NCBI RefSeq assembly: GCF_015207425.1 | Contig: NZ_JADEWZ010000005.1 | Location: forward strand, 124,001-188,000 | DNA length: 64,000 nt | Source: Lusitaniella coriacea LEGE 07157 | GTDB lineage: Bacteria > Cyanobacteriota > Cyanobacteriia > Cyanobacteriales > Spirulinaceae | Direction of reading: 5' to 3' | In this document: positions 1 to 64,000 of the stretch, in pieces | How the letters are laid out: each line of letters begins with the position of its first letter | How positions within the stretch are numbered: the stretch's first letter is position 1 | The notes under the pieces: generated by a model | Told to the model about the DNA's origin: nothing | Databases searched by the model: none | The model's input: the letters and a program-made list of their open reading frames with translations, nothing else | Program-made: the position numbers and the translations under genes

Positions 1-2520
1 TCCTCTAATAGTGCTTTTTCGCTGGATTCTGCACCATTTTGCGCCCAAATTCTCTCCTTGTGTCCCGTTCCCTTCGCGATCGCGCGCGTCCGAGACGGTC
101 GCATTCTCTACGCCAACGAACACTTCCACGACCTCTTCGACATCTCTTCAGAACATCCCCCCCATCCTCCCAGCTTAGAAGATTTTTTCGAGCCAATGAT
201 GTGGCAATTGCTTTGCCTCTCCCTCAATCAAACTGGGTTTTTGGGAAACTGTGAATTGCAACTCAAAACTGTAAAAGGGAAACCCGTGTGGAGTTTGGTT
301 TCTCTCCAAGTCTTCCCCGACTCCGACGAAGAACTCCTCATCGGAGTGTTTCAAGAAATTGCCGCCCAAAAACAAACCGAGCAAATCTTACAAGAAAGCC
401 AACGTGCGTTGTTCACGCTGATTCGACATCTCCCCGGCACGATTTACCACTACCGCAAAGAACCCGATTGGATCTTAGAATTCGCCAGCGAAGGGTGTGA
501 AACCCTAACGGGATACAAGCGAGAAACCCTATTGGGAAATTGTTCGTTCCTTTGGCAGCGTGTTATCCATCCGGCTGACTTCCCTAACGTGAGAGACACC
601 ATTAACCAAAAACTCGAACAACAAGAAACCTATCGGGTGGAATATCGCATCCGCACCAAAAGTGGCGCAGAAAAGTGGGTTTTAGATAAAGGGCAAGGCA
701 TCTTTGACGAAGCGGGACAAATCGTCGGACGCGAAGGCTTAATGATCGATATTACCGAGCGAAAACAGTCTGAGGAAGCCCTGCGACAGGCTGAGATCAA
801 ATATCGCAGCATTTTTGAAAATTCAGTAGAGGGGATCTTTCAAACGACTCCAAACGGTCAATTTTTAAGCGCGAATCCGGCATTAGCTCGAATCTACGGC
901 TATGATTCCGTAGAAAATTTAATGAACTCTCTAACCGATATCGAGCATCAGCTTTACGTCGAACCGAGTCAGCGAGCGGAATTCATTCGATTAATGCAGG
1001 AAAATGACAGCGTAACGGAGTTTGAAGCCCAGGTGTATCAGCAAGACGGAACTGCGATTTGGATTGCAGAAAACGCCCGTTCCGTGCGAGACGACGATGG
1101 AACCCTAATTTATTACGAAGGAACGGTAGAGGATATTACCGAACGCAAGCAAGTTAAAGAACAACTGCGACAGCGCGCCTTTTACGACACCTTAACCGGA
1201 CTTCCTAACCGAGCGCTCTTTTTATCTCGTTTGAGTCAAGCCCTCGGGCAATCGCGCGACGAAACAACCCCCGATCGCATTGCCGTCCTCTTCCTCGACC
1301 TCGATCGCTTCAAAATCGTCAATGATAGCTTGGGACATTTAATCGGCGATCGCTTGCTGGTTGCCATTTCTCGGCGGATCGAACATTGTCTGCGCGATCG
1401 CGACACCGTAGCGCGATTGGGCGGCGACGAATTTACCATTCTTCTCGAAGGAATTGCCAATATCCAAGCCGCCATCGATGTCGCCGAACGAATCATCGGG
1501 GAATTGAAAGCCCCCTTTAACTTAAACGGACATCAAGTTTTTACCGGAACCAGTATCGGCATTGTTTATTACGAACCCCCTTCTTGGGACTCCCGCGCTA
1601 GCGAATACGAACGTCCAGAAGACCTTCTACGAGACGCAGACACCGCACTGTATCGCGCCAAAGCGTTGGGAAAAGGGCGCTACGAAATTTTTAACACCGA
1701 AATGCGCCGCAACGCCTTAAGAGTTTTACAACTCGAAACGGAATTGCGCCAAGCCCTAGAACGGGAAGAATTAGAGATTCACTATCAACCCATCGTTTCC
1801 CTCAAAACCGGAAAACTCAAAGGATTTGAAGGATTATTGCGCTGGCGACATCAAGAAAAAGGATTGGTGTACCCCAACGCCTTTATGGAAATTGCCGAAG
1901 AGTCTGGCTTGATTTTGCCCATTGGCAGTTGGCTGTTGCGCAAGGTTTGCCATCAGCTTTGTCATTGGCAACAATTGCTCTATCGACAAGAACGAGACGA
2001 ACGGTTGATGGTTCATATTAATTTATCGAGCAAACAATTTCTTCAGCCGGATTTACTCGATCGAATCGATCGCATCTTTGCAGAAACCGGCGTTGATGGG
2101 TCGAGTTTGCGTTGGGAAATTGCTGAAAGTTTGTGGTTGCAAAATGCCGATTCCACAAAAGCCCGATTGACGCAATTGAGAGAACGACAGATTCAACTGT
2201 GCATCGAAGATTTTGGTATGGGGTATTCCCGCTTGAACTATTTGCATCAGTTCCCCATCCACGCCTTAAAAATCGATCGCGCCTTTGTTAGCGAAATCGA
2301 TCGCAATTCAGACAAAGCAGAAACCGCCCGCATCATCGTCATGCTCGCCCATCACCTGGGCATGGAAACCATTGCAGAAGGCATCGAAACAAAAAAACAA
2401 TTGGAAACCCTACGGGAATTTGGCTGCGAATTTGCTCAGGGCTATTTCTTCTCTAGCGCCTTAGATGCTGTGTCCGCAGAGGATTTAGTGCTTCGAGAAG
2501 AACCCATTATCGAGATTTAG
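1..2520 (+). CDS. PAS-PAS-PAS-GGDEF-EAL signalling protein, 5' end cut by window
   Basis: The frame is open from base 1 to the TAG at 2518, so the gene starts upstream; the TTG at 58 falls inside a PAS fold and is not a likely start. Visible 839 residues: a PAS segment at about 20-110, PAS domains at about 130-255 and 270-390, GGDEF at about 395-570 and EAL at about 590-835. The cyclase signature RLGGDEFTIL is intact. In the EAL part the first motif reads EGL (metal-binding Glu kept), the K of LKID, the late AEGIET Glu and the AQGY Gln are present, but the DDFG motif reads EDFG. It is probably a cyclic-di-GMP synthase/phosphodiesterase, with hydrolysis possibly weakened. No transmembrane segment is visible in the part present, so input is likely soluble PAS sensing. 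Confidence 0.92.
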   Translation, partial: SSNSAFSLDSAPFCAQILSLCPVPFAIARVRDGRILYANEHFHDLFDISSEHPPHPPSLEDFFEPMMWQLLCLSLNQTGFLGNCELQLKTVKGKPVWSLVSLQVFPDSDEELLIGVFQEIAAQKQTEQILQESQRALFTLIRHLPGTIYHYRKEPDWILEFASEGCETLTGYKRETLLGNCSFLWQRVIHPADFPNVRDTINQKLEQQETYRVEYRIRTKSGAEKWVLDKGQGIFDEAGQIVGREGLMIDITERKQSEEALRQAEIKYRSIFENSVEGIFQTTPNGQFLSANPALARIYGYDSVENLMNSLTDIEHQLYVEPSQRAEFIRLMQENDSVTEFEAQVYQQDGTAIWIAENARSVRDDDGTLIYYEGTVEDITERKQVKEQLRQRAFYDTLTGLPNRALFLSRLSQALGQSRDETTPDRIAVLFLDLDRFKIVNDSLGHLIGDRLLVAISRRIEHCLRDRDTVARLGGDEFTILLEGIANIQAAIDVAERIIGELKAPFNLNGHQVFTGTSIGIVYYEPPSWDSRASEYERPEDLLRDADTALYRAKALGKGRYEIFNTEMRRNALRVLQLETELRQALEREELEIHYQPIVSLKTGKLKGFEGLLRWRHQEKGLVYPNAFMEIAEESGLILPIGSWLLRKVCHQLCHWQQLLYRQERDERLMVHINLSSKQFLQPDLLDRIDRIFAETGVDGSSLRWEIAESLWLQNADSTKARLTQLRERQIQLCIEDFGMGYSRLNYLHQFPIHALKIDRAFVSEIDRNSDKAETARIIVMLAHHLGMETIAEGIETKKQLETLREFGCEFAQGYFFSSALDAVSAEDLVLREEPIIEI

Positions 2521-2632
2521 GGCAACGGACTGGCGAGCAAAATGTCCTGACGGGGTTTTTTTGAAATTGACACTTTTGCTTAAATTGCGTCAAGATGTGA
2601 AGAGGAATCACTTTTTGTAAAGGCGCGTCTGG

Positions 2633-3262
2633 ATGTCGTTGGAGCTTGTGTCCCTGGAGACTATCCAGGAAATTGCCCGTGAATACGGTTACTGGGCAGT
2701 ATTTATGGGGATTGCCCTTGAGAACACCGGCATTCCCATCCCTGGAGAAACCATTATTCTTGTGAGTGGTTTTCTTGCAGGAAGTGGCGAATTGAACTAT
2801 TGGTGGGTTTTAGCAAGCGCGATCGCGGGCGCTGTAATCGGCGATAATTTTGGCTATTGGTTGGGCAGACTCGGCGGTTGGGAAAGGTTTGTTCGCATTG
2901 GCAATTTTTTCCGCGTCCCCGAAAAATATCTCGAAGAAGCCAAGCGGCAGTTTAGTAAAAATGCGCCGAGAGCCGTCTTTTTTGGGCGATTTGTCGCCCT
3001 ATTGCGCATCTTTGCCGGCCCCATTGCGGGAATTGTGGAAATGCCCTATTTCCAATTTCTTCTGTGTAACTTTGGCGGTGCCGCACTTTGGGCATCCATT
3101 GTCGTCTCTTTGCCCTTCTTTCTCGGTCGCATCATCTCGTTGCAGGAAGTCATTCGCCTCGTTGCCAAATTGGGAATCGTCGCCTTCATCCTGATTGCCA
3201 TCTGGATTGGATTGACCGTTTGGTGGGAATCTCGCAAAAAATTTGAAGAAGAAGCCAAATAA
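2633..3262 (+). CDS. DedA family membrane protein
   Basis: This 209-residue integral membrane protein belongs to the DedA/SNARE-associated (VTT) family, which is linked to lipid scrambling and undecaprenyl-phosphate recycling. The family signatures are visible: a Glu and a PxPGE segment in the first hydrophobic hairpin (ENTGIPIPGE, about 30-39), a GDNFGYWLGR stretch, and the FFGRFVALLRIFAGPIAG re-entrant motif around residues 116-133. Several hydrophobic helices follow and the C-terminus is charged and cytosolic. Length matches the family (about 200-220). ATG at 2633 is used. It lies 112 bp after the GGDEF-EAL gene on the same strand, but I see nothing linking their functions. Confidence 0.93.
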   Translation: MSLELVSLETIQEIAREYGYWAVFMGIALENTGIPIPGETIILVSGFLAGSGELNYWWVLASAIAGAVIGDNFGYWLGRLGGWERFVRIGNFFRVPEKYLEEAKRQFSKNAPRAVFFGRFVALLRIFAGPIAGIVEMPYFQFLLCNFGGAALWASIVVSLPFFLGRIISLQEVIRLVAKLGIVAFILIAIWIGLTVWWESRKKFEEEAK

Positions 3263-3550
3263 TCCCGCGATTAATTTTAGCAATCGCGTATACAGTTTTA
3301 AATCCCAAGTTTTAGTAGAATTTTAGGATTGCTTTGGCAAAAAAACAGCCTTTCCTCGAATCTGTTCCATCCTTAAGATTAGGGGAACGTGCTGCGGTCG
3401 GCGGATCCCGGAGGGATCGCGAGATCGAAATTGTGTCTGTCACACAACGAGCAAGTCGAAACCCAATGAAACCGAACAGTAGGTTGAGTTTGAAAATTTT
3501 TTTTTCCCGCGACTTTGCCCATCAAAAAATTTTTAAGAGATTCATCAAAC

Positions 3551-5671
3551 GTGGTACCGATTGTCCGTCAAATCCTGCACGCGGTTTTTCCTTGGATGGG
3601 GTTCCCTAAACCTTCCAAAGTCCTACTGATGCAAAAAATTGTAGAGCGCATCCGTAACTCCCTTGAAATTAACATTGTCCTCCAAACAACGGTCGATGAA
3701 ATTGCCCAATTACTGAAACTCGATTATTGCAGTTTCTGGTGGTACCTTGAGGAAACTCAACAAGTGCGCGTGAGTTGTGAGTGGATGAAAAATCCTCAAT
3801 TCTCTCGCTTGGGAGAGTATCCCGTCAGCGAGTTTGAAGGATTGGTTGAATCGGTCGCGTCGGGAAATTTAATTGCCAATAGCCGCAAAACCCAAGGAAA
3901 AAGCCTCTGGGAGCGTGGAAAACAAAGACTCGCCACAACATTTCTCCTTCTTCGGCACGAACCACCCTCCCAGCAAATCTTGGGGTTCCAATCGAGCTTG
4001 TTGATTCCCGTTCGGGGAAGAGCGGGAGAAATTGGCTTCATCGCCTGCTTTAACGCGCGATCGCGCCTTTGGTCGGAGCGAGAGATCGACCTGCTACAAT
4101 CCATCGTTCAACCCCTAGAAATCGCGATCGCTCAGGCAAAACTCTACGAGCAAACCCAACAACAAGCCATCCGCGAGCGCCTCGTCAACCAAATTACCGC
4201 TCAAACCCGCGCCAGCCTGGACTTGGAGACAATTTTAACCCAAGCGATCGCGCAACTGAGAAACGCCCTAAAAACCGATCGTTGCTTGATCCATCTCGTG
4301 GAAAATTCCCAATGGGATCGAGAATTGGACATCGCCTCCACCCAAGCCTTTCGCCGCCAACACCTCTACGAAACCTGTTGTCCCCCCTTCCCCACCTCTA
4401 TCGAAGACTTCGACACCCACGGACCCGTAACGCAATGGGTGATTCAACATAAAAAAACCGTGGTCATTCCCGATGTCAGCCGCGATCGCCGGATTGGGAA
4501 CAACAACCTAGAGTACCAAAAAGCCCAAATCAAATCCTCCCTCGCCATTCCCGTTCAATCCCAAGGTATTCTCTACGCGATCGTCTACCTCAACCAATGT
4601 TCCAACCTCCGCAACTGGTCGAAAAACGACCGACAACTCGCCCAAGCCGTCGCCGACCAACTCGCCATTTCCATTCAACAAGCCCATCTTTACGCCCAAG
4701 TTCAAACCCAAGCCGCCCGCAGTAACGCCCAAGCCCAACGACTTTCCCAAACCCTCAAAGAACTGCAACTCACCCAAGCCCAGCTCATTCAAAGCGAAAA
4801 AATCGTCAGCATGGGGCAAATGGTTGCCGGAATTGCCCACGAAATCAATAACCCCGTCAGCTTTATCTATGGCAACATCCCCTTTCTCGATAATTACGTT
4901 CGAGATTTAATTCGTCTGATTCGTACCTGTCAAGCGGTACAAGAGACTCAACCCAATCCCCTCCTACAAACAGTCATGGAGGAGATCGAAGTTGAATGGC
5001 TTCTTGACGATTTGCCCCAACTCCTAGAGTCAATGAAGGTCGGAACCAAGCGCATCCAAGACATCGTGCAACTCCTGCAAGATTTTTCCTCCCAAAATCA
5101 ATCCTCCTTCAAATCTGTAGACCTGCACGCCGCGTTGGAAAATACCCTTTCCCTACTAGAGCGGCAGATCGTCCCTAAAATTCACATAGAGCGTCAGTAC
5201 GACAAGCTTCCCCTCGTTGAGTGCTATCCCAAAGCCCTCAACCAAGTATTTCTCGATCTTCTCCTCAACGCGATCGAAGCCCTCAACCGCTCGAATGTAG
5301 GCGATCCCAGCATTACCTTAAAAACGCAAATCATTCCTGCACCGACCGGAGGTTGGCAAAGCGTTCGCATTGTCATTGCCGACAATGGTCCTGGAATTCC
5401 CCCCGAACTGCACTCAAGCATTTTTAACCCTTTCTTCACCACTAAAGATGTCGGTCAGGGACGGGGACTCGGACTAACTACCAGCTATCACGCGATTGTC
5501 AGCCAACACCAGGGTCAATTAACCCTCAACTCGCAACCCCATCAAGGCACAGAAGCCATCATCGAAATTCCGATCGCGCGATCGGAAAAAATCACTTCAG
5601 AGCTTACGCCACCCACCGCTTTACCCTATTCGCAAAGTTTGCACCGAGAAGCTACCCCGCAACTGAATTAA
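3551..5671 (+). CDS. GAF-GAF sensor histidine kinase
   Basis: About 706 residues. Two GAF domains (about 30-195 and 205-380) are followed by a coiled-coil linker, a HisKA segment with phospho-acceptor His near residue 430 in the motif GIAHEINNP, and an HATPase_c domain with N box (LLLNAIEAL), G1 (DNGPGIP) and G2 (GRGLGL). There is no receiver domain or membrane segment, so it is a soluble kinase with its partner regulator elsewhere. The frame extends to a TTG at 3515; I prefer GTG at 3551 because AAGAGA lies about 10 bp upstream. ATG at 3596 or 3629 would also leave all domains intact. The signal sensed cannot be told from sequence. Confidence 0.9.
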   Translation: MVPIVRQILHAVFPWMGFPKPSKVLLMQKIVERIRNSLEINIVLQTTVDEIAQLLKLDYCSFWWYLEETQQVRVSCEWMKNPQFSRLGEYPVSEFEGLVESVASGNLIANSRKTQGKSLWERGKQRLATTFLLLRHEPPSQQILGFQSSLLIPVRGRAGEIGFIACFNARSRLWSEREIDLLQSIVQPLEIAIAQAKLYEQTQQQAIRERLVNQITAQTRASLDLETILTQAIAQLRNALKTDRCLIHLVENSQWDRELDIASTQAFRRQHLYETCCPPFPTSIEDFDTHGPVTQWVIQHKKTVVIPDVSRDRRIGNNNLEYQKAQIKSSLAIPVQSQGILYAIVYLNQCSNLRNWSKNDRQLAQAVADQLAISIQQAHLYAQVQTQAARSNAQAQRLSQTLKELQLTQAQLIQSEKIVSMGQMVAGIAHEINNPVSFIYGNIPFLDNYVRDLIRLIRTCQAVQETQPNPLLQTVMEEIEVEWLLDDLPQLLESMKVGTKRIQDIVQLLQDFSSQNQSSFKSVDLHAALENTLSLLERQIVPKIHIERQYDKLPLVECYPKALNQVFLDLLLNAIEALNRSNVGDPSITLKTQIIPAPTGGWQSVRIVIADNGPGIPPELHSSIFNPFFTTKDVGQGRGLGLTTSYHAIVSQHQGQLTLNSQPHQGTEAIIEIPIARSEKITSELTPPTALPYSQSLHREATPQLN

Positions 5672-5857
5672 ACCCAATTCACGCCTGATGCGAACACCCT
5701 GAAACCCTTGCTAGGACAAGAGAATAGGGAAGAGGGAACAGAGAAGAGCAAGAAGAAATTACCGCAGAGTAAGGGTTTGAGCTTCTAATATACATTAAGC
5801 GTAATTCTTAACGTCTGGTGGTAGTATGAGGACGGTCGGCGATTGGTAAACAGTCCT

Positions 5858-6385
5858 ATGTCTCCTTCTCCCAAAAACTTGGCGACTCCACGGCGGCGCA
5901 GATTGAGAAAACCAATCGCGCCAGAACCGCTCCGAAGAACGCCCGCAACTCGAAATTCATCACTCCGACACCCCACTCCCCATCCAGCGCGGAAGGTAGA
6001 GCGCTTGCCCCTCCGTTCGCCCCAGCAACCCCCACTATTGCGAACCCTCCTCTTCCTGCAACACGCCTCCTCCTTCGTTACCTTCAGTCTATTTGGTGTC
6101 GTTCTTTGCATCTATGCTTCAACGGTCTACCTTCAGCAGCAGTGGAGCGAGGCATACCAAAAACTCGAAAACTTGCAGCGAGAAACTCGCAACCTCACCG
6201 CTGCCGATGAAATTCTTAAAAATCAGCTCGCCAAACAAGCCCAAAACCCCGATGCTGGGTTAGTCATGCCCTCTCCTGACAACAACATTTATTTGTCTCC
6301 CTCAACCCAAACCTCAACCCCCGAACCCGCCGCTTCTCCCAAACCCGAAACACCACAGCCGAGTAACGTTCCTCTCGGATATTAA
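5858..6385 (+). CDS. Small bitopic membrane protein upstream of ftsI, FtsL-like candidate
   Basis: About 175 residues. The N-terminal half is Arg/Pro-rich and basic, then comes one hydrophobic segment (about residues 68-90), a heptad-like helical stretch (EAYQKLENLQRETRNLTAAD), and a Pro/Ser/Thr-rich tail. This cytosol-TM-coiled-coil layout and its place 14 bp before ftsI are what FtsL genes show in other bacteria. Primary sequence is too divergent to prove it, so the FtsL assignment is inference. The frame also contains a TTG at 5843; I take the ATG at 5858. It is likely co-transcribed with ftsI. Confidence 0.65.
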   Translation: MSPSPKNLATPRRRRLRKPIAPEPLRRTPATRNSSLRHPTPHPARKVERLPLRSPQQPPLLRTLLFLQHASSFVTFSLFGVVLCIYASTVYLQQQWSEAYQKLENLQRETRNLTAADEILKNQLAKQAQNPDAGLVMPSPDNNIYLSPSTQTSTPEPAASPKPETPQPSNVPLGY

Positions 6386-6399
6386 CCCCTGTAATTCCC

Positions 6400-8283
6400 A
6401 TGATGAAGGATGAGTTGAACAAGGGGAATTCCAGCACCAGAAGATTATCCACGCGAGTGAAGCGACGAGTCCCTCGTCAAGCTCAATCTTCCCACCCACG
6501 GCGAAATAATCGATTTTTGCGCCTTTGGCGCTGGTGTTTGATTCTCCTAGAACGATTTGAACGCGCTCCTGCTTGGCAGTGGGGCAGATTGTTGGTTGTT
6601 TGGTTTGTCCTAGTTGGAGGCGGATTGGGATTGGGCTGGAATTTATATCAGCTTCAAATCGTCCGCTCGCCAGAATTGACCAAACAAGCGAGACAGCAGC
6701 AGATGGTGTATATGCGCCCCTACGTCCCGCGTCGCCCCATCATCGATCGCCAAGGGAATGTTCTGGCAACGGATCGGTTGGTTTATACTCTCTACGCTCA
6801 CCCCAAGCTGTTTAAAATTCCCAAAGCAGAGATGGCGGACAAGTTGAGCGAAATTCTTAACCCATCGGACTCGGAAGATTTACTAAAAAAGTTTAATCGC
6901 TCGGAGTCGGGAATCCCAATCGTCCACGCAATGGACGAAGAAATTGCCGATAAGGTCGTTGCGCTCAATGCAGATGGGTTAGAGTTAATTCGCCGATATT
7001 CTCGCTTTTACCCGCAACAAGACTTGGTTTCCGATGCCATTGGCTATGTCGACTTAGACCATAAAGGTCAAGCCGGACTAGAATACAGCCAGCAAAAATT
7101 TTTGGAGCGTCATATTCTCACGCTGCGGCTCAACCGTTCGGGAAATGGAGCGTTGATGCCCGATCGCGTCCAGGAAGGATTTCTTGATGTAGACGATAAA
7201 CAATTGCAACTCACCCTAGATTTGCGGGTGCAGCGCGCGGCTCGCTTTATCCTCAAGCAGCAAATCGAGCAGTTTGATGCCAAGCGGGGAACGGTGATTG
7301 TGATGGATGCTCGCGACGGCGCTCTGTTGTCGATTGCCTGCGAGCCAACCTACGATCCCAATCAATATTTTGATTATGACCTTAATTTGTTTAAGAATTG
7401 GGCGGTGACAGACTTGTACGAGCCGGGTTCGACGTTCAAGCCGATTAATATCGCGATCGCGCTGGAAAACGGAGCCATTCAACCCAATAGCACGTTTCAG
7501 GATTCGGGCATTCTGAATATCGATACCTGGGAAATCAAAAATCACGACTTTGACACCCGAGGCGCTCGCGGAACCCTCAATCTCCACGAAATTTTGCAAT
7601 ACTCCAGCAACGTGGGCATGGTTAAAATCATTCGCCAAATGAGTCAGGGCAACTATTACAAAGCCTTGAAACGCTTAAAACTGAACGAAATAACGGGGAT
7701 CGATCTGCCCGGTGAAGCCGCAGGACAACTCAAAAGCGAGAAAAAATTCAAATCTTCTCCCGTTGAAGCAGCGACAACTGCCTTTGGACAAGGATTTTCC
7801 TTAACCCCCCTCAAATTGGTTCAGCTACACGCCGCGATCGCGAATGGCGGTAGATTGGTGTCGCCCCACGTCGTTCGAGGGTTGCTCGATGCAGAGGGAA
7901 ACAAGATCGGGCAACCCTCTTTAAAGTCGCCGAGTCGCGTCTTTTCCCCAGAAACGACACAAGCAGTGTTGAACATGATGGAGAGCGTGATTGAGGCGGA
8001 TAGCGGTAGAAATGCTCGCATTGACAGCTATCGCATTGCCGGGAAATCTGGGACGGCGCAAAAGGCGAGTCCGGCGGGCGGATATTACAGTCACCTCAAA
8101 ATCAGTAGTTTTGTCGGTATTTTTCCCGCGGAAAACCCTCGCTATGTCATCCTGGCAGTCGTGGACGAACCCAAAGGAGATAACGCCTATGGCTCGGTTG
8201 TTGCGGCTCCTATTGTTAAAGCGGTGATGGAGGCATTGATTTCAATTGAGGGCATTCCTCCCTCGGGCGATCGCGAACCCTAA
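6400..8283 (+). CDS. ftsI: Peptidoglycan transpeptidase FtsI (class B PBP)
   Basis: 627 residues. A basic cytosolic tail is followed by one transmembrane helix (about 63-85), a PBP dimerisation domain and a transpeptidase domain. All three catalytic motifs are present: STFK with nucleophile Ser344, SSN at 402-404 and KSG at 549-551. This is the septal D,D-transpeptidase that crosslinks peptidoglycan at division. Start is ATG at 6400 (a second ATG follows at 6403). The TAA stop at 8281-8283 is shared with the left edge of a ~100 bp MITE-like repeat. Confidence 0.95.
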   Translation: MMKDELNKGNSSTRRLSTRVKRRVPRQAQSSHPRRNNRFLRLWRWCLILLERFERAPAWQWGRLLVVWFVLVGGGLGLGWNLYQLQIVRSPELTKQARQQQMVYMRPYVPRRPIIDRQGNVLATDRLVYTLYAHPKLFKIPKAEMADKLSEILNPSDSEDLLKKFNRSESGIPIVHAMDEEIADKVVALNADGLELIRRYSRFYPQQDLVSDAIGYVDLDHKGQAGLEYSQQKFLERHILTLRLNRSGNGALMPDRVQEGFLDVDDKQLQLTLDLRVQRAARFILKQQIEQFDAKRGTVIVMDARDGALLSIACEPTYDPNQYFDYDLNLFKNWAVTDLYEPGSTFKPINIAIALENGAIQPNSTFQDSGILNIDTWEIKNHDFDTRGARGTLNLHEILQYSSNVGMVKIIRQMSQGNYYKALKRLKLNEITGIDLPGEAAGQLKSEKKFKSSPVEAATTAFGQGFSLTPLKLVQLHAAIANGGRLVSPHVVRGLLDAEGNKIGQPSLKSPSRVFSPETTQAVLNMMESVIEADSGRNARIDSYRIAGKSGTAQKASPAGGYYSHLKISSFVGIFPAENPRYVILAVVDEPKGDNAYGSVVAAPIVKAVMEALISIEGIPPSGDREP

Positions 8284-8381
8284 GAGTACCCCAAATAAAA
8301 AGTTGTTCAATCGCGTCAGACAGAGGGGGAGCTGGGGTGAGGAAGAGACGGTGTGGGATAGTTTATTGATTGGAGTACTCT
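8283..8381. repeat. MITE-like element, copy 1
   Basis: A 99 bp element bounded by inverted AGAGTAC / GTACTCT ends. Beyond these 7 bp the imperfect terminal inverted repeat continues for about 18 bp. A second, closely matching copy lies inverted at 10979-11081. No coding capacity and no clear target-site duplication. Its first base is the last A of the ftsI stop codon. Confidence 0.8.
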
Positions 8382-8760
8382 AACAATCGCGATCGCCCTT
8401 CAATTTCTCCCCATCTCCGCATTTCCCTCTCATATCAAATCCTCTTAATTGCTCACTGCAAAAACTTCTCCGTGTCTCCTCGGTCGGCTTGCGTCCTCAG
8501 CGCGAGGCACTCTGAGGTTCCCTATCGGACGGCTGAAATGCCGGAAAAGGTTCCGGCATCGCGTCCTCCAGATTGTGCAATCGTGCTGCAAGAGGAGGTG
8601 GCGACATTTGACGGGGCGTACAGGGTTTCGAGGTTTCCTCGAAACCAGCCCCTCAGTTTTCCTCAAATGCTTGTGACCGCCGTAGGAACCTCAGAGGCGT
8701 TCCGACCGCTCTCCGAGTCACCGTGTCAGTCCTCGCCAAGGGCATTCAACCGATTTCACA
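8382..8760. other. Non-coding region rich in perfect hairpins
   Basis: I see no convincing gene here. Two perfect stem-loops are present: 8538-8559 (9 bp stem, 4 nt loop) and 8624-8646 (10 bp stem, 3 nt loop). A longer inverted pair, CTCTGAGGTTCC near 8510-8522 and GGAACCTCAGAG near 8685-8697, brackets both. It may be a structured RNA or a palindromic mobile sequence. Confidence 0.55.
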
Positions 8761-10845
8761 TCACACTGTCATAGGGGGAGCTGGGGCATCAAGAGGTTGC
8801 ATTTGATCGAGTAATCTAGCTTCGCTTTGAGCGGGTTCGAGACAGGAAGTTCCCCGGCAAACGATGCCGATCGCGCCGGAGGGCAAACTTTTGGCAATTT
8901 GGTAGACTGCAACGGGGAAAAATTGAGACATTAAGGTGGGAAGTCGCTCAACCGTAGTGCGCACTACGGTTGCGTTGCGATACCAATGCAGCGCCAGGAA
9001 GAGACTGGGGCAGGCTTGGGGCGATTCTTCCATAACGCGACTGAAGGCTTTTAAACCTCGTTCGGCGCGATCGCGGTATTCAAGATTATCGGTCAAAAGT
9101 GAAAGACGAAGCAAGTTCGCGATCGCGATTCCATTGGCAGAGGGGATTGCACTGTCAATATAGCTTCGCTCTCGGATCAAAAGATCGTCGCTGGCATCCT
9201 TTGCCGTATTGTCGTAGCCGCCCATCTCCTCGTTCCAAAGCCATTCGTCGAATTCCTGCTGCACCTTCTGAGCCTCTTCTAGCCAGTTGGTTTGGGAGTC
9301 AGGAGAGATTAAGCTCGCTTGCTGCAAATCGAGCAGGGCTTTAATAAGAAAGGCATAATCTTCCGACTGAGCGGGAATTGACACGGTTCCTTGATAATTC
9401 AAGCGATGCAAGCGCCCATTTTTCCATTGGTTCTGCAAAATGAACGTCGCGGCTTGGGCGGCTAATTGCCAATAGGTGGGTTTCTGAAATACGGTGTAGG
9501 CTTTGGCTAATCCAGAAATCGTTAAACCGTTCCAAGCAACGATTGCCTTGGTGTCAGTGACGGGGGGAATTCTCCCTTTCCAGTTGAGGGTTTTCGCCTC
9601 CTCGCTATTTTGGGCGGGGGTTACTGTTTTTAGGGTTTCTCGACTTTCCCCATAACGAACTTTAAAGAGCTTAGAGAGGGCGTTTTCTAACTTTTTGGCA
9701 AATTTCCCCTTAACGCTGCGTTTGAGGACATTCTTGCCTTCAAAATTGCCTTCTAGGGAGAGGACAAAGGATTCCCTCAGACCCTTGAATTCAAGATCGG
9801 TCAAGAGCGGTTTAATATCGTTGTAGCGCCACACGTAGAAGGCTCCCTCTTTCGGTTCTGCGTCTGTGGGACGAACGAAATTATCTGCATCTTGGGCGGC
9901 GTAAAAGTAGCCTTCCGGGGCAGTCATTTCCCGTTTTAACCAGTCTACAATTCCCGCGATCGCGCGATCGTAAGCAGGTTCGTTTTCGCCCGTACTCCAC
10001 AAATCGACCAAAAATCCCAAAATTTGCCCGTTATCGTAGAGCATTTTTTCAAAGTGCGGCACTGTCCACGCCGCATCTACCGTGTAGCGATGGAATCCTC
10101 CAGCAACATGATCGCAAATTCCCCCCAAAGCCAAATCGTCCCCCCGTTGAATTGCCACACTCCGCGCTTCTTGGGCTGCGGCTTTAATTTCCAAAGGACT
10201 GCTGTGCAACACGAGGAGGCTGTAGGGCATCATGGGAAAGCTCGGACGACCGAATTCTTTTTCTCCAATAATTTGCGTGGCAACCATTGCACCGCGTCGG
10301 AGAACTTCTTCGCTGAGATCGAATGCGTCCTGGGATAGATTTTTTGAGGTGTTGAGTGTTGTGAGGATGGTGTCTTTAACTTGCTGTAATTTTTCCTTAT
10401 CCTCGTCGTAGAAGCGGCGGAGGGTTTGCAAAACCTGGAGGAATCCCGGACGATTGTAGCGCGGTTCGGCAGGAAAATAGGTTCCCCCATAAAACGGAAC
10501 GAGATCCTCCGGCGACAAGAAGACATTCAATGGCCACCCCCCTTGCCCCGTCATCATCTGAAGGGTTTGCATATAAAGACTGTCGAGGTCGGGTCGTTCC
10601 TCGCGATCGACTTTAATGGGTAAGAAGTTTTCGTTAATATAGTCCGCGATCGCGCGATCGGAAAACGCTTCTCCCTCCATCACCGTACACCAGTGACAGC
10701 TAGAATAGCCGATGGACAGAAAGATAGGCTTGTTTTCAGCCTTTGCAGTGGCGAGAGCTTCTTCCCCCCAAAACCACCAGTTAATCGGATTGTTTGCGTG
10801 TTTGCGCAGGTACAGACTTTTGGAATGTGCAAGACGATTGGGCAT
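8761..10845 (-). CDS. DUF255 / thioredoxin domain-containing protein (YyaL-like)
   Basis: 694 residues. The N-terminal DUF255 domain (about 1-165) has a thioredoxin fold with a CHWC active site ([14 protein letters not shown], around residue 50). The rest resembles an (alpha/alpha)6 barrel of the N-acylglucosamine 2-epimerase/cellobiose-epimerase type, as in the YyaL/SSP411 family. Biochemical function of this family is not settled. Length fits (about 680-700). Start is ATG at 10843-10845. The last seven residues (PAPPMTV) are encoded by a CCCAGCTCCCCC repeat motif that recurs in intergenic DNA here, so the native C-terminus may have been altered. The gene lies alone between two inverted MITE-like copies. 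Confidence 0.92.
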
Positions 10846-10978
10846 ACTTCGGGTAAGCTAGAGGTTTTTCTGTTAGTCTACCCCGGTTATTACGGGTTAT
10901 CAGTGACCTGAGAAGGATTATTCACTATCTGTGATTGTTGACAAATCGAAAAACTGGGTCTAACAACGGTTTTGACTA

Positions 10979-11081
10979 AGAGTACTCCAATCAATAAACT
11001 ATCCCACGCCGTTTCTTCCTCACTCCAGCTCCCCCAGCTTCCTGTCTGACGCGATTGAACAACTTTTTATTTCGGTACTCT
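10979..11081. repeat. MITE-like element, copy 2 (inverted)
   Basis: A 103 bp element with AGAGTAC / GTACTCT ends. Its reverse complement matches 8283-8381 nearly throughout, differing by a short insertion and a few substitutions. Its edge overlaps the TAG stop of the small - strand gene at 11080, in the same orientation relative to the gene as copy 1 relative to ftsI. Confidence 0.8.
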
Positions 11082-11292
11082 AATGGGTTAGTGCAGCAAT
11101 TACCCGTTCGTATTCTGCTTTTTGTTCTAAACTGGCTTGCATCAAGCACTCGGCATGAATTCGCTTCAACTGTTCGAGATAGTTACTATCCGTCGCCCAC
11201 TGAGGGTTCAAACGAAAAGAGAAAATTAGCATCAACTGCGATTGTAAGGGAAGTTGGCGAAATGCTTGGAGGCGTTTTTCGAGAGAAGACAT
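11080..11292 (-). CDS. Small hypothetical protein
   Basis: 70 residues from ATG at 11290-11292; the frame extends four codons to a TTG at 11304. It reads as a soluble, helical protein (SLEKRLQAFRQLPLQSQLML at the start, LEQLKRIHAECLMQ in the middle). I do not recognise a family. A real gene is favoured by normal amino acid usage and by the 3' end meeting a repeat edge, as other genes do here. No Shine-Dalgarno sequence is visible: the AGGAGG near the start is on the other strand. Confidence 0.55.
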   Translation of the reverse strand: MSSLEKRLQAFRQLPLQSQLMLIFSFRLNPQWATDSNYLEQLKRIHAECLMQASLEQKAEYERVIAALTH

Positions 11293-11343
11293 AGGAGGAA
11301 TCAATTAATTATGAGTAGCCTACGAGGTGAGATAAAGAGATGA

Positions 11344-11400
11344 TGTGGCACTACGCATTATGATTGAGACGTTTCACAAAGCGATAAGCGAGGAATAGCA
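11344..11400. repeat. Dispersed repeat, left arm flanking nfi
   Basis: About 57 bp beginning GGCACTACGCATTATGATTG. It matches the reverse complement of about 12375-12420 at roughly three bases in four. The two arms flank the endonuclease V gene and could be remnants of one palindromic element family. Confidence 0.55.
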
Positions 11401-11578
11401 AGGGTTTCGATTGATAATTTAAGAGCTTTAAGCGATATTATTCCTATCTACTCAAACCGTAAAGCTCAATCCGGATGCAATGCTATAGATATTCTCTCCG
11501 TGTCACCGTGTCTCCCCTAGGTCGGCTTGCGACCTCTCCGTGTCACTCTCAACCCGTCAACTCAGAACTAACAGACCA

Positions 11579-12277
11579 CTAGCCCTCTCGTGCCGAGGCA
11601 AAACGATCTGCCAAGCGCGTGGTTTCTGGAAGGCGATACTTGGGGGTGCAGCGCAATACCCAATTAATTGCCGTTTCCAGGGAAATTTTGTGACCGATAG
11701 AAATGTAGAGGGGTTTAACATTCGCGCGCGACCTTAGAATCGCCCCAACTCGTTCTTCCTTATCCCAAAGAGACTGCCAACTGCCCTTTTCTGCTGCCAA
11801 TTCCTCGTGAGTTCCAATCAAGCGGGACTTCGCCACGCCAATTGCGGGGACATCCAACAACACGCCGAGATGACAGGCAATACCGAAGCGGCGAGGATGG
11901 GCAAAACCCTGACCGTCGCACAAAATCAAATCGGGAATGGTATTCAATTTTTGAAGCGCTTGTAAGAGGGCTGGAATCTCCCGGAAGGAGAGGAAACCGG
12001 GGATGTAGGGGAAAGTTGTCGGGATGCGCGCGATCGCGCGTTCTACAAGCTCTAAAGAAGGGTAGCGCAATACTGCCACTGCGGCTTTGGTAATTCGATA
12101 ATTATCCTCAAACCCCACATCGACTCCCGCAACGTACTGTACTGTACTAAAGCCATCGTCTCTTATCACTTGGGAACGCAATTGCTCTTGAATTTTCCTT
12201 GCCGCGTCTACCGTTTGCGGCCAAGGTTGGTTCAGAGCTTCTTGAATGTTCCCCTGAAAAATTTTTGCAGGTTCCAT
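11579..12277 (-). CDS. nfi: Endonuclease V (deoxyinosine 3'-endonuclease)
   Basis: 232 residues from ATG at 12275-12277, close to the usual length for endonuclease V. It cleaves DNA beside deaminated adenine (hypoxanthine) in base repair. Family motifs are visible: the metal-binding Asp in YVAGVDVGF, the wedge-containing [12 protein letters not shown], and [12 protein letters not shown] with the second catalytic Asp. The frame extends upstream to ATG at 12328, but those 17 residues are not typical. The TAG stop (11579-11581) is immediately followed by a dispersed repeat. The gene is bracketed by a ~57 bp inverted repeat pair. Confidence 0.93.
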
Positions 12278-12364
12278 TGCCGAATCGATTGGGAATAATA
12301 ATTTTACTTTACCTAAGCTAAAACACATCAGCTTTCAGCCATCAGCAGTCAGCAAAAACATTGC

Positions 12365-12425
12365 TATTTCTAGCTTATAACTTTGTGAAATGTTCTAATC
12401 TCAATGCGTAGTGCTGTATAAAAGC
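12365..12425. repeat. Dispersed repeat, right arm flanking nfi
   Basis: Inverted counterpart of 11344-11400 (shared core CATTTCACAAAG... when read on the - strand). It is an imperfect match with no coding capacity. Confidence 0.5.
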
Positions 12426-12475
12426 ATTGAATCCATCTCCCCCTGCTCCCCTGCTGTCACCGCGTCACTCCAATT

Positions 12476-12500
12476 CACAATTTCAATGTATCGCAGCTTA
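12476..12500. repeat. 25 bp repeat supplying the stop codon of the pentapeptide gene
   Basis: CACAATTT...CGCAGCTTA differs at three of 25 positions from 48901-48925. Read on the - strand it begins TAAGCTGC, and that TAA is the stop codon of the pentapeptide-repeat gene. The flanking DNA at 12435-12475 has the same CACCGCGTCAC-type text as other repeat copies. Confidence 0.65.
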
Positions 12501-13358
12501 CTTCTCATAACTCCCTGCATTGGGCATAATTGCCCCCGTTAAATTTGCCCCGCGCAAATTAATTTCATTCAAGTTCGCATCAATCAATACCGCATCAACG
12601 AGCGTCGCCCCCGTCAAATTCGACCAACAGAGCTTGGCTCGATACAATTTCGCCTCCGTCAAATCCGCACCGCGCAGCGTCGTCCACGAAATACTCGACG
12701 CTCTGAGATTCGCTCCTTTGAGAATGGCATTGGTGAAATTCGCCCCACTCAGATTGGCTCGACTAAAATCTGCACCCATTGCATTCGCGCCCGTTGCGTT
12801 GGCTCCATTTAACATGGCTCCCGTCAGATTCGCCTTTTCCAAATTCGTCCCCATCAAAATTGCATTCGTCAAATTAGACCCCTGTAAATCTGCATCTGTC
12901 AGGAGTGCATTCATCAACTTCGCGCGCCCTAAGTTACACTCGATCAGTTTCGCCCGACTTAAATCGGCATCTCGCAAATCCGCTTCATTCAACATCGCAA
13001 AGCTCAAATTCGCAGCGTTCAGCTTCGCACCGCTCAAATTCGCCGCCCGCAAGCTAACGTCCTTCAACTTTGCCCCCGTGAGATTTGCTCCCATCAGATT
13101 GGCACTAATTAAATTCGCCTCCGTTAAATCCGCTTGTAAGCTCGCTTCGCTCAAATCCGCTTCTCGAAGATTCGTTCTCACCAGGGAAGCCCCAATTAGA
13201 TTCGCTCCTCGTAAATCGGCTTCCCGCAGGTTAGCACCGCTCAAATCCGTTCCTCCAAGAAAAATGCCTTGGAGGTCAACTTCTCGGAAATCCCGTTCTC
13301 CGGCTGCATATCGCTTGAGGAGTTCCTCTCGGTCCATCATTTTTAGTCCCTTGCTCAT
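12498..13358 (-). CDS. Pentapeptide-repeat protein
   Basis: 286 residues, nearly all A(D/N)LxX pentapeptide units from about residue 28 onward, which should form a right-handed quadrilateral beta helix. The short N-terminal helix carries KRYAAGERDFREVDLQG, a common lead-in of cyanobacterial pentapeptide proteins. The register slips once (SLQADLTEAN, about 73-82). No signal peptide or other domain; probably cytosolic with an unknown target. Start is uncertain: ATG at 13356-13358, or ATG-ATG at 13335-13340, the latter preceded by AAGGGA at good spacing. The TAA stop is part of a 25 bp dispersed repeat. Confidence 0.9.
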   Translation of the reverse strand: MSKGLKMMDREELLKRYAAGERDFREVDLQGIFLGGTDLSGANLREADLRGANLIGASLVRTNLREADLSEASLQADLTEANLISANLMGANLTGAKLKDVSLRAANLSGAKLNAANLSFAMLNEADLRDADLSRAKLIECNLGRAKLMNALLTDADLQGSNLTNAILMGTNLEKANLTGAMLNGANATGANAMGADFSRANLSGANFTNAILKGANLRASSISWTTLRGADLTEAKLYRAKLCWSNLTGATLVDAVLIDANLNEINLRGANLTGAIMPNAGSYEK

Positions 13359-13779
13359 TTTCGATCGTTTCCATGCACTACAACACTATTCCAGCGTTAA
13401 CCCTTTAGTTCAGCCCAAAAAGTTAACGAAATTGTTGCACCCTGGATAGTTGGGTCAGATTCTAGCCCTGGGATATGGCTTTCCTCTTCTGTGCTGTTAA
13501 GGTTGGGATTCTTTAACATCTTTCTCAATGGTAATGGGAGTAAAGCTAAGCTGACTTTATTCCATTACCGTTGTGCTGCCTGTATTGAAAAAAGATTGGG
13601 AACTTTCTCAATGGAGACAGAACTTAGTGCCATCCCGTAAAAAAAATTATCGGTACAGCCAAGATATTACCCTACCGAAGCAAGCTAAATTATGAATTGA
13701 GCAATTAGACTCTCTCCTGGGTTTTTATCTTGTGAGGGTCATTCTTGCTATTTCACCATTCTTGAGGAGAACCAGAGCA
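13359..13779. other. Intergenic region upstream of ilvD, with one strong hairpin
   Basis: No gene seen. It separates the divergent pentapeptide and ilvD genes, so it should hold promoters for both, although I cannot assign -35/-10 boxes with confidence. The hairpin is listed separately. Confidence 0.5.
13530..13569 (+). promoter_or_regulatory. Long hairpin 210 bp upstream of ilvD
   Basis: GGTAATGG at 13530-13537 pairs with CCATTACC at 13562-13569. The stem continues inward with AGTAAAG/CTTTATT (one G-T pair) around a 9 nt loop. It has no U tract, so it is not a classic terminator. It may be a leader structure or a repeat. Confidence 0.4.
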
Positions 13780-15465
13780 ATGCCAGATAATAGAAGAAGT
13801 CAGAACATCACTCAAGGGATTCAGCGAACGCCCAGTCGCGCGATGCTACGCGCGGTTGGTTTTGGGGATGATGATTTCACTAAACCCATTGTCGGGGTTG
13901 CGAATGGTTACAGCACGCTGACTCCTTGTAATAAGGGTTTAAATGATTTGGCGCTGAGGGCAGAAGCGGGGTTGAAAGAGGCGAATGCCATGCCTCAAGT
14001 CTTTGGGACGATTACGGTTTCCGATGGGATTTCGATGGGAACTGAGGGGATGAAGTACTCTTTGGTGTCGCGGGAGGTGATTGCGGATTCCATTGAGGTG
14101 GTGTGCAATGCCCAGAGTATGGATGGGGTTTTGGCGATTGGGGGTTGTGATAAGAATATGCCGGGAGCGGCGATCGCGATCGCGCGTCTTAATATTCCAG
14201 CCGTTTTTGTCTATGGGGGGACGATTAAACCGGGACACCACAATGGTCAGGATTTAACGGTGGTCAGCGCGTTTGAAGCGGTGGGACAGTACAGTGCGGG
14301 AAAAATCGATAAAGAAGAACTGACCAATATCGAGCGGTTCTCCTGTCCTGGTGCGGGGTCTTGCGGGGGAATGTACACTGCCAATACCATGTCTTCTGCG
14401 TTGGAGGTGATGGGGTTGAGCTTGCCCTATTCTTCGACAATGGCGGCAGAAGATGCGGAAAAAGCAGAAAGTACGGAAAAGTCCGCGCGGGTGTTAGTCG
14501 AAGCGATTAAAAAGCAAATTCTCCCCAGTCAACTGTTGACTCGCAAAGCTTTTGAAAACGCGATCGCGGTAATTATGGCGATTGGCGGTTCGACTAATGC
14601 GATCCTACACCTGCTCGCGATCGCGCGCTCCATTGGCGTAGACCTCTCGATTGATGACTTTGAAACGATTCGCGGTAAAGTTCCCGTTCTGTGCGATCTC
14701 AAGCCCTCCGGACGCTACGTGGCGACGGATTTGCACCGCGCGGGGGGAATTCCCCAGGTGATGAAAATGCTCTTGGTTAACGGCTTGCTCCACGGTGACG
14801 CACTCACTGTAACCGGACAAACTATCGCAGAGGTTCTCGCCGATGTCCCGGATGCTCCCCCAACGAATCAAGATGTCATTCGTCCTTGGGACAACCCCAT
14901 GTACGCTCAAGGACACCTCGCAATCCTAAAAGGTAATCTCGCCACGGAAGGAGCCGTTGCTAAGATTAGCGGGGTCAAACAGTCGAAAATGACGGGTTCT
15001 GCTCGCGTTTTTGAATCGGAAGAAGATTGTTTGGATGCCATTCTTGCAGGAAAAATTCAAGCGGGGGATATTCTTGTGGTTCGCTACGAAGGACCCAAAG
15101 GAGGGCCCGGAATGCGAGAAATGCTCGCGCCCACTTCCGCGATTATTGGTGCGGGTTTGGGGGATTCTGTGGGCTTGATTACCGATGGGCGATTTTCTGG
15201 GGGAACCTACGGTTTAGTGGTGGGTCATGTGGCACCAGAAGCCGCAGTTGGGGGGACGATTGCGTTAGTGCAGGAAGGCGATAGTATTACCATTGATGTT
15301 GCCGCGCGATCGCTTCACTTGAACTGTTCTGAGGAAGAACTCGCGCAACGTCGCGCCAATTGGCAACCCCCAAAACCTCGTTACACCACGGGGGTACTTG
15401 CAAAATATGTCAAGTTGGTTTCTTCAAGTAGTTTGGGTGCGGTGACTGATTTGGAATTAACCTAA
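13780..15465 (+). CDS. ilvD: Dihydroxy-acid dehydratase
   Basis: 561 residues, the standard IlvD length. It dehydrates 2,3-dihydroxy-isovalerate and -3-methylvalerate in valine/isoleucine synthesis using an Fe-S cluster. Cluster-type cysteines are visible in GGCDKNMPG and [15 protein letters not shown], with other conserved blocks such as [15 protein letters not shown] and [12 protein letters not shown] at 13780 is chosen over the in-frame GTG at 13732 because GAGGAGA sits about 10 bp upstream and MPDNRRSQ is a typical N-terminus. It is probably a housekeeping gene rather than part of the NRPS locus, although it can feed branched 2-keto acids. Confidence 0.97.
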
Positions 15466-15748
15466 GTTACTCGTTATTAACGCTCTTTCATCACTCTCGG
15501 AAAATTTGACGAATTTGCGTCGATACAGCCAGCGAGAAAACGTTATTTGACCCCAGTCTGACGGAAGAGCGTTAGCTTATTCCCTGTCGATCTCCCTAAA
15601 TTCCTCTTGAGAAGGGGTAGGAGGAATCGAAATTGGCAATTTTTGTAACTGAATTGTTGTAATGAGAGATAGAAGTCCTGGACGTTAAAAATTGAGTGGT
15701 TATGATGGGATGAGAAAGTTGGATTAAACCTATAATTTTCTCTCCTCA

Positions 15749-17671
15749 ATGTATCAATCCATTCAAGCAATTCTTGACGATCGCGCGAATCTTAATCCTA
15801 ATGATATTGCTCTTTGCGCGATCGCGCGATCTCCCCTTACTTACACTCAATTGCGCGATCGCGTACACAAAGGAATTACTTTTCTTCAAACTCTGGGTAT
15901 AGGTTACAACGATCGCGTCGCGATCGCGCTTCCCAATGGTTCGGAAATGGCGGTTGCCTTTCTCACGGCAGCTTGCGGGGCAACCTGCGCGCCTCTCAAT
16001 CCCAACTATCGCGAACCGGAGTTTGAATTTTATCTCGAAGATTTAAACGCCAAAGCCCTCATCGTTCAAGCCGGCGTTGCGGATGCAGCAAGAACCGTTG
16101 CCCAGAAGCGGGGAATTCCCATTATCAAACTCACCCCAACCCCAGAAGCAGAAGCAGGGGTTTTTGAACTCTCCATCTCTTTTTCTGGAAGTTCGGAGTT
16201 ACAGGAATCTCCCTCTCTACCTCTCTCCGCGTCTCCGCGTCCCCCCGTCTCCCCAACTCCCTCTCCCTCCCACACCGCCCTCATCCTCCACACCTCCGGA
16301 ACCACCTCTCGCCCCAAAATCGTTCCCCTTACCCATCGCAATCTCTGCACGTCGGCGAACAATATTCGTACTGCCCTCAATTTAACAGCGCGCGATCGCT
16401 GTTTGAACGTGATGCCCCTGTTCCACATCCACGGCTTAATGGGGGCGCTCCTCTCCTCTCTCAGTGCGGGGGCAAGTGTGGTTTGTACTCCCGGCTTTTA
16501 TTCGCCCAAATTCTTCCGTTGGGTTGAGGAATTTCGTCCCACCTGGTACAGTGCCGTCCCCACCATGCACCAACAAATTCTCGCGCGCGCAGAAGCCAAT
16601 CGAGAGATTATCGAACGCTGTCCCATTCGTTTGATTCGCGCCTCTTCTGCGCCCCTTCCGCCTCAAGTAATGGCAGCGTTGGAACAAATTTTTAATGCGC
16701 CTGTCATTGAGTCCTACGGCATGACGGAGGCTTCTCACCAAATGGCAAGCAATCCCCTTCCTCCTAAAACCAGAAAACCCGGTTCTGTGGGCATTGCAGC
16801 AGGGCCAGAGGTAGCAATTATGGATGAGGAGGGAAATTTGCTTTCGCCAGGAGAAACAAGGGAGGTGGTGATTCGCGGTGAAAATGTCACCCAAGGGTAT
16901 GAAAACAATCCCGAAGCCAATGCGAATGCTTTTACAAACGGCTGGTTTCGCACGGGGGATTTGGGGAATTTGGATGAGGCGGGTTATTTATTCCTTAAAG
17001 GACGGATTAAGGAGATTATTAACCGAGGGGGCGAAAAAATTTCTCCTCGCGAAGTGGACGAGGTGTTGCTCGATTTCCCGGAAGTCGAGCAAGTTGTGAC
17101 ATTTGCCGCGCCGCACAAACTTTTGGGAGAGGATGTTGCAGCAGCGGTGGTGTTACGAGAGGGTGCAACGGTTAGCGAACAAGCGTTGAAGGAATTTGCG
17201 GCGGAACGGCTATCGGATTTTAAAATTCCCCGCGTTATTCTTTTCCTCGATGAGATTCCCAAGGGACCCACGGGGAAGCGACAGCGTATTGGTTTGGCGG
17301 AAAAGCTAGGACTTACCGCTTCCGATCCTACCGTACCCAGGGCGGAGTATGCACCGCCTCAGACGAGTGTGGAAAAAACCCTCGCTCAAATTTGGTCTGA
17401 GGTTTTGGAGGTTACGCCTGTAGGGATTCACGATAACTTTTTCCAGTTGGGAGGCGATTCCATCCTCGCTGCCCAAATTGTCAACCGCGTTCGAGATGCT
17501 TTGCATATTGAGCTATCTTTCCTGATTTTCTTCCAACAGCCGACGGTGGCTCGCATGGCAGAAAATATTACGCAATTGCAAGCTGAAACTGTTGATTCTG
17601 ATGAATTAGACGCGATGTTAGCGGAGATTGAATCGTTATCGGAGGAGGATGCAGAGGAACTTCTGAAGTGA
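15749..17671 (+). CDS. AMP-forming acyl-CoA ligase fused to a carrier (PCP/ACP) domain
   Basis: 640 residues. An adenylate-forming domain (about 1-535) has the P-loop HTSGTTSRPK, the YGMTEASH motif, the TGD motif and the A10 lysine in PKGPTGKRQ. A C-terminal carrier (about 540-615) has the phosphopantetheine Ser in LGGDSILAAQ. The ligase resembles FadD/oxalyl-CoA-synthetase-like enzymes more than amino-acid A domains, so it may load a carboxylic acid onto its own carrier. A low-complexity Pro/Ser patch (about 150-175) precedes the P-loop and is derived from CTCCCCGTCTCC-type repeat DNA. Being upstream and co-directional with the NRPS, which starts with a C domain, it is a plausible starter-loading enzyme. 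Substrate unknown. Confidence 0.88.
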   Translation: MYQSIQAILDDRANLNPNDIALCAIARSPLTYTQLRDRVHKGITFLQTLGIGYNDRVAIALPNGSEMAVAFLTAACGATCAPLNPNYREPEFEFYLEDLNAKALIVQAGVADAARTVAQKRGIPIIKLTPTPEAEAGVFELSISFSGSSELQESPSLPLSASPRPPVSPTPSPSHTALILHTSGTTSRPKIVPLTHRNLCTSANNIRTALNLTARDRCLNVMPLFHIHGLMGALLSSLSAGASVVCTPGFYSPKFFRWVEEFRPTWYSAVPTMHQQILARAEANREIIERCPIRLIRASSAPLPPQVMAALEQIFNAPVIESYGMTEASHQMASNPLPPKTRKPGSVGIAAGPEVAIMDEEGNLLSPGETREVVIRGENVTQGYENNPEANANAFTNGWFRTGDLGNLDEAGYLFLKGRIKEIINRGGEKISPREVDEVLLDFPEVEQVVTFAAPHKLLGEDVAAAVVLREGATVSEQALKEFAAERLSDFKIPRVILFLDEIPKGPTGKRQRIGLAEKLGLTASDPTVPRAEYAPPQTSVEKTLAQIWSEVLEVTPVGIHDNFFQLGGDSILAAQIVNRVRDALHIELSFLIFFQQPTVARMAENITQLQAETVDSDELDAMLAEIESLSEEDAEELLK

Positions 17672-17737
17672 GGAAATAGTTAAGAAGAAAGAAATGGTGC
17701 AGCTTACTTTCAATTGTCGTTAATTTTAATACAACCC

Positions 17738-18595
17738 ATGAATCACGCGATCGCGCATTCTGGAAATCTCTTACGACAAGCCTTATCAAATCGGGATATT
17801 ATCCCCTTTATTGGCGTTTACGATGTGTTTTCCGCTTCCATTGCTGGGAAATATTACGACGGAATTTTCATTAGCGGTTTTAGTTTCGCCGCCAGTCACT
17901 ACGGCTTACCCGACATCGGTTTTATTACTTGGTCGGATATTGTTGCTTTTGTCCAACGGGTCAAAACAATTTTGCCCCAACACCTCATCCTTGTGGATAT
18001 TGACGATGGGTATGTGGATGCGGAAGTTGCCTGTCACGTCGTCTCTTTACTCGAATCCGTTGGCGCGTCAGGAGTGATTATTGAAGACCAAAAACGTCCG
18101 CGACGCTGCGGGCATTTAGATGGCAAGTTGTTGATGGAATTGGATGATTTTCTCGAAAAGTTGAATAAAGTTTTGGCAACGCGCAAAGAGTTATTTGTGG
18201 TTGCAAGAACCGATGCAACGGAACTCGATGAAATTGTCCGTCGGGTGAAAGCTTTTGCTGATGCGGGTGCGGATGCGGTGTTAGCAGATGGAATTAAGGA
18301 TTTAAGCGTCCTGCAAACTCTAAAATCTGCGGTGGACTGTCCCATCGTATTCAACCAAATTGCGGGAGGAAAGTCGCCTCCGTGCGATCTTACCGAATTG
18401 AAGGAAGCGGGAGTTTCTTTAGTCAATTACAGCACGCCTTGTTTGTTTGCTGCTCAAACCGCCCTTGAGGACGAAATGCAACTGCTTCGGGAACGGAATG
18501 GATTACTGCAAAAACAGCGCGTTGGCGTGAAGGATTGTAATGCCAAATTACACGAAAATTTAGCGAATCGAAGTTATAAAGTTGGGCGGGTTTAG
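17738..18595 (+). CDS. Isocitrate lyase/PEP mutase superfamily enzyme (PrpB/CPPM-like)
   Basis: 285 residues from ATG at 17738 (an upstream in-frame start at 17714 is not needed). A TIM-barrel enzyme with conserved metal-binding DIDDGY (about 88-93) and the active-site segment EDQKRPRRCGHLDGK (about 120-134). The Cys in RCGH is typical of isocitrate/2-methylisocitrate lyase-type members, whereas PEP mutases have NS there. It therefore probably makes or breaks a C-C bond of a 2-keto or dicarboxylic acid, and a C-P bond is unlikely. It lies 66 bp after the ligase-carrier gene and before the NRPS, so it may supply an unusual acid. Its TAG stop is the last three bases of a 12 bp hairpin arm. Confidence 0.85.
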   Translation: MNHAIAHSGNLLRQALSNRDIIPFIGVYDVFSASIAGKYYDGIFISGFSFAASHYGLPDIGFITWSDIVAFVQRVKTILPQHLILVDIDDGYVDAEVACHVVSLLESVGASGVIIEDQKRPRRCGHLDGKLLMELDDFLEKLNKVLATRKELFVVARTDATELDEIVRRVKAFADAGADAVLADGIKDLSVLQTLKSAVDCPIVFNQIAGGKSPPCDLTELKEAGVSLVNYSTPCLFAAQTALEDEMQLLRERNGLLQKQRVGVKDCNAKLHENLANRSYKVGRV

Positions 18596-18643
18596 AGAAA
18601 CAATCATTGGTTAAGATCCATTAGAGATTGGCTAAACCCGCCC
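18584..18643. repeat. Palindromic repeat overlapping a stop codon
   Basis: GGGCGGGTTTAG at 18584-18595 pairs perfectly with CTAAACCCGCCC at 18632-18643 across a 36 nt loop. The left arm ends at the stop codon of the preceding gene. The text is that of a palindromic repeat common in cyanobacteria. It may act as a terminator. Confidence 0.7.
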
Positions 18644-18750
18644 CTACCGCGTCCCGATGATTGAAGCATTTTACAGAGTGTTTCTTCTTACTATTTCCTA
18701 CGCCATAGATAAACTTTTGCCTCAAGCTAAAACGTTAATCCATATCTTCC

Positions 18751-18800
18751 GTAGGGTGGGCAATGCCCACCAGCGGTAAGTTAGTGCCATTCAGCTATAA
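18751..18800. repeat. Dispersed palindromic repeat, family GTAGGGTGGGC, copy a
   Basis: GTAGGGTGGGCAATGCCCACC forms a GGTGGGC/GCCCACC hairpin and continues with TTAGTGCCATTC...TATAA. Related copies lie at 42737-42786, 45708-45747 and, inverted, 62626-62673. Confidence 0.75.
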
Positions 18801-18862
18801 CTGGATAACACCTGCTCTACGCAATAGAAAATGTTCTAAGTCAACCACCGAATTTTAAAATC

Positions 18863-21800
18863 ATGACTGAGATCGATCGTCGTATTGCTAAACTTTCCCC
18901 TGCGAAACGAGCGCTACTAGAGCAAAAATTAAAGCAAAAGGCGGGAAAAAAGAAGGAGTCTCAACGGATTCCTAAAAGATCGCTAGAAGATGCCGCATTA
19001 CTATCTTCAGCACAGGTTCGGATGTGGTTTCTCGCCCAGTTGGAACAAGAAAACCCTGCCTACAATCGCCCTTCCAATATTCGATTAAAAGGGGCGTTAA
19101 ATGTGGCGGTGCTGGAGCGAAGTTTGCAGGGAATTATTCGCCGTCACGATGTATTGCGGACGTTCTTTTCTTTTAATAGTGGAAAGCCAATTCAAATTGT
19201 CGTACCGGAGATCGAACTTTCTCTTCCTCTTATCAATCTTTCTAATTTCCCCGAACCCAAGGAAAAACTCGAACGCTTGGCAAAGGAAGAGGCACAGCGT
19301 CCTTTTGATGTTTCAAAATTACCGTTATTTCGAGCAACGCTCGTTTGTTTTAGAGATGAGGAACATTTTTTATTACTCACCTTCCACCATATTATTTTTG
19401 ATGGGTGGTCGATGGGGGTTTTCCTTCAAGAACTCGCCGCATTATACAACGCTTTTTCTCAAAATCTATCCTCTCCGCTTCCAGAACTCCCCATTCAATA
19501 TGGGGATTTTGCTGTGTGGCAACAACAGCGATTGCAGGGGGAACATCTTCAGTCGCAACTGAAGTATTGGAAGCGACAACTTGGCGGTCAATTACCTGTT
19601 TTAGAGTTACCGACGGATCGTCCGAGAGAAAGCGCGAAAACCTTTCGAGGTGCGAAACACGTCGCTGTCTTTCCCAAGGCACTTAGCACTGCACTCAAGG
19701 CGTTGAGCCAACGGGAAGGGGTAACGCTGTTTATGACTCTTTTGGCGGCGTTTCAGGGCTTGCTACACCGCTATACGAGGCAGGAGGATGTTATTGTGGG
19801 TACGCCGATCGCGGGGCGCGATCGCGCGGAACTCGAACCCCTGATTGGCGTTTTTATTAACACCCTCGTGTTGCGGGGCAATCTTTCGGGAAATCCAACA
19901 TTTCGAGATTTTCTACAACAGATGCGAGAGGTGGCATTAGGTGCGTACAAAAACCAAGAGTTGCCTTTTGAGAAGGTAGTCGAAGTCCTCAAACCTGAAC
20001 GAACTGTAGGGCGAACTTCGATTTTTCAGGTCTTATTTCAATTAAGGAATCTTCCCAACGAGCGAGTTGAAATTGATGGATTGAGTTTTGAGGAGGTGAA
20101 GTTTGAACGAGGGACGGCGGCGCTGGATTTGGCATTGGATGTTGTCGATAAACCGGGTGGATTAGCGTGTACGTTTGTTTATAATTGCGATCTCTTTGAG
20201 GCTGAGACGGTTGAAAGAATGGCAGGGCATTTTCAAACATTTTTGGAAAGTGTTGTTGCCAATCCAACGGAGAAAATATCGGAGATTTCGCTGGTTAAGG
20301 AGCAAGGTTTTATTTCCTTTTCTGGTAAGGTTGAGAAAATTGAGAAAAGTAATACATTCGATCGCGCATTACAATCTTCTCAACTGGTTTGCATTCACGA
20401 ACAGTTTGAAGCGCAAGTAGAGAGAACGCCCGATGCAATTGCCGTGCGCTGCGGAATGGACTGTTTAACCTATCGAGAACTTAATCAAAAAGCAAATCAA
20501 CTCGCTCATTATTTACAGGGATTTGGAGTGAAACCGGAAGTTCGGGTGGGGATTTGTACCGAACGTTCTTTGGAGATGGTTGTGGGAATTTTGGGAGTTT
20601 TGAAAGCGGGGGGTGCTTATATTCCGTTAGATCCTGCTTATCCCCAAGATCGCGTGCAATTTGTTCTCGAAGAAACGCAAGTTTCGCTGTTGTTAACGCA
20701 AGAACATTTAAGAGCGTCTTTTTCTCCTTTAAATCTTTCTATTTTCTGTTTGGATACAGAGTGGGAGAAGATTACATCGCAACCTTCGCAAACGCCTGAA
20801 AGTGGAGTCACGCCGGACAATCTCGCTTACATTATGTACACGTCGGGTTCGACGGGAAAACCCAAAGGCGTACAGATCGCCCATGCAAACATCGCCTATT
20901 ATATTCCTGCGGTGAGCGAGGTGTTGCAAGTTCAGGCGGAGGATGTGTATTTGCACGTTGCGTCCTTCTCCTTCTCCTCATCCGTGCGGCAATTGATGGT
21001 ACCGTTGTGTTGCGGTGCAACCTGCGTCATTGCCACTCGCGAACAAACAAAAAATCCCCTGCGACTGTTCGATCTCATTCAAACTCAAAAGGTAACGGTG
21101 TTTGATGGGGTTCCCTCTATTTGGCACTATGGATTGCAGGCATTGGATGGAGAGGGTACAGTAGCGCTTCAAAATTCTAACCTGCGCGCGATCGCGCTCT
21201 CTGGAGATTTATTTCCCACACAACTCTACAACCGACTCCGCGACTTCTTTTCAGGACGAGTTCGCTGTTTTAATATTTACGGACAAACGGAAACCATTGG
21301 TAACTGTGCTTATGCGGTTCCGGAAGATTTCGAGGGGGATCTTTATGTTCCTGTTGGGTTTCCCTATCCCCACAACCAAGCATACATCCTCAACGAGGCA
21401 CTCGAACCCGTTGCGCCGGGAGAAGTGGGAGAACTTCACATGGCGGGAGGATGCGTTAATCAGCGCCTGACGGCAAGGCAGAAGGCAGAAGGCAGAAGGC
21501 AGAAGGAACAAAGTTACGCCGACAAAGAAAGGGAGAAACTTGGCTTCTGGGAAGGAGTTTCTGAAGAGTCAATCGTTCAGGAAAATAGCGAACAGTCTTC
21601 ACCCCGTCACTTCTTCGCATCCTCTCAGGGAAAAGAGACGATAAACTTATTCAAAACTGGGGATTTAGCGCGATTTCGAGAAGATGGTGCGATTGAAGTT
21701 CTGGGACGCATGGATTTTCAGGTGAAGTTGCGGGGAATGCGCGTTGAGTTGGGGGAAATCGAGTCAACCCTCCTCCTCCATCCCCAGGTAAAAGTGGTTG

Positions 21801-24800
21801 TGGTGGTGGCGAGGGAACATTTGCCGGGAGAACGGGGTTTGGTGGCGTATGTGGTTCCCCAGGAGGGAAATCCAACGATTCAGGAGTTGCAGGACTTCCT
21901 TACTGAAAAACTCCCGGATTATATGGTTCCCTTCGCGTTTGTTCTGTTGGACGCATTTCCTTTAACCCCCAATGGCAAATTAGATCGTAACGCTTTACCG
22001 CCAGTGGAACGCACGGCGAGGACGGATTTTGTTACGCCTCGAACCCCAACGGAGACGAAGGTTGCGGCGATTTGGGCGGAAATTTTGGAGTTGGAGTGCG
22101 CTGGGATTGAGGATAACTTTTTTGCGCTGGGGGGACATTCTCTCCTCGCAACCCTGGCAATTTCTCGCTTGCGGGAAGTATTTTCTGTCGAACTTTCTTT
22201 CAATGAGTTCTTTGAGTTTCCCACAGTGGCGGCGTTAAGCGAACAGATCGATCGCGCGTCTTCTTCTCAACCCACAACGCCAATCCCACACCCCACAACT
22301 GACAAGCGTCCTGTCCCCCTGACGCTTCCCCAAGAACGGTTATGGTTGCTGGATCGACTGGCTGGGGGCAATTCCGCTTATAATCTCGTTAGGGCAATGC
22401 GCTTGCAGGGTAAATTGGATATCTCTGCATTAGAACGCGCGATCGCGGCGATTATCGAACGTCACGAAGTATTGCGGACGAGTATTCGTGTTGTTGAGGG
22501 GAAACCCGTACCGGAAATTGCGCCCACTCTACCATTTTCTCTCCCAGTTTTGGAGTTGCAAGGATTGCCGGAAGGGGAAAAGGCGGCGGAAGTCCGACAA
22601 ATTTTAACCCAACACCACCAACAGCCGTTCAATCTTGAAAGGGAACCCCTGTGGCGCGTTCGGGTGTTGCAACTCAAAGAACGAGAATTCCTCTTCCTCT
22701 TTGCCATCCACCACATTATTGCCGATGGTTGGTCGATTGAGGTTTTTTGGCAGGAGTTGTCTCAACTCTACTCCTCATTCTCTCACAACACTCCCCCCTC
22801 TTTGTCGGAACTCCCCATTCAGTACGGCGACTTTGCTCGTTGGCAGCGCCAGTATTTAGAGGAGACGCGAGAGGTTCAACTGGATTACTGGCAGCAACAA
22901 CTTGCGGGAATGCCCCCATCCCTCGATCTTCCCACCGATCGCGCGCGGCATTCAACAACGGAATTTCAAGCAGGGAGTCAACCCTTCACCCTTACTCCCT
23001 CCCTCACGGGACAATTGAAGGGACTCGCGCGAGAGTCCGGTTCGACGCTGTTTATGACGTTGCTGGCGGGTTTGACAATTTTACTTTCCCGCTACAGCAA
23101 TCAGACGGATATTCTTGTCGGTTCTCCCATCGCCACGCGAAATCTTTCGGAAACGCGATCTTTAATCGGATTTTTCGTCAATACTCTGATATTGCGAACG
23201 GATTTATCGGGAAATCCCACAATTCATCACCTGATCGATCGCGTAAAACAGATGACGCTGGAGGCTTATTCGCATCCCGACATTCCCTTTGAGGAGTTGG
23301 GAAATACACTCAACATAAGGCATTCGGGGTTCTCTTCTTGGTTTCAGGTAATGTTCATCTTGCAGAACGTTCCCAAAATTCCCCTCAATTTGCCCGATAT
23401 TACAGTAACCCCAGTCGCACTGGAAAAAGTGACTGCTGGGGCAACTTTCGATCTGACTCTGGCAATGGAAGAGACTGAAATGGGTTTGAGCGGAGCGCTG
23501 GAGTACAATGCTAATCTATTTGATGGGGCGACGATTGCACGCATGGTCGAGCAGTTTCAACGGGTATTGACGGGAATGGTCGAACAACGCGATCGACCCG
23601 TTAGCGAACTGTCTCTCTTCACTGTAGACCAACGCCAACCCTTTTCTCAGACGCAGCCTAAAATTATTTCCTCGGAAATGGGGTGCATTCATCCCCTCTT
23701 TGAGGCGCAAGTTGAGAAAACCCCCGATGCAATCGCCGTACAGTGGGAAAATCAGTCTCTCACGTACCAAGAACTCAACGAAAAAGCCAATCAACTGGCG
23801 CGATATTTGCAAGGATTGGGAGTCGAACCGGAAGTTTTGGTGGGAATTTGCGTCGAACGTTCCCTCGATCTTTTGGTGGGAATTTTGGGGATTCTCAAAG
23901 CAGGGGGTGCATATGTTCCCCTCGATCCTGCTTATCCTCAAACCCGCTTGGATTATATGGTTGCGGATGCGAAGATTGGGATATTAGTCGCGCAAGATAA
24001 GTTTGTTTCTCTATTTTCCGATCGCGTGTCCCATACAATTTGTTTGGATTCAGATTGGGAAACTATTGCCACAGAAGGGACGGGAAATATTGAAAGTGCC
24101 GTTGAACCCGATAACTTAGCCTACGTTATTTATACCTCCGGTTCCACGGGAAATCCCAAAGGAGTAGCGATCGCGCATCGATCTCTCGTTCATTTTACCC
24201 GCGCCGCGATCGCGGAATACGAAATTACATCGCGCGATCGGATTCTTCAATTCTCTTCCCTTAATTTTGATGCTTCTGTTGAAGAAATTTATCCTTGTCT
24301 CGTCACGGGTGCAACACTTGTTTTGCGAACTGAGGAGATGTTACGTTCGATTCCCGCCTTTCTACAACACTGTCGAGAGTGGGAAATTACGTTTTTCAGT
24401 TTACCCACCGCCTATTGGCACCAACTCGTTCACGAACTCCCCACTGTCCATTCCCAACTTCCTCAAACCCTGCGTTTAGTGGCGATTGGCGGCGAACGCG
24501 CAATTCCAGAACAGGCGAGGATGTGGCAAAAATGGGTTGGAGATTATCCGCAGTTGGTCAACGCTTATGGTCCTACGGAAACGACTGTAGTTGCTACAGC
24601 CTATAAAATTACCGCCTCGACAGAAATCAAACAAGAAGTTCCCATTGGACGCGCGATCGCGAACGTGCAAACCTATATCCTAGACGCGAATCTGCAACCC
24701 GTCCCCGTTGGCATTCCCGGAGAGTTGCACATTGGCGGTATGGGTTTGGCGCGAGGATATTTAAATCGTCCCGAACTCACCGCGGAACGGTTTATTGAGT

Positions 24801-27800
24801 GGACAGTCCAAGGAATAGCATTAGAGAGACGCGGAGAGGAAGAATTGAAGAGAATCTCTCCTCGGAAAAAGACTCTGCGATTGTACAAAACAGGCGATCG
24901 CGCGCGCTACCTCCCCGATGGGAATATTGAATTTCTCGGACGGATCGATCGTCAGGTAAAAATTCGCGGTTTTCGCGTTGAATTGGGGGAAATTGAAGCG
25001 ATTTTGTGTGAATATTCCTCGGTGCAAGAAGCGGTGGTTATTGCTGCGGAAGAGGCGAGTGGAACGCAGCGTTTGGTGGGGTATATTGTCTCTGAAGAAA
25101 GACAAGAACCAGAAATTTCGGAATTGCGAGATTTTGTGCGAGAAAAACTCCCCGATTATATGATTCCCGCCGCCTTTGTCCTGCTAGATTCTCTTCCCTT
25201 AACTCCTAGCGGAAAAATCGATCGTCGCGCGCTTCCGGAACCGGATTTAGATGAGGCATTCTCCGCTCAGTTTATCGCCCCTCGGAACGAAATCGAGACA
25301 GAAATTGCAGGAATTTGGGCAAATGTTTTAGGGCGCGATCGCGTGGGAGTTTGCGATAATTTCTTTGAATTGGGGGGACACTCCCTCGTTGCAATTCAAG
25401 TGATTGCAAGGATACAGGATGCGTTTTTAATCGATCTTCCCCTGCGGACATTGTTTGAGAGTCCGACAGTTGAGGGGTTAAGCGAAGTTGTCGAACAACG
25501 GCAAATTTTCTCAACAGACGCAGAGATCGAACCAGATTTACGCGCTGCAATCCCGCAACCCCACTACGATTTAGTCACGGATGTCGTGGCAAGTTGGGTA
25601 GAACGAACGCCGGAACGGGTGGCGATTTCTCAAGGCGATTGCGCCCGATCTTACTCAGAATTATCCCACAGCGCTCGCGCTTTAGCGCGCGTTCTTCTCG
25701 ATCTTGGTTTGCAACAAGGAGACGTTGTTGCCGTACAAGGGGAGAAAAGTTTTGGATTTATTGCCAGTTTGCTTGCAGTGTTTCTCGGTGGCGGCGTACT
25801 CCTCACTCTCGATTCCAATTTACCCCTGTCGCGACAGCAGTTAATGCGAAAGAGTGCGAATGTGAAATTTGACCTCTTTGTTGGTGGGGAGAATAACGAG
25901 CAATCCCTCAATGGTATTGCAGTGCATCCCGATACGGGAGAGGCGATTGATGTCGAACCCAGCGTTATCGATCTTCCCCAACTCCATCCCAACGATCCCG
26001 CATACATCTTCTTCACCTCCGGAACCACAGGCATTCCTAAAGGGGTTTTGGGGTGTCATCAAGGTTTGGCACACTTTTTGCACTGGCAAAGGGAGACATT
26101 TAATATTAAACCGCGCGATCGCGCGGCGCAATTTACAGGATTCTCCTTCGATGTCCTCCTGCGAGATGTCTTCCTTCCCCTCACAAGTGGCGCAACCTTA
26201 TGTATTCCTCCCAAAGACTTCGATTTGAGTGCAGCATCGGTACTCTCCTGGTTGGAACGGGAGAAAATTTCTCTGTTGCATACAGTTCCCACCCTCGCGC
26301 AATCTTGGTTGGGGGACGGTTCGGCGAATTTAAGTGCGTTGCGTTGGATCTTTTTCGCGGGGGAACCCCTAACGGATGCGTTGGTGAATCGCTGGCGCAA
26401 AACCTTCCCCAATTCCGGTCAAATCGTGAACCTCTATGGTCCCACAGAAACGACGCTGGCGAAATTCTTCTACATTGTCCCGGAACCTCCCATACCTGGA
26501 GTGCAACCCTTGGGTTCGCCGTTACCTCAAACGCAAGCATTAATTTGGGATGAAAACCAGCAGTTATGTGGGAAGGGTGAAGCGGGAGAAATTGTTCTGC
26601 GGACTCCGTTTCGCAGTTTGGGTTATGTCAACGCGCCAGAAGAAACCCAAAAACGCTTTATTAAAAATCCCTATCGCGACGATGCAGGGGATTTACTCTA
26701 CCGAACGGGCGATCGCGGACGGTATCGCCAGGATGGTCTATTAGAGATTCTAGGGCGCATTGACGATCAGATCAAAATTCGGGGAATTCGCATCGAACCC
26801 CAGGAAATTGCTACGGTTTTAAATCAACATTCCGCGATCGCGCAAACGGTAATTTTAGCAAGGGAGGACGAACCGGGGAATAAGCGGTTAGTGGCGTACT
26901 GCATGGCGAACGCACAACCGACACCGAGGGAATTGCGCCATTTCCTCCAAGGACAACTCCCCGAATACATGATTCCCGTTGCCTTCGTCCTCCTGGAGGC
27001 GCTACCTTTAACCCCCAATGGCAAAGTAGATCGCAACGCCTTACCCGTCCCCAATTCCTCCCATCTGGTTCAAAGCGAGAACTTCGTTGCGCCGCGTAAC
27101 GAGACGGAACGAACGATTGCAGAGATATGGAACCAAATTTTAGGAGTCAATGCGGGAATTTTCGATGATTTCTTTGAATTGGGGGGACATTCTCTCCTCG
27201 CCACCCAAGTTATCGCGCGGGTACGGGAGGCGTTCGCGATCGATCTTCCCCTGCGTCGCCTGTTTGAATTTCCTACCATTGCAGGGTTAAGCGAAGCGGT
27301 TGGAAATGCCACTCCCAACATCCTCAAAACCCTCTCTCCCATCGATCGCGCGGACACTATCCCCCTCTCCTTTGCACAACAGCGCCTCTGGTTCCTCGAC
27401 CAATTAGAGGGAAATACGGCAGCGTATAATATCCCAATGGTACTGCGGTTGCAAGGAGTCCTGGCGGTTGATGCGCTGGAAAAAGCCGTTAACGCGATCG
27501 CGCAACGTCATGATGGTTTACGCGCCAGCTTCTCCACCCGCGACGGGTTCCCCATTCAACGCTTGCGTCCGAGTTTAGATATAAATCTCACCACCCTCGA
27601 TTGGCGAGATATTCCAGAAGAAGAACAAGCAGAACGAGTCCAACAATTCGCCATTGAAGAACGCGCGAAACCCTTCGATCTCGAACGAGATCCCCTCCTG
27701 CGCGTCACCCTCCTGCGCTTAAAGGAACGCGAATACATCCTCCTCCTCACCGTACACCACATTGTTTCCGATGGCTGGTCGATGCGCATTATCGCGCGGG

Positions 27801-30800
27801 AACTGGCAGAATTTTACACGGCACTTATGGAGGAAAAAGAGCCAAATTTACCCGAATTATCCGTTCAGTACCCCGATTTTGCACGCTGGCAACGTCAATG
27901 GCTGCAAGGAGAAGTTTTAGGGACGCAATTGCAGTATTGGAAAGAACAACTCACTGGCGCGCCTCCCTTATTAGATTTACCCACAGATCGCACTCGTCCT
28001 GAAGTTCAAACCTTTTCCGGGGGGACGCGATCGCGCAAACTCTCCCCTACCCTCACCCAATCCCTAAAAACCTTCAGTCAACGGGAAGGCGCAACCCTCT
28101 TTATGACGCTGTTAGCGGCGTTCAAACTCCTTCTCTCTCGCCTTGCGGGAACGGAAGATGTGGTCATCGGAACTCCAGTAGCGGGACGCACGCGAAGAGA
28201 ATTCGAGCAACTCATCGGTTTCTTTATCAATACCGTAGTTTTGCGCGTTCGCTGCCAAGGAAATCCCACATTTCGCGACTTTTTACACCGCGTTCGCACT
28301 GTTGCACTCGGCGCATACGAATATCAAGAAATGCCGTTTGAAAAACTCGTCGAAGAACTGCAACCCGAACGCGATCGTAGCTATAACCCCCTCTTCCAAG
28401 TGTGGTTCAATATGCTCAATTTGAGCGAAAATCGTGCAGAATTTTCCGGACTGGAAGTCGAACCCCTCGCGCGATCTGCTGCACCGTCCAAATTCGATCT
28501 CACCCTCTACGCCAAAGAAACTCCCCAAGGCATTCACTTAGACGCAGTTTATAACGCTAATTTGTTCGATGGGGAACGAATGGAGGAGATGTTGGCACAA
28601 TTCGAGCATTTATTAGCGCAAATTGTCGAGACTCCCACAAAACCGATCGATCGGTTCTCTCTGGTTTCGGCGAACTCTTCTCTTCCCAATCCCCAAACCC
28701 CCCTCGCATCAAATCCCCAAGAACCCGTCCACCGACGCTTTTCCCGACAAGCGCAACGCCTTCCCGAACAAATTGCCGTTACCGACGCGCAAACCACCTG
28801 GACTTATGGGGAATTGAATCGACGCGCCAACCAACTGGCGAATTATTTACGCGCGCAAGGGGTTCAAAAACAAGATGTCGTCGCCATCTACGGCGATCGC
28901 GCGGCGAGTTTAGTCCTGGCAATTCTCAGCGTTCTCAAAGCAGGCGCAGTCTTCACCCTCCTCGATCCGGCGTATCCCCCCTCTCGCTTGCTACATTGCG
29001 TCCAAAGTGCCAATCCTCGCGCCTGGTTGCAGGTAAAAAATGACCCTCTCCCTCCGGAATTGGAAGGGTTTGCCCAAAATTGTTCCATTCAACTTCAAAT
29101 AACGCCAGATTTGACCCTAGAAGATGTTCCAACCGACGATCCGGCAGTTAAGATCGATTCTGACGATTTGGCATATATCCCCTTCACATCCGGTTCTACC
29201 GGGAAACCCAAAGGCATTTTAAGTCCTCACAATGCCCTTTCCCACTTCCTCCACTGGCACTCCCAAACCTTCGAGTTCTCCGAATCCGACCGTTTCAGCA
29301 TGATTTCCGGACTGTCTCACGACATTCTGATGCGAGATATTTTTACCCCCCTGTGGGTGGGGGGAACCCTCTGCATTCCCGACCCCAACGCGATGGAAAT
29401 TCCCGGTCAGTTGGGACGCTGGATGGTGGAAAACGAGGTGAGTGTGGCTCATTTATCTCCGGCGATGGGACAATTTTTACAAGCCACTCCCGTCCCCCTT
29501 ACCCCCTTGCGTTGGGTGTTCTTTGGGAGTGACGTACTGACGCAAAAGGAGATAAAAAGTATTCGAGAAATTGCGCCAAACGCCAAGCTGGCAAACTTCT
29601 ACGGCGCAACGGAAACCCCCCAAGCGATGGGATATTTCCCCATCACCGACTGCGAACGAGAACGCATTCCCATTGGGAGGGGAATCGACGACGTACAGCT
29701 ATTGGTTCTCAACGCGCAACAGCAACTTGCAGGGGTTGGGGAAGTGGGAGAAATTTATATTCGCACACCCTATCTCGCCAAGGGATATTTGGGGGATGCG
29801 GAATTAACGAAAGAACGGTTTTTACAGTTATCGGTTGAGGGAATAGGGAACAGGGAACAGGGAACAGTTGAGAAAAATAGCGAACAGTCTTCACCCCATC
29901 CCTTCTCCGCATCCTCTCAAGAACAAACCACCCAATGCTACAAAACCGGAGACTTCGGACGCTACCTCCCCGATGGAAACGTTGAATTTATCGGTCGTCG
30001 AGACGATTTGGTGAAAATTCGCGGTTTCCGCATCGAACTGGGAGAAGTGAAATCCGCGATCGCGCAACACCCTAAAATTCAAGATGCAGTGGTTCTCGTT
30101 CGCGAAGGGTCGTTAATCGCCTACATTGTCCCCCAAAAAGAAACGCCAACCCCCGCACAATTGCGCCACTTCCTCTCCCAAAAACTTCCCCACTATTCAA
30201 TTCCATCATTTTTTATCGCGATCGATTCCATCCCATTAACACCAAACGGAAAAATTGATCGTCAAGTACTTTTGAAACACGAAGTTACGATTGAAAACAA
30301 CGAACCCGAAAAAGTACAACCCCAAAACGAACTGCAACGCCAACTTGTTGAAATTTGGGAACGGGTTTTAAACGTTCGTCCTGTTGGAATTCGAGATAAC
30401 TTCTTCGACTTGGGAGGACATTCTCTACTCGCCATTCAACTGTTCGGCGAAATGCAAAAAGTTGCCGGAACAGATATTCCCATTGCTGCCATTTTCCAAG
30501 CGCCAACTATCGAACAATTAGCAGATATTTTGCGCCAAAAAGCGGGATTGCAGTCTTGGATTAGTTTGGTTCCCGTGCAACCCAACGGTTCAAAACCCCC
30601 CTTCTTCTTCCACGGCGGCGCGGCGGATGCCATGACCTGGGCGGGTTTCGGGCGAAACTTGCCCCCAGACCAACCCTTTTACGGATTGCAAAATCCAGAA
30701 CTCGACGGCAAACACGACCCCCTCTCCTCCGTTGAGGAAATGGCGGCGCACTGTCTCCGAGAAATCCAAACCCTGCAACCCCACGGGCCCTATTATATCG

Positions 30801-31435
30801 GCGGTCACTGCTTTGGGGGAACGGTGGCATTTGAAATGGCACAGCAATTGCGCGATCGCGGCGAAACCGTTGCACTCCTTGCTGTGGTGGATGGCTATCC
30901 TCCCAAACCCGTTCTCAAAGATACCTTATTTTTGCGCACGAAATCGTTTCTCAATCGTTGGGATTTTCTATTGTACAAAACCTACTACTACCATTCCGAT
31001 GCTCTCAAAAAACAGAGCGCGATCGGTAAGCTGATTTATATCGGCAATTTGTTGAAGGAAAAAGTAGACGCTAAACGCAAAAAACGGAGTCCTTCTCAAC
31101 CCACTCAATCTCAAAAAAACGATCGTGCAGCAACATCTTCTGAAACATTTATTCCCTACGAAATTCGCTACCAACAAGCAGAAAGAACTAATCGTTCGGC
31201 GAAGAAAAAATATCGAGCTAAAATCTATCAAGGAAAGATCGCACTGTTTCGAGCAAAGAAACAAAAACTTGAATGGTATTTTGGCTCCAAGCTGGGTTGG
31301 GAAGAATTTACAGATCGAGAAATTGAGTGCCATGAAATTCCCGGACTTTTCGGAAACTTATTCAATCAATCTTCACTGCCACTTTTGGTAAAAGAGGTTA
31401 AAATGTGTCTGGAAAAAACGCAAGACAAAATGTAA
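18863..31435 (+). CDS. Four-module nonribosomal peptide synthetase (C-A-PCP-C-A-PCP-A-PCP-C-A-PCP-TE)
   Basis: 4190 residues from ATG at 18863. Approximate domains: C1 50-480 (HHIIFDG), A1 510-1055 (YTSGSTGKPKG), PCP1 1060-1130, C2 1145-1590 (HHIIADG), A2 1605-2135, PCP2 2140-2205, A3 2230-2735, PCP3 2745-2810, C3 2830-3270 (HHIVSDG), A4 3300-3815, PCP4 3820-3885, TE 3910-4185. All PCPs carry LGGHS. No epimerisation, methylation or reductase domain. Oddities: A3 follows PCP2 with no C domain; A1 reads FSFSSSV where the substrate Asp is expected, so it may take a non-alpha-amino acid; A3 and A4 have LYS2-like cores; the TE nucleophile motif is GGHCFGG (Cys3983) and the late catalytic His is not apparent. 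A1 and A4 carry in-frame STRR-derived inserts. Starting with C1 suggests an acyl or upstream-loaded starter. Product unknown. Confidence 0.96.
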   Translation: MTEIDRRIAKLSPAKRALLEQKLKQKAGKKKESQRIPKRSLEDAALLSSAQVRMWFLAQLEQENPAYNRPSNIRLKGALNVAVLERSLQGIIRRHDVLRTFFSFNSGKPIQIVVPEIELSLPLINLSNFPEPKEKLERLAKEEAQRPFDVSKLPLFRATLVCFRDEEHFLLLTFHHIIFDGWSMGVFLQELAALYNAFSQNLSSPLPELPIQYGDFAVWQQQRLQGEHLQSQLKYWKRQLGGQLPVLELPTDRPRESAKTFRGAKHVAVFPKALSTALKALSQREGVTLFMTLLAAFQGLLHRYTRQEDVIVGTPIAGRDRAELEPLIGVFINTLVLRGNLSGNPTFRDFLQQMREVALGAYKNQELPFEKVVEVLKPERTVGRTSIFQVLFQLRNLPNERVEIDGLSFEEVKFERGTAALDLALDVVDKPGGLACTFVYNCDLFEAETVERMAGHFQTFLESVVANPTEKISEISLVKEQGFISFSGKVEKIEKSNTFDRALQSSQLVCIHEQFEAQVERTPDAIAVRCGMDCLTYRELNQKANQLAHYLQGFGVKPEVRVGICTERSLEMVVGILGVLKAGGAYIPLDPAYPQDRVQFVLEETQVSLLLTQEHLRASFSPLNLSIFCLDTEWEKITSQPSQTPESGVTPDNLAYIMYTSGSTGKPKGVQIAHANIAYYIPAVSEVLQVQAEDVYLHVASFSFSSSVRQLMVPLCCGATCVIATREQTKNPLRLFDLIQTQKVTVFDGVPSIWHYGLQALDGEGTVALQNSNLRAIALSGDLFPTQLYNRLRDFFSGRVRCFNIYGQTETIGNCAYAVPEDFEGDLYVPVGFPYPHNQAYILNEALEPVAPGEVGELHMAGGCVNQRLTARQKAEGRRQKEQSYADKEREKLGFWEGVSEESIVQENSEQSSPRHFFASSQGKETINLFKTGDLARFREDGAIEVLGRMDFQVKLRGMRVELGEIESTLLLHPQVKVVVVVAREHLPGERGLVAYVVPQEGNPTIQELQDFLTEKLPDYMVPFAFVLLDAFPLTPNGKLDRNALPPVERTARTDFVTPRTPTETKVAAIWAEILELECAGIEDNFFALGGHSLLATLAISRLREVFSVELSFNEFFEFPTVAALSEQIDRASSSQPTTPIPHPTTDKRPVPLTLPQERLWLLDRLAGGNSAYNLVRAMRLQGKLDISALERAIAAIIERHEVLRTSIRVVEGKPVPEIAPTLPFSLPVLELQGLPEGEKAAEVRQILTQHHQQPFNLEREPLWRVRVLQLKEREFLFLFAIHHIIADGWSIEVFWQELSQLYSSFSHNTPPSLSELPIQYGDFARWQRQYLEETREVQLDYWQQQLAGMPPSLDLPTDRARHSTTEFQAGSQPFTLTPSLTGQLKGLARESGSTLFMTLLAGLTILLSRYSNQTDILVGSPIATRNLSETRSLIGFFVNTLILRTDLSGNPTIHHLIDRVKQMTLEAYSHPDIPFEELGNTLNIRHSGFSSWFQVMFILQNVPKIPLNLPDITVTPVALEKVTAGATFDLTLAMEETEMGLSGALEYNANLFDGATIARMVEQFQRVLTGMVEQRDRPVSELSLFTVDQRQPFSQTQPKIISSEMGCIHPLFEAQVEKTPDAIAVQWENQSLTYQELNEKANQLARYLQGLGVEPEVLVGICVERSLDLLVGILGILKAGGAYVPLDPAYPQTRLDYMVADAKIGILVAQDKFVSLFSDRVSHTICLDSDWETIATEGTGNIESAVEPDNLAYVIYTSGSTGNPKGVAIAHRSLVHFTRAAIAEYEITSRDRILQFSSLNFDASVEEIYPCLVTGATLVLRTEEMLRSIPAFLQHCREWEITFFSLPTAYWHQLVHELPTVHSQLPQTLRLVAIGGERAIPEQARMWQKWVGDYPQLVNAYGPTETTVVATAYKITASTEIKQEVPIGRAIANVQTYILDANLQPVPVGIPGELHIGGMGLARGYLNRPELTAERFIEWTVQGIALERRGEEELKRISPRKKTLRLYKTGDRARYLPDGNIEFLGRIDRQVKIRGFRVELGEIEAILCEYSSVQEAVVIAAEEASGTQRLVGYIVSEERQEPEISELRDFVREKLPDYMIPAAFVLLDSLPLTPSGKIDRRALPEPDLDEAFSAQFIAPRNEIETEIAGIWANVLGRDRVGVCDNFFELGGHSLVAIQVIARIQDAFLIDLPLRTLFESPTVEGLSEVVEQRQIFSTDAEIEPDLRAAIPQPHYDLVTDVVASWVERTPERVAISQGDCARSYSELSHSARALARVLLDLGLQQGDVVAVQGEKSFGFIASLLAVFLGGGVLLTLDSNLPLSRQQLMRKSANVKFDLFVGGENNEQSLNGIAVHPDTGEAIDVEPSVIDLPQLHPNDPAYIFFTSGTTGIPKGVLGCHQGLAHFLHWQRETFNIKPRDRAAQFTGFSFDVLLRDVFLPLTSGATLCIPPKDFDLSAASVLSWLEREKISLLHTVPTLAQSWLGDGSANLSALRWIFFAGEPLTDALVNRWRKTFPNSGQIVNLYGPTETTLAKFFYIVPEPPIPGVQPLGSPLPQTQALIWDENQQLCGKGEAGEIVLRTPFRSLGYVNAPEETQKRFIKNPYRDDAGDLLYRTGDRGRYRQDGLLEILGRIDDQIKIRGIRIEPQEIATVLNQHSAIAQTVILAREDEPGNKRLVAYCMANAQPTPRELRHFLQGQLPEYMIPVAFVLLEALPLTPNGKVDRNALPVPNSSHLVQSENFVAPRNETERTIAEIWNQILGVNAGIFDDFFELGGHSLLATQVIARVREAFAIDLPLRRLFEFPTIAGLSEAVGNATPNILKTLSPIDRADTIPLSFAQQRLWFLDQLEGNTAAYNIPMVLRLQGVLAVDALEKAVNAIAQRHDGLRASFSTRDGFPIQRLRPSLDINLTTLDWRDIPEEEQAERVQQFAIEERAKPFDLERDPLLRVTLLRLKEREYILLLTVHHIVSDGWSMRIIARELAEFYTALMEEKEPNLPELSVQYPDFARWQRQWLQGEVLGTQLQYWKEQLTGAPPLLDLPTDRTRPEVQTFSGGTRSRKLSPTLTQSLKTFSQREGATLFMTLLAAFKLLLSRLAGTEDVVIGTPVAGRTRREFEQLIGFFINTVVLRVRCQGNPTFRDFLHRVRTVALGAYEYQEMPFEKLVEELQPERDRSYNPLFQVWFNMLNLSENRAEFSGLEVEPLARSAAPSKFDLTLYAKETPQGIHLDAVYNANLFDGERMEEMLAQFEHLLAQIVETPTKPIDRFSLVSANSSLPNPQTPLASNPQEPVHRRFSRQAQRLPEQIAVTDAQTTWTYGELNRRANQLANYLRAQGVQKQDVVAIYGDRAASLVLAILSVLKAGAVFTLLDPAYPPSRLLHCVQSANPRAWLQVKNDPLPPELEGFAQNCSIQLQITPDLTLEDVPTDDPAVKIDSDDLAYIPFTSGSTGKPKGILSPHNALSHFLHWHSQTFEFSESDRFSMISGLSHDILMRDIFTPLWVGGTLCIPDPNAMEIPGQLGRWMVENEVSVAHLSPAMGQFLQATPVPLTPLRWVFFGSDVLTQKEIKSIREIAPNAKLANFYGATETPQAMGYFPITDCERERIPIGRGIDDVQLLVLNAQQQLAGVGEVGEIYIRTPYLAKGYLGDAELTKERFLQLSVEGIGNREQGTVEKNSEQSSPHPFSASSQEQTTQCYKTGDFGRYLPDGNVEFIGRRDDLVKIRGFRIELGEVKSAIAQHPKIQDAVVLVREGSLIAYIVPQKETPTPAQLRHFLSQKLPHYSIPSFFIAIDSIPLTPNGKIDRQVLLKHEVTIENNEPEKVQPQNELQRQLVEIWERVLNVRPVGIRDNFFDLGGHSLLAIQLFGEMQKVAGTDIPIAAIFQAPTIEQLADILRQKAGLQSWISLVPVQPNGSKPPFFFHGGAADAMTWAGFGRNLPPDQPFYGLQNPELDGKHDPLSSVEEMAAHCLREIQTLQPHGPYYIGGHCFGGTVAFEMAQQLRDRGETVALLAVVDGYPPKPVLKDTLFLRTKSFLNRWDFLLYKTYYYHSDALKKQSAIGKLIYIGNLLKEKVDAKRKKRSPSQPTQSQKNDRAATSSETFIPYEIRYQQAERTNRSAKKKYRAKIYQGKIALFRAKKQKLEWYFGSKLGWEEFTDREIECHEIPGLFGNLFNQSSLPLLVKEVKMCLEKTQDKM
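21477..21504 (+). repeat. In-frame STRR (GGCAGAA x4) inside NRPS domain A1
   Basis: Four perfect heptamers encode RQKAEGRRQKE between the A6 and A7 motifs of A1. The following segment at about 21581-21630 is closely repeated at about 29872-29921 in A4. The reading frame is kept. Confidence 0.85.
29839..29866 (+). repeat. In-frame STRR (GGGAATA/GGGAACA x4) inside NRPS domain A4
   Basis: Four heptamers encode IGNREQGT between the ERF segment and the YKTGD motif of A4, the same place as the A1 insert. They are followed by a stretch shared with A1 (NSEQSSP...SASSQ). Confidence 0.85.
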
Positions 31436-31536
31436 AGTAAAACGGGTTTGAGCTTGAAAGTTTTCTCAGGAAATTTTAATTCAAGCTCGCCTGATACTAC
31501 TCCCAAAATCGCTTTGTAAGCAAAAATAAGGAAACT

Positions 31537-32616
31537 ATGGATGAAACCAAAACAAAAATTGTTCAAATCGTTCCAAGGCTTCCTCCCTATCGAGATGGGG
31601 TGGGAGATTATTCCTTGAAATTAGCAGGACAATTATTAAAAGCACATGGCATTGCCACAGAGTTTTTAGTATTTCAACCGGGAGTTGAAGTTCCCTCTAA
31701 GGTGAATGGGTTTCCCGCAAAAGGATTTCCGACACGAACTCGCGAAACTTTAATCTCATTACTCCCCGATGACATCAATACCATCCTTTTACACTACAGC
31801 AACTATCCCTACATCAAAGGAAAAGTAAAAGCTCCCCTTTGGCTGGCAGATACCCTGAAATTCGCTCAAAAGCAACGCAAGGTCAAAGTCATCGCGATGT
31901 TTCACGAGTTACCAATGTTGAAATTTAAAGGGATTAATATTTTGAATCCTTTCCAATCCATAGTCTCCCGCCGCCTTGCCCAAACCGCCGATTTTGTTGT
32001 CACCGACAGCGCCCGTTTTCAGCAATTTCTCGAACGTTGGAGCAAACAAACCGTTCCCTGCATTCCTGACTTTTCAACCATCGGCGAACCGGATTTTATT
32101 CCCCCTCTTGAAACGCGCGATCGTCGCGTTATTATTTTTGGCAGTACCGATCGCAATCGCATCTACAAAAACTTCCTCCCCGAACTATTGCAAACCTGCC
32201 GAGATTTAGGCATCGAAGAAATTTGCGATATTGGTCAGTCGCTCAATCTCAATCCCTCAGATTTTAAAGGCGTGCGTCTTGTGGAAAAAGGCTTCCAATC
32301 CGATGAAGAAGTTCGGGAATTAATGTTGAATTCTTGGGCGGGTTTCATCGACTATAGCCGCTTTCCAGGAGACTTAGGGAAATCAAGCGTTTTCGCCTCT
32401 TTCTGCGCTCACGGACTGGTTCCAATTAGCTCTTGTTACAATCCCTCAGAGGCGGATGGCGTAGAAATGAATCGACAGTATTTAGTGCCAGGAAACTCCT
32501 TAAAAAACTTCGATATTTCCCAACTGCAAACTATCGCAACCAATGCCTACAAATGGTATTCGGGACATAGTTTAAAAGAAAATGCGAACCTTTTTGCATC
32601 TCGTGTTTTTGCTTGA
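31537..32616 (+). CDS. Glycosyltransferase family 1-like protein (GT-B fold)
   Basis: 359 residues. The N-terminal PRLPPYRDGVGDYSLKLA is the usual glycine-rich start of a GT-B glycosyltransferase, and the middle LHYSNYPY plus FHELPML fits the acceptor half. The second half has an IIFGSTDRNRIYKNFLPELL donor-domain start, but the usual E-x7-E motif is weak. No membrane segment. It lies 101 bp after the NRPS on the same strand and before a sugar aminotransferase-type gene, so it may glycosylate the peptide or belong to surface polysaccharide synthesis. Sequence alone cannot choose. Confidence 0.72.
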   Translation: MDETKTKIVQIVPRLPPYRDGVGDYSLKLAGQLLKAHGIATEFLVFQPGVEVPSKVNGFPAKGFPTRTRETLISLLPDDINTILLHYSNYPYIKGKVKAPLWLADTLKFAQKQRKVKVIAMFHELPMLKFKGINILNPFQSIVSRRLAQTADFVVTDSARFQQFLERWSKQTVPCIPDFSTIGEPDFIPPLETRDRRVIIFGSTDRNRIYKNFLPELLQTCRDLGIEEICDIGQSLNLNPSDFKGVRLVEKGFQSDEEVRELMLNSWAGFIDYSRFPGDLGKSSVFASFCAHGLVPISSCYNPSEADGVEMNRQYLVPGNSLKNFDISQLQTIATNAYKWYSGHSLKENANLFASRVFA

Positions 32617-32853
32617 ACTATCTCTTTTCTTGCCTCAACCATAGTAAAGAAATGGCATAACTATTCTTTTATTTGCCTCAATACTTCATGCTGTTCCCTT
32701 CTATTTTTTTCCTTTACACCACTAAAAAAACAAAAAATTCTTGCTCTCATGAGAGATGAATTCCCAACTTCATGAAGCTTGAACTTTACATTGCTCACCA
32801 GACAAGAAAACGCTATATCAAATCAAGAAAAACGAAATAACGGAGAAAATACT

Positions 32854-34026
32854 GTGTCACAAGTCTCTCTTTACCGTACGTCAAAATCCTCCAAATACTC
32901 ATCCTTGAAATCCGTGCCAACATCTCAAGAATTTATTCCCATTTCGCAACCTTCTCTAACTCCATTAGAAACAAAATATGTCACCGATGCAATTCAATCC
33001 GGTTGGGTTTCTTCTTTAGGGGAATATATCGATCGATTTGAGTCTTCTTTTGCCGAGTATTGTGGTACGAAATACGCCCTTACCACCTCTAGCGGCACAA
33101 CTGGACTGCACTTAGCTTTAATGGGGTACGGAATTGGCATAGGAGATGAAGTCATCGTTCCCGATTTAACCTTCATTGCAACGGCAAATGCAGTCACTTA
33201 TACGGGAGCAAAACCGGTTTTTGTCGATATTGAAGAAGAAAGTTTGGGCATCGATCCCAATAAACTCGAATCGGCAATTACACCTAATACAAAAGCCATT
33301 ATTCCCGTCCACCTTTACGGACATCCGGCGAATATGGATGCAATTAATGCAATTGCTAAAAAACACAATTTAATTGTTATTGAAGATGCCGCAGAAGCAC
33401 ACGGCGCTGAATTTAAGGGTCAAAAAATCGGTTCCCTCGGACATTGCGGCGTGTTTAGTTTTTATGGGAATAAACTGATTACCTGCGGGGAAGGGGGAAT
33501 GATTACAACGGATGATGAAGAATTTTATTTAAAAGTAAAGCACTTGCGCGATCACGCCATGAGTTCTACAAAGCGATATTGGCACGACGAGGTGGGATAT
33601 AACTATCGCATCACCAATCTGCAAGCTGCGTTGGGAATGGCACAACTCGAACGAATCGACAATATTATTACTCGCAAACAAGAGATTTTTCAACATTATT
33701 CCCATCGTTTATCCAAAATTCCTGGAGTGAAGTTAAATTGCAACGCGCAATGGGCATTTAACGTTTTTTGGTTGGTTTGTCTGGAGGTAGAAGGCTTTAC
33801 GGAAGAGGAACGGGATGCTTTTATGGCAGCGTTGAAAAAACGAGGAATTGATAGCCGACCTTATTTTTATCCTATGTCCGATATGCCCATGTACTCCAAC
33901 AATACAACGCACACGCCTGTAGCTCATAAGATAGCTGGGAGGGGGATCAATCTTCCCTCTTATTTCGATTTACGCGATCGCGCGATCGATTATATTTGCG
34001 ATACCATTACCGCCTACTTAGCCTAA
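32854..34026 (+). CDS. DegT/DnrJ/EryC1 family PLP aminotransferase
   Basis: 390 residues. Typical family text is visible: SGTTGLHLAL, PVHLYGHPANM, EDAAEAHGAEFKG, and the PLP lysine in SFYGNKLITCGEGGM. Nearest by eye are perosamine-synthase-like sugar aminotransferases that make 4-amino sugars. I choose the GTG at 32854 because GGAG sits 8 bp upstream (ACGGAGAAAATACTGTG). The longer frame back to TTG at 32779 adds 25 low-quality residues. With the preceding glycosyltransferase it could make and attach an amino sugar; that link is inference. Confidence 0.9.
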   Translation: MSQVSLYRTSKSSKYSSLKSVPTSQEFIPISQPSLTPLETKYVTDAIQSGWVSSLGEYIDRFESSFAEYCGTKYALTTSSGTTGLHLALMGYGIGIGDEVIVPDLTFIATANAVTYTGAKPVFVDIEEESLGIDPNKLESAITPNTKAIIPVHLYGHPANMDAINAIAKKHNLIVIEDAAEAHGAEFKGQKIGSLGHCGVFSFYGNKLITCGEGGMITTDDEEFYLKVKHLRDHAMSSTKRYWHDEVGYNYRITNLQAALGMAQLERIDNIITRKQEIFQHYSHRLSKIPGVKLNCNAQWAFNVFWLVCLEVEGFTEEERDAFMAALKKRGIDSRPYFYPMSDMPMYSNNTTHTPVAHKIAGRGINLPSYFDLRDRAIDYICDTITAYLA

Positions 34027-34173
34027 AGGCAAGTTTTGCCCGATTTCCAATTGCCCCACAAGACAACGCACAAAATAACTCGCAAGTCAAGGAAAGTTTC
34101 CTTAAAAGAATCGATCCCCGCGATTCCCATCGATGATAATCTGTAAGGTGGCAATCTTTATGAATTTAATTAA

Positions 34174-35679
<1,506 letters not shown>

Positions 35680-35790
35680 AAGGTCGCGACGAATTCCAAA
35701 AAAACCGTGGAAGTTAGGTTTTGAGGTTCAAGTTGGGGATTTTGCCTAATTTGCGTCTGATGTGTATTACCCAGAAGCCCTCACCCCCAG

Positions 35791-35816
35791 CCCCTCTCCC
35801 ATGTTTGGGAGAGGGG
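35791..35816. repeat. Perfect 11 bp hairpin between atpD and atpC
   Basis: CCCCTCTCCCA and TGGGAGAGGGG form a perfect stem with a 4 nt loop. The preceding CCTCACCCCCAG text marks a common cyanobacterial dispersed repeat. There is no U tract, so readthrough into atpC is expected, though it could attenuate or stabilise the transcript. Confidence 0.75.
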
Positions 35817-35953
35817 AGATAGATAAAGTAGAATGTGGGTTCGGTGACTCTAATTCACATTAGGCGTAATCTCTGAATCTCTAAAACCTAATGCGGTAGG
35901 GAATCAATTGCCCGTTGCTCAATCAATGACTAATCGATCGCTAAAAAAAATCA

Positions 35954-36370
35954 ATGAGTTTATCTGTTCGCGTAATTACGCCTGACAAGACGGTATGGGA
36001 TGCCGAAGCAGAAGAGGTTATTCTGCCCAGTACCACCGGGCAGTTAGGGATTCTTGGGGGTCACGCCCCCCTGCTTACGGCGTTGGATACGGGAGTGATG
36101 CGAGTTCGCCAAAGCAAGGACTGGAGCGCGATCGCGCTTTTTGGTGGATTTGCTGAAGTAGAAGACAATTCTGTAACAATTCTAGTTAACGGTGCAGAAC
36201 GAGGAGACAAGTTAAACCTTGATGAGTGTCGCACTGCTTACGAGCAGGCGCAAACCCGTTCGAGTGCCTCTCAAGGGGGCGAGGATCGCCAAGAAAAGCT
36301 CAAAGCGGAGCAATCCTTAAGAAAGACGCGGGCGCTGTTTCAGGCGGCTGGTGGGATGGTTAAGGTTTAA
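35954..36370 (+). CDS. atpC: ATP synthase F1 subunit epsilon
   Basis: 138 residues, as in other cyanobacteria. An N-terminal beta sandwich ([25 protein letters not shown], given here in part as [15 protein letters not shown]) with [16 protein letters not shown], then a C-terminal helical hairpin that can inhibit rotation. The 274 bp gap to atpD is wider than the few bases usual in compact genomes and holds a hairpin repeat. Confidence 0.97.
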
Positions 36371-36486
36371 GGGAGAGCATTGTATTAAGCTCTCAGCTCA
36401 AACGCTGTATGGATGGATAACTGGCTGTTGCTCTGTAAAATGTCCTGGCGTGTCATAGTGCTACAACGGCTAATTCTTCCATGAAA

Positions 36487-36518
36487 ATAAGGGGTAGATT
36501 GAAACACCTACCCCCTAT
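36487..36518. terminator. Likely bidirectional terminator between atpC and the PSRP-3 gene
   Basis: ATAAGGGGTAG and CTACCCCCTAT form an 11 bp stem with one mismatch and a 10 nt loop, placed between convergent genes with A-rich and T-rich flanks. It could also be a repeat. Confidence 0.5.
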
Positions 36519-36574
36519 TGCGTTGAAATTGTTTTGAGCGAAAATACTTTACTTTCTTCTGTCTCGTTACCCGC

Positions 36575-36877
36575 TCAATTACTGCCGGTAAAAACAACAT
36601 CAGGGAATTTGTCTTGGGCTGCAAGCATTGGTGTGCGTTTGCCTTCTTCTTGCCAGTAATTAATGATTTCGGTGGCTTGATTCAGTAGTTCAATGCGCTC
36701 TGTTTCGGAAATCCAGTGTTTGGATTCAAGTTCTTGTTTGAGTTGTTCCCAAGCATCGTTGCGCGGCCAGAAAAAGTAAGCGGTTAAAGGACTCGTTCCT
36801 TTTCCAACAATTTGATCGACCGCGATCGCGACATTGTTATCTAACCAAAGAATCTTTAAAATAAATTTCGACTCCAA
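36575..36877 (-). CDS. Ribosomal protein PSRP-3 (Ycf65 family, cS23)
   Basis: 100 residues. It closely follows the Ycf65/PSRP-3 pattern: [44 protein letters not shown] and the end [10 protein letters not shown]. This is a small-subunit ribosomal protein found in chloroplasts and cyanobacteria only. Start is TTG at 36875-36877, supported by GGAGG five bases upstream; no ATG lies nearby in frame. Confidence 0.92.
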
Positions 36878-36924
36878 TTACACCTCCAAGGTGACCCAGC
36901 AGCATTCCATCCTACCATGAATTT

Positions 36925-37698
36925 ATGACTTCAGCGATTATTGTATTTGATATTGATGGCGTAATCCGAGATGTGGGAAAGTCTTACCGACGCGCGATCG
37001 CGGACACAGTAGAAAAGTTCACCAATGGGGGGTATCGCCCGACAATGGACGATATCGACTGCCTCAAATCCGAAGGAATTTGGAATAATGATTGGGAAGG
37101 GTCGCGGGAGTTAACCTATCGCTATTGGGAAAAGGAAGGGCAAGAGCGCAGCAGCTTGAATTTAAATTATCAAGCCATAATTGATTTTTTCCAATCTTGC
37201 TATCGTGGCAGCGATCCCAATAACTGGAACGGTTACATTACAACCGAACCGCTTTTGGTGCAAATTGACTATTTCAACGCCCTCAGCGCCCAGGATATTA
37301 CCTGGGGGTTCTTTAGCGGTGCAACGAGAGGATCGGCAGAATACGTCCTTAAAAAACGGCTGGGGTTGAAGGCTCCCCTATTGGTCGCAATGGAAGATGC
37401 ACCGGGAAAACCCGATCCTACGGGACTTTTTGCTACGGTTCGGCAGTTGGAAGGAGAGTCGCCCTCAATTCCCGTTTTGTATGCAGGGGATACTGTTGCA
37501 GATATGCAAACAATTATCGCAGCGAGAAAGGGGCAACCGCAACGGAAATGGATTGGAATTGGCGTTCTTCCGCCCCATGTTCTGGAGGATTCCCAACGCA
37601 GGGAGGCTTACGCAACAACGCTCAAAGAGGCGGGGGCATCCCTCGTTTTAAATGCGGTTAAAGACTTGACTGCCGCGCGGGTGCAGCAAGTCCTATAA
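36925..37698 (+). CDS. HAD-superfamily hydrolase, TIGR01548-type
   Basis: 257 residues. HAD motif I is IVFDIDGVIRDV (nucleophile Asp9), with a late acidic motif YAGDTVADM. The cap and the SYRRAI...ADTVEKFT text resemble the cyanobacterial TIGR01548 subfamily of HAD-IA hydrolases, whose substrate is not established. Soluble. It ends 12 bp before the convergent TPR gene. Confidence 0.85.
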   Translation: MTSAIIVFDIDGVIRDVGKSYRRAIADTVEKFTNGGYRPTMDDIDCLKSEGIWNNDWEGSRELTYRYWEKEGQERSSLNLNYQAIIDFFQSCYRGSDPNNWNGYITTEPLLVQIDYFNALSAQDITWGFFSGATRGSAEYVLKKRLGLKAPLLVAMEDAPGKPDPTGLFATVRQLEGESPSIPVLYAGDTVADMQTIIAARKGQPQRKWIGIGVLPPHVLEDSQRREAYATTLKEAGASLVLNAVKDLTAARVQQVL

Positions 37699-37710
37699 AA
37701 GCTGAATGCT

Positions 37711-38520
37711 TTAATCGAGATTTAAAAACTTATCCAAAGCATCGACCATTGCCGGAGGCCAGCGACGGACGGTTTTGACCCATTCTATATCCTGGTAGCG
37801 GTTGTCTAAGCCCACTGCTGCAACCCAGTTACTTTCTGCTTCCCCTTGTTTGCCCTGTTCCCACAAAATTGCGGTGAGTGCCGCACGCACATCGGGAAAG
37901 AGGGGATATTTGCGAGCGAGGTTATTGGCGATTTGGGTAGCGGTTTCGCGATCGCCCGCTTGGTAAAGCGCAAGGGCGTAGTTGGCGCGGGCAAAGGCAA
38001 AAGTCGGTTCGAGATCCGTTGCTTTTTTGTAGTCCGCGATCGCGCGCTGCCATTTCCCCAACCCCGCTTCGGCATTACCGCGATTGTTGTAGGCGAAAGA
38101 ATCTTCTGGATTGAGTTCGAGAACTTTATTGTAGTCCGCGATCGCGTCGGCAAACTTCCCCTTTGCTTCATACACCGTACCGCGATTGAGATAAGGATCT
38201 GGGGCTTTGGGGGCAAGTTGAATCGATTGGTTGAAATCCGCGATCGCGTCATCCAAGCGATTTTGACCCACCCGAATATTCCCTCGATTGCTCCAAACGG
38301 CAGGATTTTCTGGAAACTCCTCGATCAATTGCGTCCAATACCGCTCTGCCGTTGCAAAATCTCCCTGTTGGGAAGCCTTAAGCGCCTTTTGTGCCACGCG
38401 ATCGCCCTGCTGAAGTTGTGCCTCGGAATAGTTAGGCATTGCTGTTGTTTGTGCCAAAGCGGTTGGGGACGCGATCGCGACAAGCAAAAAGCACAGCAGA
38501 CTGAGAATCCAACGAATCAT
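37711..38520 (-). CDS. Secreted tetratricopeptide-repeat protein
   Basis: 269 residues. A clear signal peptide (MIRWILSLLCFLLVAIASP, cleavage near TALA-Q about residue 24) places it in the periplasm or thylakoid lumen. At least four TPR units follow (WSNRGNIRVGQNRLDDAIADF, PYLNRGTVYEAKGKFADAIA, AYNNRGNAEAGLGKWQRAIA and a degenerate one), with a C-terminal WPPAMVDALDKFLNL tail. It likely acts as a protein-protein scaffold. Similar lumenal TPR proteins occur in cyanobacteria and plastids, but the partner is unknown. Confidence 0.88.
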   Translation of the reverse strand: MIRWILSLLCFLLVAIASPTALAQTTAMPNYSEAQLQQGDRVAQKALKASQQGDFATAERYWTQLIEEFPENPAVWSNRGNIRVGQNRLDDAIADFNQSIQLAPKAPDPYLNRGTVYEAKGKFADAIADYNKVLELNPEDSFAYNNRGNAEAGLGKWQRAIADYKKATDLEPTFAFARANYALALYQAGDRETATQIANNLARKYPLFPDVRAALTAILWEQGKQGEAESNWVAAVGLDNRYQDIEWVKTVRRWPPAMVDALDKFLNLD

Positions 38521-38595
38521 ATAAATTGAGGTTAATAAAAATTCAATACTCTAATCACAGTAGCTTGAAAGTCAAGATATAGCACTCAGCAATCG

Positions 38596-38833
38596 ACTCA
38601 ACCTGACTAAGCTAAAACACATTCAAATTGGATATCGAACACTCTGTATCAAAGCCATTAATCCCTCACCCCGTCACCGCGTCACCGTGTCTCCCGGTCA
38701 CTGAGCGTGTCGAAGTGCCGTGTCATCAAAAAACTCCCCCAGCCTCCCCAGCTCTTTTCCCCGTGTCTCCCACTCTCCCCGTCTCCCCCTCTCCGTGTCA
38801 CTCTCAACCCGTCAATTCAAAGCTGACAGACCA
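38596..38833. repeat. Repeat-rich intergenic block
   Basis: A string of dispersed repeats. 38596-38690 is about 85% like 48810-48905 (AGCTAAAACACATTCAAATTGG...CTCTGTATCAAAG). 38694-38726 is one copy of the CACTGAGCGTGTCGAAGTGC element. 38790-38833 (CTCTCAACCCGTCAATTC...GACAGACCA) matches 11535-11578 beside nfi. No gene seen. Confidence 0.75.
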
Positions 38834-38839
38834 TTTGCA

Positions 38840-39076
38840 TTAAGCGTTATCTTCCAAATCCTCGTTTTGTTGCAAATATTGCTCGATATCTGCTACCGCG
38901 TCCTCCCAAACATCCTCCTCAAATTCCGGAGACGGCGTTTCCGACTCTGGTTCGGCACTCACTTCAGTTTCCTCCGCCTCTGCCTCCTCCGAACCTAACA
39001 AATGATGTAATTGTTCGAGGGACTGCTCAAACGCTTTAGCCGCAAAACGACGAAAATTGGATTGATGCTCATTCAT
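38840..39076 (-). CDS. Small acidic conserved-type protein
   Basis: 78 residues. The N-terminal helix (SNFRRFAAKAFEQSLEQLHH) is followed by a very acidic stretch rich in Glu/Ser/Pro and a short C-terminal helix (VWEDAVADIEQYLQQ). No known domain recognised. ATG at 39074-39076. It is divergent to lpdA. The composition is organised and unlike random frame translation, so I believe it is expressed, but I propose no function. Confidence 0.6.
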   Translation of the reverse strand: MNEHQSNFRRFAAKAFEQSLEQLHHLLGSEEAEAEETEVSAEPESETPSPEFEEDVWEDAVADIEQYLQQNEDLEDNA

Positions 39077-39255
39077 ACCATCTTCCTCAAAGCATTGCGT
39101 CCTATCACTTTTACCCCCAGCCTAATCGCTCAAAATTACAGAACATCCTAACGTACTTGAGGGAAGGGCTAACTTTTTTACAATTAAGTTGAGATAATGA
39201 AATATTAGTCATTGTTGCTAACAACAGGCGAACAGTAGAGAACAAGAGATTGAAC

Positions 39256-40683
39256 ATGAGTTTTGATTACGATTTGGCGATCGTCGGTGCGGGTGTCGGA
39301 GGTCACGGTGCGGCATTACACGCGGTAAAGTGCGGACTCAAGACAGTCATTATCGAAGCAGGAGACATGGGAGGAACTTGCGTCAATCGCGGTTGCATCC
39401 CCTCAAAAGCATTGCTTGCCGCATCGGGAAGAGTTCGGGAGTTCAGAGACGATCTCCATCTCGCTGCAATGGGCATTCAAGTGTCCGGCGTGGGTTTTGA
39501 CCGCCAAGCCATTGCAGATCATGCCAGTAACCTCGTCGATAAAATTCGCGGCGACTTAACCAATAGCCTCAAGCGCGTTGGTGCAGATACCATTCGCGGT
39601 TGGGGAAAAGTTGCAGGTCCCCAAAAAGTGACTATTTCCACAGAGAGTGGCGAGAAAACCATTACCGCCCGCAATATTATCCTCTCTACAGGGTCAGTTC
39701 CCTTCGTTCCGCCTGGAATTGAAATTGATGGCAAAACAGTTTTCACCAGCGATGATGCCCTCAAGTTAGAGTTTATTCCAGATTGGGTGGCGATTGTGGG
39801 AAGCGGTTATATTGGCTTGGAATTTTCTGATATTTACTCGGCATTGGGTTCGGAAATTACAATGATTGAAGCCCTAGACGTACTTATGCCGGGATTCGAT
39901 CCCGAAATTGCCAAAATCGCCGATCGCGTACTCATTAAACCTCGCGACATCGAAACCTATCAAGGGACATTGGCGAAAAAAGTGACCCCTGGTACGCCTG
40001 TTGTTATCGAACTCGCCGATGCAAAAACCAAGGAAGTTGTTGAAGTCTTGGAAGTGGATGCTTGCTTGGTGGCAACCGGACGCATTCCCGCCACGAAAAA
40101 CATCGGTTTGGAATCCGTCGGGATAGAAACCGACCGACGCGGGTTTATTGCCGTTAACGACAAGATGCAAGTCCTCCTTGATGGGGAACCCGTTCCCAAT
40201 TTGTGGGCAATTGGCGATGCAACCGGAAAAATGATGCTCGCTCACGCCGCTTCCGCACAAGGGGTCATTGCAGTGGAGAATATGTGCGAACGAGAAAAAA
40301 CTATCGACTATCGCAGCATTCCAGCCGCAGCCTTTACCCATCCAGAAATCGCCTACGTTGGGTTTACAGAGCCAGCAGCACGGGAATTAGGCGAGAAGGA
40401 AGGTTTTGAGGTGGCAGCCGTTAAGACCTACTTCAAGGGCAATTCCAAGGCATTAGCGGAGAAAGAAACTGATGGGCTGGCAAAGGTGATTTATCGCCCA
40501 GATACGGGGGAATTGTTGGGGGTTCACATTATTGGGTTGCACGCTTCCGATTTGATTCAGGAAGCCGCAAACGCGATCGCAGAACGCCAATCCGTGCAAA
40601 ACTTAGCCTTCAAAGTCCACACCCATCCCACCCTCTCTGAAGTCCTCGATGAAGCTTTCAAGCGGGCTGAGGTCAGCGCCTGA
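39256..40683 (+). CDS. lpdA: Dihydrolipoyl dehydrogenase
   Basis: 475 residues. FAD-dependent E3 component of 2-oxo-acid dehydrogenase and glycine cleavage complexes. The FAD-binding [10 protein letters not shown], redox disulfide [19 protein letters not shown]-binding [10 protein letters not shown] and C-terminal catalytic His-Glu in [13 protein letters not shown] are intact. ATG at 39256 gives the usual [13 protein letters not shown] start; the frame also has TTG two codons earlier. It is followed by repeats and then trpC. Confidence 0.96.
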
Positions 40684-40694
40684 CGGCGGATTTT

Positions 40695-40768
40695 ATGACA
40701 CGGCACTTCGACACGCTCAGTGACCGGGGGACGGGGAGACACGGCACTTCGACACGCTCAGTGACCGG
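40695..40768. repeat. Two tandem copies of a ~31 bp dispersed repeat
   Basis: GACACGGCACTTCGACACGC followed by TCAGTGACCGG occurs at 40697-40727 and 40738-40768. It occurs once more, inverted, at 38694-38726, so lpdA and the 78-residue gene lie between inverted copies. Confidence 0.8.
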
Positions 40769-40827
40769 GAGACGGGGAGACACGGTGACACAGTGATGAC
40801 TAAATGATTGATAACTGAAAAAACCTA

Positions 40828-40926
40828 TTCCCTGTTCCCTGTTCCCTATTCCCTATTCCCTGTTCCCTATTCCCTGTTCCCTATTCCCTATTCCCTGTTC
40901 CCTGTTCCCTATTCCCTATTCCCTAT
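40828..40926. repeat. STRR heptanucleotide array (TTCCCTG/TTCCCTA)
   Basis: About fourteen contiguous 7 bp units alternating TTCCCTG and TTCCCTA, a typical cyanobacterial short tandemly repeated repetitive sequence. It lies just upstream of trpC, and because it is open in one frame it can mislead start calling there. Confidence 0.92.
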
Positions 40927-40972
40927 AGCCACAAGTGTTGCTCTCTACCCAATAAAAACACGCGACATAAAA

Positions 40973-41860
40973 ATGCAAATCCGAAGACGACAATTCAATC
41001 CGGCGATTAATGTCGATATTTTGAGCTATCAGGTTAAATTACCCGATGCAGAACCGCACAACATTTTAGAGGAAATTGTTTGGCACAAAGAAAGAGAAGT
41101 GGACGGAATGCGCGATCGCGTGCCGTTGTTAGAATTGCGCAAACAGGTTGAAAATGCTCCCCCTCCCCGTGACTTTCTCGGCGCGTTGCAAGGGGGGAAA
41201 ACTCAACCCGCACTCATTGCAGAGGTAAAAAAAGCCTCTCCCAGTAAAGGGGTCATTCGAGAAGATTTCGATCCTATCGCGATCGCGCAAACTTACGAAC
41301 GAGGAGGCGCAACCTGTCTCTCCGTCCTCACCGATGCCAAATTCTTTCAAGGTAGTTTCGACAACCTCGCACGGGTGCGTCAAGCCGTCAATTTGCCCTT
41401 ACTCTGCAAAGAATTCATCATCTATCCCTACCAAATCTTCCTCGCACGAATCAACGGCGCAGATGCCGTCCTGCTCATTGCAGCCATCTTAAGCGATCGC
41501 GACCTGGGATACTTCATCAAAATCGTCCAAAAACTGAACATGAACGCCCTCGTTGAAGTCCACACCCCCGAAGAATTAGATCGCGTTCTTGCCATTGAAG
41601 GAATTAACCTCGTGGGCATCAACAATCGCAATCTTGAAGATTTTTCCGTAGATTTAGGGACAACTCGCACCCTTCTAGAAACACGAAGAGAAAAACTGCA
41701 ACGCAAAAAGATTACAATTGTGAGCGAATCCGGCTTACACTCCAGCGACGATCTGCAATACGTTCGCGCAGCAGGTGCGGATGCTGTCTTAATCGGCGAA
41801 TCTCTGGTCAAACAACCCGAACCCGATCGCGCGATCGCAGCGTTGTTTCCCAATCTGTGA
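40973..41860 (+). CDS. trpC: Indole-3-glycerol phosphate synthase
   Basis: 295 residues from ATG at 40973, the length seen in other cyanobacteria (which carry a ~30-residue N-terminal extension, [13 protein letters not shown]). The frame runs upstream to an ATT-near region at 40808 only because the STRR array has no stop; those 55 residues (repeated SLFPVPY) are not real. Family motifs: [19 protein letters not shown]-equivalent [22 protein letters not shown] and [10 protein letters not shown]. Catalyses the indole-ring-forming step of tryptophan synthesis. lpdA-trpC adjacency is seen in other cyanobacteria. Confidence 0.95.
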
Positions 41861-41910
41861 CTACAATTGAGAGAGTCACGCCTTTCCCCCTAACCTTATA
41901 ACCCAGTTTC

Positions 41911-42192
41911 ATGGAGCAAATTCCCCTTCCATCGCACATTCATTACGAACTGCTCCTTCAGCTTTTGGAGCGCCAAACCCTATTTGCCGCCAACCAAAAC
42001 CCTGCAATGCGAGAGCAAGTGCAGCAACTCATCGGCACTCTCCGCAAAGCCCTCGCCCAACAAAAGCAACTCGAAACAAGCTGCGAGCAACTCAACCTAC
42101 CCTATGAATATCGCTGGGCGTTGAACAGTATGAGCGCTCAATCTGGGATCGTTCCCGATGTCATCCCGGCGATTAATGGGAAAAACGAATAG
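41911..42192 (+). CDS. Small cyanobacterial conserved protein (possibly DUF5340)
   Basis: 93 residues. Mainly helical (HYELLLQLLERQTLFAA, REQVQQLIGTLRKAL), with a short tail. It looks like the DUF5340 family of small cyanobacterial proteins, but that is from memory of the pattern and not certain. ATG at 41911, 50 bp after trpC on the same strand, so it may be co-transcribed. Confidence 0.7.
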   Translation: MEQIPLPSHIHYELLLQLLERQTLFAANQNPAMREQVQQLIGTLRKALAQQKQLETSCEQLNLPYEYRWALNSMSAQSGIVPDVIPAINGKNE

Positions 42193-42370
42193 GTTTTTTG
42201 CAACTTTTGAATATAGCAGTGCGCAATGGGAGTATCAAACTAAATTTGCCATTTGGTAGCGCGCGATCGCGCGCTATCTTGAAACTTTCCTAAATCCGCG
42301 ATCGTTGTGGATAATTGGAATTTCCCTTGAATAAACGATCGTGCTTTTATAGAGAATTGCTATACATCAG

Positions 42371-42685
42371 TTAAGACTCATCATTTCTCCTACTGCTTTT
42401 GAATTCTTCAAGTAATTCAAAAAAAATATCCAAAGAATTTTGTTCGCTAACTGAGTAGAAAAAAATTATATTTGCCCAAGATTGGTTTGCTTTCATTTCC
42501 AATCTTTCTTGTGTCCATTCTTGAAAATTATCGAACTCAACTTCTTCTGGGCTTAGAACAACACCCATCGCTGATTTTGCCAAAAAATATCCTCTTAAAT
42601 ATGAGTCAAGATGTAGAACTGAAGGAGAGCGTAAGTACAACCCAGGTCTTTTTTGTATCATCTCTAGCATTTTATAAAAATTCAT
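42371..42685 (-). CDS. Small hypothetical protein, immunity-like
   Basis: 104 residues. The N-terminus NFYKMLEMIQKRPGLYLRSP followed by LDSYLRGYF resembles a pattern seen in small immunity-type proteins of polymorphic toxin loci (a peptide-sized helical start with KRPGxYL, then a long helix). I cannot name the family. AT-rich and without HIP1 sites, like its neighbours. It is the last gene of a - strand row of immunity-type genes. Confidence 0.7.
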   Translation of the reverse strand: MNFYKMLEMIQKRPGLYLRSPSVLHLDSYLRGYFLAKSAMGVVLSPEEVEFDNFQEWTQERLEMKANQSWANIIFFYSVSEQNSLDIFFELLEEFKSSRRNDES

Positions 42686-42736
42686 CCCTTAAGAATCTCC
42701 AGCTTTTATTGAGAACTCCTCTAGTATTGAAATCTC

Positions 42737-42786
42737 GTAGGATGGGCAGCGCCCACCCGCCTTAAGTCAGTGCCATTCATCTATAA
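42737..42786. repeat. Dispersed palindromic repeat, family GTAGGGTGGGC, copy b
   Basis: GTAGGATGGGCAGCGCCCACC... then TTAAGTCAGTGCCATTC...TATAA. Read on the - strand its end TTATAG supplies the last sense codon and stop of the 292-residue gene at 42781. Confidence 0.75.
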
Positions 42787-43659
42787 TCCTCCCTCCCCTG
42801 CGACCACATCCGATTCTCCTACAAGAGATGAGGAGCGTTCCCAGGGAAAAAGGAGTGGATATGGGAAATCTTCAATAACTTCTGGATAGATCGCCATTGC
42901 CATGTGATGAAGATAACGGATAGCATATAATTCATTCTTAAATCCTGCAACTTCTATCCTATTTTCCTCTTTGAGACAAATACTATTAGCCAACCAAACA
43001 TTATTAGGGGCTTCTTTTATATAACCGATGAATAAATTTTCAAAGTATATTCCTTTGTAAGACTCAAAATTCAAATTCTCAGATAAAGTAAATTGATGGT
43101 TTTTAAGGTCTTGGATCGCAAAACTATGTTTTTTTTGATCGCGTGCTGTGAATTGCTTAGACCATTTTCGATCGAATTCACCTTGAAAATCTTGGAATTC
43201 CCAAGGAAGATGAGGTAACATCGAAAAATCATTTTCTTGTTTCTCTGGATATTTTGCTTGTGTTATTGCAATCTGATGCAAGAATCGTACAGCATAAAAC
43301 TCATCGATAAAACCCGCAACTTCTCCCATATATTTGTTTTCAACATGAACTATGCTATGAGCAAACCAAGTACTATCGAAATTCCCTTGTACTTGCCCTA
43401 AAGGTATCCCATTCAAAGTTGGATGTTCAAAATAAGCATATTTAGAAGGACATTCTTTGACAATCAAACCTTTATTTTTTATTTCTGATAGATTTGAACC
43501 CTCCCAAAAAATATTACCTTGATTATCATAGCCACAATAACATTCTTCAATAAGATCATATTTGTAGTTCTTGAGTACTTCTAATGTAAAGCAATAGAGC
43601 GGCTCGTCTACAAACATTGTCCAATTTTCTCCACATTTGAATCGTTTTAGCTTACTCAT
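42781..43659 (-). CDS. Hypothetical protein with internal duplication
   Basis: 292 residues from ATG at 43657-43659 (the frame adds one TTG codon). No known family recognised. The two halves share a pattern: FDSTWFAHSIVHVENK...EVAGFIDEFYAVRFLHQIAI and PNNVWLANSICLKEEN...EVAGFKNELYAIRYLHHMAM. Each is followed by a YPE...LPWE / YPEV...FPWE segment, so the protein is a tandem duplication of a ~130-residue domain. Soluble, aromatic-rich. In an island with SMI1/KNR4 and ankyrin genes it is a candidate immunity protein; that is guilt by association only. Confidence 0.75.
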   Translation of the reverse strand: MSKLKRFKCGENWTMFVDEPLYCFTLEVLKNYKYDLIEECYCGYDNQGNIFWEGSNLSEIKNKGLIVKECPSKYAYFEHPTLNGIPLGQVQGNFDSTWFAHSIVHVENKYMGEVAGFIDEFYAVRFLHQIAITQAKYPEKQENDFSMLPHLPWEFQDFQGEFDRKWSKQFTARDQKKHSFAIQDLKNHQFTLSENLNFESYKGIYFENLFIGYIKEAPNNVWLANSICLKEENRIEVAGFKNELYAIRYLHHMAMAIYPEVIEDFPYPLLFPWERSSSLVGESDVVAGEGGL

Positions 43660-43819
43660 CAATAGAAATGATCGCGTACCGACTTTAAATTACGATCGCA
43701 TGACGGGTGAAGCACATTGACTACACATCAGGAAATTTTAAAGGTTAAAATCTAAGCATTACGTGCTTTTTCCCCTTAACTCTCCAAACTAAAGATAATG
43801 AACGCCATACTTCTAATCA

Positions 43820-44419
43820 TCAATATATATATGCGTTGTACTTCTTAAGTATCTTTAGTAATTTGTCTGGGTTAGTTTCTATAAATCCATAATTTTCTTC
43901 ATCAAGATAATAAGCTCCTGTTTCGTAAGCTTCTGCACAAATAGACATCATGCTAGTAATACTTGGGCAGAAAAGTGCAGGATCTTCACCTTCAAATAAT
44001 AAAACGACAGGATAGTTTTGTTCTTGCTTTTCGCTAATAACAACAGCACATATTTCTGGATCTAAATCTCCAATAAATGGAAAGAGTAATTTGTTTTCAT
44101 ATTCAGGATTTAAGTAACCTCCATCGGCTGGCGGACGATTGATCCACTCTATGGATTCTTGTTGAATAGCTTTCTGTAATGGCGAAAATCTGTAAATAGA
44201 TGGACAGGGCCCTGTATAGATTAAAAAAGGTTCGATGTTTCTTCCATTACGCCATTGATATAATTCATGAATTTCTTCTGGAATTAAAACATTCAAAGGA
44301 GCAAAGAGTCGATCGATTTTTTGCCGAGACAGACCCGGTGAAAATGAAGCAGCACACTCTGGCTGATACTCTTCCAACCAATTCATGATTTGATTGAGAG
44401 CTTTTGTTAAATTGCTCAT
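43820..44419 (-). CDS. SMI1/KNR4 (SUKH) family protein
   Basis: 199 residues. The SUKH-type core is recognisable: GLSRQKIDRLFAPLNVLIPEEIHELYQWRNG near the start (in part LIPEEIHELYQWRNG), an FSPL...A segment, LLFPFIGDLD, and a VVLLFEG strand. The SUKH superfamily is a common immunity component of polymorphic and contact-dependent toxin systems. I choose ATG at 44417-44419 because GGAGG lies six bases upstream; the in-frame ATG at 44431 overlaps that ribosome site. Confidence 0.85.
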   Translation of the reverse strand: MSNLTKALNQIMNWLEEYQPECAASFSPGLSRQKIDRLFAPLNVLIPEEIHELYQWRNGRNIEPFLIYTGPCPSIYRFSPLQKAIQQESIEWINRPPADGGYLNPEYENKLLFPFIGDLDPEICAVVISEKQEQNYPVVLLFEGEDPALFCPSITSMMSICAEAYETGAYYLDEENYGFIETNPDKLLKILKKYNAYIY

Positions 44420-44505
44420 GATAACCTCCATTAAAAACTAAAATCGTGATGATCGCCCTATCGATCAATCCAAATAGATCGTAAGATTTCAGAAGGAAGA
44501 AATAA

Positions 44506-45147
44506 TCAAATACTCTCTTGAAGTAACTGAACTACTTCTTTTCGTACTCCAGCTTCTTTTGCCTGTGCTAAAACACTTTTTCCGCTATTATCCTCCAACT
44601 TTATATCAGCTCCGTTTTCTAGCAGAGACTTCACTATCTCCAATTGATAAGAGTCAGAATCGACATAAAACACTGCACTCATAAGAGGAGTCCAACCATA
44701 CTGATTATAACGATTAACATTAGCACCGACTCTTAGTAAGAAATCAACTAAGGGAGTATCAGCGTCTTCAACTGCCTTGTGAAGTAAAGTATCCCCTTCT
44801 TCAAGAGAAAAATTAACATCAATGCCTGCTTTTATAAGCAAAGTTAGAATATCATAAACTTCCTGACCTGCTGCTTCAACAATCGAAGGTAAATGAGGAA
44901 GTTGAGCTATCAAGAAGTCATGGACTTTCGCCCCAGCCTTTAGTAAGACTTTGATCATATCTGTATGTCCATACGCAATTGCATAGCCCAGTGGAGGTAC
45001 AACACTTTCATCGGGGGGAAGAGAATTAACATCTACTCCAACCGCAATGAAATATTTAACCCGTGCTAAGTCCCCAGATTCAATAGCAAGCACGAGGTTT
45101 TCTGCATTAGGAGTTATGGAATTATCACTTTTTTTCAATAAAGACAT
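44506..45147 (-). CDS. Ankyrin-repeat protein
   Basis: 213 residues. At least five ankyrin units: NLVLAIESGDLARVKYFIAV, PLGYAIAYGHTDMIKVLLKA, a divergent unit ending DILTLLIKAGIDVN, TLLHKAVEDADTPLVDFLLR and TPLMSAV...LEIVKSLLENGAD. No signal peptide. Ankyrin proteins of this kind are frequent in bacterial toxin-immunity loci, which fits the SMI1/KNR4 and RHS remnants nearby. It is AT-rich and lacks HIP1 sites. Confidence 0.87.
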   Translation of the reverse strand: MSLLKKSDNSITPNAENLVLAIESGDLARVKYFIAVGVDVNSLPPDESVVPPLGYAIAYGHTDMIKVLLKAGAKVHDFLIAQLPHLPSIVEAAGQEVYDILTLLIKAGIDVNFSLEEGDTLLHKAVEDADTPLVDFLLRVGANVNRYNQYGWTPLMSAVFYVDSDSYQLEIVKSLLENGADIKLEDNSGKSVLAQAKEAGVRKEVVQLLQESI

Positions 45148-45213
45148 AAATTAAATTCATTAACTTATCAAAACAAAAATTAACCAAGTATATTGACAAA
45201 AAACAAAATTACG

Positions 45214-45672
45214 TTATCCTTGACTGCTCTTTTTTGCATATCTTTGAGACTGGTCGCTACTGTCATTATATCGGTTATTTCTACCCGATGACCGTTGCCG
45301 TAATTCTGACGCTTTTGGAGGGTAAGTTTTACCAGTCTCGATATGTCTGTTTACAGCCACTCGGATTTCTGAACTTGTCAATAGTTCAAGATAATCGAAA
45401 ATGTTTTGAAAACCATTTAATACGGATGTTAATAGAGCTGAGTCACCATGATGTGATTCTGCACTAACATCAGCGCCCAGTTGCACCAATAACTTAACAA
45501 TCTCTAAGTTGCCAGTTGCAACCGCTACCATTAAAAATGTAATACCGTCTTCAAAAGCAGAGCCACAATTTCCGTTAATATCACAACCTAAGTTAATCAA
45601 ATCACAGATTTTTTTTGGATCTCGATCTTCAATTGCATCAAATAATTCTTCCATTATATTGGATTTATTCAT
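45214..45672 (-). CDS. Short ankyrin-repeat protein
   Basis: 152 residues. Two to three ankyrin units at about 8-90 (LFDAIEDRDPKKICDLINLG, TFLMVAVATGNLEIVKLLVQ, SALLTSVLNGFQNIFDYLE), then a charged, Ser/Arg/Gln-rich tail with no visible fold. It is upstream of the other ankyrin gene on the same strand, 66 bp apart, and may be an immunity paralog. ATG at 45670-45672. Confidence 0.8.
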   Translation of the reverse strand: MNKSNIMEELFDAIEDRDPKKICDLINLGCDINGNCGSAFEDGITFLMVAVATGNLEIVKLLVQLGADVSAESHHGDSALLTSVLNGFQNIFDYLELLTSSEIRVAVNRHIETGKTYPPKASELRQRSSGRNNRYNDSSDQSQRYAKKSSQG

Positions 45673-45707
45673 GGCTACTTGCGTTCTCCTATAAAGGGAA
45701 TAATAGA

Positions 45708-45747
45708 GTAGACAACGCCCACTAGGATTAAGTCAGTGGCATTTACT
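45708..45747. repeat. Dispersed palindromic repeat, copy c (degenerate)
   Basis: GTAGACAACGCCCACTAGGA then TTAAGTCAGTGGCATTTAC, a worn copy of the 18751 and 42737 family. It abuts the stop of the RHS remnant. Confidence 0.6.
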
Positions 45748-45912
45748 CGTCAATACTATCGATAACTTTCCCATCCTCATACTCCGCCAGAACCTGAGCA
45801 TAAGAGCAATTCTTCTCGAAAACGAAGTTTTCGTTGTCCCATCAACAGTCTCGCTCACCCGAATATTATCGTCATCGTAGGTATAGGTCGCGATATCTCT
45901 CCCACCCCCTCA
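45743..45912 (-). pseudogene. RHS/YD-repeat toxin remnant, frameshifted
   Basis: On the - strand one frame reads ATYTYDDDNIRVSETVDGTT, a YD-repeat unit. After a frameshift near 45808-45820 the next frame reads EKNCSYAQVLAEYEDGKVID and stops at TAA (45743-45745). The two pieces together follow the RHS pattern YTYD...RVS.TV.G....(NR)PYAQVL.EY.., so this is a decayed piece of an RHS polymorphic toxin core. A TGA closes the frame upstream at about 45912. It lies directly upstream of the ankyrin/SMI1 genes, as toxin genes lie upstream of their immunity genes. Confidence 0.75.
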
Positions 45913-46047
45913 ATCCTTAAAATGTTTTGGGATTCTTGTTTGCAAAGGGCAAGTCCTGATATGGTGTATTACTCTGCTTCTTAAGCGTCAAAAAAATTGC
46001 TCTTCGATGAGAAGCATTAGAGTTCTTTTGGGAGAAAATTAAATCTT

Positions 46048-47199
46048 ATGATTGGCAAGCATATGTTAATGATTCCAGGGCCCACCCCCGTACCCGAACG
46101 GGTTCTATTGGCGATGGCAAAACACCCCATCGGTCATCGCAGCCCGGAATACAGCGAAATTCAGGCAGAAGTTACGGAAAATCTCAAATGGCTCCATCAA
46201 ACCGAGCAAGACGTTCATATCCTTGCAGCGAGCGGTACGGGTGCAATGGAAGCGGGGATTATTAATTTTTTGAGTCCTGGCGATCGCGTACTCTGTGGAT
46301 GCAATGGTAAATTTGGGGATCGTTGGGCGGAAGTCTGCGAAGCCTATGGTCTTTCGGTGGAGCGGATTACGGCGGAATGGGGAAAGCCTCTGGATACGGA
46401 ACAGTTTCGCGCTAAACTCGAAGCCGATACCGACAAAACGATTAAAGCAGTCATCCTCACCCACTCGGAAACCTCTACGGGCGTTCTCAACGATCTAGAG
46501 ACGATTAACAAGCACGTTAAAGCTCACGGTGCGTTAATTATTGTCGATGCGGTGACGAGCCTCGGAGCGGTCAATCTACCTGTTGATGAGTTGGGTTTGG
46601 ATGTGGTGGCTTCGGGTTCCCAAAAAGGATATATGCTTCCTCCGGGTTTGGGGTTAGTCGTTGTCAGTCCCAAGGCGTGGACGGCTTATGAAACGGCAAA
46701 ATTGCCCCGCTATTACTTCGATTTGGGCAAATATCGCAAAGCCACGGCAAAAAATTCCTCTCCCTTCACCCCTCCGGTTAACCTCGTTCTCGGACTTCAG
46801 GCGGCACTGCAAATGATGAGAGAGGAGGGATTGGAGAATATTTTTGCTCGCCACCAACGCCTGACTCAAGCGACTCGTGCGGCGGTTAAAGCTTTGGGTT
46901 TGGCGACGTTTGCTCCCGATGAGTGTGCGAGTACTGCTGTTACTGCGGTTGCACCCACAACGGTGGAAGCGGAACAAATTCGCTCGACGATGAAAAAACG
47001 GTTCGATATTGCCCTCGCCGGAGGACAAGACCACCTCAAAGGGAAAATCTTCCGCATCGGTCATTTGGGGTTTGTGGGCGATCGCGATATTTTAACCGGT
47101 ATCTCTGCTTTAGAAGCAACTCTCATCGAACTCGGTGGCGACTCAGCTCAATCGGGTGCAGGGGTAGAAGCAGCAGCGAAGGCGTTGAATCGCCATTAA
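46048..47199 (+). CDS. Class V PLP aminotransferase (alanine/serine-glyoxylate type)
   Basis: 383 residues. The start MLMIPGPTPVPERVL, GHRSPEYSEI, SGTGAMEA, VDAVTSLGAV and the PLP lysine in GSQKGYMLPPGLG are typical of alanine-glyoxylate/serine-glyoxylate aminotransferases, which act in photorespiratory glyoxylate metabolism. The same protein has historically been labelled a soluble hydrogenase 42 kDa subunit in cyanobacteria, which I regard as a misnomer. ATG at 46048. Confidence 0.93.
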   Translation: MIGKHMLMIPGPTPVPERVLLAMAKHPIGHRSPEYSEIQAEVTENLKWLHQTEQDVHILAASGTGAMEAGIINFLSPGDRVLCGCNGKFGDRWAEVCEAYGLSVERITAEWGKPLDTEQFRAKLEADTDKTIKAVILTHSETSTGVLNDLETINKHVKAHGALIIVDAVTSLGAVNLPVDELGLDVVASGSQKGYMLPPGLGLVVVSPKAWTAYETAKLPRYYFDLGKYRKATAKNSSPFTPPVNLVLGLQAALQMMREEGLENIFARHQRLTQATRAAVKALGLATFAPDECASTAVTAVAPTTVEAEQIRSTMKKRFDIALAGGQDHLKGKIFRIGHLGFVGDRDILTGISALEATLIELGGDSAQSGAGVEAAAKALNRH

Positions 47200-47205
47200 G
47201 GAGGC

Positions 47206-48741
47206 TCAACTCCCCAAAATAAATAAACTCAGCAATGTTCCGCTATTCCAAAGACTGTGGAGAAGGATAGAGGCGAGGAGATTGCGCGATCGCGCGTACA
47301 CAATTCCCAGGATAATGCCTAATGTTGCCAAGGGTAAAACTTCTGAGAAACTGAGGTGCGCGATCGCGAAGACCAAACTACTCACTCCAATCGCTCCCCA
47401 CAAGGGCATATAGCGAGTCAGGGAGGGAAGTAAAAATCCCCGGAAAATGACCTCCTCGAACACGGGAGCCGCGATCGAAGCAGTAAAGAAGAAAATTGCC
47501 AAAGCGACGGTATCTTGCGCTTGGAGGGCGAGGAAAAGGATGGGATTGCTTCCCCCTTGTCCCTGCCAAAATTGTTGATTGACAAGCGAGACAATCACCA
47601 CCAAAGGAATGGCAATGAGGTAGCCGCCGAATCCCCAAAGCGCCCATTTATCGAGCCATTTGAAGCGGAACCAATCTTTTGGGAGGGGGAAAAAGGGTTT
47701 GAGGGAAAAGTAGAGGACTAAAAACCCCCCGATTGCCATTAATAGGTAACTTGAAAGGACGAATAACGCTTTTTGGCGCAGGCTAAAACCCGTGGGTTCT
47801 AAACCCAGGAACCCGAAGAAGGTGGGTAAGATAAATTGTCCGATGAAGAAGAAACCGACAATAAAAACTTGCCAAATCACCTCAAGATCCCAAGGTGTAT
47901 CCCAGGTTAGATTGTGGTGCGTGGCGAGAAGAGATTTTTCTTTTTGAATGGCTAATTGAATGAGTAAAAAGAGCAATAATCCCACGCCCAAAAAACCACC
48001 GATTGTGGGGATTATGCTGACAATTGCTAATTTTAGAACCGCTTGGCGAGCAATCGTTTGTTCCCGTGCTTGTAGGGTAAAAAGAGAGCGATCGTTCTGT
48101 TGAACTTGGTAAAGTTGATGCAACGCGCGATCGCGGAACCATCCCTTGAGGTTTTGCATCAAGGTTTCCTCGGCATTGGCAGGAACCAAAGAAGAAGCAC
48201 TCCACAAACTCCGAACGAGAGCTGTCATTGGCGCGACTGCGGACTCTTGAGGCGATTCAATTAAATTATCCCAAGTTTCCAGCGCTTTTTCCGTTTTACC
48301 CTGTTGTGCCTGAAGAATTCCAATCTTCAACTCAATCTCATCGACAAATCGAGTCGTTTCTTGAAGTTCTCTTCGCCATTGTTGTTCTTGTTCCCTCGAT
48401 GCCTCATTTTTGGGGGAATTTACAAATTCCCGCGATCGCGCTTGTAACGTTTTCTGGTGGGTTTGAGCGGTTTGAAGTGCTTGCTTATACTGCTTTTGTG
48501 CTGTTTGGTAAAGATTTTCGCCCAACAGTGCCGTGCGAATTTTGGCAACATCTGTATTCCCATCGCCTTGGAATTCTGCGGCTTGTAGAATTAAATTCGT
48601 TTGGTAGAGTTCCAAGCGACTTTGAACTTGAGGCTGGTTCAAACTTTGGATTAAGGACGCTGCAATATTAACGGCAGTCAATATTGTCAAAAAGACTAAA
48701 ACCAATCGTTTGAAAATCTGCCAAAACGTATTCTCACCCAT
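47206..48741 (-). CDS. CPBP family intramembrane glutamic protease
   Basis: 511 residues from ATG at 48739-48741 (the frame extends 11 codons to 48774). One N-terminal TM helix, a long helical soluble part (about 30-215), then at least six TM helices. The C-terminal CPBP/Abi domain has motif 1 FEEVIFRGFLLP, motif 2 FAIAHLSFSE and motif 3 SILLHSLWNSG with catalytic Glu-Glu-Arg and His residues. The large N-terminal region with a predicted coiled coil is a feature of cyanobacterial members. Substrate unknown. The stop lies six bases from the convergent aminotransferase gene. Confidence 0.9.
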   Translation of the reverse strand: MGENTFWQIFKRLVLVFLTILTAVNIAASLIQSLNQPQVQSRLELYQTNLILQAAEFQGDGNTDVAKIRTALLGENLYQTAQKQYKQALQTAQTHQKTLQARSREFVNSPKNEASREQEQQWRRELQETTRFVDEIELKIGILQAQQGKTEKALETWDNLIESPQESAVAPMTALVRSLWSASSLVPANAEETLMQNLKGWFRDRALHQLYQVQQNDRSLFTLQAREQTIARQAVLKLAIVSIIPTIGGFLGVGLLLFLLIQLAIQKEKSLLATHHNLTWDTPWDLEVIWQVFIVGFFFIGQFILPTFFGFLGLEPTGFSLRQKALFVLSSYLLMAIGGFLVLYFSLKPFFPLPKDWFRFKWLDKWALWGFGGYLIAIPLVVIVSLVNQQFWQGQGGSNPILFLALQAQDTVALAIFFFTASIAAPVFEEVIFRGFLLPSLTRYMPLWGAIGVSSLVFAIAHLSFSEVLPLATLGIILGIVYARSRNLLASILLHSLWNSGTLLSLFILGS

Positions 48742-48809
48742 AACCGACTCATCTATCGTGACACCACTTGGCATTATCCCATTAACGCGAGTTAAGGATT
48801 CAGCAAAAA

Positions 48810-48925
48810 CCTGACTCAGCTAAAATACATTCAAATTGGGCATAGAGCGCTCTGTATCAAAGTCGTCAATCTCTCACCGCGTCACCGCGTCAGCCTCAGT
48901 CACAATTTAAATGCATAGCAGCTTA
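48810..48925. repeat. Repeat block related to 38596-38690 and 12410-12500
   Basis: AGCTAAAATACATTCAAATTGGG...CTCTGTATCAAAG then CACCGCGTCACCGCGTCAG and CACAATTTAAATGCATAGCAGCTTA (shown in pieces). It fills the gap between the convergently arranged CPBP and lysS neighbourhood. No gene seen. Confidence 0.7.
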
Positions 48926-49060
48926 TCTCTCCCCATCTCTCAAATTGGTAATTGGTAATCTCACAAGCTGACACCTGACGGCTAATCGCTGAGTTCTTAC
49001 GTCGTTTTTGGGGTGAGTTGTGGCGATCTGATGTTGTTTGCACCAGATCGCGCGATCGCG

Positions 49061-50749
49061 CTAAACCTCGCGATTGAAACCGTATTTATCGCGGATATGG
49101 GTGTTAAAATACTGACCCACAGATGGCGCTTCTTTCAATTCTTTGTAAACACTTCCGGGGATATCATTGTATTGATAAATTCCCCCATTATTGAAGTCAA
49201 CCCGCAGGATTTTTTTTTCCTCATCATAATCCACAGATTGAATCGCTACGCTCGTACTTTTGAGTAGAGGAAAAGCGATAACATCGCGAATGCTCGGAGA
49301 ATTTGTGAGTAGCATCACCAAGCGATCGATGCCAATTCCCAGCCCTCCCGTTGGTGGCATTCCATACTCCAAAGCTGCAATAAAATCTTCATCAGCGCCT
49401 TGCGCTTCTAAGTCTCCTGCGGCTTTTTTCTGAGCTTGAATTTCCAAACGTTCTCGCTGATCGATAGGATCGGTTAACTCAGAAAAACTATTCGCCGTTT
49501 CTCGTCCAACAATAAACAATTCAAACCGTTCCACTAAACCAGTTTTTGAGCGATGGGGTTTGGTGAGAGGGGAAATCTCCAAGGGATAATCCAACACAAA
49601 TGTCGGTTGAATTAGGGTTTCTTCCACTTTTTGCTCGAAGACTTCATTGAGTAATTTACCCAAAGTTTTGCAATCTTCAGGAACCTCAATTCCTGCTTTT
49701 TTGGCAGCCGTTTCTGCCGCTTCAAAATTTTGGAATCGATCGAAATCCAAACCCGTCTTCTCTTCCACCAATTCGTGCATTGTCGCCCGTCGCCAAGGTG
49801 AAGTTAGATCGATTTCTTCTCCTTGATAATCTACTTTCAACGTACCTAAAACTTCTTGTGCTGCGGTGGTGACAATCTCCTCCGTCAGCGTCATCATATC
49901 GTGATAATCTGCATAGGCTTGGTAGATTTCAATCGAGGTGAATTCAGGATTGTGGCGCGTGGAAATCCCTTCATTGCGGAAGATTCGTCCCAGCTCAAAA
50001 ACCTTTTCAAATCCTCCCACAATGAGACGCTTGAGATGCAACTCTGTGGCAATACGCAGATACAAATCCATCTGCAATGTATTGTGATAGGTAATAAAAG
50101 GACGTGCATCTGCTCCCCCAGCTTCGGTTTGCAAAACAGGGGTTTCAATTTCAATAAAATCTCGCTCGTCTAAATAGCGACGAATGGCAGCGGTGATTTT
50201 GGCACGACGGCGAAAGGTTTCCCGTACTTCTGGGTTGACAATGAGGTCAATGTAGCGCTGTCGATAGCGCTTTTCCGTATCGGTTAAACCGTGCCACTTA
50301 TCGGGTAGGGGAAGTAGTGATTTGGTTAGGATGGTGTAATCGCTAACGTAAACTGAAAGCTCGCCTTTATCTGTACGTTTTATCGTTCCTTTGACACCAA
50401 AAATATCGCCAACATCCGTAAGTTTTTTGAGAACGTTGAAGGGGTTGGGAATGTCAGTTATTCGTGCGTCGATGCGCTTTTTCTCTAAATAGAGTTGAAG
50501 GGTTCCGGTTTCGTCTTGTAGGGTAAAAAAGGCAAGTTTGCCAAACACGCGACGAGCCATGATGCGACCGGCAACGGCAACTTCTACGTCAACTTCTTCT
50601 CCATTGGCAAGGTCGGCGTATTGTTTTTGAAGTTCTGCGGCACAATGAGTTGATTCCCATTTGTAAGCATAGGGATTTAATCCGAGTTCTTTGATTTGTT
50701 CGACTTTCTCTAATCGCGTAGCGCGGATGTCGTCTTGGGTTGAGGACAT
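49061..50749 (-). CDS. lysS: Lysyl-tRNA synthetase with C-terminal KTSC domain
   Basis: 562 residues from ATG at 50747-50749 (the frame has a TTG three codons upstream). An OB-fold anticodon domain (about 1-150) and a class II catalytic core follow, with motif 2 [17 protein letters not shown] and motif 3 [13 protein letters not shown]. About 65 extra residues ([17 protein letters not shown]...[14 protein letters not shown]) form a KTSC domain, a small module named for its presence at the LysRS C-terminus. Charges tRNA-Lys in the cytosol. The TAG stop runs straight into CGCGATCGCGCGATC. Confidence 0.96.
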
Positions 50750-51252
50750 GGTTTTCAAAAATTAATGCTTGAGTTGAATTAATTTGGTTTAGTGCCTATG
50801 TTCATTATAGCAAACTTTGCTGTGTTTTTTGCACATTAAGAACGTCAAAAAGCAAAGCTATTTTGTCTTTAAGCTATGGCAATCTCGATATTCAAAAAAG
50901 TGCAATAGAAGTTCGATAAAAAGAGATTTTAAACACTTTTAGTCATGAAGTATAAGGAAAACCATATCCTAAAACATTTCAACTTATTCAGAACTTGAGG
51001 GAGAGATTTTTTCTCTTGAGCTTCAATTTAAGTGAACCGTAAGTCACTAGGTCGGCTTGTCTGCGTTGGCTCCCCCTTCCTAACCAAAGGTGTTGGGTAA
51101 CTCGCATCAAACGTAATTTGCTATACCCGAAAATACTGTAGAATCCAATCAGGGCAAGTCTTTCAGAGGTTATTCTCATTGAAATTAACTAACAAAAAAG
51201 AAACAAAAGCAATACAATCGCTACAACCCCTGAACTCAGAATCCCCCCAATT
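50750..51252. other. Intergenic region between lysS and cobH
   Basis: 503 bp between divergent genes. It must contain both promoters, but no box is convincing. It includes the GTCGGCTTG text seen in other intergenic repeats (about 51050). A 63-codon frame on the - strand (50988-51179) looks like repeat-derived noise. Confidence 0.5.
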
Positions 51253-51882
51253 ATGGAATGGCATTCAACCGACGCACAAAGTCTAGAAATTATCGATCGC
51301 GAAATTAGCACCCATACCTTTGCCCCCGCCGAGTACGAGATCGTGCGCCGCGCGATCTATGCAACAGCCGACCTAGACTATCAAAATTTAATTGCATTCT
51401 CCGAGCAAGCCTTACAAGCAGGGGCTGCTGCCCTTGCAGCCCGCAGTACCATTGTCGTGGACGTACCAATGGTGCAAGTAGGAATTACCCCAAATCTGCA
51501 AAAAACCTTCGCCAATCCCGTTTATTGCGCGACTGAGGCGCTGACTCGACCACAAAAGGAAAAGACTAAATCTGCTTGGGGCATACAAACTCTAGCACGC
51601 CGCTATCCCGAAGCCATTTTCGCGATCGGTCAGTCTCAAACCGCCCTCACTGCTTTGGTGGAGTTAATCGAAGCGGAAGAAATTCGCCCCGCCCTCGTCA
51701 TCGGCACGCCATCGGGATTTGTCGGCGCGGATGTGGCGAAAGAACGACTCTTAGACTCGATGATTCCTCATATTCGGATCAACGGGCGCAAAGGCAGTTC
51801 GGTGGTTGCGGTGGCAATTGTCAATGGTTTAGTGGATCTCGCTTGGCAAGCTTATGGGAAGGATTCGATGGGGGGAATGTAG
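51253..51882 (+). CDS. cobH: Precorrin-8X methylmutase
   Basis: 209 residues (CobH/CbiC family, usual length about 205-215). It moves the C-11 methyl to C-12 in corrin ring (vitamin B12) synthesis. Visible blocks: IVRRAIYATADLDY with the conserved acid/His-region, VDVPMVQVGI, AIGQSQTALTAL, GTPSGFVGADVAKERL and NGRKGSSVVAVAIVNGL. Cytosolic. ATG at 51253. No other cob gene is adjacent. Confidence 0.95.
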   Translation: MEWHSTDAQSLEIIDREISTHTFAPAEYEIVRRAIYATADLDYQNLIAFSEQALQAGAAALAARSTIVVDVPMVQVGITPNLQKTFANPVYCATEALTRPQKEKTKSAWGIQTLARRYPEAIFAIGQSQTALTALVELIEAEEIRPALVIGTPSGFVGADVAKERLLDSMIPHIRINGRKGSSVVAVAIVNGLVDLAWQAYGKDSMGGM

Positions 51883-51941
51883 CGAATATATAGCTATGGT
51901 GAAGGTGAGCTGAGGGAGCTGGGGAAAATTAGATGAAACCG

Positions 51942-52211
51942 TCAGCTATCGCTCGAAACCTTGCTGTTTCGTTTTGAAGGCGAAGGAATCGTTTTTTTAT
52001 TACCTCGATAAACTGTCTCAATCCATAACTCCCTAGCTTCATTAATATTTTCGAGTGCTTCTTCTAAGGTATCTCCCTGGGCGAGACATCCAGGGAGGTC
52101 GGGAATTATAACGGTATATCCTCCATCTTCTTCAGGATAAAGAGACATTGGATACTTGAGCGATAGATAATATTCTAAGGATTGACCTTGAACTTCCTTA
52201 CTTTGAGCCAT
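51942..52211 (-). CDS. hicB: HicB-type antitoxin
   Basis: 89 residues. The HicB-like fold starts at YYLSLKYPMSLYPEEDGGYT and has the hallmark IPDLPGCLAQGDTLEEALENI. The C-terminal basic Ser-rich tail lacks an obvious DNA-binding helix, so autoregulation may be weak or via the complex. It overlaps the upstream hicA gene by 14 bp, indicating translational coupling. It neutralises the HicA mRNA interferase. Confidence 0.92.
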   Translation of the reverse strand: MAQSKEVQGQSLEYYLSLKYPMSLYPEEDGGYTVIIPDLPGCLAQGDTLEEALENINEARELWIETVYRGNKKTIPSPSKRNSKVSSDS

Positions 52212-52452
52212 CTTGCCAATTCTCCAAATCTAATAACCGAACAACTGCTTCTACATAAGTTCTTTTGACCTTCTTACCACCCTTTTTAGGAATGATGATT
52301 ACATCTCCCGCTTCGTTTTCAAAAGCATGATGACTACCTCTGGAACGAACTTCCTGATATCCGAAGGCTCCTAAAATATAGCGAACTTCCTCAAAACGAA
52401 CTTCTGGAGGAAAGGTCAGGAATTTGGCAATCAATTTACTGAGTTTACCCAT
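52198..52452 (-). CDS. hicA: HicA-type mRNA interferase toxin
   Basis: 84 residues. The dsRBD-like HicA core is visible: YILGAFGYQEVRSRGSHHAF with the catalytic His in GSHHAF, followed by IIIPKKGGKKVKRTYVEAVV. ATG at 52450-52452 has AGGA a few bases upstream. Toxin first, antitoxin second is the normal hicAB order. It should cleave mRNA independent of ribosomes; both genes appear intact. Confidence 0.92.
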   Translation of the reverse strand: MGKLSKLIAKFLTFPPEVRFEEVRYILGAFGYQEVRSRGSHHAFENEAGDVIIIPKKGGKKVKRTYVEAVVRLLDLENWQDGSK

Positions 52453-52485
52453 AATATTCCTACGTGCATAGGGACGATCGCGCGC

Positions 52486-53754
52486 TCAACGCCTCAATTG
52501 ACTCTCAATTCCCTTGCATCCTCCTGGAATGGTACTTCGGGTTCTCTCACCGCCCCAAGCACAGAGATAGTCTCGTTGTTTTTGGTCGAGGCGATGGACG
52601 TTAGTGAAATCGGCATTTTCTACCACTGCTCCGGTGTAGGCTCCTGTTTGATAATTGGGGGGGTGGAGGCGACTGCGGGGGCTAGCGGTTTCGGGGTTGC
52701 CATAAAATAGGCGGGTGCTTTTCATGTCTGCGCCGTTCAAAGTCGCTTCGTACAACACCGTGCGCGCTAAGTTTGCTTTGACCAAATCGCAGCGATTGAG
52801 ATTGGCGCGAACCATATTGGCGTTGCTCAAATCCGCCCAACGCAAGTCTGTTCCTTCGAGATTTGCCCCAGCTAACATGACTCCGAGATCGATGACGCGC
52901 AATCCGTAATTGCGATCTTCCTCGTAACCGCCGGAACCGTCGAGAATGGGTCGTCCCAATTGTCCGTCTCGCTTGAGGGGGGTCAGGAGTTTGGATTGGG
53001 AGAGGAAGCGCAGGATTTTTGCTTTTCCTCCGGCATCGACACTGCTTAGAATGGCGGCGGTGCGTCCTTCGGCAAAGGCACGTTCTTGAGGCCAATCTTC
53101 GAGGAGTCCTTCATCGCTGAGAGCGAGATCGGAGATACCTTGGAAGTAGGTGTCGATGGTTTGTTGTTGGGTGATCGTGTTTTGGCGGATGGTTAAGTCT
53201 TTGGAGATGACGTATTGTTCCCAGGCGACGTAAACGGCGAGAACGGCGATCATGATTTGACCTAATGCACCAAACCAGTCTGCCCAAGACCCGAATTCAT
53301 CCCATTTGATCTGGGTGAGCCATTCGTTGACGCGCCGATAGACCCCGATGAATTTGAATAAGCCCGCGAGCGCGATTCCTAATGTAATTAAACCAAATAA
53401 GGTTTGGCGTTCGTTGGGGGTGAGGAATCGGGCAACCCATTCGCGGGTGGCGGGGAGGATTAAACGCAGGGAAATTAGGATTGCGACAATTGAGCCGGAA
53501 AGTCCGATCCAGAGGTTATTCAGCAGTAGTCCAATTGCCATAATCGCGATCGCGATTATGACAATCCAAGATCGGGAAACCTCATTCGCATCAAAATTGA
53601 CCGTTCTAACAGCACTTACCAAACGATTATCTGGCAAAACCTCCCGTTGGGGAACTTCTACCAACACTTTGCCATCGCTTGCTATTTCCGTCTCCGGCTG
53701 AGGGTTCTGCCCGTTATCGGGGTTAGATGGGGCAGGATTGGGCTGAGTGGTCAT
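52486..53754 (-). CDS. Membrane protein with C-terminal pentapeptide repeats
   Basis: 422 residues. A Pro/Asn-rich N-terminus is followed by four or so hydrophobic segments (about 62-80, 82-100, 115-140, 165-182), then a helical region (about 185-270). A pentapeptide-repeat stretch comes next (about 290-345; ANLEGTDLRWADLSNANMVR and following), then a tail with ADFTNVHRLDQ. Cyanobacteria have many such proteins; function unknown. Start ATG at 53752-53754. It lies 33 bp downstream-side of hicA on the same strand but is a separate unit. Confidence 0.85.
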   Translation of the reverse strand: MTTQPNPAPSNPDNGQNPQPETEIASDGKVLVEVPQREVLPDNRLVSAVRTVNFDANEVSRSWIVIIAIAIMAIGLLLNNLWIGLSGSIVAILISLRLILPATREWVARFLTPNERQTLFGLITLGIALAGLFKFIGVYRRVNEWLTQIKWDEFGSWADWFGALGQIMIAVLAVYVAWEQYVISKDLTIRQNTITQQQTIDTYFQGISDLALSDEGLLEDWPQERAFAEGRTAAILSSVDAGGKAKILRFLSQSKLLTPLKRDGQLGRPILDGSGGYEEDRNYGLRVIDLGVMLAGANLEGTDLRWADLSNANMVRANLNRCDLVKANLARTVLYEATLNGADMKSTRLFYGNPETASPRSRLHPPNYQTGAYTGAVVENADFTNVHRLDQKQRDYLCAWGGERTRSTIPGGCKGIESQLRR

Positions 53755-53894
53755 ACTGCGCGTATTCCTTCGCTAACCTATCAACCTCATATCTTAACCC
53801 TTGAGTCTGCTGACACTATATCTCAGGCGACTGATATTCAACGATCGCGCGCAATTCACTTAGGGAGGTATTTTAAGGAGGAAAGATGCGTTTT

Positions 53895-54524
53895 TTATTC
53901 GACAACGGAGACAGGGGTTCCCATTTCTACCTTTTCAAACAATGCCACCACGTCTTCATTGCGCATTCTTACGCAACCATTCGATGCAGCGCGACCAATA
54001 GAGGAGAGAGTTGGCGTGCCGTGGAACCCAATAATTCCATTGGACATCTGTGCAAAACCAATCCAACGCAGTCCGAGGGCGCTATTGGGACCGGGTTTTT
54101 TGACTTCTCCCGTCCAGGGACTTTGCCAAATCGGATTTTCAATCATTTGGAAGACTTGAAATTCTCCGCCGGGAGTGGGGGTACTCGTTTTGCCGATTGC
54201 CACGGGATAGCTCGCGATCGCGTCATCTCCTTCATACAAGTAAACCCGACGTTCCCCCAAACGTAAAACCAATCGAACGGTTTTGTTATTGGGTAAGTAC
54301 AGTTCCGCTTCTCCGAGGGGCGGTAACTCAGGGGATGACAACCCTGCTCCAGGCAATTGTACGGCATTGGTCGCGGCTAATTCCGGGGGAGGCTCCGCCG
54401 CGATCGCTGATTGTTGCCCGGAAAATGAAAGGATTGCTGCACCAGAGCAAAGGAGAATTATAGAATTGAGTTGTCGTAAATGTTGTAAAAAATCAGTCTT
54501 ATTTCTGGTAAACCATGCACTCAT
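53895..54524 (-). CDS. L,D-transpeptidase (YkuD family)
   Basis: 209 residues from ATG at 54522-54524, chosen because AGGAG lies seven bases upstream; the frame extends 28 codons more. A signal peptide or anchor (IILLCSGAAILSFSG, about 22-37) is followed by a short linker and the YkuD domain (about 75-209). The active site is intact: IGFHGTP with His, and SNGCVRM with nucleophile Cys. It forms 3-3 crosslinks in peptidoglycan or attaches proteins to it, in the periplasm. Confidence 0.93.
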   Translation of the reverse strand: MSAWFTRNKTDFLQHLRQLNSIILLCSGAAILSFSGQQSAIAAEPPPELAATNAVQLPGAGLSSPELPPLGEAELYLPNNKTVRLVLRLGERRVYLYEGDDAIASYPVAIGKTSTPTPGGEFQVFQMIENPIWQSPWTGEVKKPGPNSALGLRWIGFAQMSNGIIGFHGTPTLSSIGRAASNGCVRMRNEDVVALFEKVEMGTPVSVVE

Positions 54525-54868
54525 TGCGGCACTCCTAACCCCAAAAGTCTCTACAAAATTTTCAAGTCGGTTAAATGTCTCGGTTGAGAGAATAAACTTC
54601 AACCCCAAGCATTTCGCTTGTCCTTAAAGATGGATGAAAACTCGAATAAGTTCCCGATTCCCTAGCAATCATTCTGCTTTACCCACTATAACAACCCTAT
54701 TGTTGAAATTGGCTAAAATACGCCTTATCGATCCGGAATCGTCAATAACACGGTTGTAGATCGCCTAGAATCTGTATTTTCTCGTACAGCTTTCAAGGCA
54801 ATCGACTCTATAAAACGCAAAAACTTGTTTGGCGAAAAACATTTGTATCAATGAGAGAAGGTAGTTTA

Positions 54869-55534
54869 ATGAAAAACATCGCAAGAACGAACGTGAATTT
54901 CCCCCAGAAACTTTTGTTTGCTCCACTATTGGCATTCTCGCTTCTGTTTTACGGCTGTGGCAACAATTCAGAACAATCGACGATTAACGAATTGCCCGAA
55001 GCAACCGAAAGCCCTGAAGAGTCTCCCATTGCAACAGAAAGTCCGGCAACAGAAGAATCGCCTGCGGCTGCTTTTGAGGGAACGCCGGATATTGCAGGAG
55101 TGATTGGGACTAAGGAAGAAGGGTGGATGCCCAAAGTCTTAGCAGATAAAAATCTCAAAGAAAATATGACTCCAGAGGAGACAGGAAAAGTTATTCCTGG
55201 GGCGGAAGAAGTCTCTGAGTTTGGGTTTAGTGAAGTTCAGGTTGAAGACGTACCAGAAATACAAAAGTACGAGTTTTATTTTGAGAAAGATGAGGCAGGA
55301 AAGCCCAACAAATTGAAAAATGTCAAGTTAGTCTTTGACCCCACCCTGAACGGTAAAATAACTTACGAGGAATTAGCAAAAATTCTGGCTGTGAAGTATG
55401 GCGAGGTTAGCTCCGGAGATATTGAAAAAGAAATTGTGACTTGGGTGGGCCCGGATTTTTCGACAGCTCAATTTACCAAAGGTTTGAATGACTTTGAAGG
55501 GTATTCATTCCAAATTTCGGTTCCCGAAAAGTAA
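54869..55534 (+). CDS. Predicted lipoprotein of unknown function
   Basis: 221 residues from ATG at 54869, with AGAAGG about 10 bp upstream; an in-frame ATG at 54851 is less likely. The N-terminus has a lipobox (LLAFSLLFYGC), so it is a lipid-anchored periplasmic protein. A Glu/Ser/Pro/Thr linker (about 35-65) is followed by a globular domain. The C-terminal part (KYEFYFEKDEAGKPNKLKNV, ITYEELAKILAVKYGEV, GYSFQISVPEK) resembles no family I can name. Confidence 0.8.
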   Translation: MKNIARTNVNFPQKLLFAPLLAFSLLFYGCGNNSEQSTINELPEATESPEESPIATESPATEESPAAAFEGTPDIAGVIGTKEEGWMPKVLADKNLKENMTPEETGKVIPGAEEVSEFGFSEVQVEDVPEIQKYEFYFEKDEAGKPNKLKNVKLVFDPTLNGKITYEELAKILAVKYGEVSSGDIEKEIVTWVGPDFSTAQFTKGLNDFEGYSFQISVPEK

Positions 55535-55673
55535 GATCCCCCTTTAGCCTACGTTCAACAAATGGCGAAGGGAAGCATTCCATTTTTGTCGCCCTCATCC
55601 CCCAATCCCTTCTCCCAACGCTGAGAAAGAGCTGAGAGGGGGATCGCCAGGGGTTAAGTAAAGTTAAGTGAAT

Positions 55674-55868
55674 TTACTGGAAAAGTGTTGCATCCAGGCG
55701 ACTCGCTGCAACTTGGAACGAGGCATTGCGCCTCACGCGACGGGCGGGAACGCGGTGATAGTAACCATAACCGCAAGGTGAATAGGCGTAGTGGTGTCCC
55801 CCTTGAATTGTGGCGGTTTGTTCTGTTGTTAGTTCGGTAATGAGTTGAGAATTCGTACTGTTTTTCAT
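55674..55868 (-). CDS. Double-glycine leader peptide (bacteriocin-like precursor)
   Basis: 64 residues from ATG at 55866-55868 (the frame extends 17 codons to 55919). The first ~24 residues read STNSQLITELTTEQTATIQGG, a GG-type leader with the usual EL(T/S)xEQxxxIxGG pattern recognised by peptidase-containing ABC exporters. The ~41-residue core is His/Tyr/Gly-rich at first (HHYAYSPCGYGYYHRVPARR), with one Cys, then Arg-rich. No peptidase, exporter or modification enzyme lies beside it, so it would rely on a distant transporter. It could be a bacteriocin, a signal peptide or an unmodified secreted peptide. Confidence 0.68.
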   Translation of the reverse strand: MKNSTNSQLITELTTEQTATIQGGHHYAYSPCGYGYYHRVPARRVRRNASFQVAASRLDATLFQ

Positions 55869-55997
55869 GATTGATTGCGGTTTGTGAGCGATAGATTGCT
55901 TGTCAGAGAAGGAAAACACTCTCCTAGTTATCCCTTCCTTGTTTTCTCATCTCATCCGGATACAGCCTGTTTTCAAAGGGGTGCGCGCCCTTTGAAA

Positions 55998-56615
55998 TTA
56001 AGAGGTGTATTTCTCCCAAATCGGTAAATCTTCCGGGTAGTCAACATCACTGAGAACGGGAAGATAACCAATCTCCAAACCCAATCCTAGGGCAATCTCA
56101 ACAGTTTTTTGCAATACTTGGGACGTTCCCCAAGGCACGTTTTCAAACAAAGCGGGAATTGAGCGCTGCAATCCAATCAAATAATAGCCGCCGTCCTGCG
56201 CCTTTCCCAAAACCAACTCGTTTGCCTTAAGCTGCTTGAAAGCTTTGTCCATCAAAGTTGCAGTGAGATCGGGACAATCAATCCCAATGATCGCCACGCG
56301 CTTCATTCCTGCTGCGAATGCCCCCGCAAACGCCGCTCTCATGCGCTCTCCCAAGTCTCCGGGCGATTGGGCGCGGTACTTCCAATCCGAACCTAACCAG
56401 GCTTCCATCAACGGCTGCGACCCGCCAGAGAAGTGGACTTCTACGGTACAATTGCTGGGGATTTTCTTGGCTTGCGCGATCGCGCGCTCTGTCATTTGAC
56501 GTTGTAATTGGGCTGCACCCTCCGCCCCTAACGCCGGAATCATGCGGGTTTTGGTCTTTCCCGGTTCGGGATAGCGAGTGAAAATAATCAGGCAGTTTTG
56601 ACCGGTTTCGCTCAC
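55998..56615 (-). CDS. TIGR04282 family glycosyltransferase-like protein
   Basis: 205 residues. GT-A fold protein of the TIGR04282 family, sometimes linked to arsenosugar synthesis. Visible motifs: IIFTRYPEPGKTKTRMIPAL, LGERM near the middle, IGIDCPDLT and the metal-binding LGKAQDGGYYLIGL. Starts ATG at 56613-56615. No arsenic-related gene is adjacent, so the role is open. Confidence 0.9.
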   Translation of the reverse strand: MSETGQNCLIIFTRYPEPGKTKTRMIPALGAEGAAQLQRQMTERAIAQAKKIPSNCTVEVHFSGGSQPLMEAWLGSDWKYRAQSPGDLGERMRAAFAGAFAAGMKRVAIIGIDCPDLTATLMDKAFKQLKANELVLGKAQDGGYYLIGLQRSIPALFENVPWGTSQVLQKTVEIALGLGLEIGYLPVLSDVDYPEDLPIWEKYTS

Positions 56616-56646
56616 ATTAACACTCCTGCGCTAATTCTATTGAGAT

Positions 56647-59600
56647 GTGGCTGTTGCGGGTATTTTAAAGTTTTCACCTGAAGAATTACAACTACATTCC
56701 TTTCCTTTGGTTAAGCTGGTATGTAGGGTTGCGTCCATTGAGAAACCCTTTGACAGCCTTCGTTTTGTGGAGAGCAAAATCTTGAACGAATCATCACAAC
56801 ATCAAACAAGTTCTGCTCTATCTCTAATCGTGCGGGAAATGTTCGAGGGTGAATATGCAGAGATTAAGGAAATTATCCACAATGACCCCGTAGAGATCGA
56901 GATTGCCTCAGAAGACGAAAAAATCTTACCGCCTCAATTCCTGGATCTCGCTCGCAAACTGCATCATAATTATTTGTATTGGAAACATTTGCGCGATCGG
57001 CAACAAACCACCCAACCCACCTTCTACCGCTACACCCAAGAAGGAATTACCAAAGCTAAAGAAAAAGTTGCAGCAGAAACGCCAATCGAACCGAAAATCC
57101 TGCTCCTTCTCGAAACGAGAATTGCCTTAATCACTATTAATTCCTTACTCCTAGCGGCTGAAGACTACCTCAAAGAAAACCATTTGCAAGATGCCAAAGA
57201 AAGTGTCGATACAGCACTTTCCACCCTGTACGAATTCATCAAAACCAGAGAGAAGTTAGAATCCTCCCTAAAAGCAACCATCGCCAGCATTCAGCAAGAC
57301 ATCGCCAACGAACCCGAGTCTAATCAATACGCCTCCTATCTCGCAACGCAGATTGTGCGATTGCAGAATTCTTCATCGGTGAAGGAACCCAAATTGTATG
57401 TGGTGAGGAATCAGTTGGAGAAGTTAGGCGAAACCCTAATCCTGTTGATTCCTGGCGAATCTAGTACATCCCCATCTCAACCGAAAAGCAAGCAAGACAT
57501 CGATGCGGTGATGACTCGACTTCTCTTTGCAATGGTTGACGATGAAGCTTATATTACCGCGATCGCGCACAAGGGAAGTGTCAATTCCGTAGCATTCTCT
57601 CCCGATGGCAATTATTTAGCAACTGCATCAGATGACTGCACCGCCAAGTTAGTAGAAGTTGAGACAGGAAGAGTTATTCAGACAATTCGGCACGAAAGCG
57701 GGGTCAATTCTGTTACGTTTTCCCCCAAAGGGATTTATCTTAGGACTCTTATAACGCGATCGTCCAAGACTATCAAGTTAGCTAAGGTCGAAACTGGCAA
57801 AGAAATTACTACGTTTAAATCTGTTGGGGATGTATCCTTTTCTCCTAAAGGAGATTATCTCATCGCGAGAACTTCCAATATGCTCAAGCTGTTGAAGGCG
57901 GCAACTGGCAAAGAAATTACGACGATTGAATATGTCCAGGATGTTGCGTTTTCTTCCAAAGGCAATTATTTCGCAGCGAAAACCTATAACGCTGTCAAGC
58001 TGGTAGAGAGTAACAGCGGTCGAGAAATTATGACGATTGGACATGAGTCTAAGGTCGTGTTTTCTCCCAAAGAGACTTATTTCGCGACGATAATGTCGAA
58101 AACTATCAAGTTAGTGGAAGTTAAAACTGGCAAAGAGATGAGGACAATTGAAGATCAATTGCCTGTCAATGATGTCACCTTTTCGCCGGATGGCAATTAT
58201 TTGGCAATAAGAGCGTACAACACGGTAAAAGTGGTTGAGGTGGAAACAGGTAGAGAAGTCACGACGATTCGAGATAGTTATCAGTTTGATGATGTCATAT
58301 TTTCCCCTAACAGCACTCATTTAGTAACGAGAGTGTCTACACGCGGTAAGTTGGTGGAAGTGGTGACGGGAAGAGAAATCGCTGCACTTGAATATAGAGT
58401 CAATACCAAGAAAATTTTATTTTCCCCGGATGGTGATTATTTAGTCGTTGAAGCACCAAACGCTTGCAAGTTGGTCGAGGTTAAAACTGGAAGAGAAGTA
58501 ACTGAACTCCCAAATAATTTTATTCGTTTTTCTCCGGATGTGAGCTATTTTGTGACAGTATCGTACACATCCGTTACGTTGGTAGAAGCAGCAACAGGTA
58601 GAAAGGTTACAACGATCTCATATAGTGATGAGAGTGTTGTTTCATTTCGAAATGTAGTATTTTCTCCAGATGGGAATTATCTGGTAGTGGGAGCCTCCAA
58701 AATCGCTACGTTAGTGGAGGTTGCAACGGGTAAAGAGATCGCGACAATTACCCACGGAGATTCTATCAAAGCTGTAGCATTTTCTCCGGATAGCACTTAT
58801 TTCGCAACTGCATCCCGGAATGGAATTGCGAAATTGGTAGATTTGGAACTGCTGTTTCAAATTATCAGAGAAGCCGAAAATTACTCGGAACCCTCACCAC
58901 CGCCACAAATCTCTTCTATCGTCCATGTGGAAAAACCCGAAGCCTTTTTCTTAGGGTGGTTGCGAATAGAATCCAATCGCTACAGTTTCTATGAATATAT
59001 GCTCGCACAAGCAGAACAGGAACAGAAAGGACTTTCCGTTCGCTATCATTCACCGATTTTGGAAACGAACCTTTTGCTAGAGTCTCTGGGATTTTTGCTC
59101 CTCAATGCAGAGAAACACTATCAACAAGTTTATCCCACTCTCATCGACATCAATGATAATGAAATTTCTCTGGTTGCTATGCAGGATATGAAACAAAGTA
59201 TAGTGGCGGGTTTATCTTCTCTACATGAATTTCTTTACCATCGTATGGAGTTGGATGGAGAAGACTATAGCCAAGCAATAGAACGTTTCAAGCAAGAAGT
59301 TGAAGAAAAGGTTGAAAATAGCGAATTATTGTTCAATATTCACAACAAATTACAATCTATTTTGCAATTAGAAGGTGTCCAAAATAGAGGAGAGCTACAG
59401 ACAAATAAAGAGATGCTTGAAGAGATAGGGAATATCTTGCAACAGCTCTTACCCGAAAAACTAATATCAAACAACTTAGAAGATCCGGTAATCCCTATCA
59501 AAAAATATATGGGTAAGGAATATATACTTGATGCAATTAAAGGTTCCGATCTTGAATATCGCGACCTCACCGTATTGCTTTCAAAACTCCGGATGTTGGG

Positions 59601-59937
59601 TCTTCTCACGCCTGATTCAGCGGCAGCTTTGCTCGATAAAGTCCCGTCACATCGCGTTCTGGAATTTTATAAGCTGATACCCGAAGAAATTATTCATCGA
59701 GTCATCATATCAACAGCAATTTCCAAAGTAGAGTCTCAGGAAATCATTGAACTTTGCAAGTTACTACCCAAATGGTCGCTTAATAACAATGTTGCATTGC
59801 AATTACTCAACAAGCAAAGAAAAACGCATTATTATCTTGGACTCATTTCAACCTTTATTGGTATTGACATTAGCAAAAAAGAAACTTTACTCGAAAGACT
59901 TGAGTCAGCTTCCCGGAAAAGTCAGGAAAGGCGATAG
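56647..59937 (+). CDS. WD40-like beta-propeller protein with flanking duplicated helical domains
   Basis: 1096 residues from GTG at 56647. Layout: helical N-terminal region (about 1-300), eleven WD40-like blades (about 308-740), helical C-terminal region (about 780-1096). Each blade carries (V/I)xFSPxGxYL and KLVEVxTGxE, with VEV in place of the classical WD, so it is a divergent, internally homogenised propeller of likely two stacked or one large ring. A helical segment before the propeller (LLLETRIALITINSLLLAAE...LETLILLIPGE-type end) recurs after it (LETNLLLESLGFLLLNAEK...NILQQLLPEK). No signal peptide, kinase or NTPase domain. Likely a scaffold; function unknown. Confidence 0.85.
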   Translation: MAVAGILKFSPEELQLHSFPLVKLVCRVASIEKPFDSLRFVESKILNESSQHQTSSALSLIVREMFEGEYAEIKEIIHNDPVEIEIASEDEKILPPQFLDLARKLHHNYLYWKHLRDRQQTTQPTFYRYTQEGITKAKEKVAAETPIEPKILLLLETRIALITINSLLLAAEDYLKENHLQDAKESVDTALSTLYEFIKTREKLESSLKATIASIQQDIANEPESNQYASYLATQIVRLQNSSSVKEPKLYVVRNQLEKLGETLILLIPGESSTSPSQPKSKQDIDAVMTRLLFAMVDDEAYITAIAHKGSVNSVAFSPDGNYLATASDDCTAKLVEVETGRVIQTIRHESGVNSVTFSPKGIYLRTLITRSSKTIKLAKVETGKEITTFKSVGDVSFSPKGDYLIARTSNMLKLLKAATGKEITTIEYVQDVAFSSKGNYFAAKTYNAVKLVESNSGREIMTIGHESKVVFSPKETYFATIMSKTIKLVEVKTGKEMRTIEDQLPVNDVTFSPDGNYLAIRAYNTVKVVEVETGREVTTIRDSYQFDDVIFSPNSTHLVTRVSTRGKLVEVVTGREIAALEYRVNTKKILFSPDGDYLVVEAPNACKLVEVKTGREVTELPNNFIRFSPDVSYFVTVSYTSVTLVEAATGRKVTTISYSDESVVSFRNVVFSPDGNYLVVGASKIATLVEVATGKEIATITHGDSIKAVAFSPDSTYFATASRNGIAKLVDLELLFQIIREAENYSEPSPPPQISSIVHVEKPEAFFLGWLRIESNRYSFYEYMLAQAEQEQKGLSVRYHSPILETNLLLESLGFLLLNAEKHYQQVYPTLIDINDNEISLVAMQDMKQSIVAGLSSLHEFLYHRMELDGEDYSQAIERFKQEVEEKVENSELLFNIHNKLQSILQLEGVQNRGELQTNKEMLEEIGNILQQLLPEKLISNNLEDPVIPIKKYMGKEYILDAIKGSDLEYRDLTVLLSKLRMLGLLTPDSAAALLDKVPSHRVLEFYKLIPEEIIHRVIISTAISKVESQEIIELCKLLPKWSLNNNVALQLLNKQRKTHYYLGLISTFIGIDISKKETLLERLESASRKSQERR

Positions 59938-59988
59938 GTCGTGAATGAGTAATTTGACGATTTTAGATTTAACTAGAGGCTCTAGATT

Positions 59989-60252
59989 ATGAATACTGCA
60001 AAACTTAGCACCGATGGCATCCATCAAATCGTGATATTGCCTGAAGACTTTCAACTAGCGGGAACTGAAGTTTATATAAAAAAAATTGGTAATGCGATTG
60101 TTCTGATTGCAACAGATAATCCTTGGCAATCTCTTTTTGAGAGCTTAGAAGAATTCTCTGAAGATTTTATGATAACTAGAGAGCAGCCACCTCTTGATGT
60201 TAGAGAGTTTTCGCGCATTACTCATTTGTCTCTAGAAAACTGGGCAGAATAG
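59989..60252 (+). CDS. VapB/AbrB-type antitoxin, orphan
   Basis: 87 residues. The swapped-hairpin AbrB/SpoVT-type DNA-binding start (NTAKLSTDGIHQIVILPEDF, then EVYIKKIGNAIVLI) is followed by the VapB toxin-binding tail (PWQSLFESLEEFSEDFM...REQPPLD). Such antitoxins are normally followed at once by a VapC PIN-domain toxin, but here the next gene is a convergent ABC ATPase and no PIN reading frame is present. The usual GR-x-QAV segment reads DGIHQIVI, so DNA binding may be altered. Confidence 0.85.
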   Translation: MNTAKLSTDGIHQIVILPEDFQLAGTEVYIKKIGNAIVLIATDNPWQSLFESLEEFSEDFMITREQPPLDVREFSRITHLSLENWAE

Positions 60253-60287
60253 ATCGTAGCAAACGCGATCGCGCGCCTCAAAACCGA

Positions 60288-61067
60288 CTACAAAATTTGC
60301 GAGAGAAACTGCTGAGAGCGTTCGTGTTGGGGATTGTTGAAAAACACGTCTGGAGTAGCATCTTCTACCAGTAAACCATCTGCCATGAGAACCACGCGAT
60401 CGGCGACTTCCCGCGCAAATCCCACTTCGTGGGTGACGCAAACCATCGTCATCCCTTCTTGAGCAAGGGAGCGCATCGTATCCAAAACTTCCCGTACCAT
60501 TTCAGGATCGAGTGCAGAGGTGGGTTCGTCAAAGAGCATGATTTTTGGCTGCATGGCTAAGGCTCTCGCAATAGCAACGCGCTGTTGCTGTCCTCCCGAT
60601 AACTGTCCGGGGTATTTTTTCGCCTGTTCCAAAATTCCAACTTTTTCCAGCAGTTGCATCGCGGTTACTTCCGCTTGTGCTTTTTTCCAGCGACGCACCC
60701 AAGTTGGCGCAAGGGTGACGTTTTGCAAGACAGTGAGGTGAGGGAATAAATTAAATTGCTGAAAGACCATTCCCACTTCACGACGAATGGTATCGACATT
60801 TCTCACGTCGTGGGAGAGTTCGATGCCATCTACAACAATTTTGCCCCTTTGGTACTCTTCTAGGGCGTTAAAGGTGCGAATGAAGGTGGATTTTCCCGAA
60901 CCGGAGGGACCCATAATAACGACAACTTCCCCTTTGCACACGGTTAGGCTAACGCCGCGCAAAACGTGAAATTGGTTGCTGGCGTACCATTTGTGTACGT
61001 CGCGAGCGACAATCATTTCGGTTTTACGATCGGTTTTATTCGTCTCCCAATCCTCGGTCATTTTCAA
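60288..61067 (-). CDS. Polar amino acid ABC transporter ATP-binding protein
   Basis: 259 residues. GlnQ/BztD-type ATPase: Walker A GPSGSGKST, Q-loop FQQFNLFPH, signature LSGGQQQRVAIARAL, Walker B IMLFDEPTSALD and H-loop VTHE. In cyanobacteria the matching protein BgtA energises the Nat/Bgt basic and acidic amino acid permeases. It follows a permease gene on the same strand with a 143 bp gap, so the pair is probably one unit. Two ATGs are available; 61065-61067 is used, though MIVARDV at about residue 18 is nearer the family start. Confidence 0.95.
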   Translation of the reverse strand: MKMTEDWETNKTDRKTEMIVARDVHKWYASNQFHVLRGVSLTVCKGEVVVIMGPSGSGKSTFIRTFNALEEYQRGKIVVDGIELSHDVRNVDTIRREVGMVFQQFNLFPHLTVLQNVTLAPTWVRRWKKAQAEVTAMQLLEKVGILEQAKKYPGQLSGGQQQRVAIARALAMQPKIMLFDEPTSALDPEMVREVLDTMRSLAQEGMTMVCVTHEVGFAREVADRVVLMADGLLVEDATPDVFFNNPQHERSQQFLSQIL

Positions 61068-61210
61068 TCTTCTCCAACCAACTTTTTACGGTGACAGTAA
61101 TCAGACAGTTGAGTTAAGCGATCGCGCAACCTAACAAAACCTTGATTCGTGTTGAGTTCCATCCTTCAACCTAACCTACACAATTTTAATTCACTGATGA
61201 CTGATATAGT

Positions 61211-62527
61211 TTAGCCGCGATCGCGCGACAATTTACGCTCGACCCAACGACTGGCAAGGGACATGGCGTAGCAAAAAATCCAAAAGAGGAAACCAATGAA
61301 GAGGTAAACTTCGCTGGAACGACCGAGAAAGTTGGGGTTTGCGAGGATGGAGTTACTAATTCCCAATAATTCTACCAAGCCTACGATCGCGAGCAGGGTT
61401 GTATCTTGCATCAAACTGATGAACTGACCGACAATTGCGGGAATCACGGCTTTTAAGGCTTGGGGGAGAACGATCAGGCTGAGGGTTAAGGGAGTGTTCA
61501 GTCCCAGTGCCATTGCTGCTTCGCTTTGTCCCCTGGGGACAGCTTGTAAGCCACCACGGACATTTTCGGCAAGATAGGCGGAACTAAACAAGGTTAACCC
61601 GACAATGGCTCGAATCGCGCGATCGGGTCGCATTCCTTCCGGGAGAAAGAGGGGTAAGAGGACTTGTCCCATGAAGAGAATGGTGATCAAAGGAATACCG
61701 CGAATAAATTCAATGTACGCGATCGACAGCCACCGCACAACAGGTAAGGTGCTGCGTCGTCCCAATGCCATGAGTACGCCAACGGGAAAGCAAATAACAA
61801 TGCTAATAGTTGCGGTGAAGATGGTCAGGAGCAAACCTTGCCATTCATTCGTACTGACTCCTTCAAGGATGAATCCGCCGCCAATCAGCCACCAACCTAT
61901 CAAAAATACCAAAAACCAGCCAAAGGCAATCCATTTACCGAGTTCGGGGATTTTTTTCCCGGCGAGTCGTCCCACCCAAGCACTGAAAATAACTAACCCC
62001 AAGAGTCCCAGTAGTAGTAAACGATAGGGAATGGGGGTTGGGGTGAGGGCAAAAAGAGCAGCAACAACGCCCAAACCGATTAAAATACTGCGACTGAAGA
62101 GTTTAGCTGCATTTCTCGCGATAATACCCCAGGATAATCCTGAAAAGAGGGAAATAATACTCAATAGCGTCCACAATCGCCAATATTGTTCGCTAGGATA
62201 TCGTCCAGCCATGAAGAGGTGTAAGTTTCTGGGGATGACATCCCATTGCGCGGGTTCGACAACTTGACAACTCCCGATGAAGTTTGACCAATTGTTTAAG
62301 GCTTCTGGGTTAAGGGAAAGGAAGGAGCCAATGATTGCGTCCACAGTACTAGCTGAAGCGGGAAATTGGCACAGAACAGACCACAAAAGGAATCGCCACA
62401 GCAGGTAGAGGAAAATTAAACCCAAGACGACGGTAATAATGCCGTTGTACCAGGGACTAAAGAGGTTTTTTTGAATCCAACGAACGGGGGTTTCCCGCAT
62501 TTCGGGAGGTGGCGAAATATCAGTCAT
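61211..62527 (-). CDS. Polar amino acid ABC transporter permease (NatH/BztC-like)
   Basis: 438 residues. A long N-terminal part has four or more TM helices and a large loop (about 60-110), then a His/Glu/Gln-type permease domain (about 230-438). The coupling EAA loop reads QSEAAMALGLNTPLTLSLIVL, and RGIPLITILF is typical. The long N-terminus matches BztC/NatH rather than short GlnP permeases. The expected partners (binding protein NatF, permease NatG) should be upstream on the same strand, but the window continues there with unrelated AT-rich genes on the other strand. Confidence 0.93.
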   Translation of the reverse strand: MTDISPPPEMRETPVRWIQKNLFSPWYNGIITVVLGLIFLYLLWRFLLWSVLCQFPASASTVDAIIGSFLSLNPEALNNWSNFIGSCQVVEPAQWDVIPRNLHLFMAGRYPSEQYWRLWTLLSIISLFSGLSWGIIARNAAKLFSRSILIGLGVVAALFALTPTPIPYRLLLLGLLGLVIFSAWVGRLAGKKIPELGKWIAFGWFLVFLIGWWLIGGGFILEGVSTNEWQGLLLTIFTATISIVICFPVGVLMALGRRSTLPVVRWLSIAYIEFIRGIPLITILFMGQVLLPLFLPEGMRPDRAIRAIVGLTLFSSAYLAENVRGGLQAVPRGQSEAAMALGLNTPLTLSLIVLPQALKAVIPAIVGQFISLMQDTTLLAIVGLVELLGISNSILANPNFLGRSSEVYLFIGFLFWIFCYAMSLASRWVERKLSRDRG

Positions 62528-62625
62528 CAGTTATCAGTGCCTAACAGCGAGACAATAGACAATCGGCAATAGCGACCAACTTATTGTCTCTTAAAATATG
62601 AAATCATGAAAACAACGCTACAGAT

Positions 62626-62673
62626 GAATGGCACGAATGGCACTGACTTAGCGCTGGTGGACATTGCCCCACC
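62626..62673. repeat. Dispersed palindromic repeat, copy d (inverted)
   Basis: GAATGGCACTGACTTAGCGC then GGTGGACATTGCCCCACC is the reverse complement of the 18751/42737 family, with GAATGGCAC duplicated at its left end. A detached TCCCACCCTAC piece follows near 62700. Confidence 0.65.
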
Positions 62674-62721
62674 TTTGTATGCTCAGAAATAGGTAACTCG
62701 TCCCACCCTACTTCTAAAGCT

Positions 62722-63429
62722 ATGTTAGCAATTGAAGAAAATAAAATCTTAAGGTTTCTCATTCAATGGCATAAAGAAGAAATTTATCATCTTTTGCTTA
62801 AATTATTTAACAACTTAGACCACGAACCGTCTCTTGACGAGATATTGCAGTATTTGAATGATTTACCTTTTTCAAGCTTGTATCAAGATATGATTAATTA
62901 TTTTGAATGGGAAGAAATAATAGAAGCTTTTGCTTTTATTTTTGAAAACGATCCTTCTTGTTTTAGAAATAGCCCTAAATCGATTAACTCATTCATGAAT
63001 GAACTTCCGTTCCCACGATATATCGTGGGAATTTGTTATATAATGATTTACGGTTTTTTCGATCGAGAAGCATATCTGCTTAGAGAGCCAGTCTGGAATA
63101 ATATACTCAATCAAAATCCAGTTTTTGCATCTCCTCGGCTAATATCTGGCTCGTTGCAGAAATTATTTGAGCCTCAAGAGCTATTAGAGCGCTCTGTTGA
63201 ACTTCTTGGTCAGGAAAACGGTAACTGGGAGTTTTATGGCGATATCTTAATTTATAAGCGTGATGAAAACATAACTCTCCAAGAAGTCATTGATTGTCTT
63301 CAAGAAAAGCTAAAAACTGAAAGAAATCAATCAAGAATTCGTAAATACAAAAAACACAAAAGAAAGTATCTAATAGAAAAGTTGGGTAATAGATTGGATA
63401 GTATAGCAACATGGGTATTAAGAATTTGA
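62722..63429 (+). CDS. Hypothetical protein, AT-rich
   Basis: 235 residues from ATG at 62722. No family recognised. Helical, acidic and aromatic-rich through about residue 185 (YLNDLPFSSLYQDMINYFEW, EEIIEAFAFIFENDPSCF), with a very basic C-terminus (RIRKYKKHKRKYLIEKLGNR). The composition, lack of HIP1 sites and neighbour suggest the same kind of accessory DNA as the 42-46 kb immunity island. Function unknown. Confidence 0.72.
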   Translation: MLAIEENKILRFLIQWHKEEIYHLLLKLFNNLDHEPSLDEILQYLNDLPFSSLYQDMINYFEWEEIIEAFAFIFENDPSCFRNSPKSINSFMNELPFPRYIVGICYIMIYGFFDREAYLLREPVWNNILNQNPVFASPRLISGSLQKLFEPQELLERSVELLGQENGNWEFYGDILIYKRDENITLQEVIDCLQEKLKTERNQSRIRKYKKHKRKYLIEKLGNRLDSIATWVLRI

Positions 63430-63498
63430 ACAAGCTTTATCTTCTATAATTGGGAAGTAGAAGTAAATATGAAATCTTTGAAGCCGAGGGATTAATTA

Positions 63499-63924
63499 AT
63501 GTTTTCTTTTTCTTGGGCTATCGGATCAGGTGATAATTGCAAAGGTGGGATGAGGCACAAAGTCACCTTAAATCAGGTCATTGCAATGTTAGAGGAAATC
63601 GCTCAAAAATCTGGTGCGGTGACTCTCGATATTATCAATGGATCTGAGATAGGTCCACAAAATTTACAGGTACAAGCTGAGAAAGGCTACTTTGTTATCT
63701 TCTTAGGAGAAGATGATGGGGAAGACTATAATGTAAGAACATACACAAACTACTCTGCTGATTCAAAGCAGGTAGATATACTCGGTCAAATGTGGGATTT
63801 AGGGTTGGTCTGTACAGACTTCGATATTGTTAAGAAGATTTTTCGAGAGTTTATAGAAAGAGGGGCTGAGTACAGGACAAAAGTTATGGTGAGTCGCATA
63901 GGTAGGTTGGGTAGAATAAAATGA
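63499..63924 (+). CDS. Hypothetical immunity-like protein
   Basis: 141 residues from ATG at 63499. The start FSFSWAIGSGDNCKGGM followed by VTLNQVIAMLEEI and a YFVIFLGEDDGEDY...YTNYSAD segment looks like small Imm-type or DUF6911-type proteins from toxin-immunity neighbourhoods; the family name is from memory and unsure. The last ~10 residues (SRIGRLGRIK) and the TGA stop are encoded by a GTAGGTTGGG palindromic repeat, so the natural C-terminus was probably different. Confidence 0.7.
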   Translation: MFSFSWAIGSGDNCKGGMRHKVTLNQVIAMLEEIAQKSGAVTLDIINGSEIGPQNLQVQAEKGYFVIFLGEDDGEDYNVRTYTNYSADSKQVDILGQMWDLGLVCTDFDIVKKIFREFIERGAEYRTKVMVSRIGRLGRIK

Positions 63925-63990
63925 AACCCAACATTCGCAAGACTTTTACCTGAGTTTGTTGGGTTTCGCTCGCGCTCAACGCCAACCTAC
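63902..63990. repeat. Palindromic GTAGGTTGGG element
   Basis: GTAGGTTGG at 63902-63910 matches CCAACCTAC at 63982-63990, and inside it AACCCAACA at 63925-63933 matches TGTTGGGTT at 63957-63965. The 89 bp element starts within the preceding gene and supplies its stop codon. Confidence 0.8.
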
Positions 63991-64000
63991 GAAAAAATAG

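Follow-up and report, generated by a model that had tools for sequence, protein, structure and literature searches.

The DNA analysed here, called the window, is a stretch of 64,000 nucleotides on contig C5; the draft genome to which it belongs measures 5.86 Mb. On its minus strand lies a small gene, P0001, which encodes a peptide precursor with a double-glycine (GG) leader. A frame with no Pfam match in its last 225 aa runs towards this gene from the left, with a YkuD gene further left. The features of the locus are the following:

54851-55534, plus strand, 227-aa frame running towards P0001 from the left
55566..55631, no strand assigned, dispersed intergenic repeat, 3' of P0001 and outside its frame
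55674..55868, minus strand, P0001 gene, 64-aa double-glycine precursor and stop codon (translation, leader HMM)
55677..55796, minus strand, predicted mature core of P0001, 40 residues (from the presumed cleavage site)
55797..55868, minus strand, leader of P0001, 24 residues with GG at its end (translation, leader HMM)
55917..55919, minus strand, alternative in-frame start GTG, giving 81 aa (frame reading)
55921..55925, minus strand, AGGAG, 52 nt upstream of the P0001 ATG and 1 nt upstream of the alternative GTG
55935..55937, minus strand, GAA, 17 nt downstream of TCCGGA, a spacing common to leader-gene sites
55955..55960, minus strand, TCCGGA (DIF1 motif) inside TATCCGGAT, 92 nt upstream of the P0001 ATG
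55998-56615, minus strand as P0001, DUF2064 gene to the right of P0001

The translation of P0001 reads MKNSTNSQLITELTTEQTATIQGG for the leader and HHYAYSPCGYGYYHRVPARRVRRNASFQVAASRLDATLFQ for the core. The core is hydrophilic (GRAVY -0.63), has a charge of about +5 and contains five Tyr, three His and one Cys. A first, sequence-only reading of the locus had described a His/Tyr/Gly-rich core behind a GG leader, and the 24-residue leader followed by a basic 40-residue core with Tyr and His bears this out. Upstream of the ATG the frame continues open, with an in-frame GTG at 55919, so that the start codon is uncertain; the GG site and the core are identical from either start. None of the Pfam or NCBIfam models, CTB, NHLP, Nif11 and others included, matched the peptide at E ≤ 10.

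Leader HMMs built without P0001 were used to rank the 1919 six-frame segments of the window. P0001 came first with the HMM of six own paralogues (E 3.4e-6, 24.4 bits, with 5.6 bits for the runner-up) as well as with that of 19 leaders from other genomes (E 9.9e-9, 31.9 bits, with 6.4 for the runner-up). With the combined leader profile it reached 32.6 bits, compared with best scores of 3.7 to 9.2 in 20 block-shuffled windows. A chance open reading frame is ruled out by this ranking, in which P0001 stands far above the next segments and the shuffled windows, and P0001 is a real double-glycine precursor. The earlier proposal that the GG leader is an exporter signal is supported by the HMM ranking, by the search with P0001 itself and by the profile matches in other genomes.

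An RNA element was set aside, as an Rfam scan found no family at gathering score between positions 53000 and 58000. A repeat-derived tail was ruled out, since the dispersed repeat begins 3' of the stop codon. This repeat has ten more partial copies genome-wide, with 83-93% identity.

Leader paralogues and exporter

With P0001 alone as query, leader matches were obtained on contig C56 (E 1.7e-5 and 7.6e-4), together with weaker ones on C71 and C56. This search is the independent one, because profile A2 was made from seven own leaders and its strong own matches arise partly by construction. Frame reading gave six other clear GG peptides with a leader of the P0001 type, four on C56 and two on C71; the latter lie at L012:8026-8208 and 8514-8669, near the contig end. 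A possible eighth leader gene (L021:1387-1572, here C5:43k) has a weak leader match (E 0.062) and TCCGGA at -122. An ABC transporter gene without C39 match is located about 1.1 kb from it. A leader match on C32 was ruled out, as it sits in another coding frame and contains a stop.

The four C56 peptide genes lie directly upstream of P0008 (C56:7044-9221), whose 725-aa product is an exporter that combines C39, transmembrane and ATPase domains and has no cyclic-nucleotide domain. The C39 model PF03412 has four matches in the genome, on C15, C50, C55 and C56, and none on C5. P0008 was compared with 35 further exporters, and all 36 rows have the catalytic residues Q16, C22, H98 and D114 intact. 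The genome's remaining C39-like proteins, on C15, C50 and C55, have replacements at Q, C and D and a gap in the His column, and these long proteins are disfavoured as processing exporter because the catalytic residues are missing. P0008 is the sole C39-like protein of the genome in which they are intact, which leaves one plausible processing exporter, acting in trans. In lacking the catalytic residues, these three long ABC proteins (L063, L064 and L065) differ from HetC as described in PMC10986499.

By tblastn, the 19-kb stretch of C56 contains no further ABC gene, and the best own homologue of the HlyD protein of related cassettes is encoded on C36, unlinked (43% over 12-370). PCAT1 and ComA are peptidase-ABC exporters of other bacteria, with unrelated cargo cores. 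P0008 aligns to both over its full length (PDB 4ry2 and 8hf4; E 4.7e-115 and 3.8e-98).

The sequence-only reading had called the peptide an orphan and had suggested looking in the genome for more GG-leader peptides and a C39 exporter. The description holds for the neighbourhood, which has no processing gene, all C39 matches being off C5; it does not hold for the genome, with its six GG peptides, the C56 exporter and the C36 HlyD. The suggested search thus returned six clear peptides and one catalytically intact exporter. Homologues sharing the leader, on which that reading had made itself depend, exist among the own paralogues and elsewhere in the class.

At E ≤ 1e-4 the leader profile matched in 23 of 388 class genomes, the own genome counted. 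In 20 of the 22 other genomes a leader match has a P0008-like exporter on its own contig and strand, at a distance of 201-1206 bp, and homologous exporters (57-67% identity to P0008) were present in 13 of the 15 leader regions retrieved. The exceptions are G174, in which no P0008-like exporter passed the cut-off, and G360, with its leader matches on C100 and its exporter on C47. A second leader match in G240 lies about 0.53 Mb from the nearest exporter, assuming a circular contig. The layouts of G360 and G240 indicate that parallels for unlinked cargo exist. The exporter match in G029 spans residues 143-720 only, and several exporter frames contain a stop. Within the window's own family, the leader match was absent in 11 of 12 other genomes and weak in one.

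An HlyD-like gene occurs at 8 of the 11 cassettes compared (one of the eight being checked with Pfam) and a kinase-like gene 4-10 kb away in six; further recurrent neighbours are housekeeping genes or antisense frames. Among ORFs of at least 60 aa, no recurrent modification enzyme or immunity-like gene was found at the 11 cassettes. In four of them (L055, L058, L060 and L067) the exporter is followed by a gene of 164-186 aa which by eye is lipoprotein-like. Gly-Ala leader variants (…VNGA, …INGA) were seen alongside the Gly-Gly ones at L054, L058, L060 and L067; the Gly-Gly pattern passes over such leaders, for example that of G379.

These cassettes bear on the reading of P0001 as a microcin- or class II-like bacteriocin, which would be exported by the same system and be active on related bacteria. 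A double-glycine precursor together with a C39 exporter is a typical bacteriocin arrangement, Wang 2011 (PMC3140520) classes such cyanobacterial clusters as bacteriocin clusters, and the core of P0001 is cationic. The group III described there has, as here, a short-type C39-ABC exporter, an HlyD and several GG precursors with divergent cores; unlike in that description, the parts here are scattered over C5, C36, C56 and C71, and the precursors have DIF1-like upstream elements. The 11 cassettes have no recurrent immunity-like or modification gene, the P0001 core is hydrophilic, and the one tested homologous system, EbfG/PteB, serves biofilm formation, so that we regard a bacteriocin as unlikely. 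The CTB family bacteriocin (NCBIfam NF038167) also has a cyanobacterial GG leader, and a relative in G175 reaches 12.5 bits with this model, below the cut-off of 32, whereas the window peptide gave no match to it.

The DIF1-like upstream element

In Anabaena, the promoters of hetR, patS and patX carry the DIF1 motif TCCGGA at -35 and depend on hetZ (PMC7377430). A set of 58 DIF1 promoters has a common second block at -10, and DIF1 alone is insufficient for heterocyst specificity (PMC6133370). In the present genome TCCGGA occurs within 200 bp upstream of seven of the eight own leader genes, P0001 included, which makes it the first of 2080 hexamers (uncorrected p 5e-9, one of the eight genes, C5:43k, being a weak leader match). 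In leader genes of related cassettes it was found in 6 of 18, always at -114 to -122, and ranks second after CAAGGA (uncorrected p 8e-5); these 18 upstreams come from 12 loci picked from the 55 upstreams of a wider set, in which TCCGGA occurs in six, all within the 12 chosen loci, and is absent in 49. It stands upstream of 3 of the 82 window ORFs, and it was found neither in the 160 bp upstream of the exporter gene P0008 nor upstream of the EbfG genes.

Of 14 leader-gene sites, 11 have GAA 17-18 nt past TCCGGA, that of P0001 among them, versus 9 of 110 other TCCGGA sites; the 14 sites leave out G013c and include two with one mismatch (P0003, CCCGGA, and P0007, TCCGGG), and the motif and its spacing were chosen post hoc from the same data. 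The published DIF1 design has a 17-nt spacer before the second block, and the GAA of our set, a putative counterpart of that block, follows after 17-18 nt.

As a test of P0001, a two-block weight matrix of 42 bp was equivocal, its outcome changing with the training sites. When it was trained on the six own sites, the score of P0001 was reached by 58 of the 82 ORF upstreams and by 2512 of 4000 random stretches; with six foreign sites these numbers fell to 0 and 77, and with all twelve sites to 0 and 40. The longer stretch TATCCGGAT was ruled out as a specific mark, since it has 33 matches on both strands, and most of 30 sites inspected by eye precede other genes or none. A -10 box [TG]AnnnT at fixed spacing was dropped, as it is missing in 7 of 13 sites including that of P0001.

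HetR is present in the genome (E 4.1e-77; 0 of 14 control genomes). Just upstream of hetR (from L175:1342, contig C6) lies a patX-like frame (L175:759-1046) containing RGCGR and two RGSGR, and the only TCCGGA of that locus stands 61 nt before its ATG. The upstream TCCGGA and the presence of HetR are shared with the Anabaena DIF1/DIF+ class as described in PMC7377430 and PMC6133370; unlike in that class, the genes served here encode peptides for export and not hetR, patS or patX.

Under one reading of these findings, the HetR/HetZ circuit uses P0001 as a signal between cells: DIF1-controlled genes would give rise to the released peptide, and neighbour cells would sense it. The DIF1-like element common to P0001 and the own patX-like gene agrees with it, as does the proposal in PMC10986499 of a signalling peptide as possible cargo of the peptidase exporter HetC. 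We nevertheless hold a signal to be very improbable, because the P0001 core lacks an RG[ST]GR pentapeptide, the cores diverge widely among the own paralogues, unlike a receptor-bound signal, and the exporter here is of the PteB type, without the cyclic-nucleotide domain.

With TCCGGA at -35, the transcript would start at about 55922, some 54 nt ahead of the P0001 ATG. The AGGAG would then be at the 5' extreme of the transcript, leaving the ATG without such a site; indeed, no ribosome-binding-like site was found adjoining it. The 10-mer AGGAGAGTGT is common to the upstream regions of P0001 and P0006 and is followed by ATG in P0006 and by TTT in P0001. Translation of P0001 may be weak, or the gene may be decaying.

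As a decaying or silent duplicate, P0001 would have retained its leader and upstream element while its start site and tail degraded, and would give little or no peptide. The distance of the AGGAG from the ATG and the TTT after the 10-mer fit this explanation. So does the core, which lacks the tail motif of P0002 and P0004 and has no orthologue: the search of 58 related genomes gave one leader-only match at E ≤ 0.01, and a scan of genome contigs found none. The gene also stands alone. However, its frame runs unbroken for 64 codons (81 from the GTG) and has a complete leader, both TCCGGA and its spacing to GAA are retained, and the predicted transcript would still include the stretch ahead of the ATG. 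Decay appears to us rather unlikely.

Predicted export route and peptide cargo

In Synechococcus elongatus, the catalytic cysteine of PteB is required for efficient EbfG secretion and for biofilm formation (PMC4997328). EbfG1-3 form amyloid, and EbfG4 is located at the surface and in the matrix (PMC9981879). The G088 cassette contains three exact EbfG peptides, as printed in PMC4997328, and its exporter shares 52% identity with P0008 over 10-721, which identifies P0008 as PteB-type; from its place beside ebfG4, the G088 exporter is presumably PteB itself. As in the published EbfG1-4/PteB system, a short C39-ABC exporter is preceded here by genes for several small GG peptides with Tyr-containing cores. 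Unlike in that system, the window gene is on C5, outside the exporter operon on C56, and its leader and core are different, with no VxQ[ST]V-type motif. Among the literature matches listed, there was no report joining exported GG peptides of the EbfG/PteB kind with the DIF1 promoter class.

We consider it probable that P0001 is a dispersed cargo of the PteB/EbfG type, exported in trans, co-regulated through a DIF1-like element and acting at the surface or in the matrix. This reading builds on elements present in the sequence, namely the leader, the paralogues, the catalytic residues, the linkage seen in other genomes, the promoter-like element, HetR and the patX-like gene. Transcription would be driven by the DIF1-like promoter (TCCGGA, with GAA after 17 nt) common to the leader genes, which is HetZ-dependent in Anabaena and may be under HetZ control here. 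The C56 exporter would act in trans: its C39 domain would recognise the leader of P0001 and cleave it off behind Gly-Gly, and the 40-residue cationic, aromatic core would exit via this exporter and the HlyD-type adaptor encoded on C36. By analogy with EbfG1-4, the released peptide would most likely be active at the cell surface or in the matrix. The former orphan would thereby become a testable in-trans cargo of one specific exporter.

Many cores behind this leader, in the paralogues as well as in other class genomes, are rich in Tyr, Arg, His, Gly and Cys. The statement of the sequence-only reading that the core resembles no known bacteriocin therefore stands as regards the Pfam and NCBIfam models, and has to be amended in that similar cores follow the same leader elsewhere. 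No Pfam or NCBIfam model covers the Tyr-rich cargo. This cargo tracks the exporter tree, with 3 changes versus 9.7 in shuffles (2 when the unlabelled rows are removed), relatedness explaining part of this signal; the tree was made by a quick method with 39 rows out of the exporters in 97 genomes, and seven rows have no cargo label, three of them being the long C39-like proteins. A VxQ[ST]V-type motif is present in P0002, P0004 and EbfG1-3. It occurs in 7 of 20 Tyr-type cores (shuffle expectation 0.02, the 20 cores having been picked from those displayed in leader comparisons) and in 5 of 6 EbfG-type cores (shuffle expectation 0.2). It was not found in the P0001 core.

A wider proposal, which we put forward as doubtful, is that of a dispersed regulon of small peptides rich in Tyr, Arg, His and Gly, for which one PteB-type exporter and an unlinked HlyD would act in trans and which a HetR/HetZ-type developmental circuit would switch on via DIF1-like promoters. 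These peptides would form a matrix on particular cells or at particular stages, possibly amyloid or cross-linked through tyrosine, and P0001 would contribute a short basic component to the coat. If the link is true, several cyanobacterial genera would have a secreted peptide coat under the control of a developmental circuit.

Cores of other kinds were also seen. At L105 (G374), GG peptides with cores of Gly-Arg-Gly or GQDGAAGQDG repeats lie upstream of a P0008-type exporter, and L061, L062 and L069 (G332, G257 and G240) encode short cores rich in Trp, Tyr, Arg and Cys, such as TRCFWVRVCRWVRYWYGIQWACVWAVRCY.
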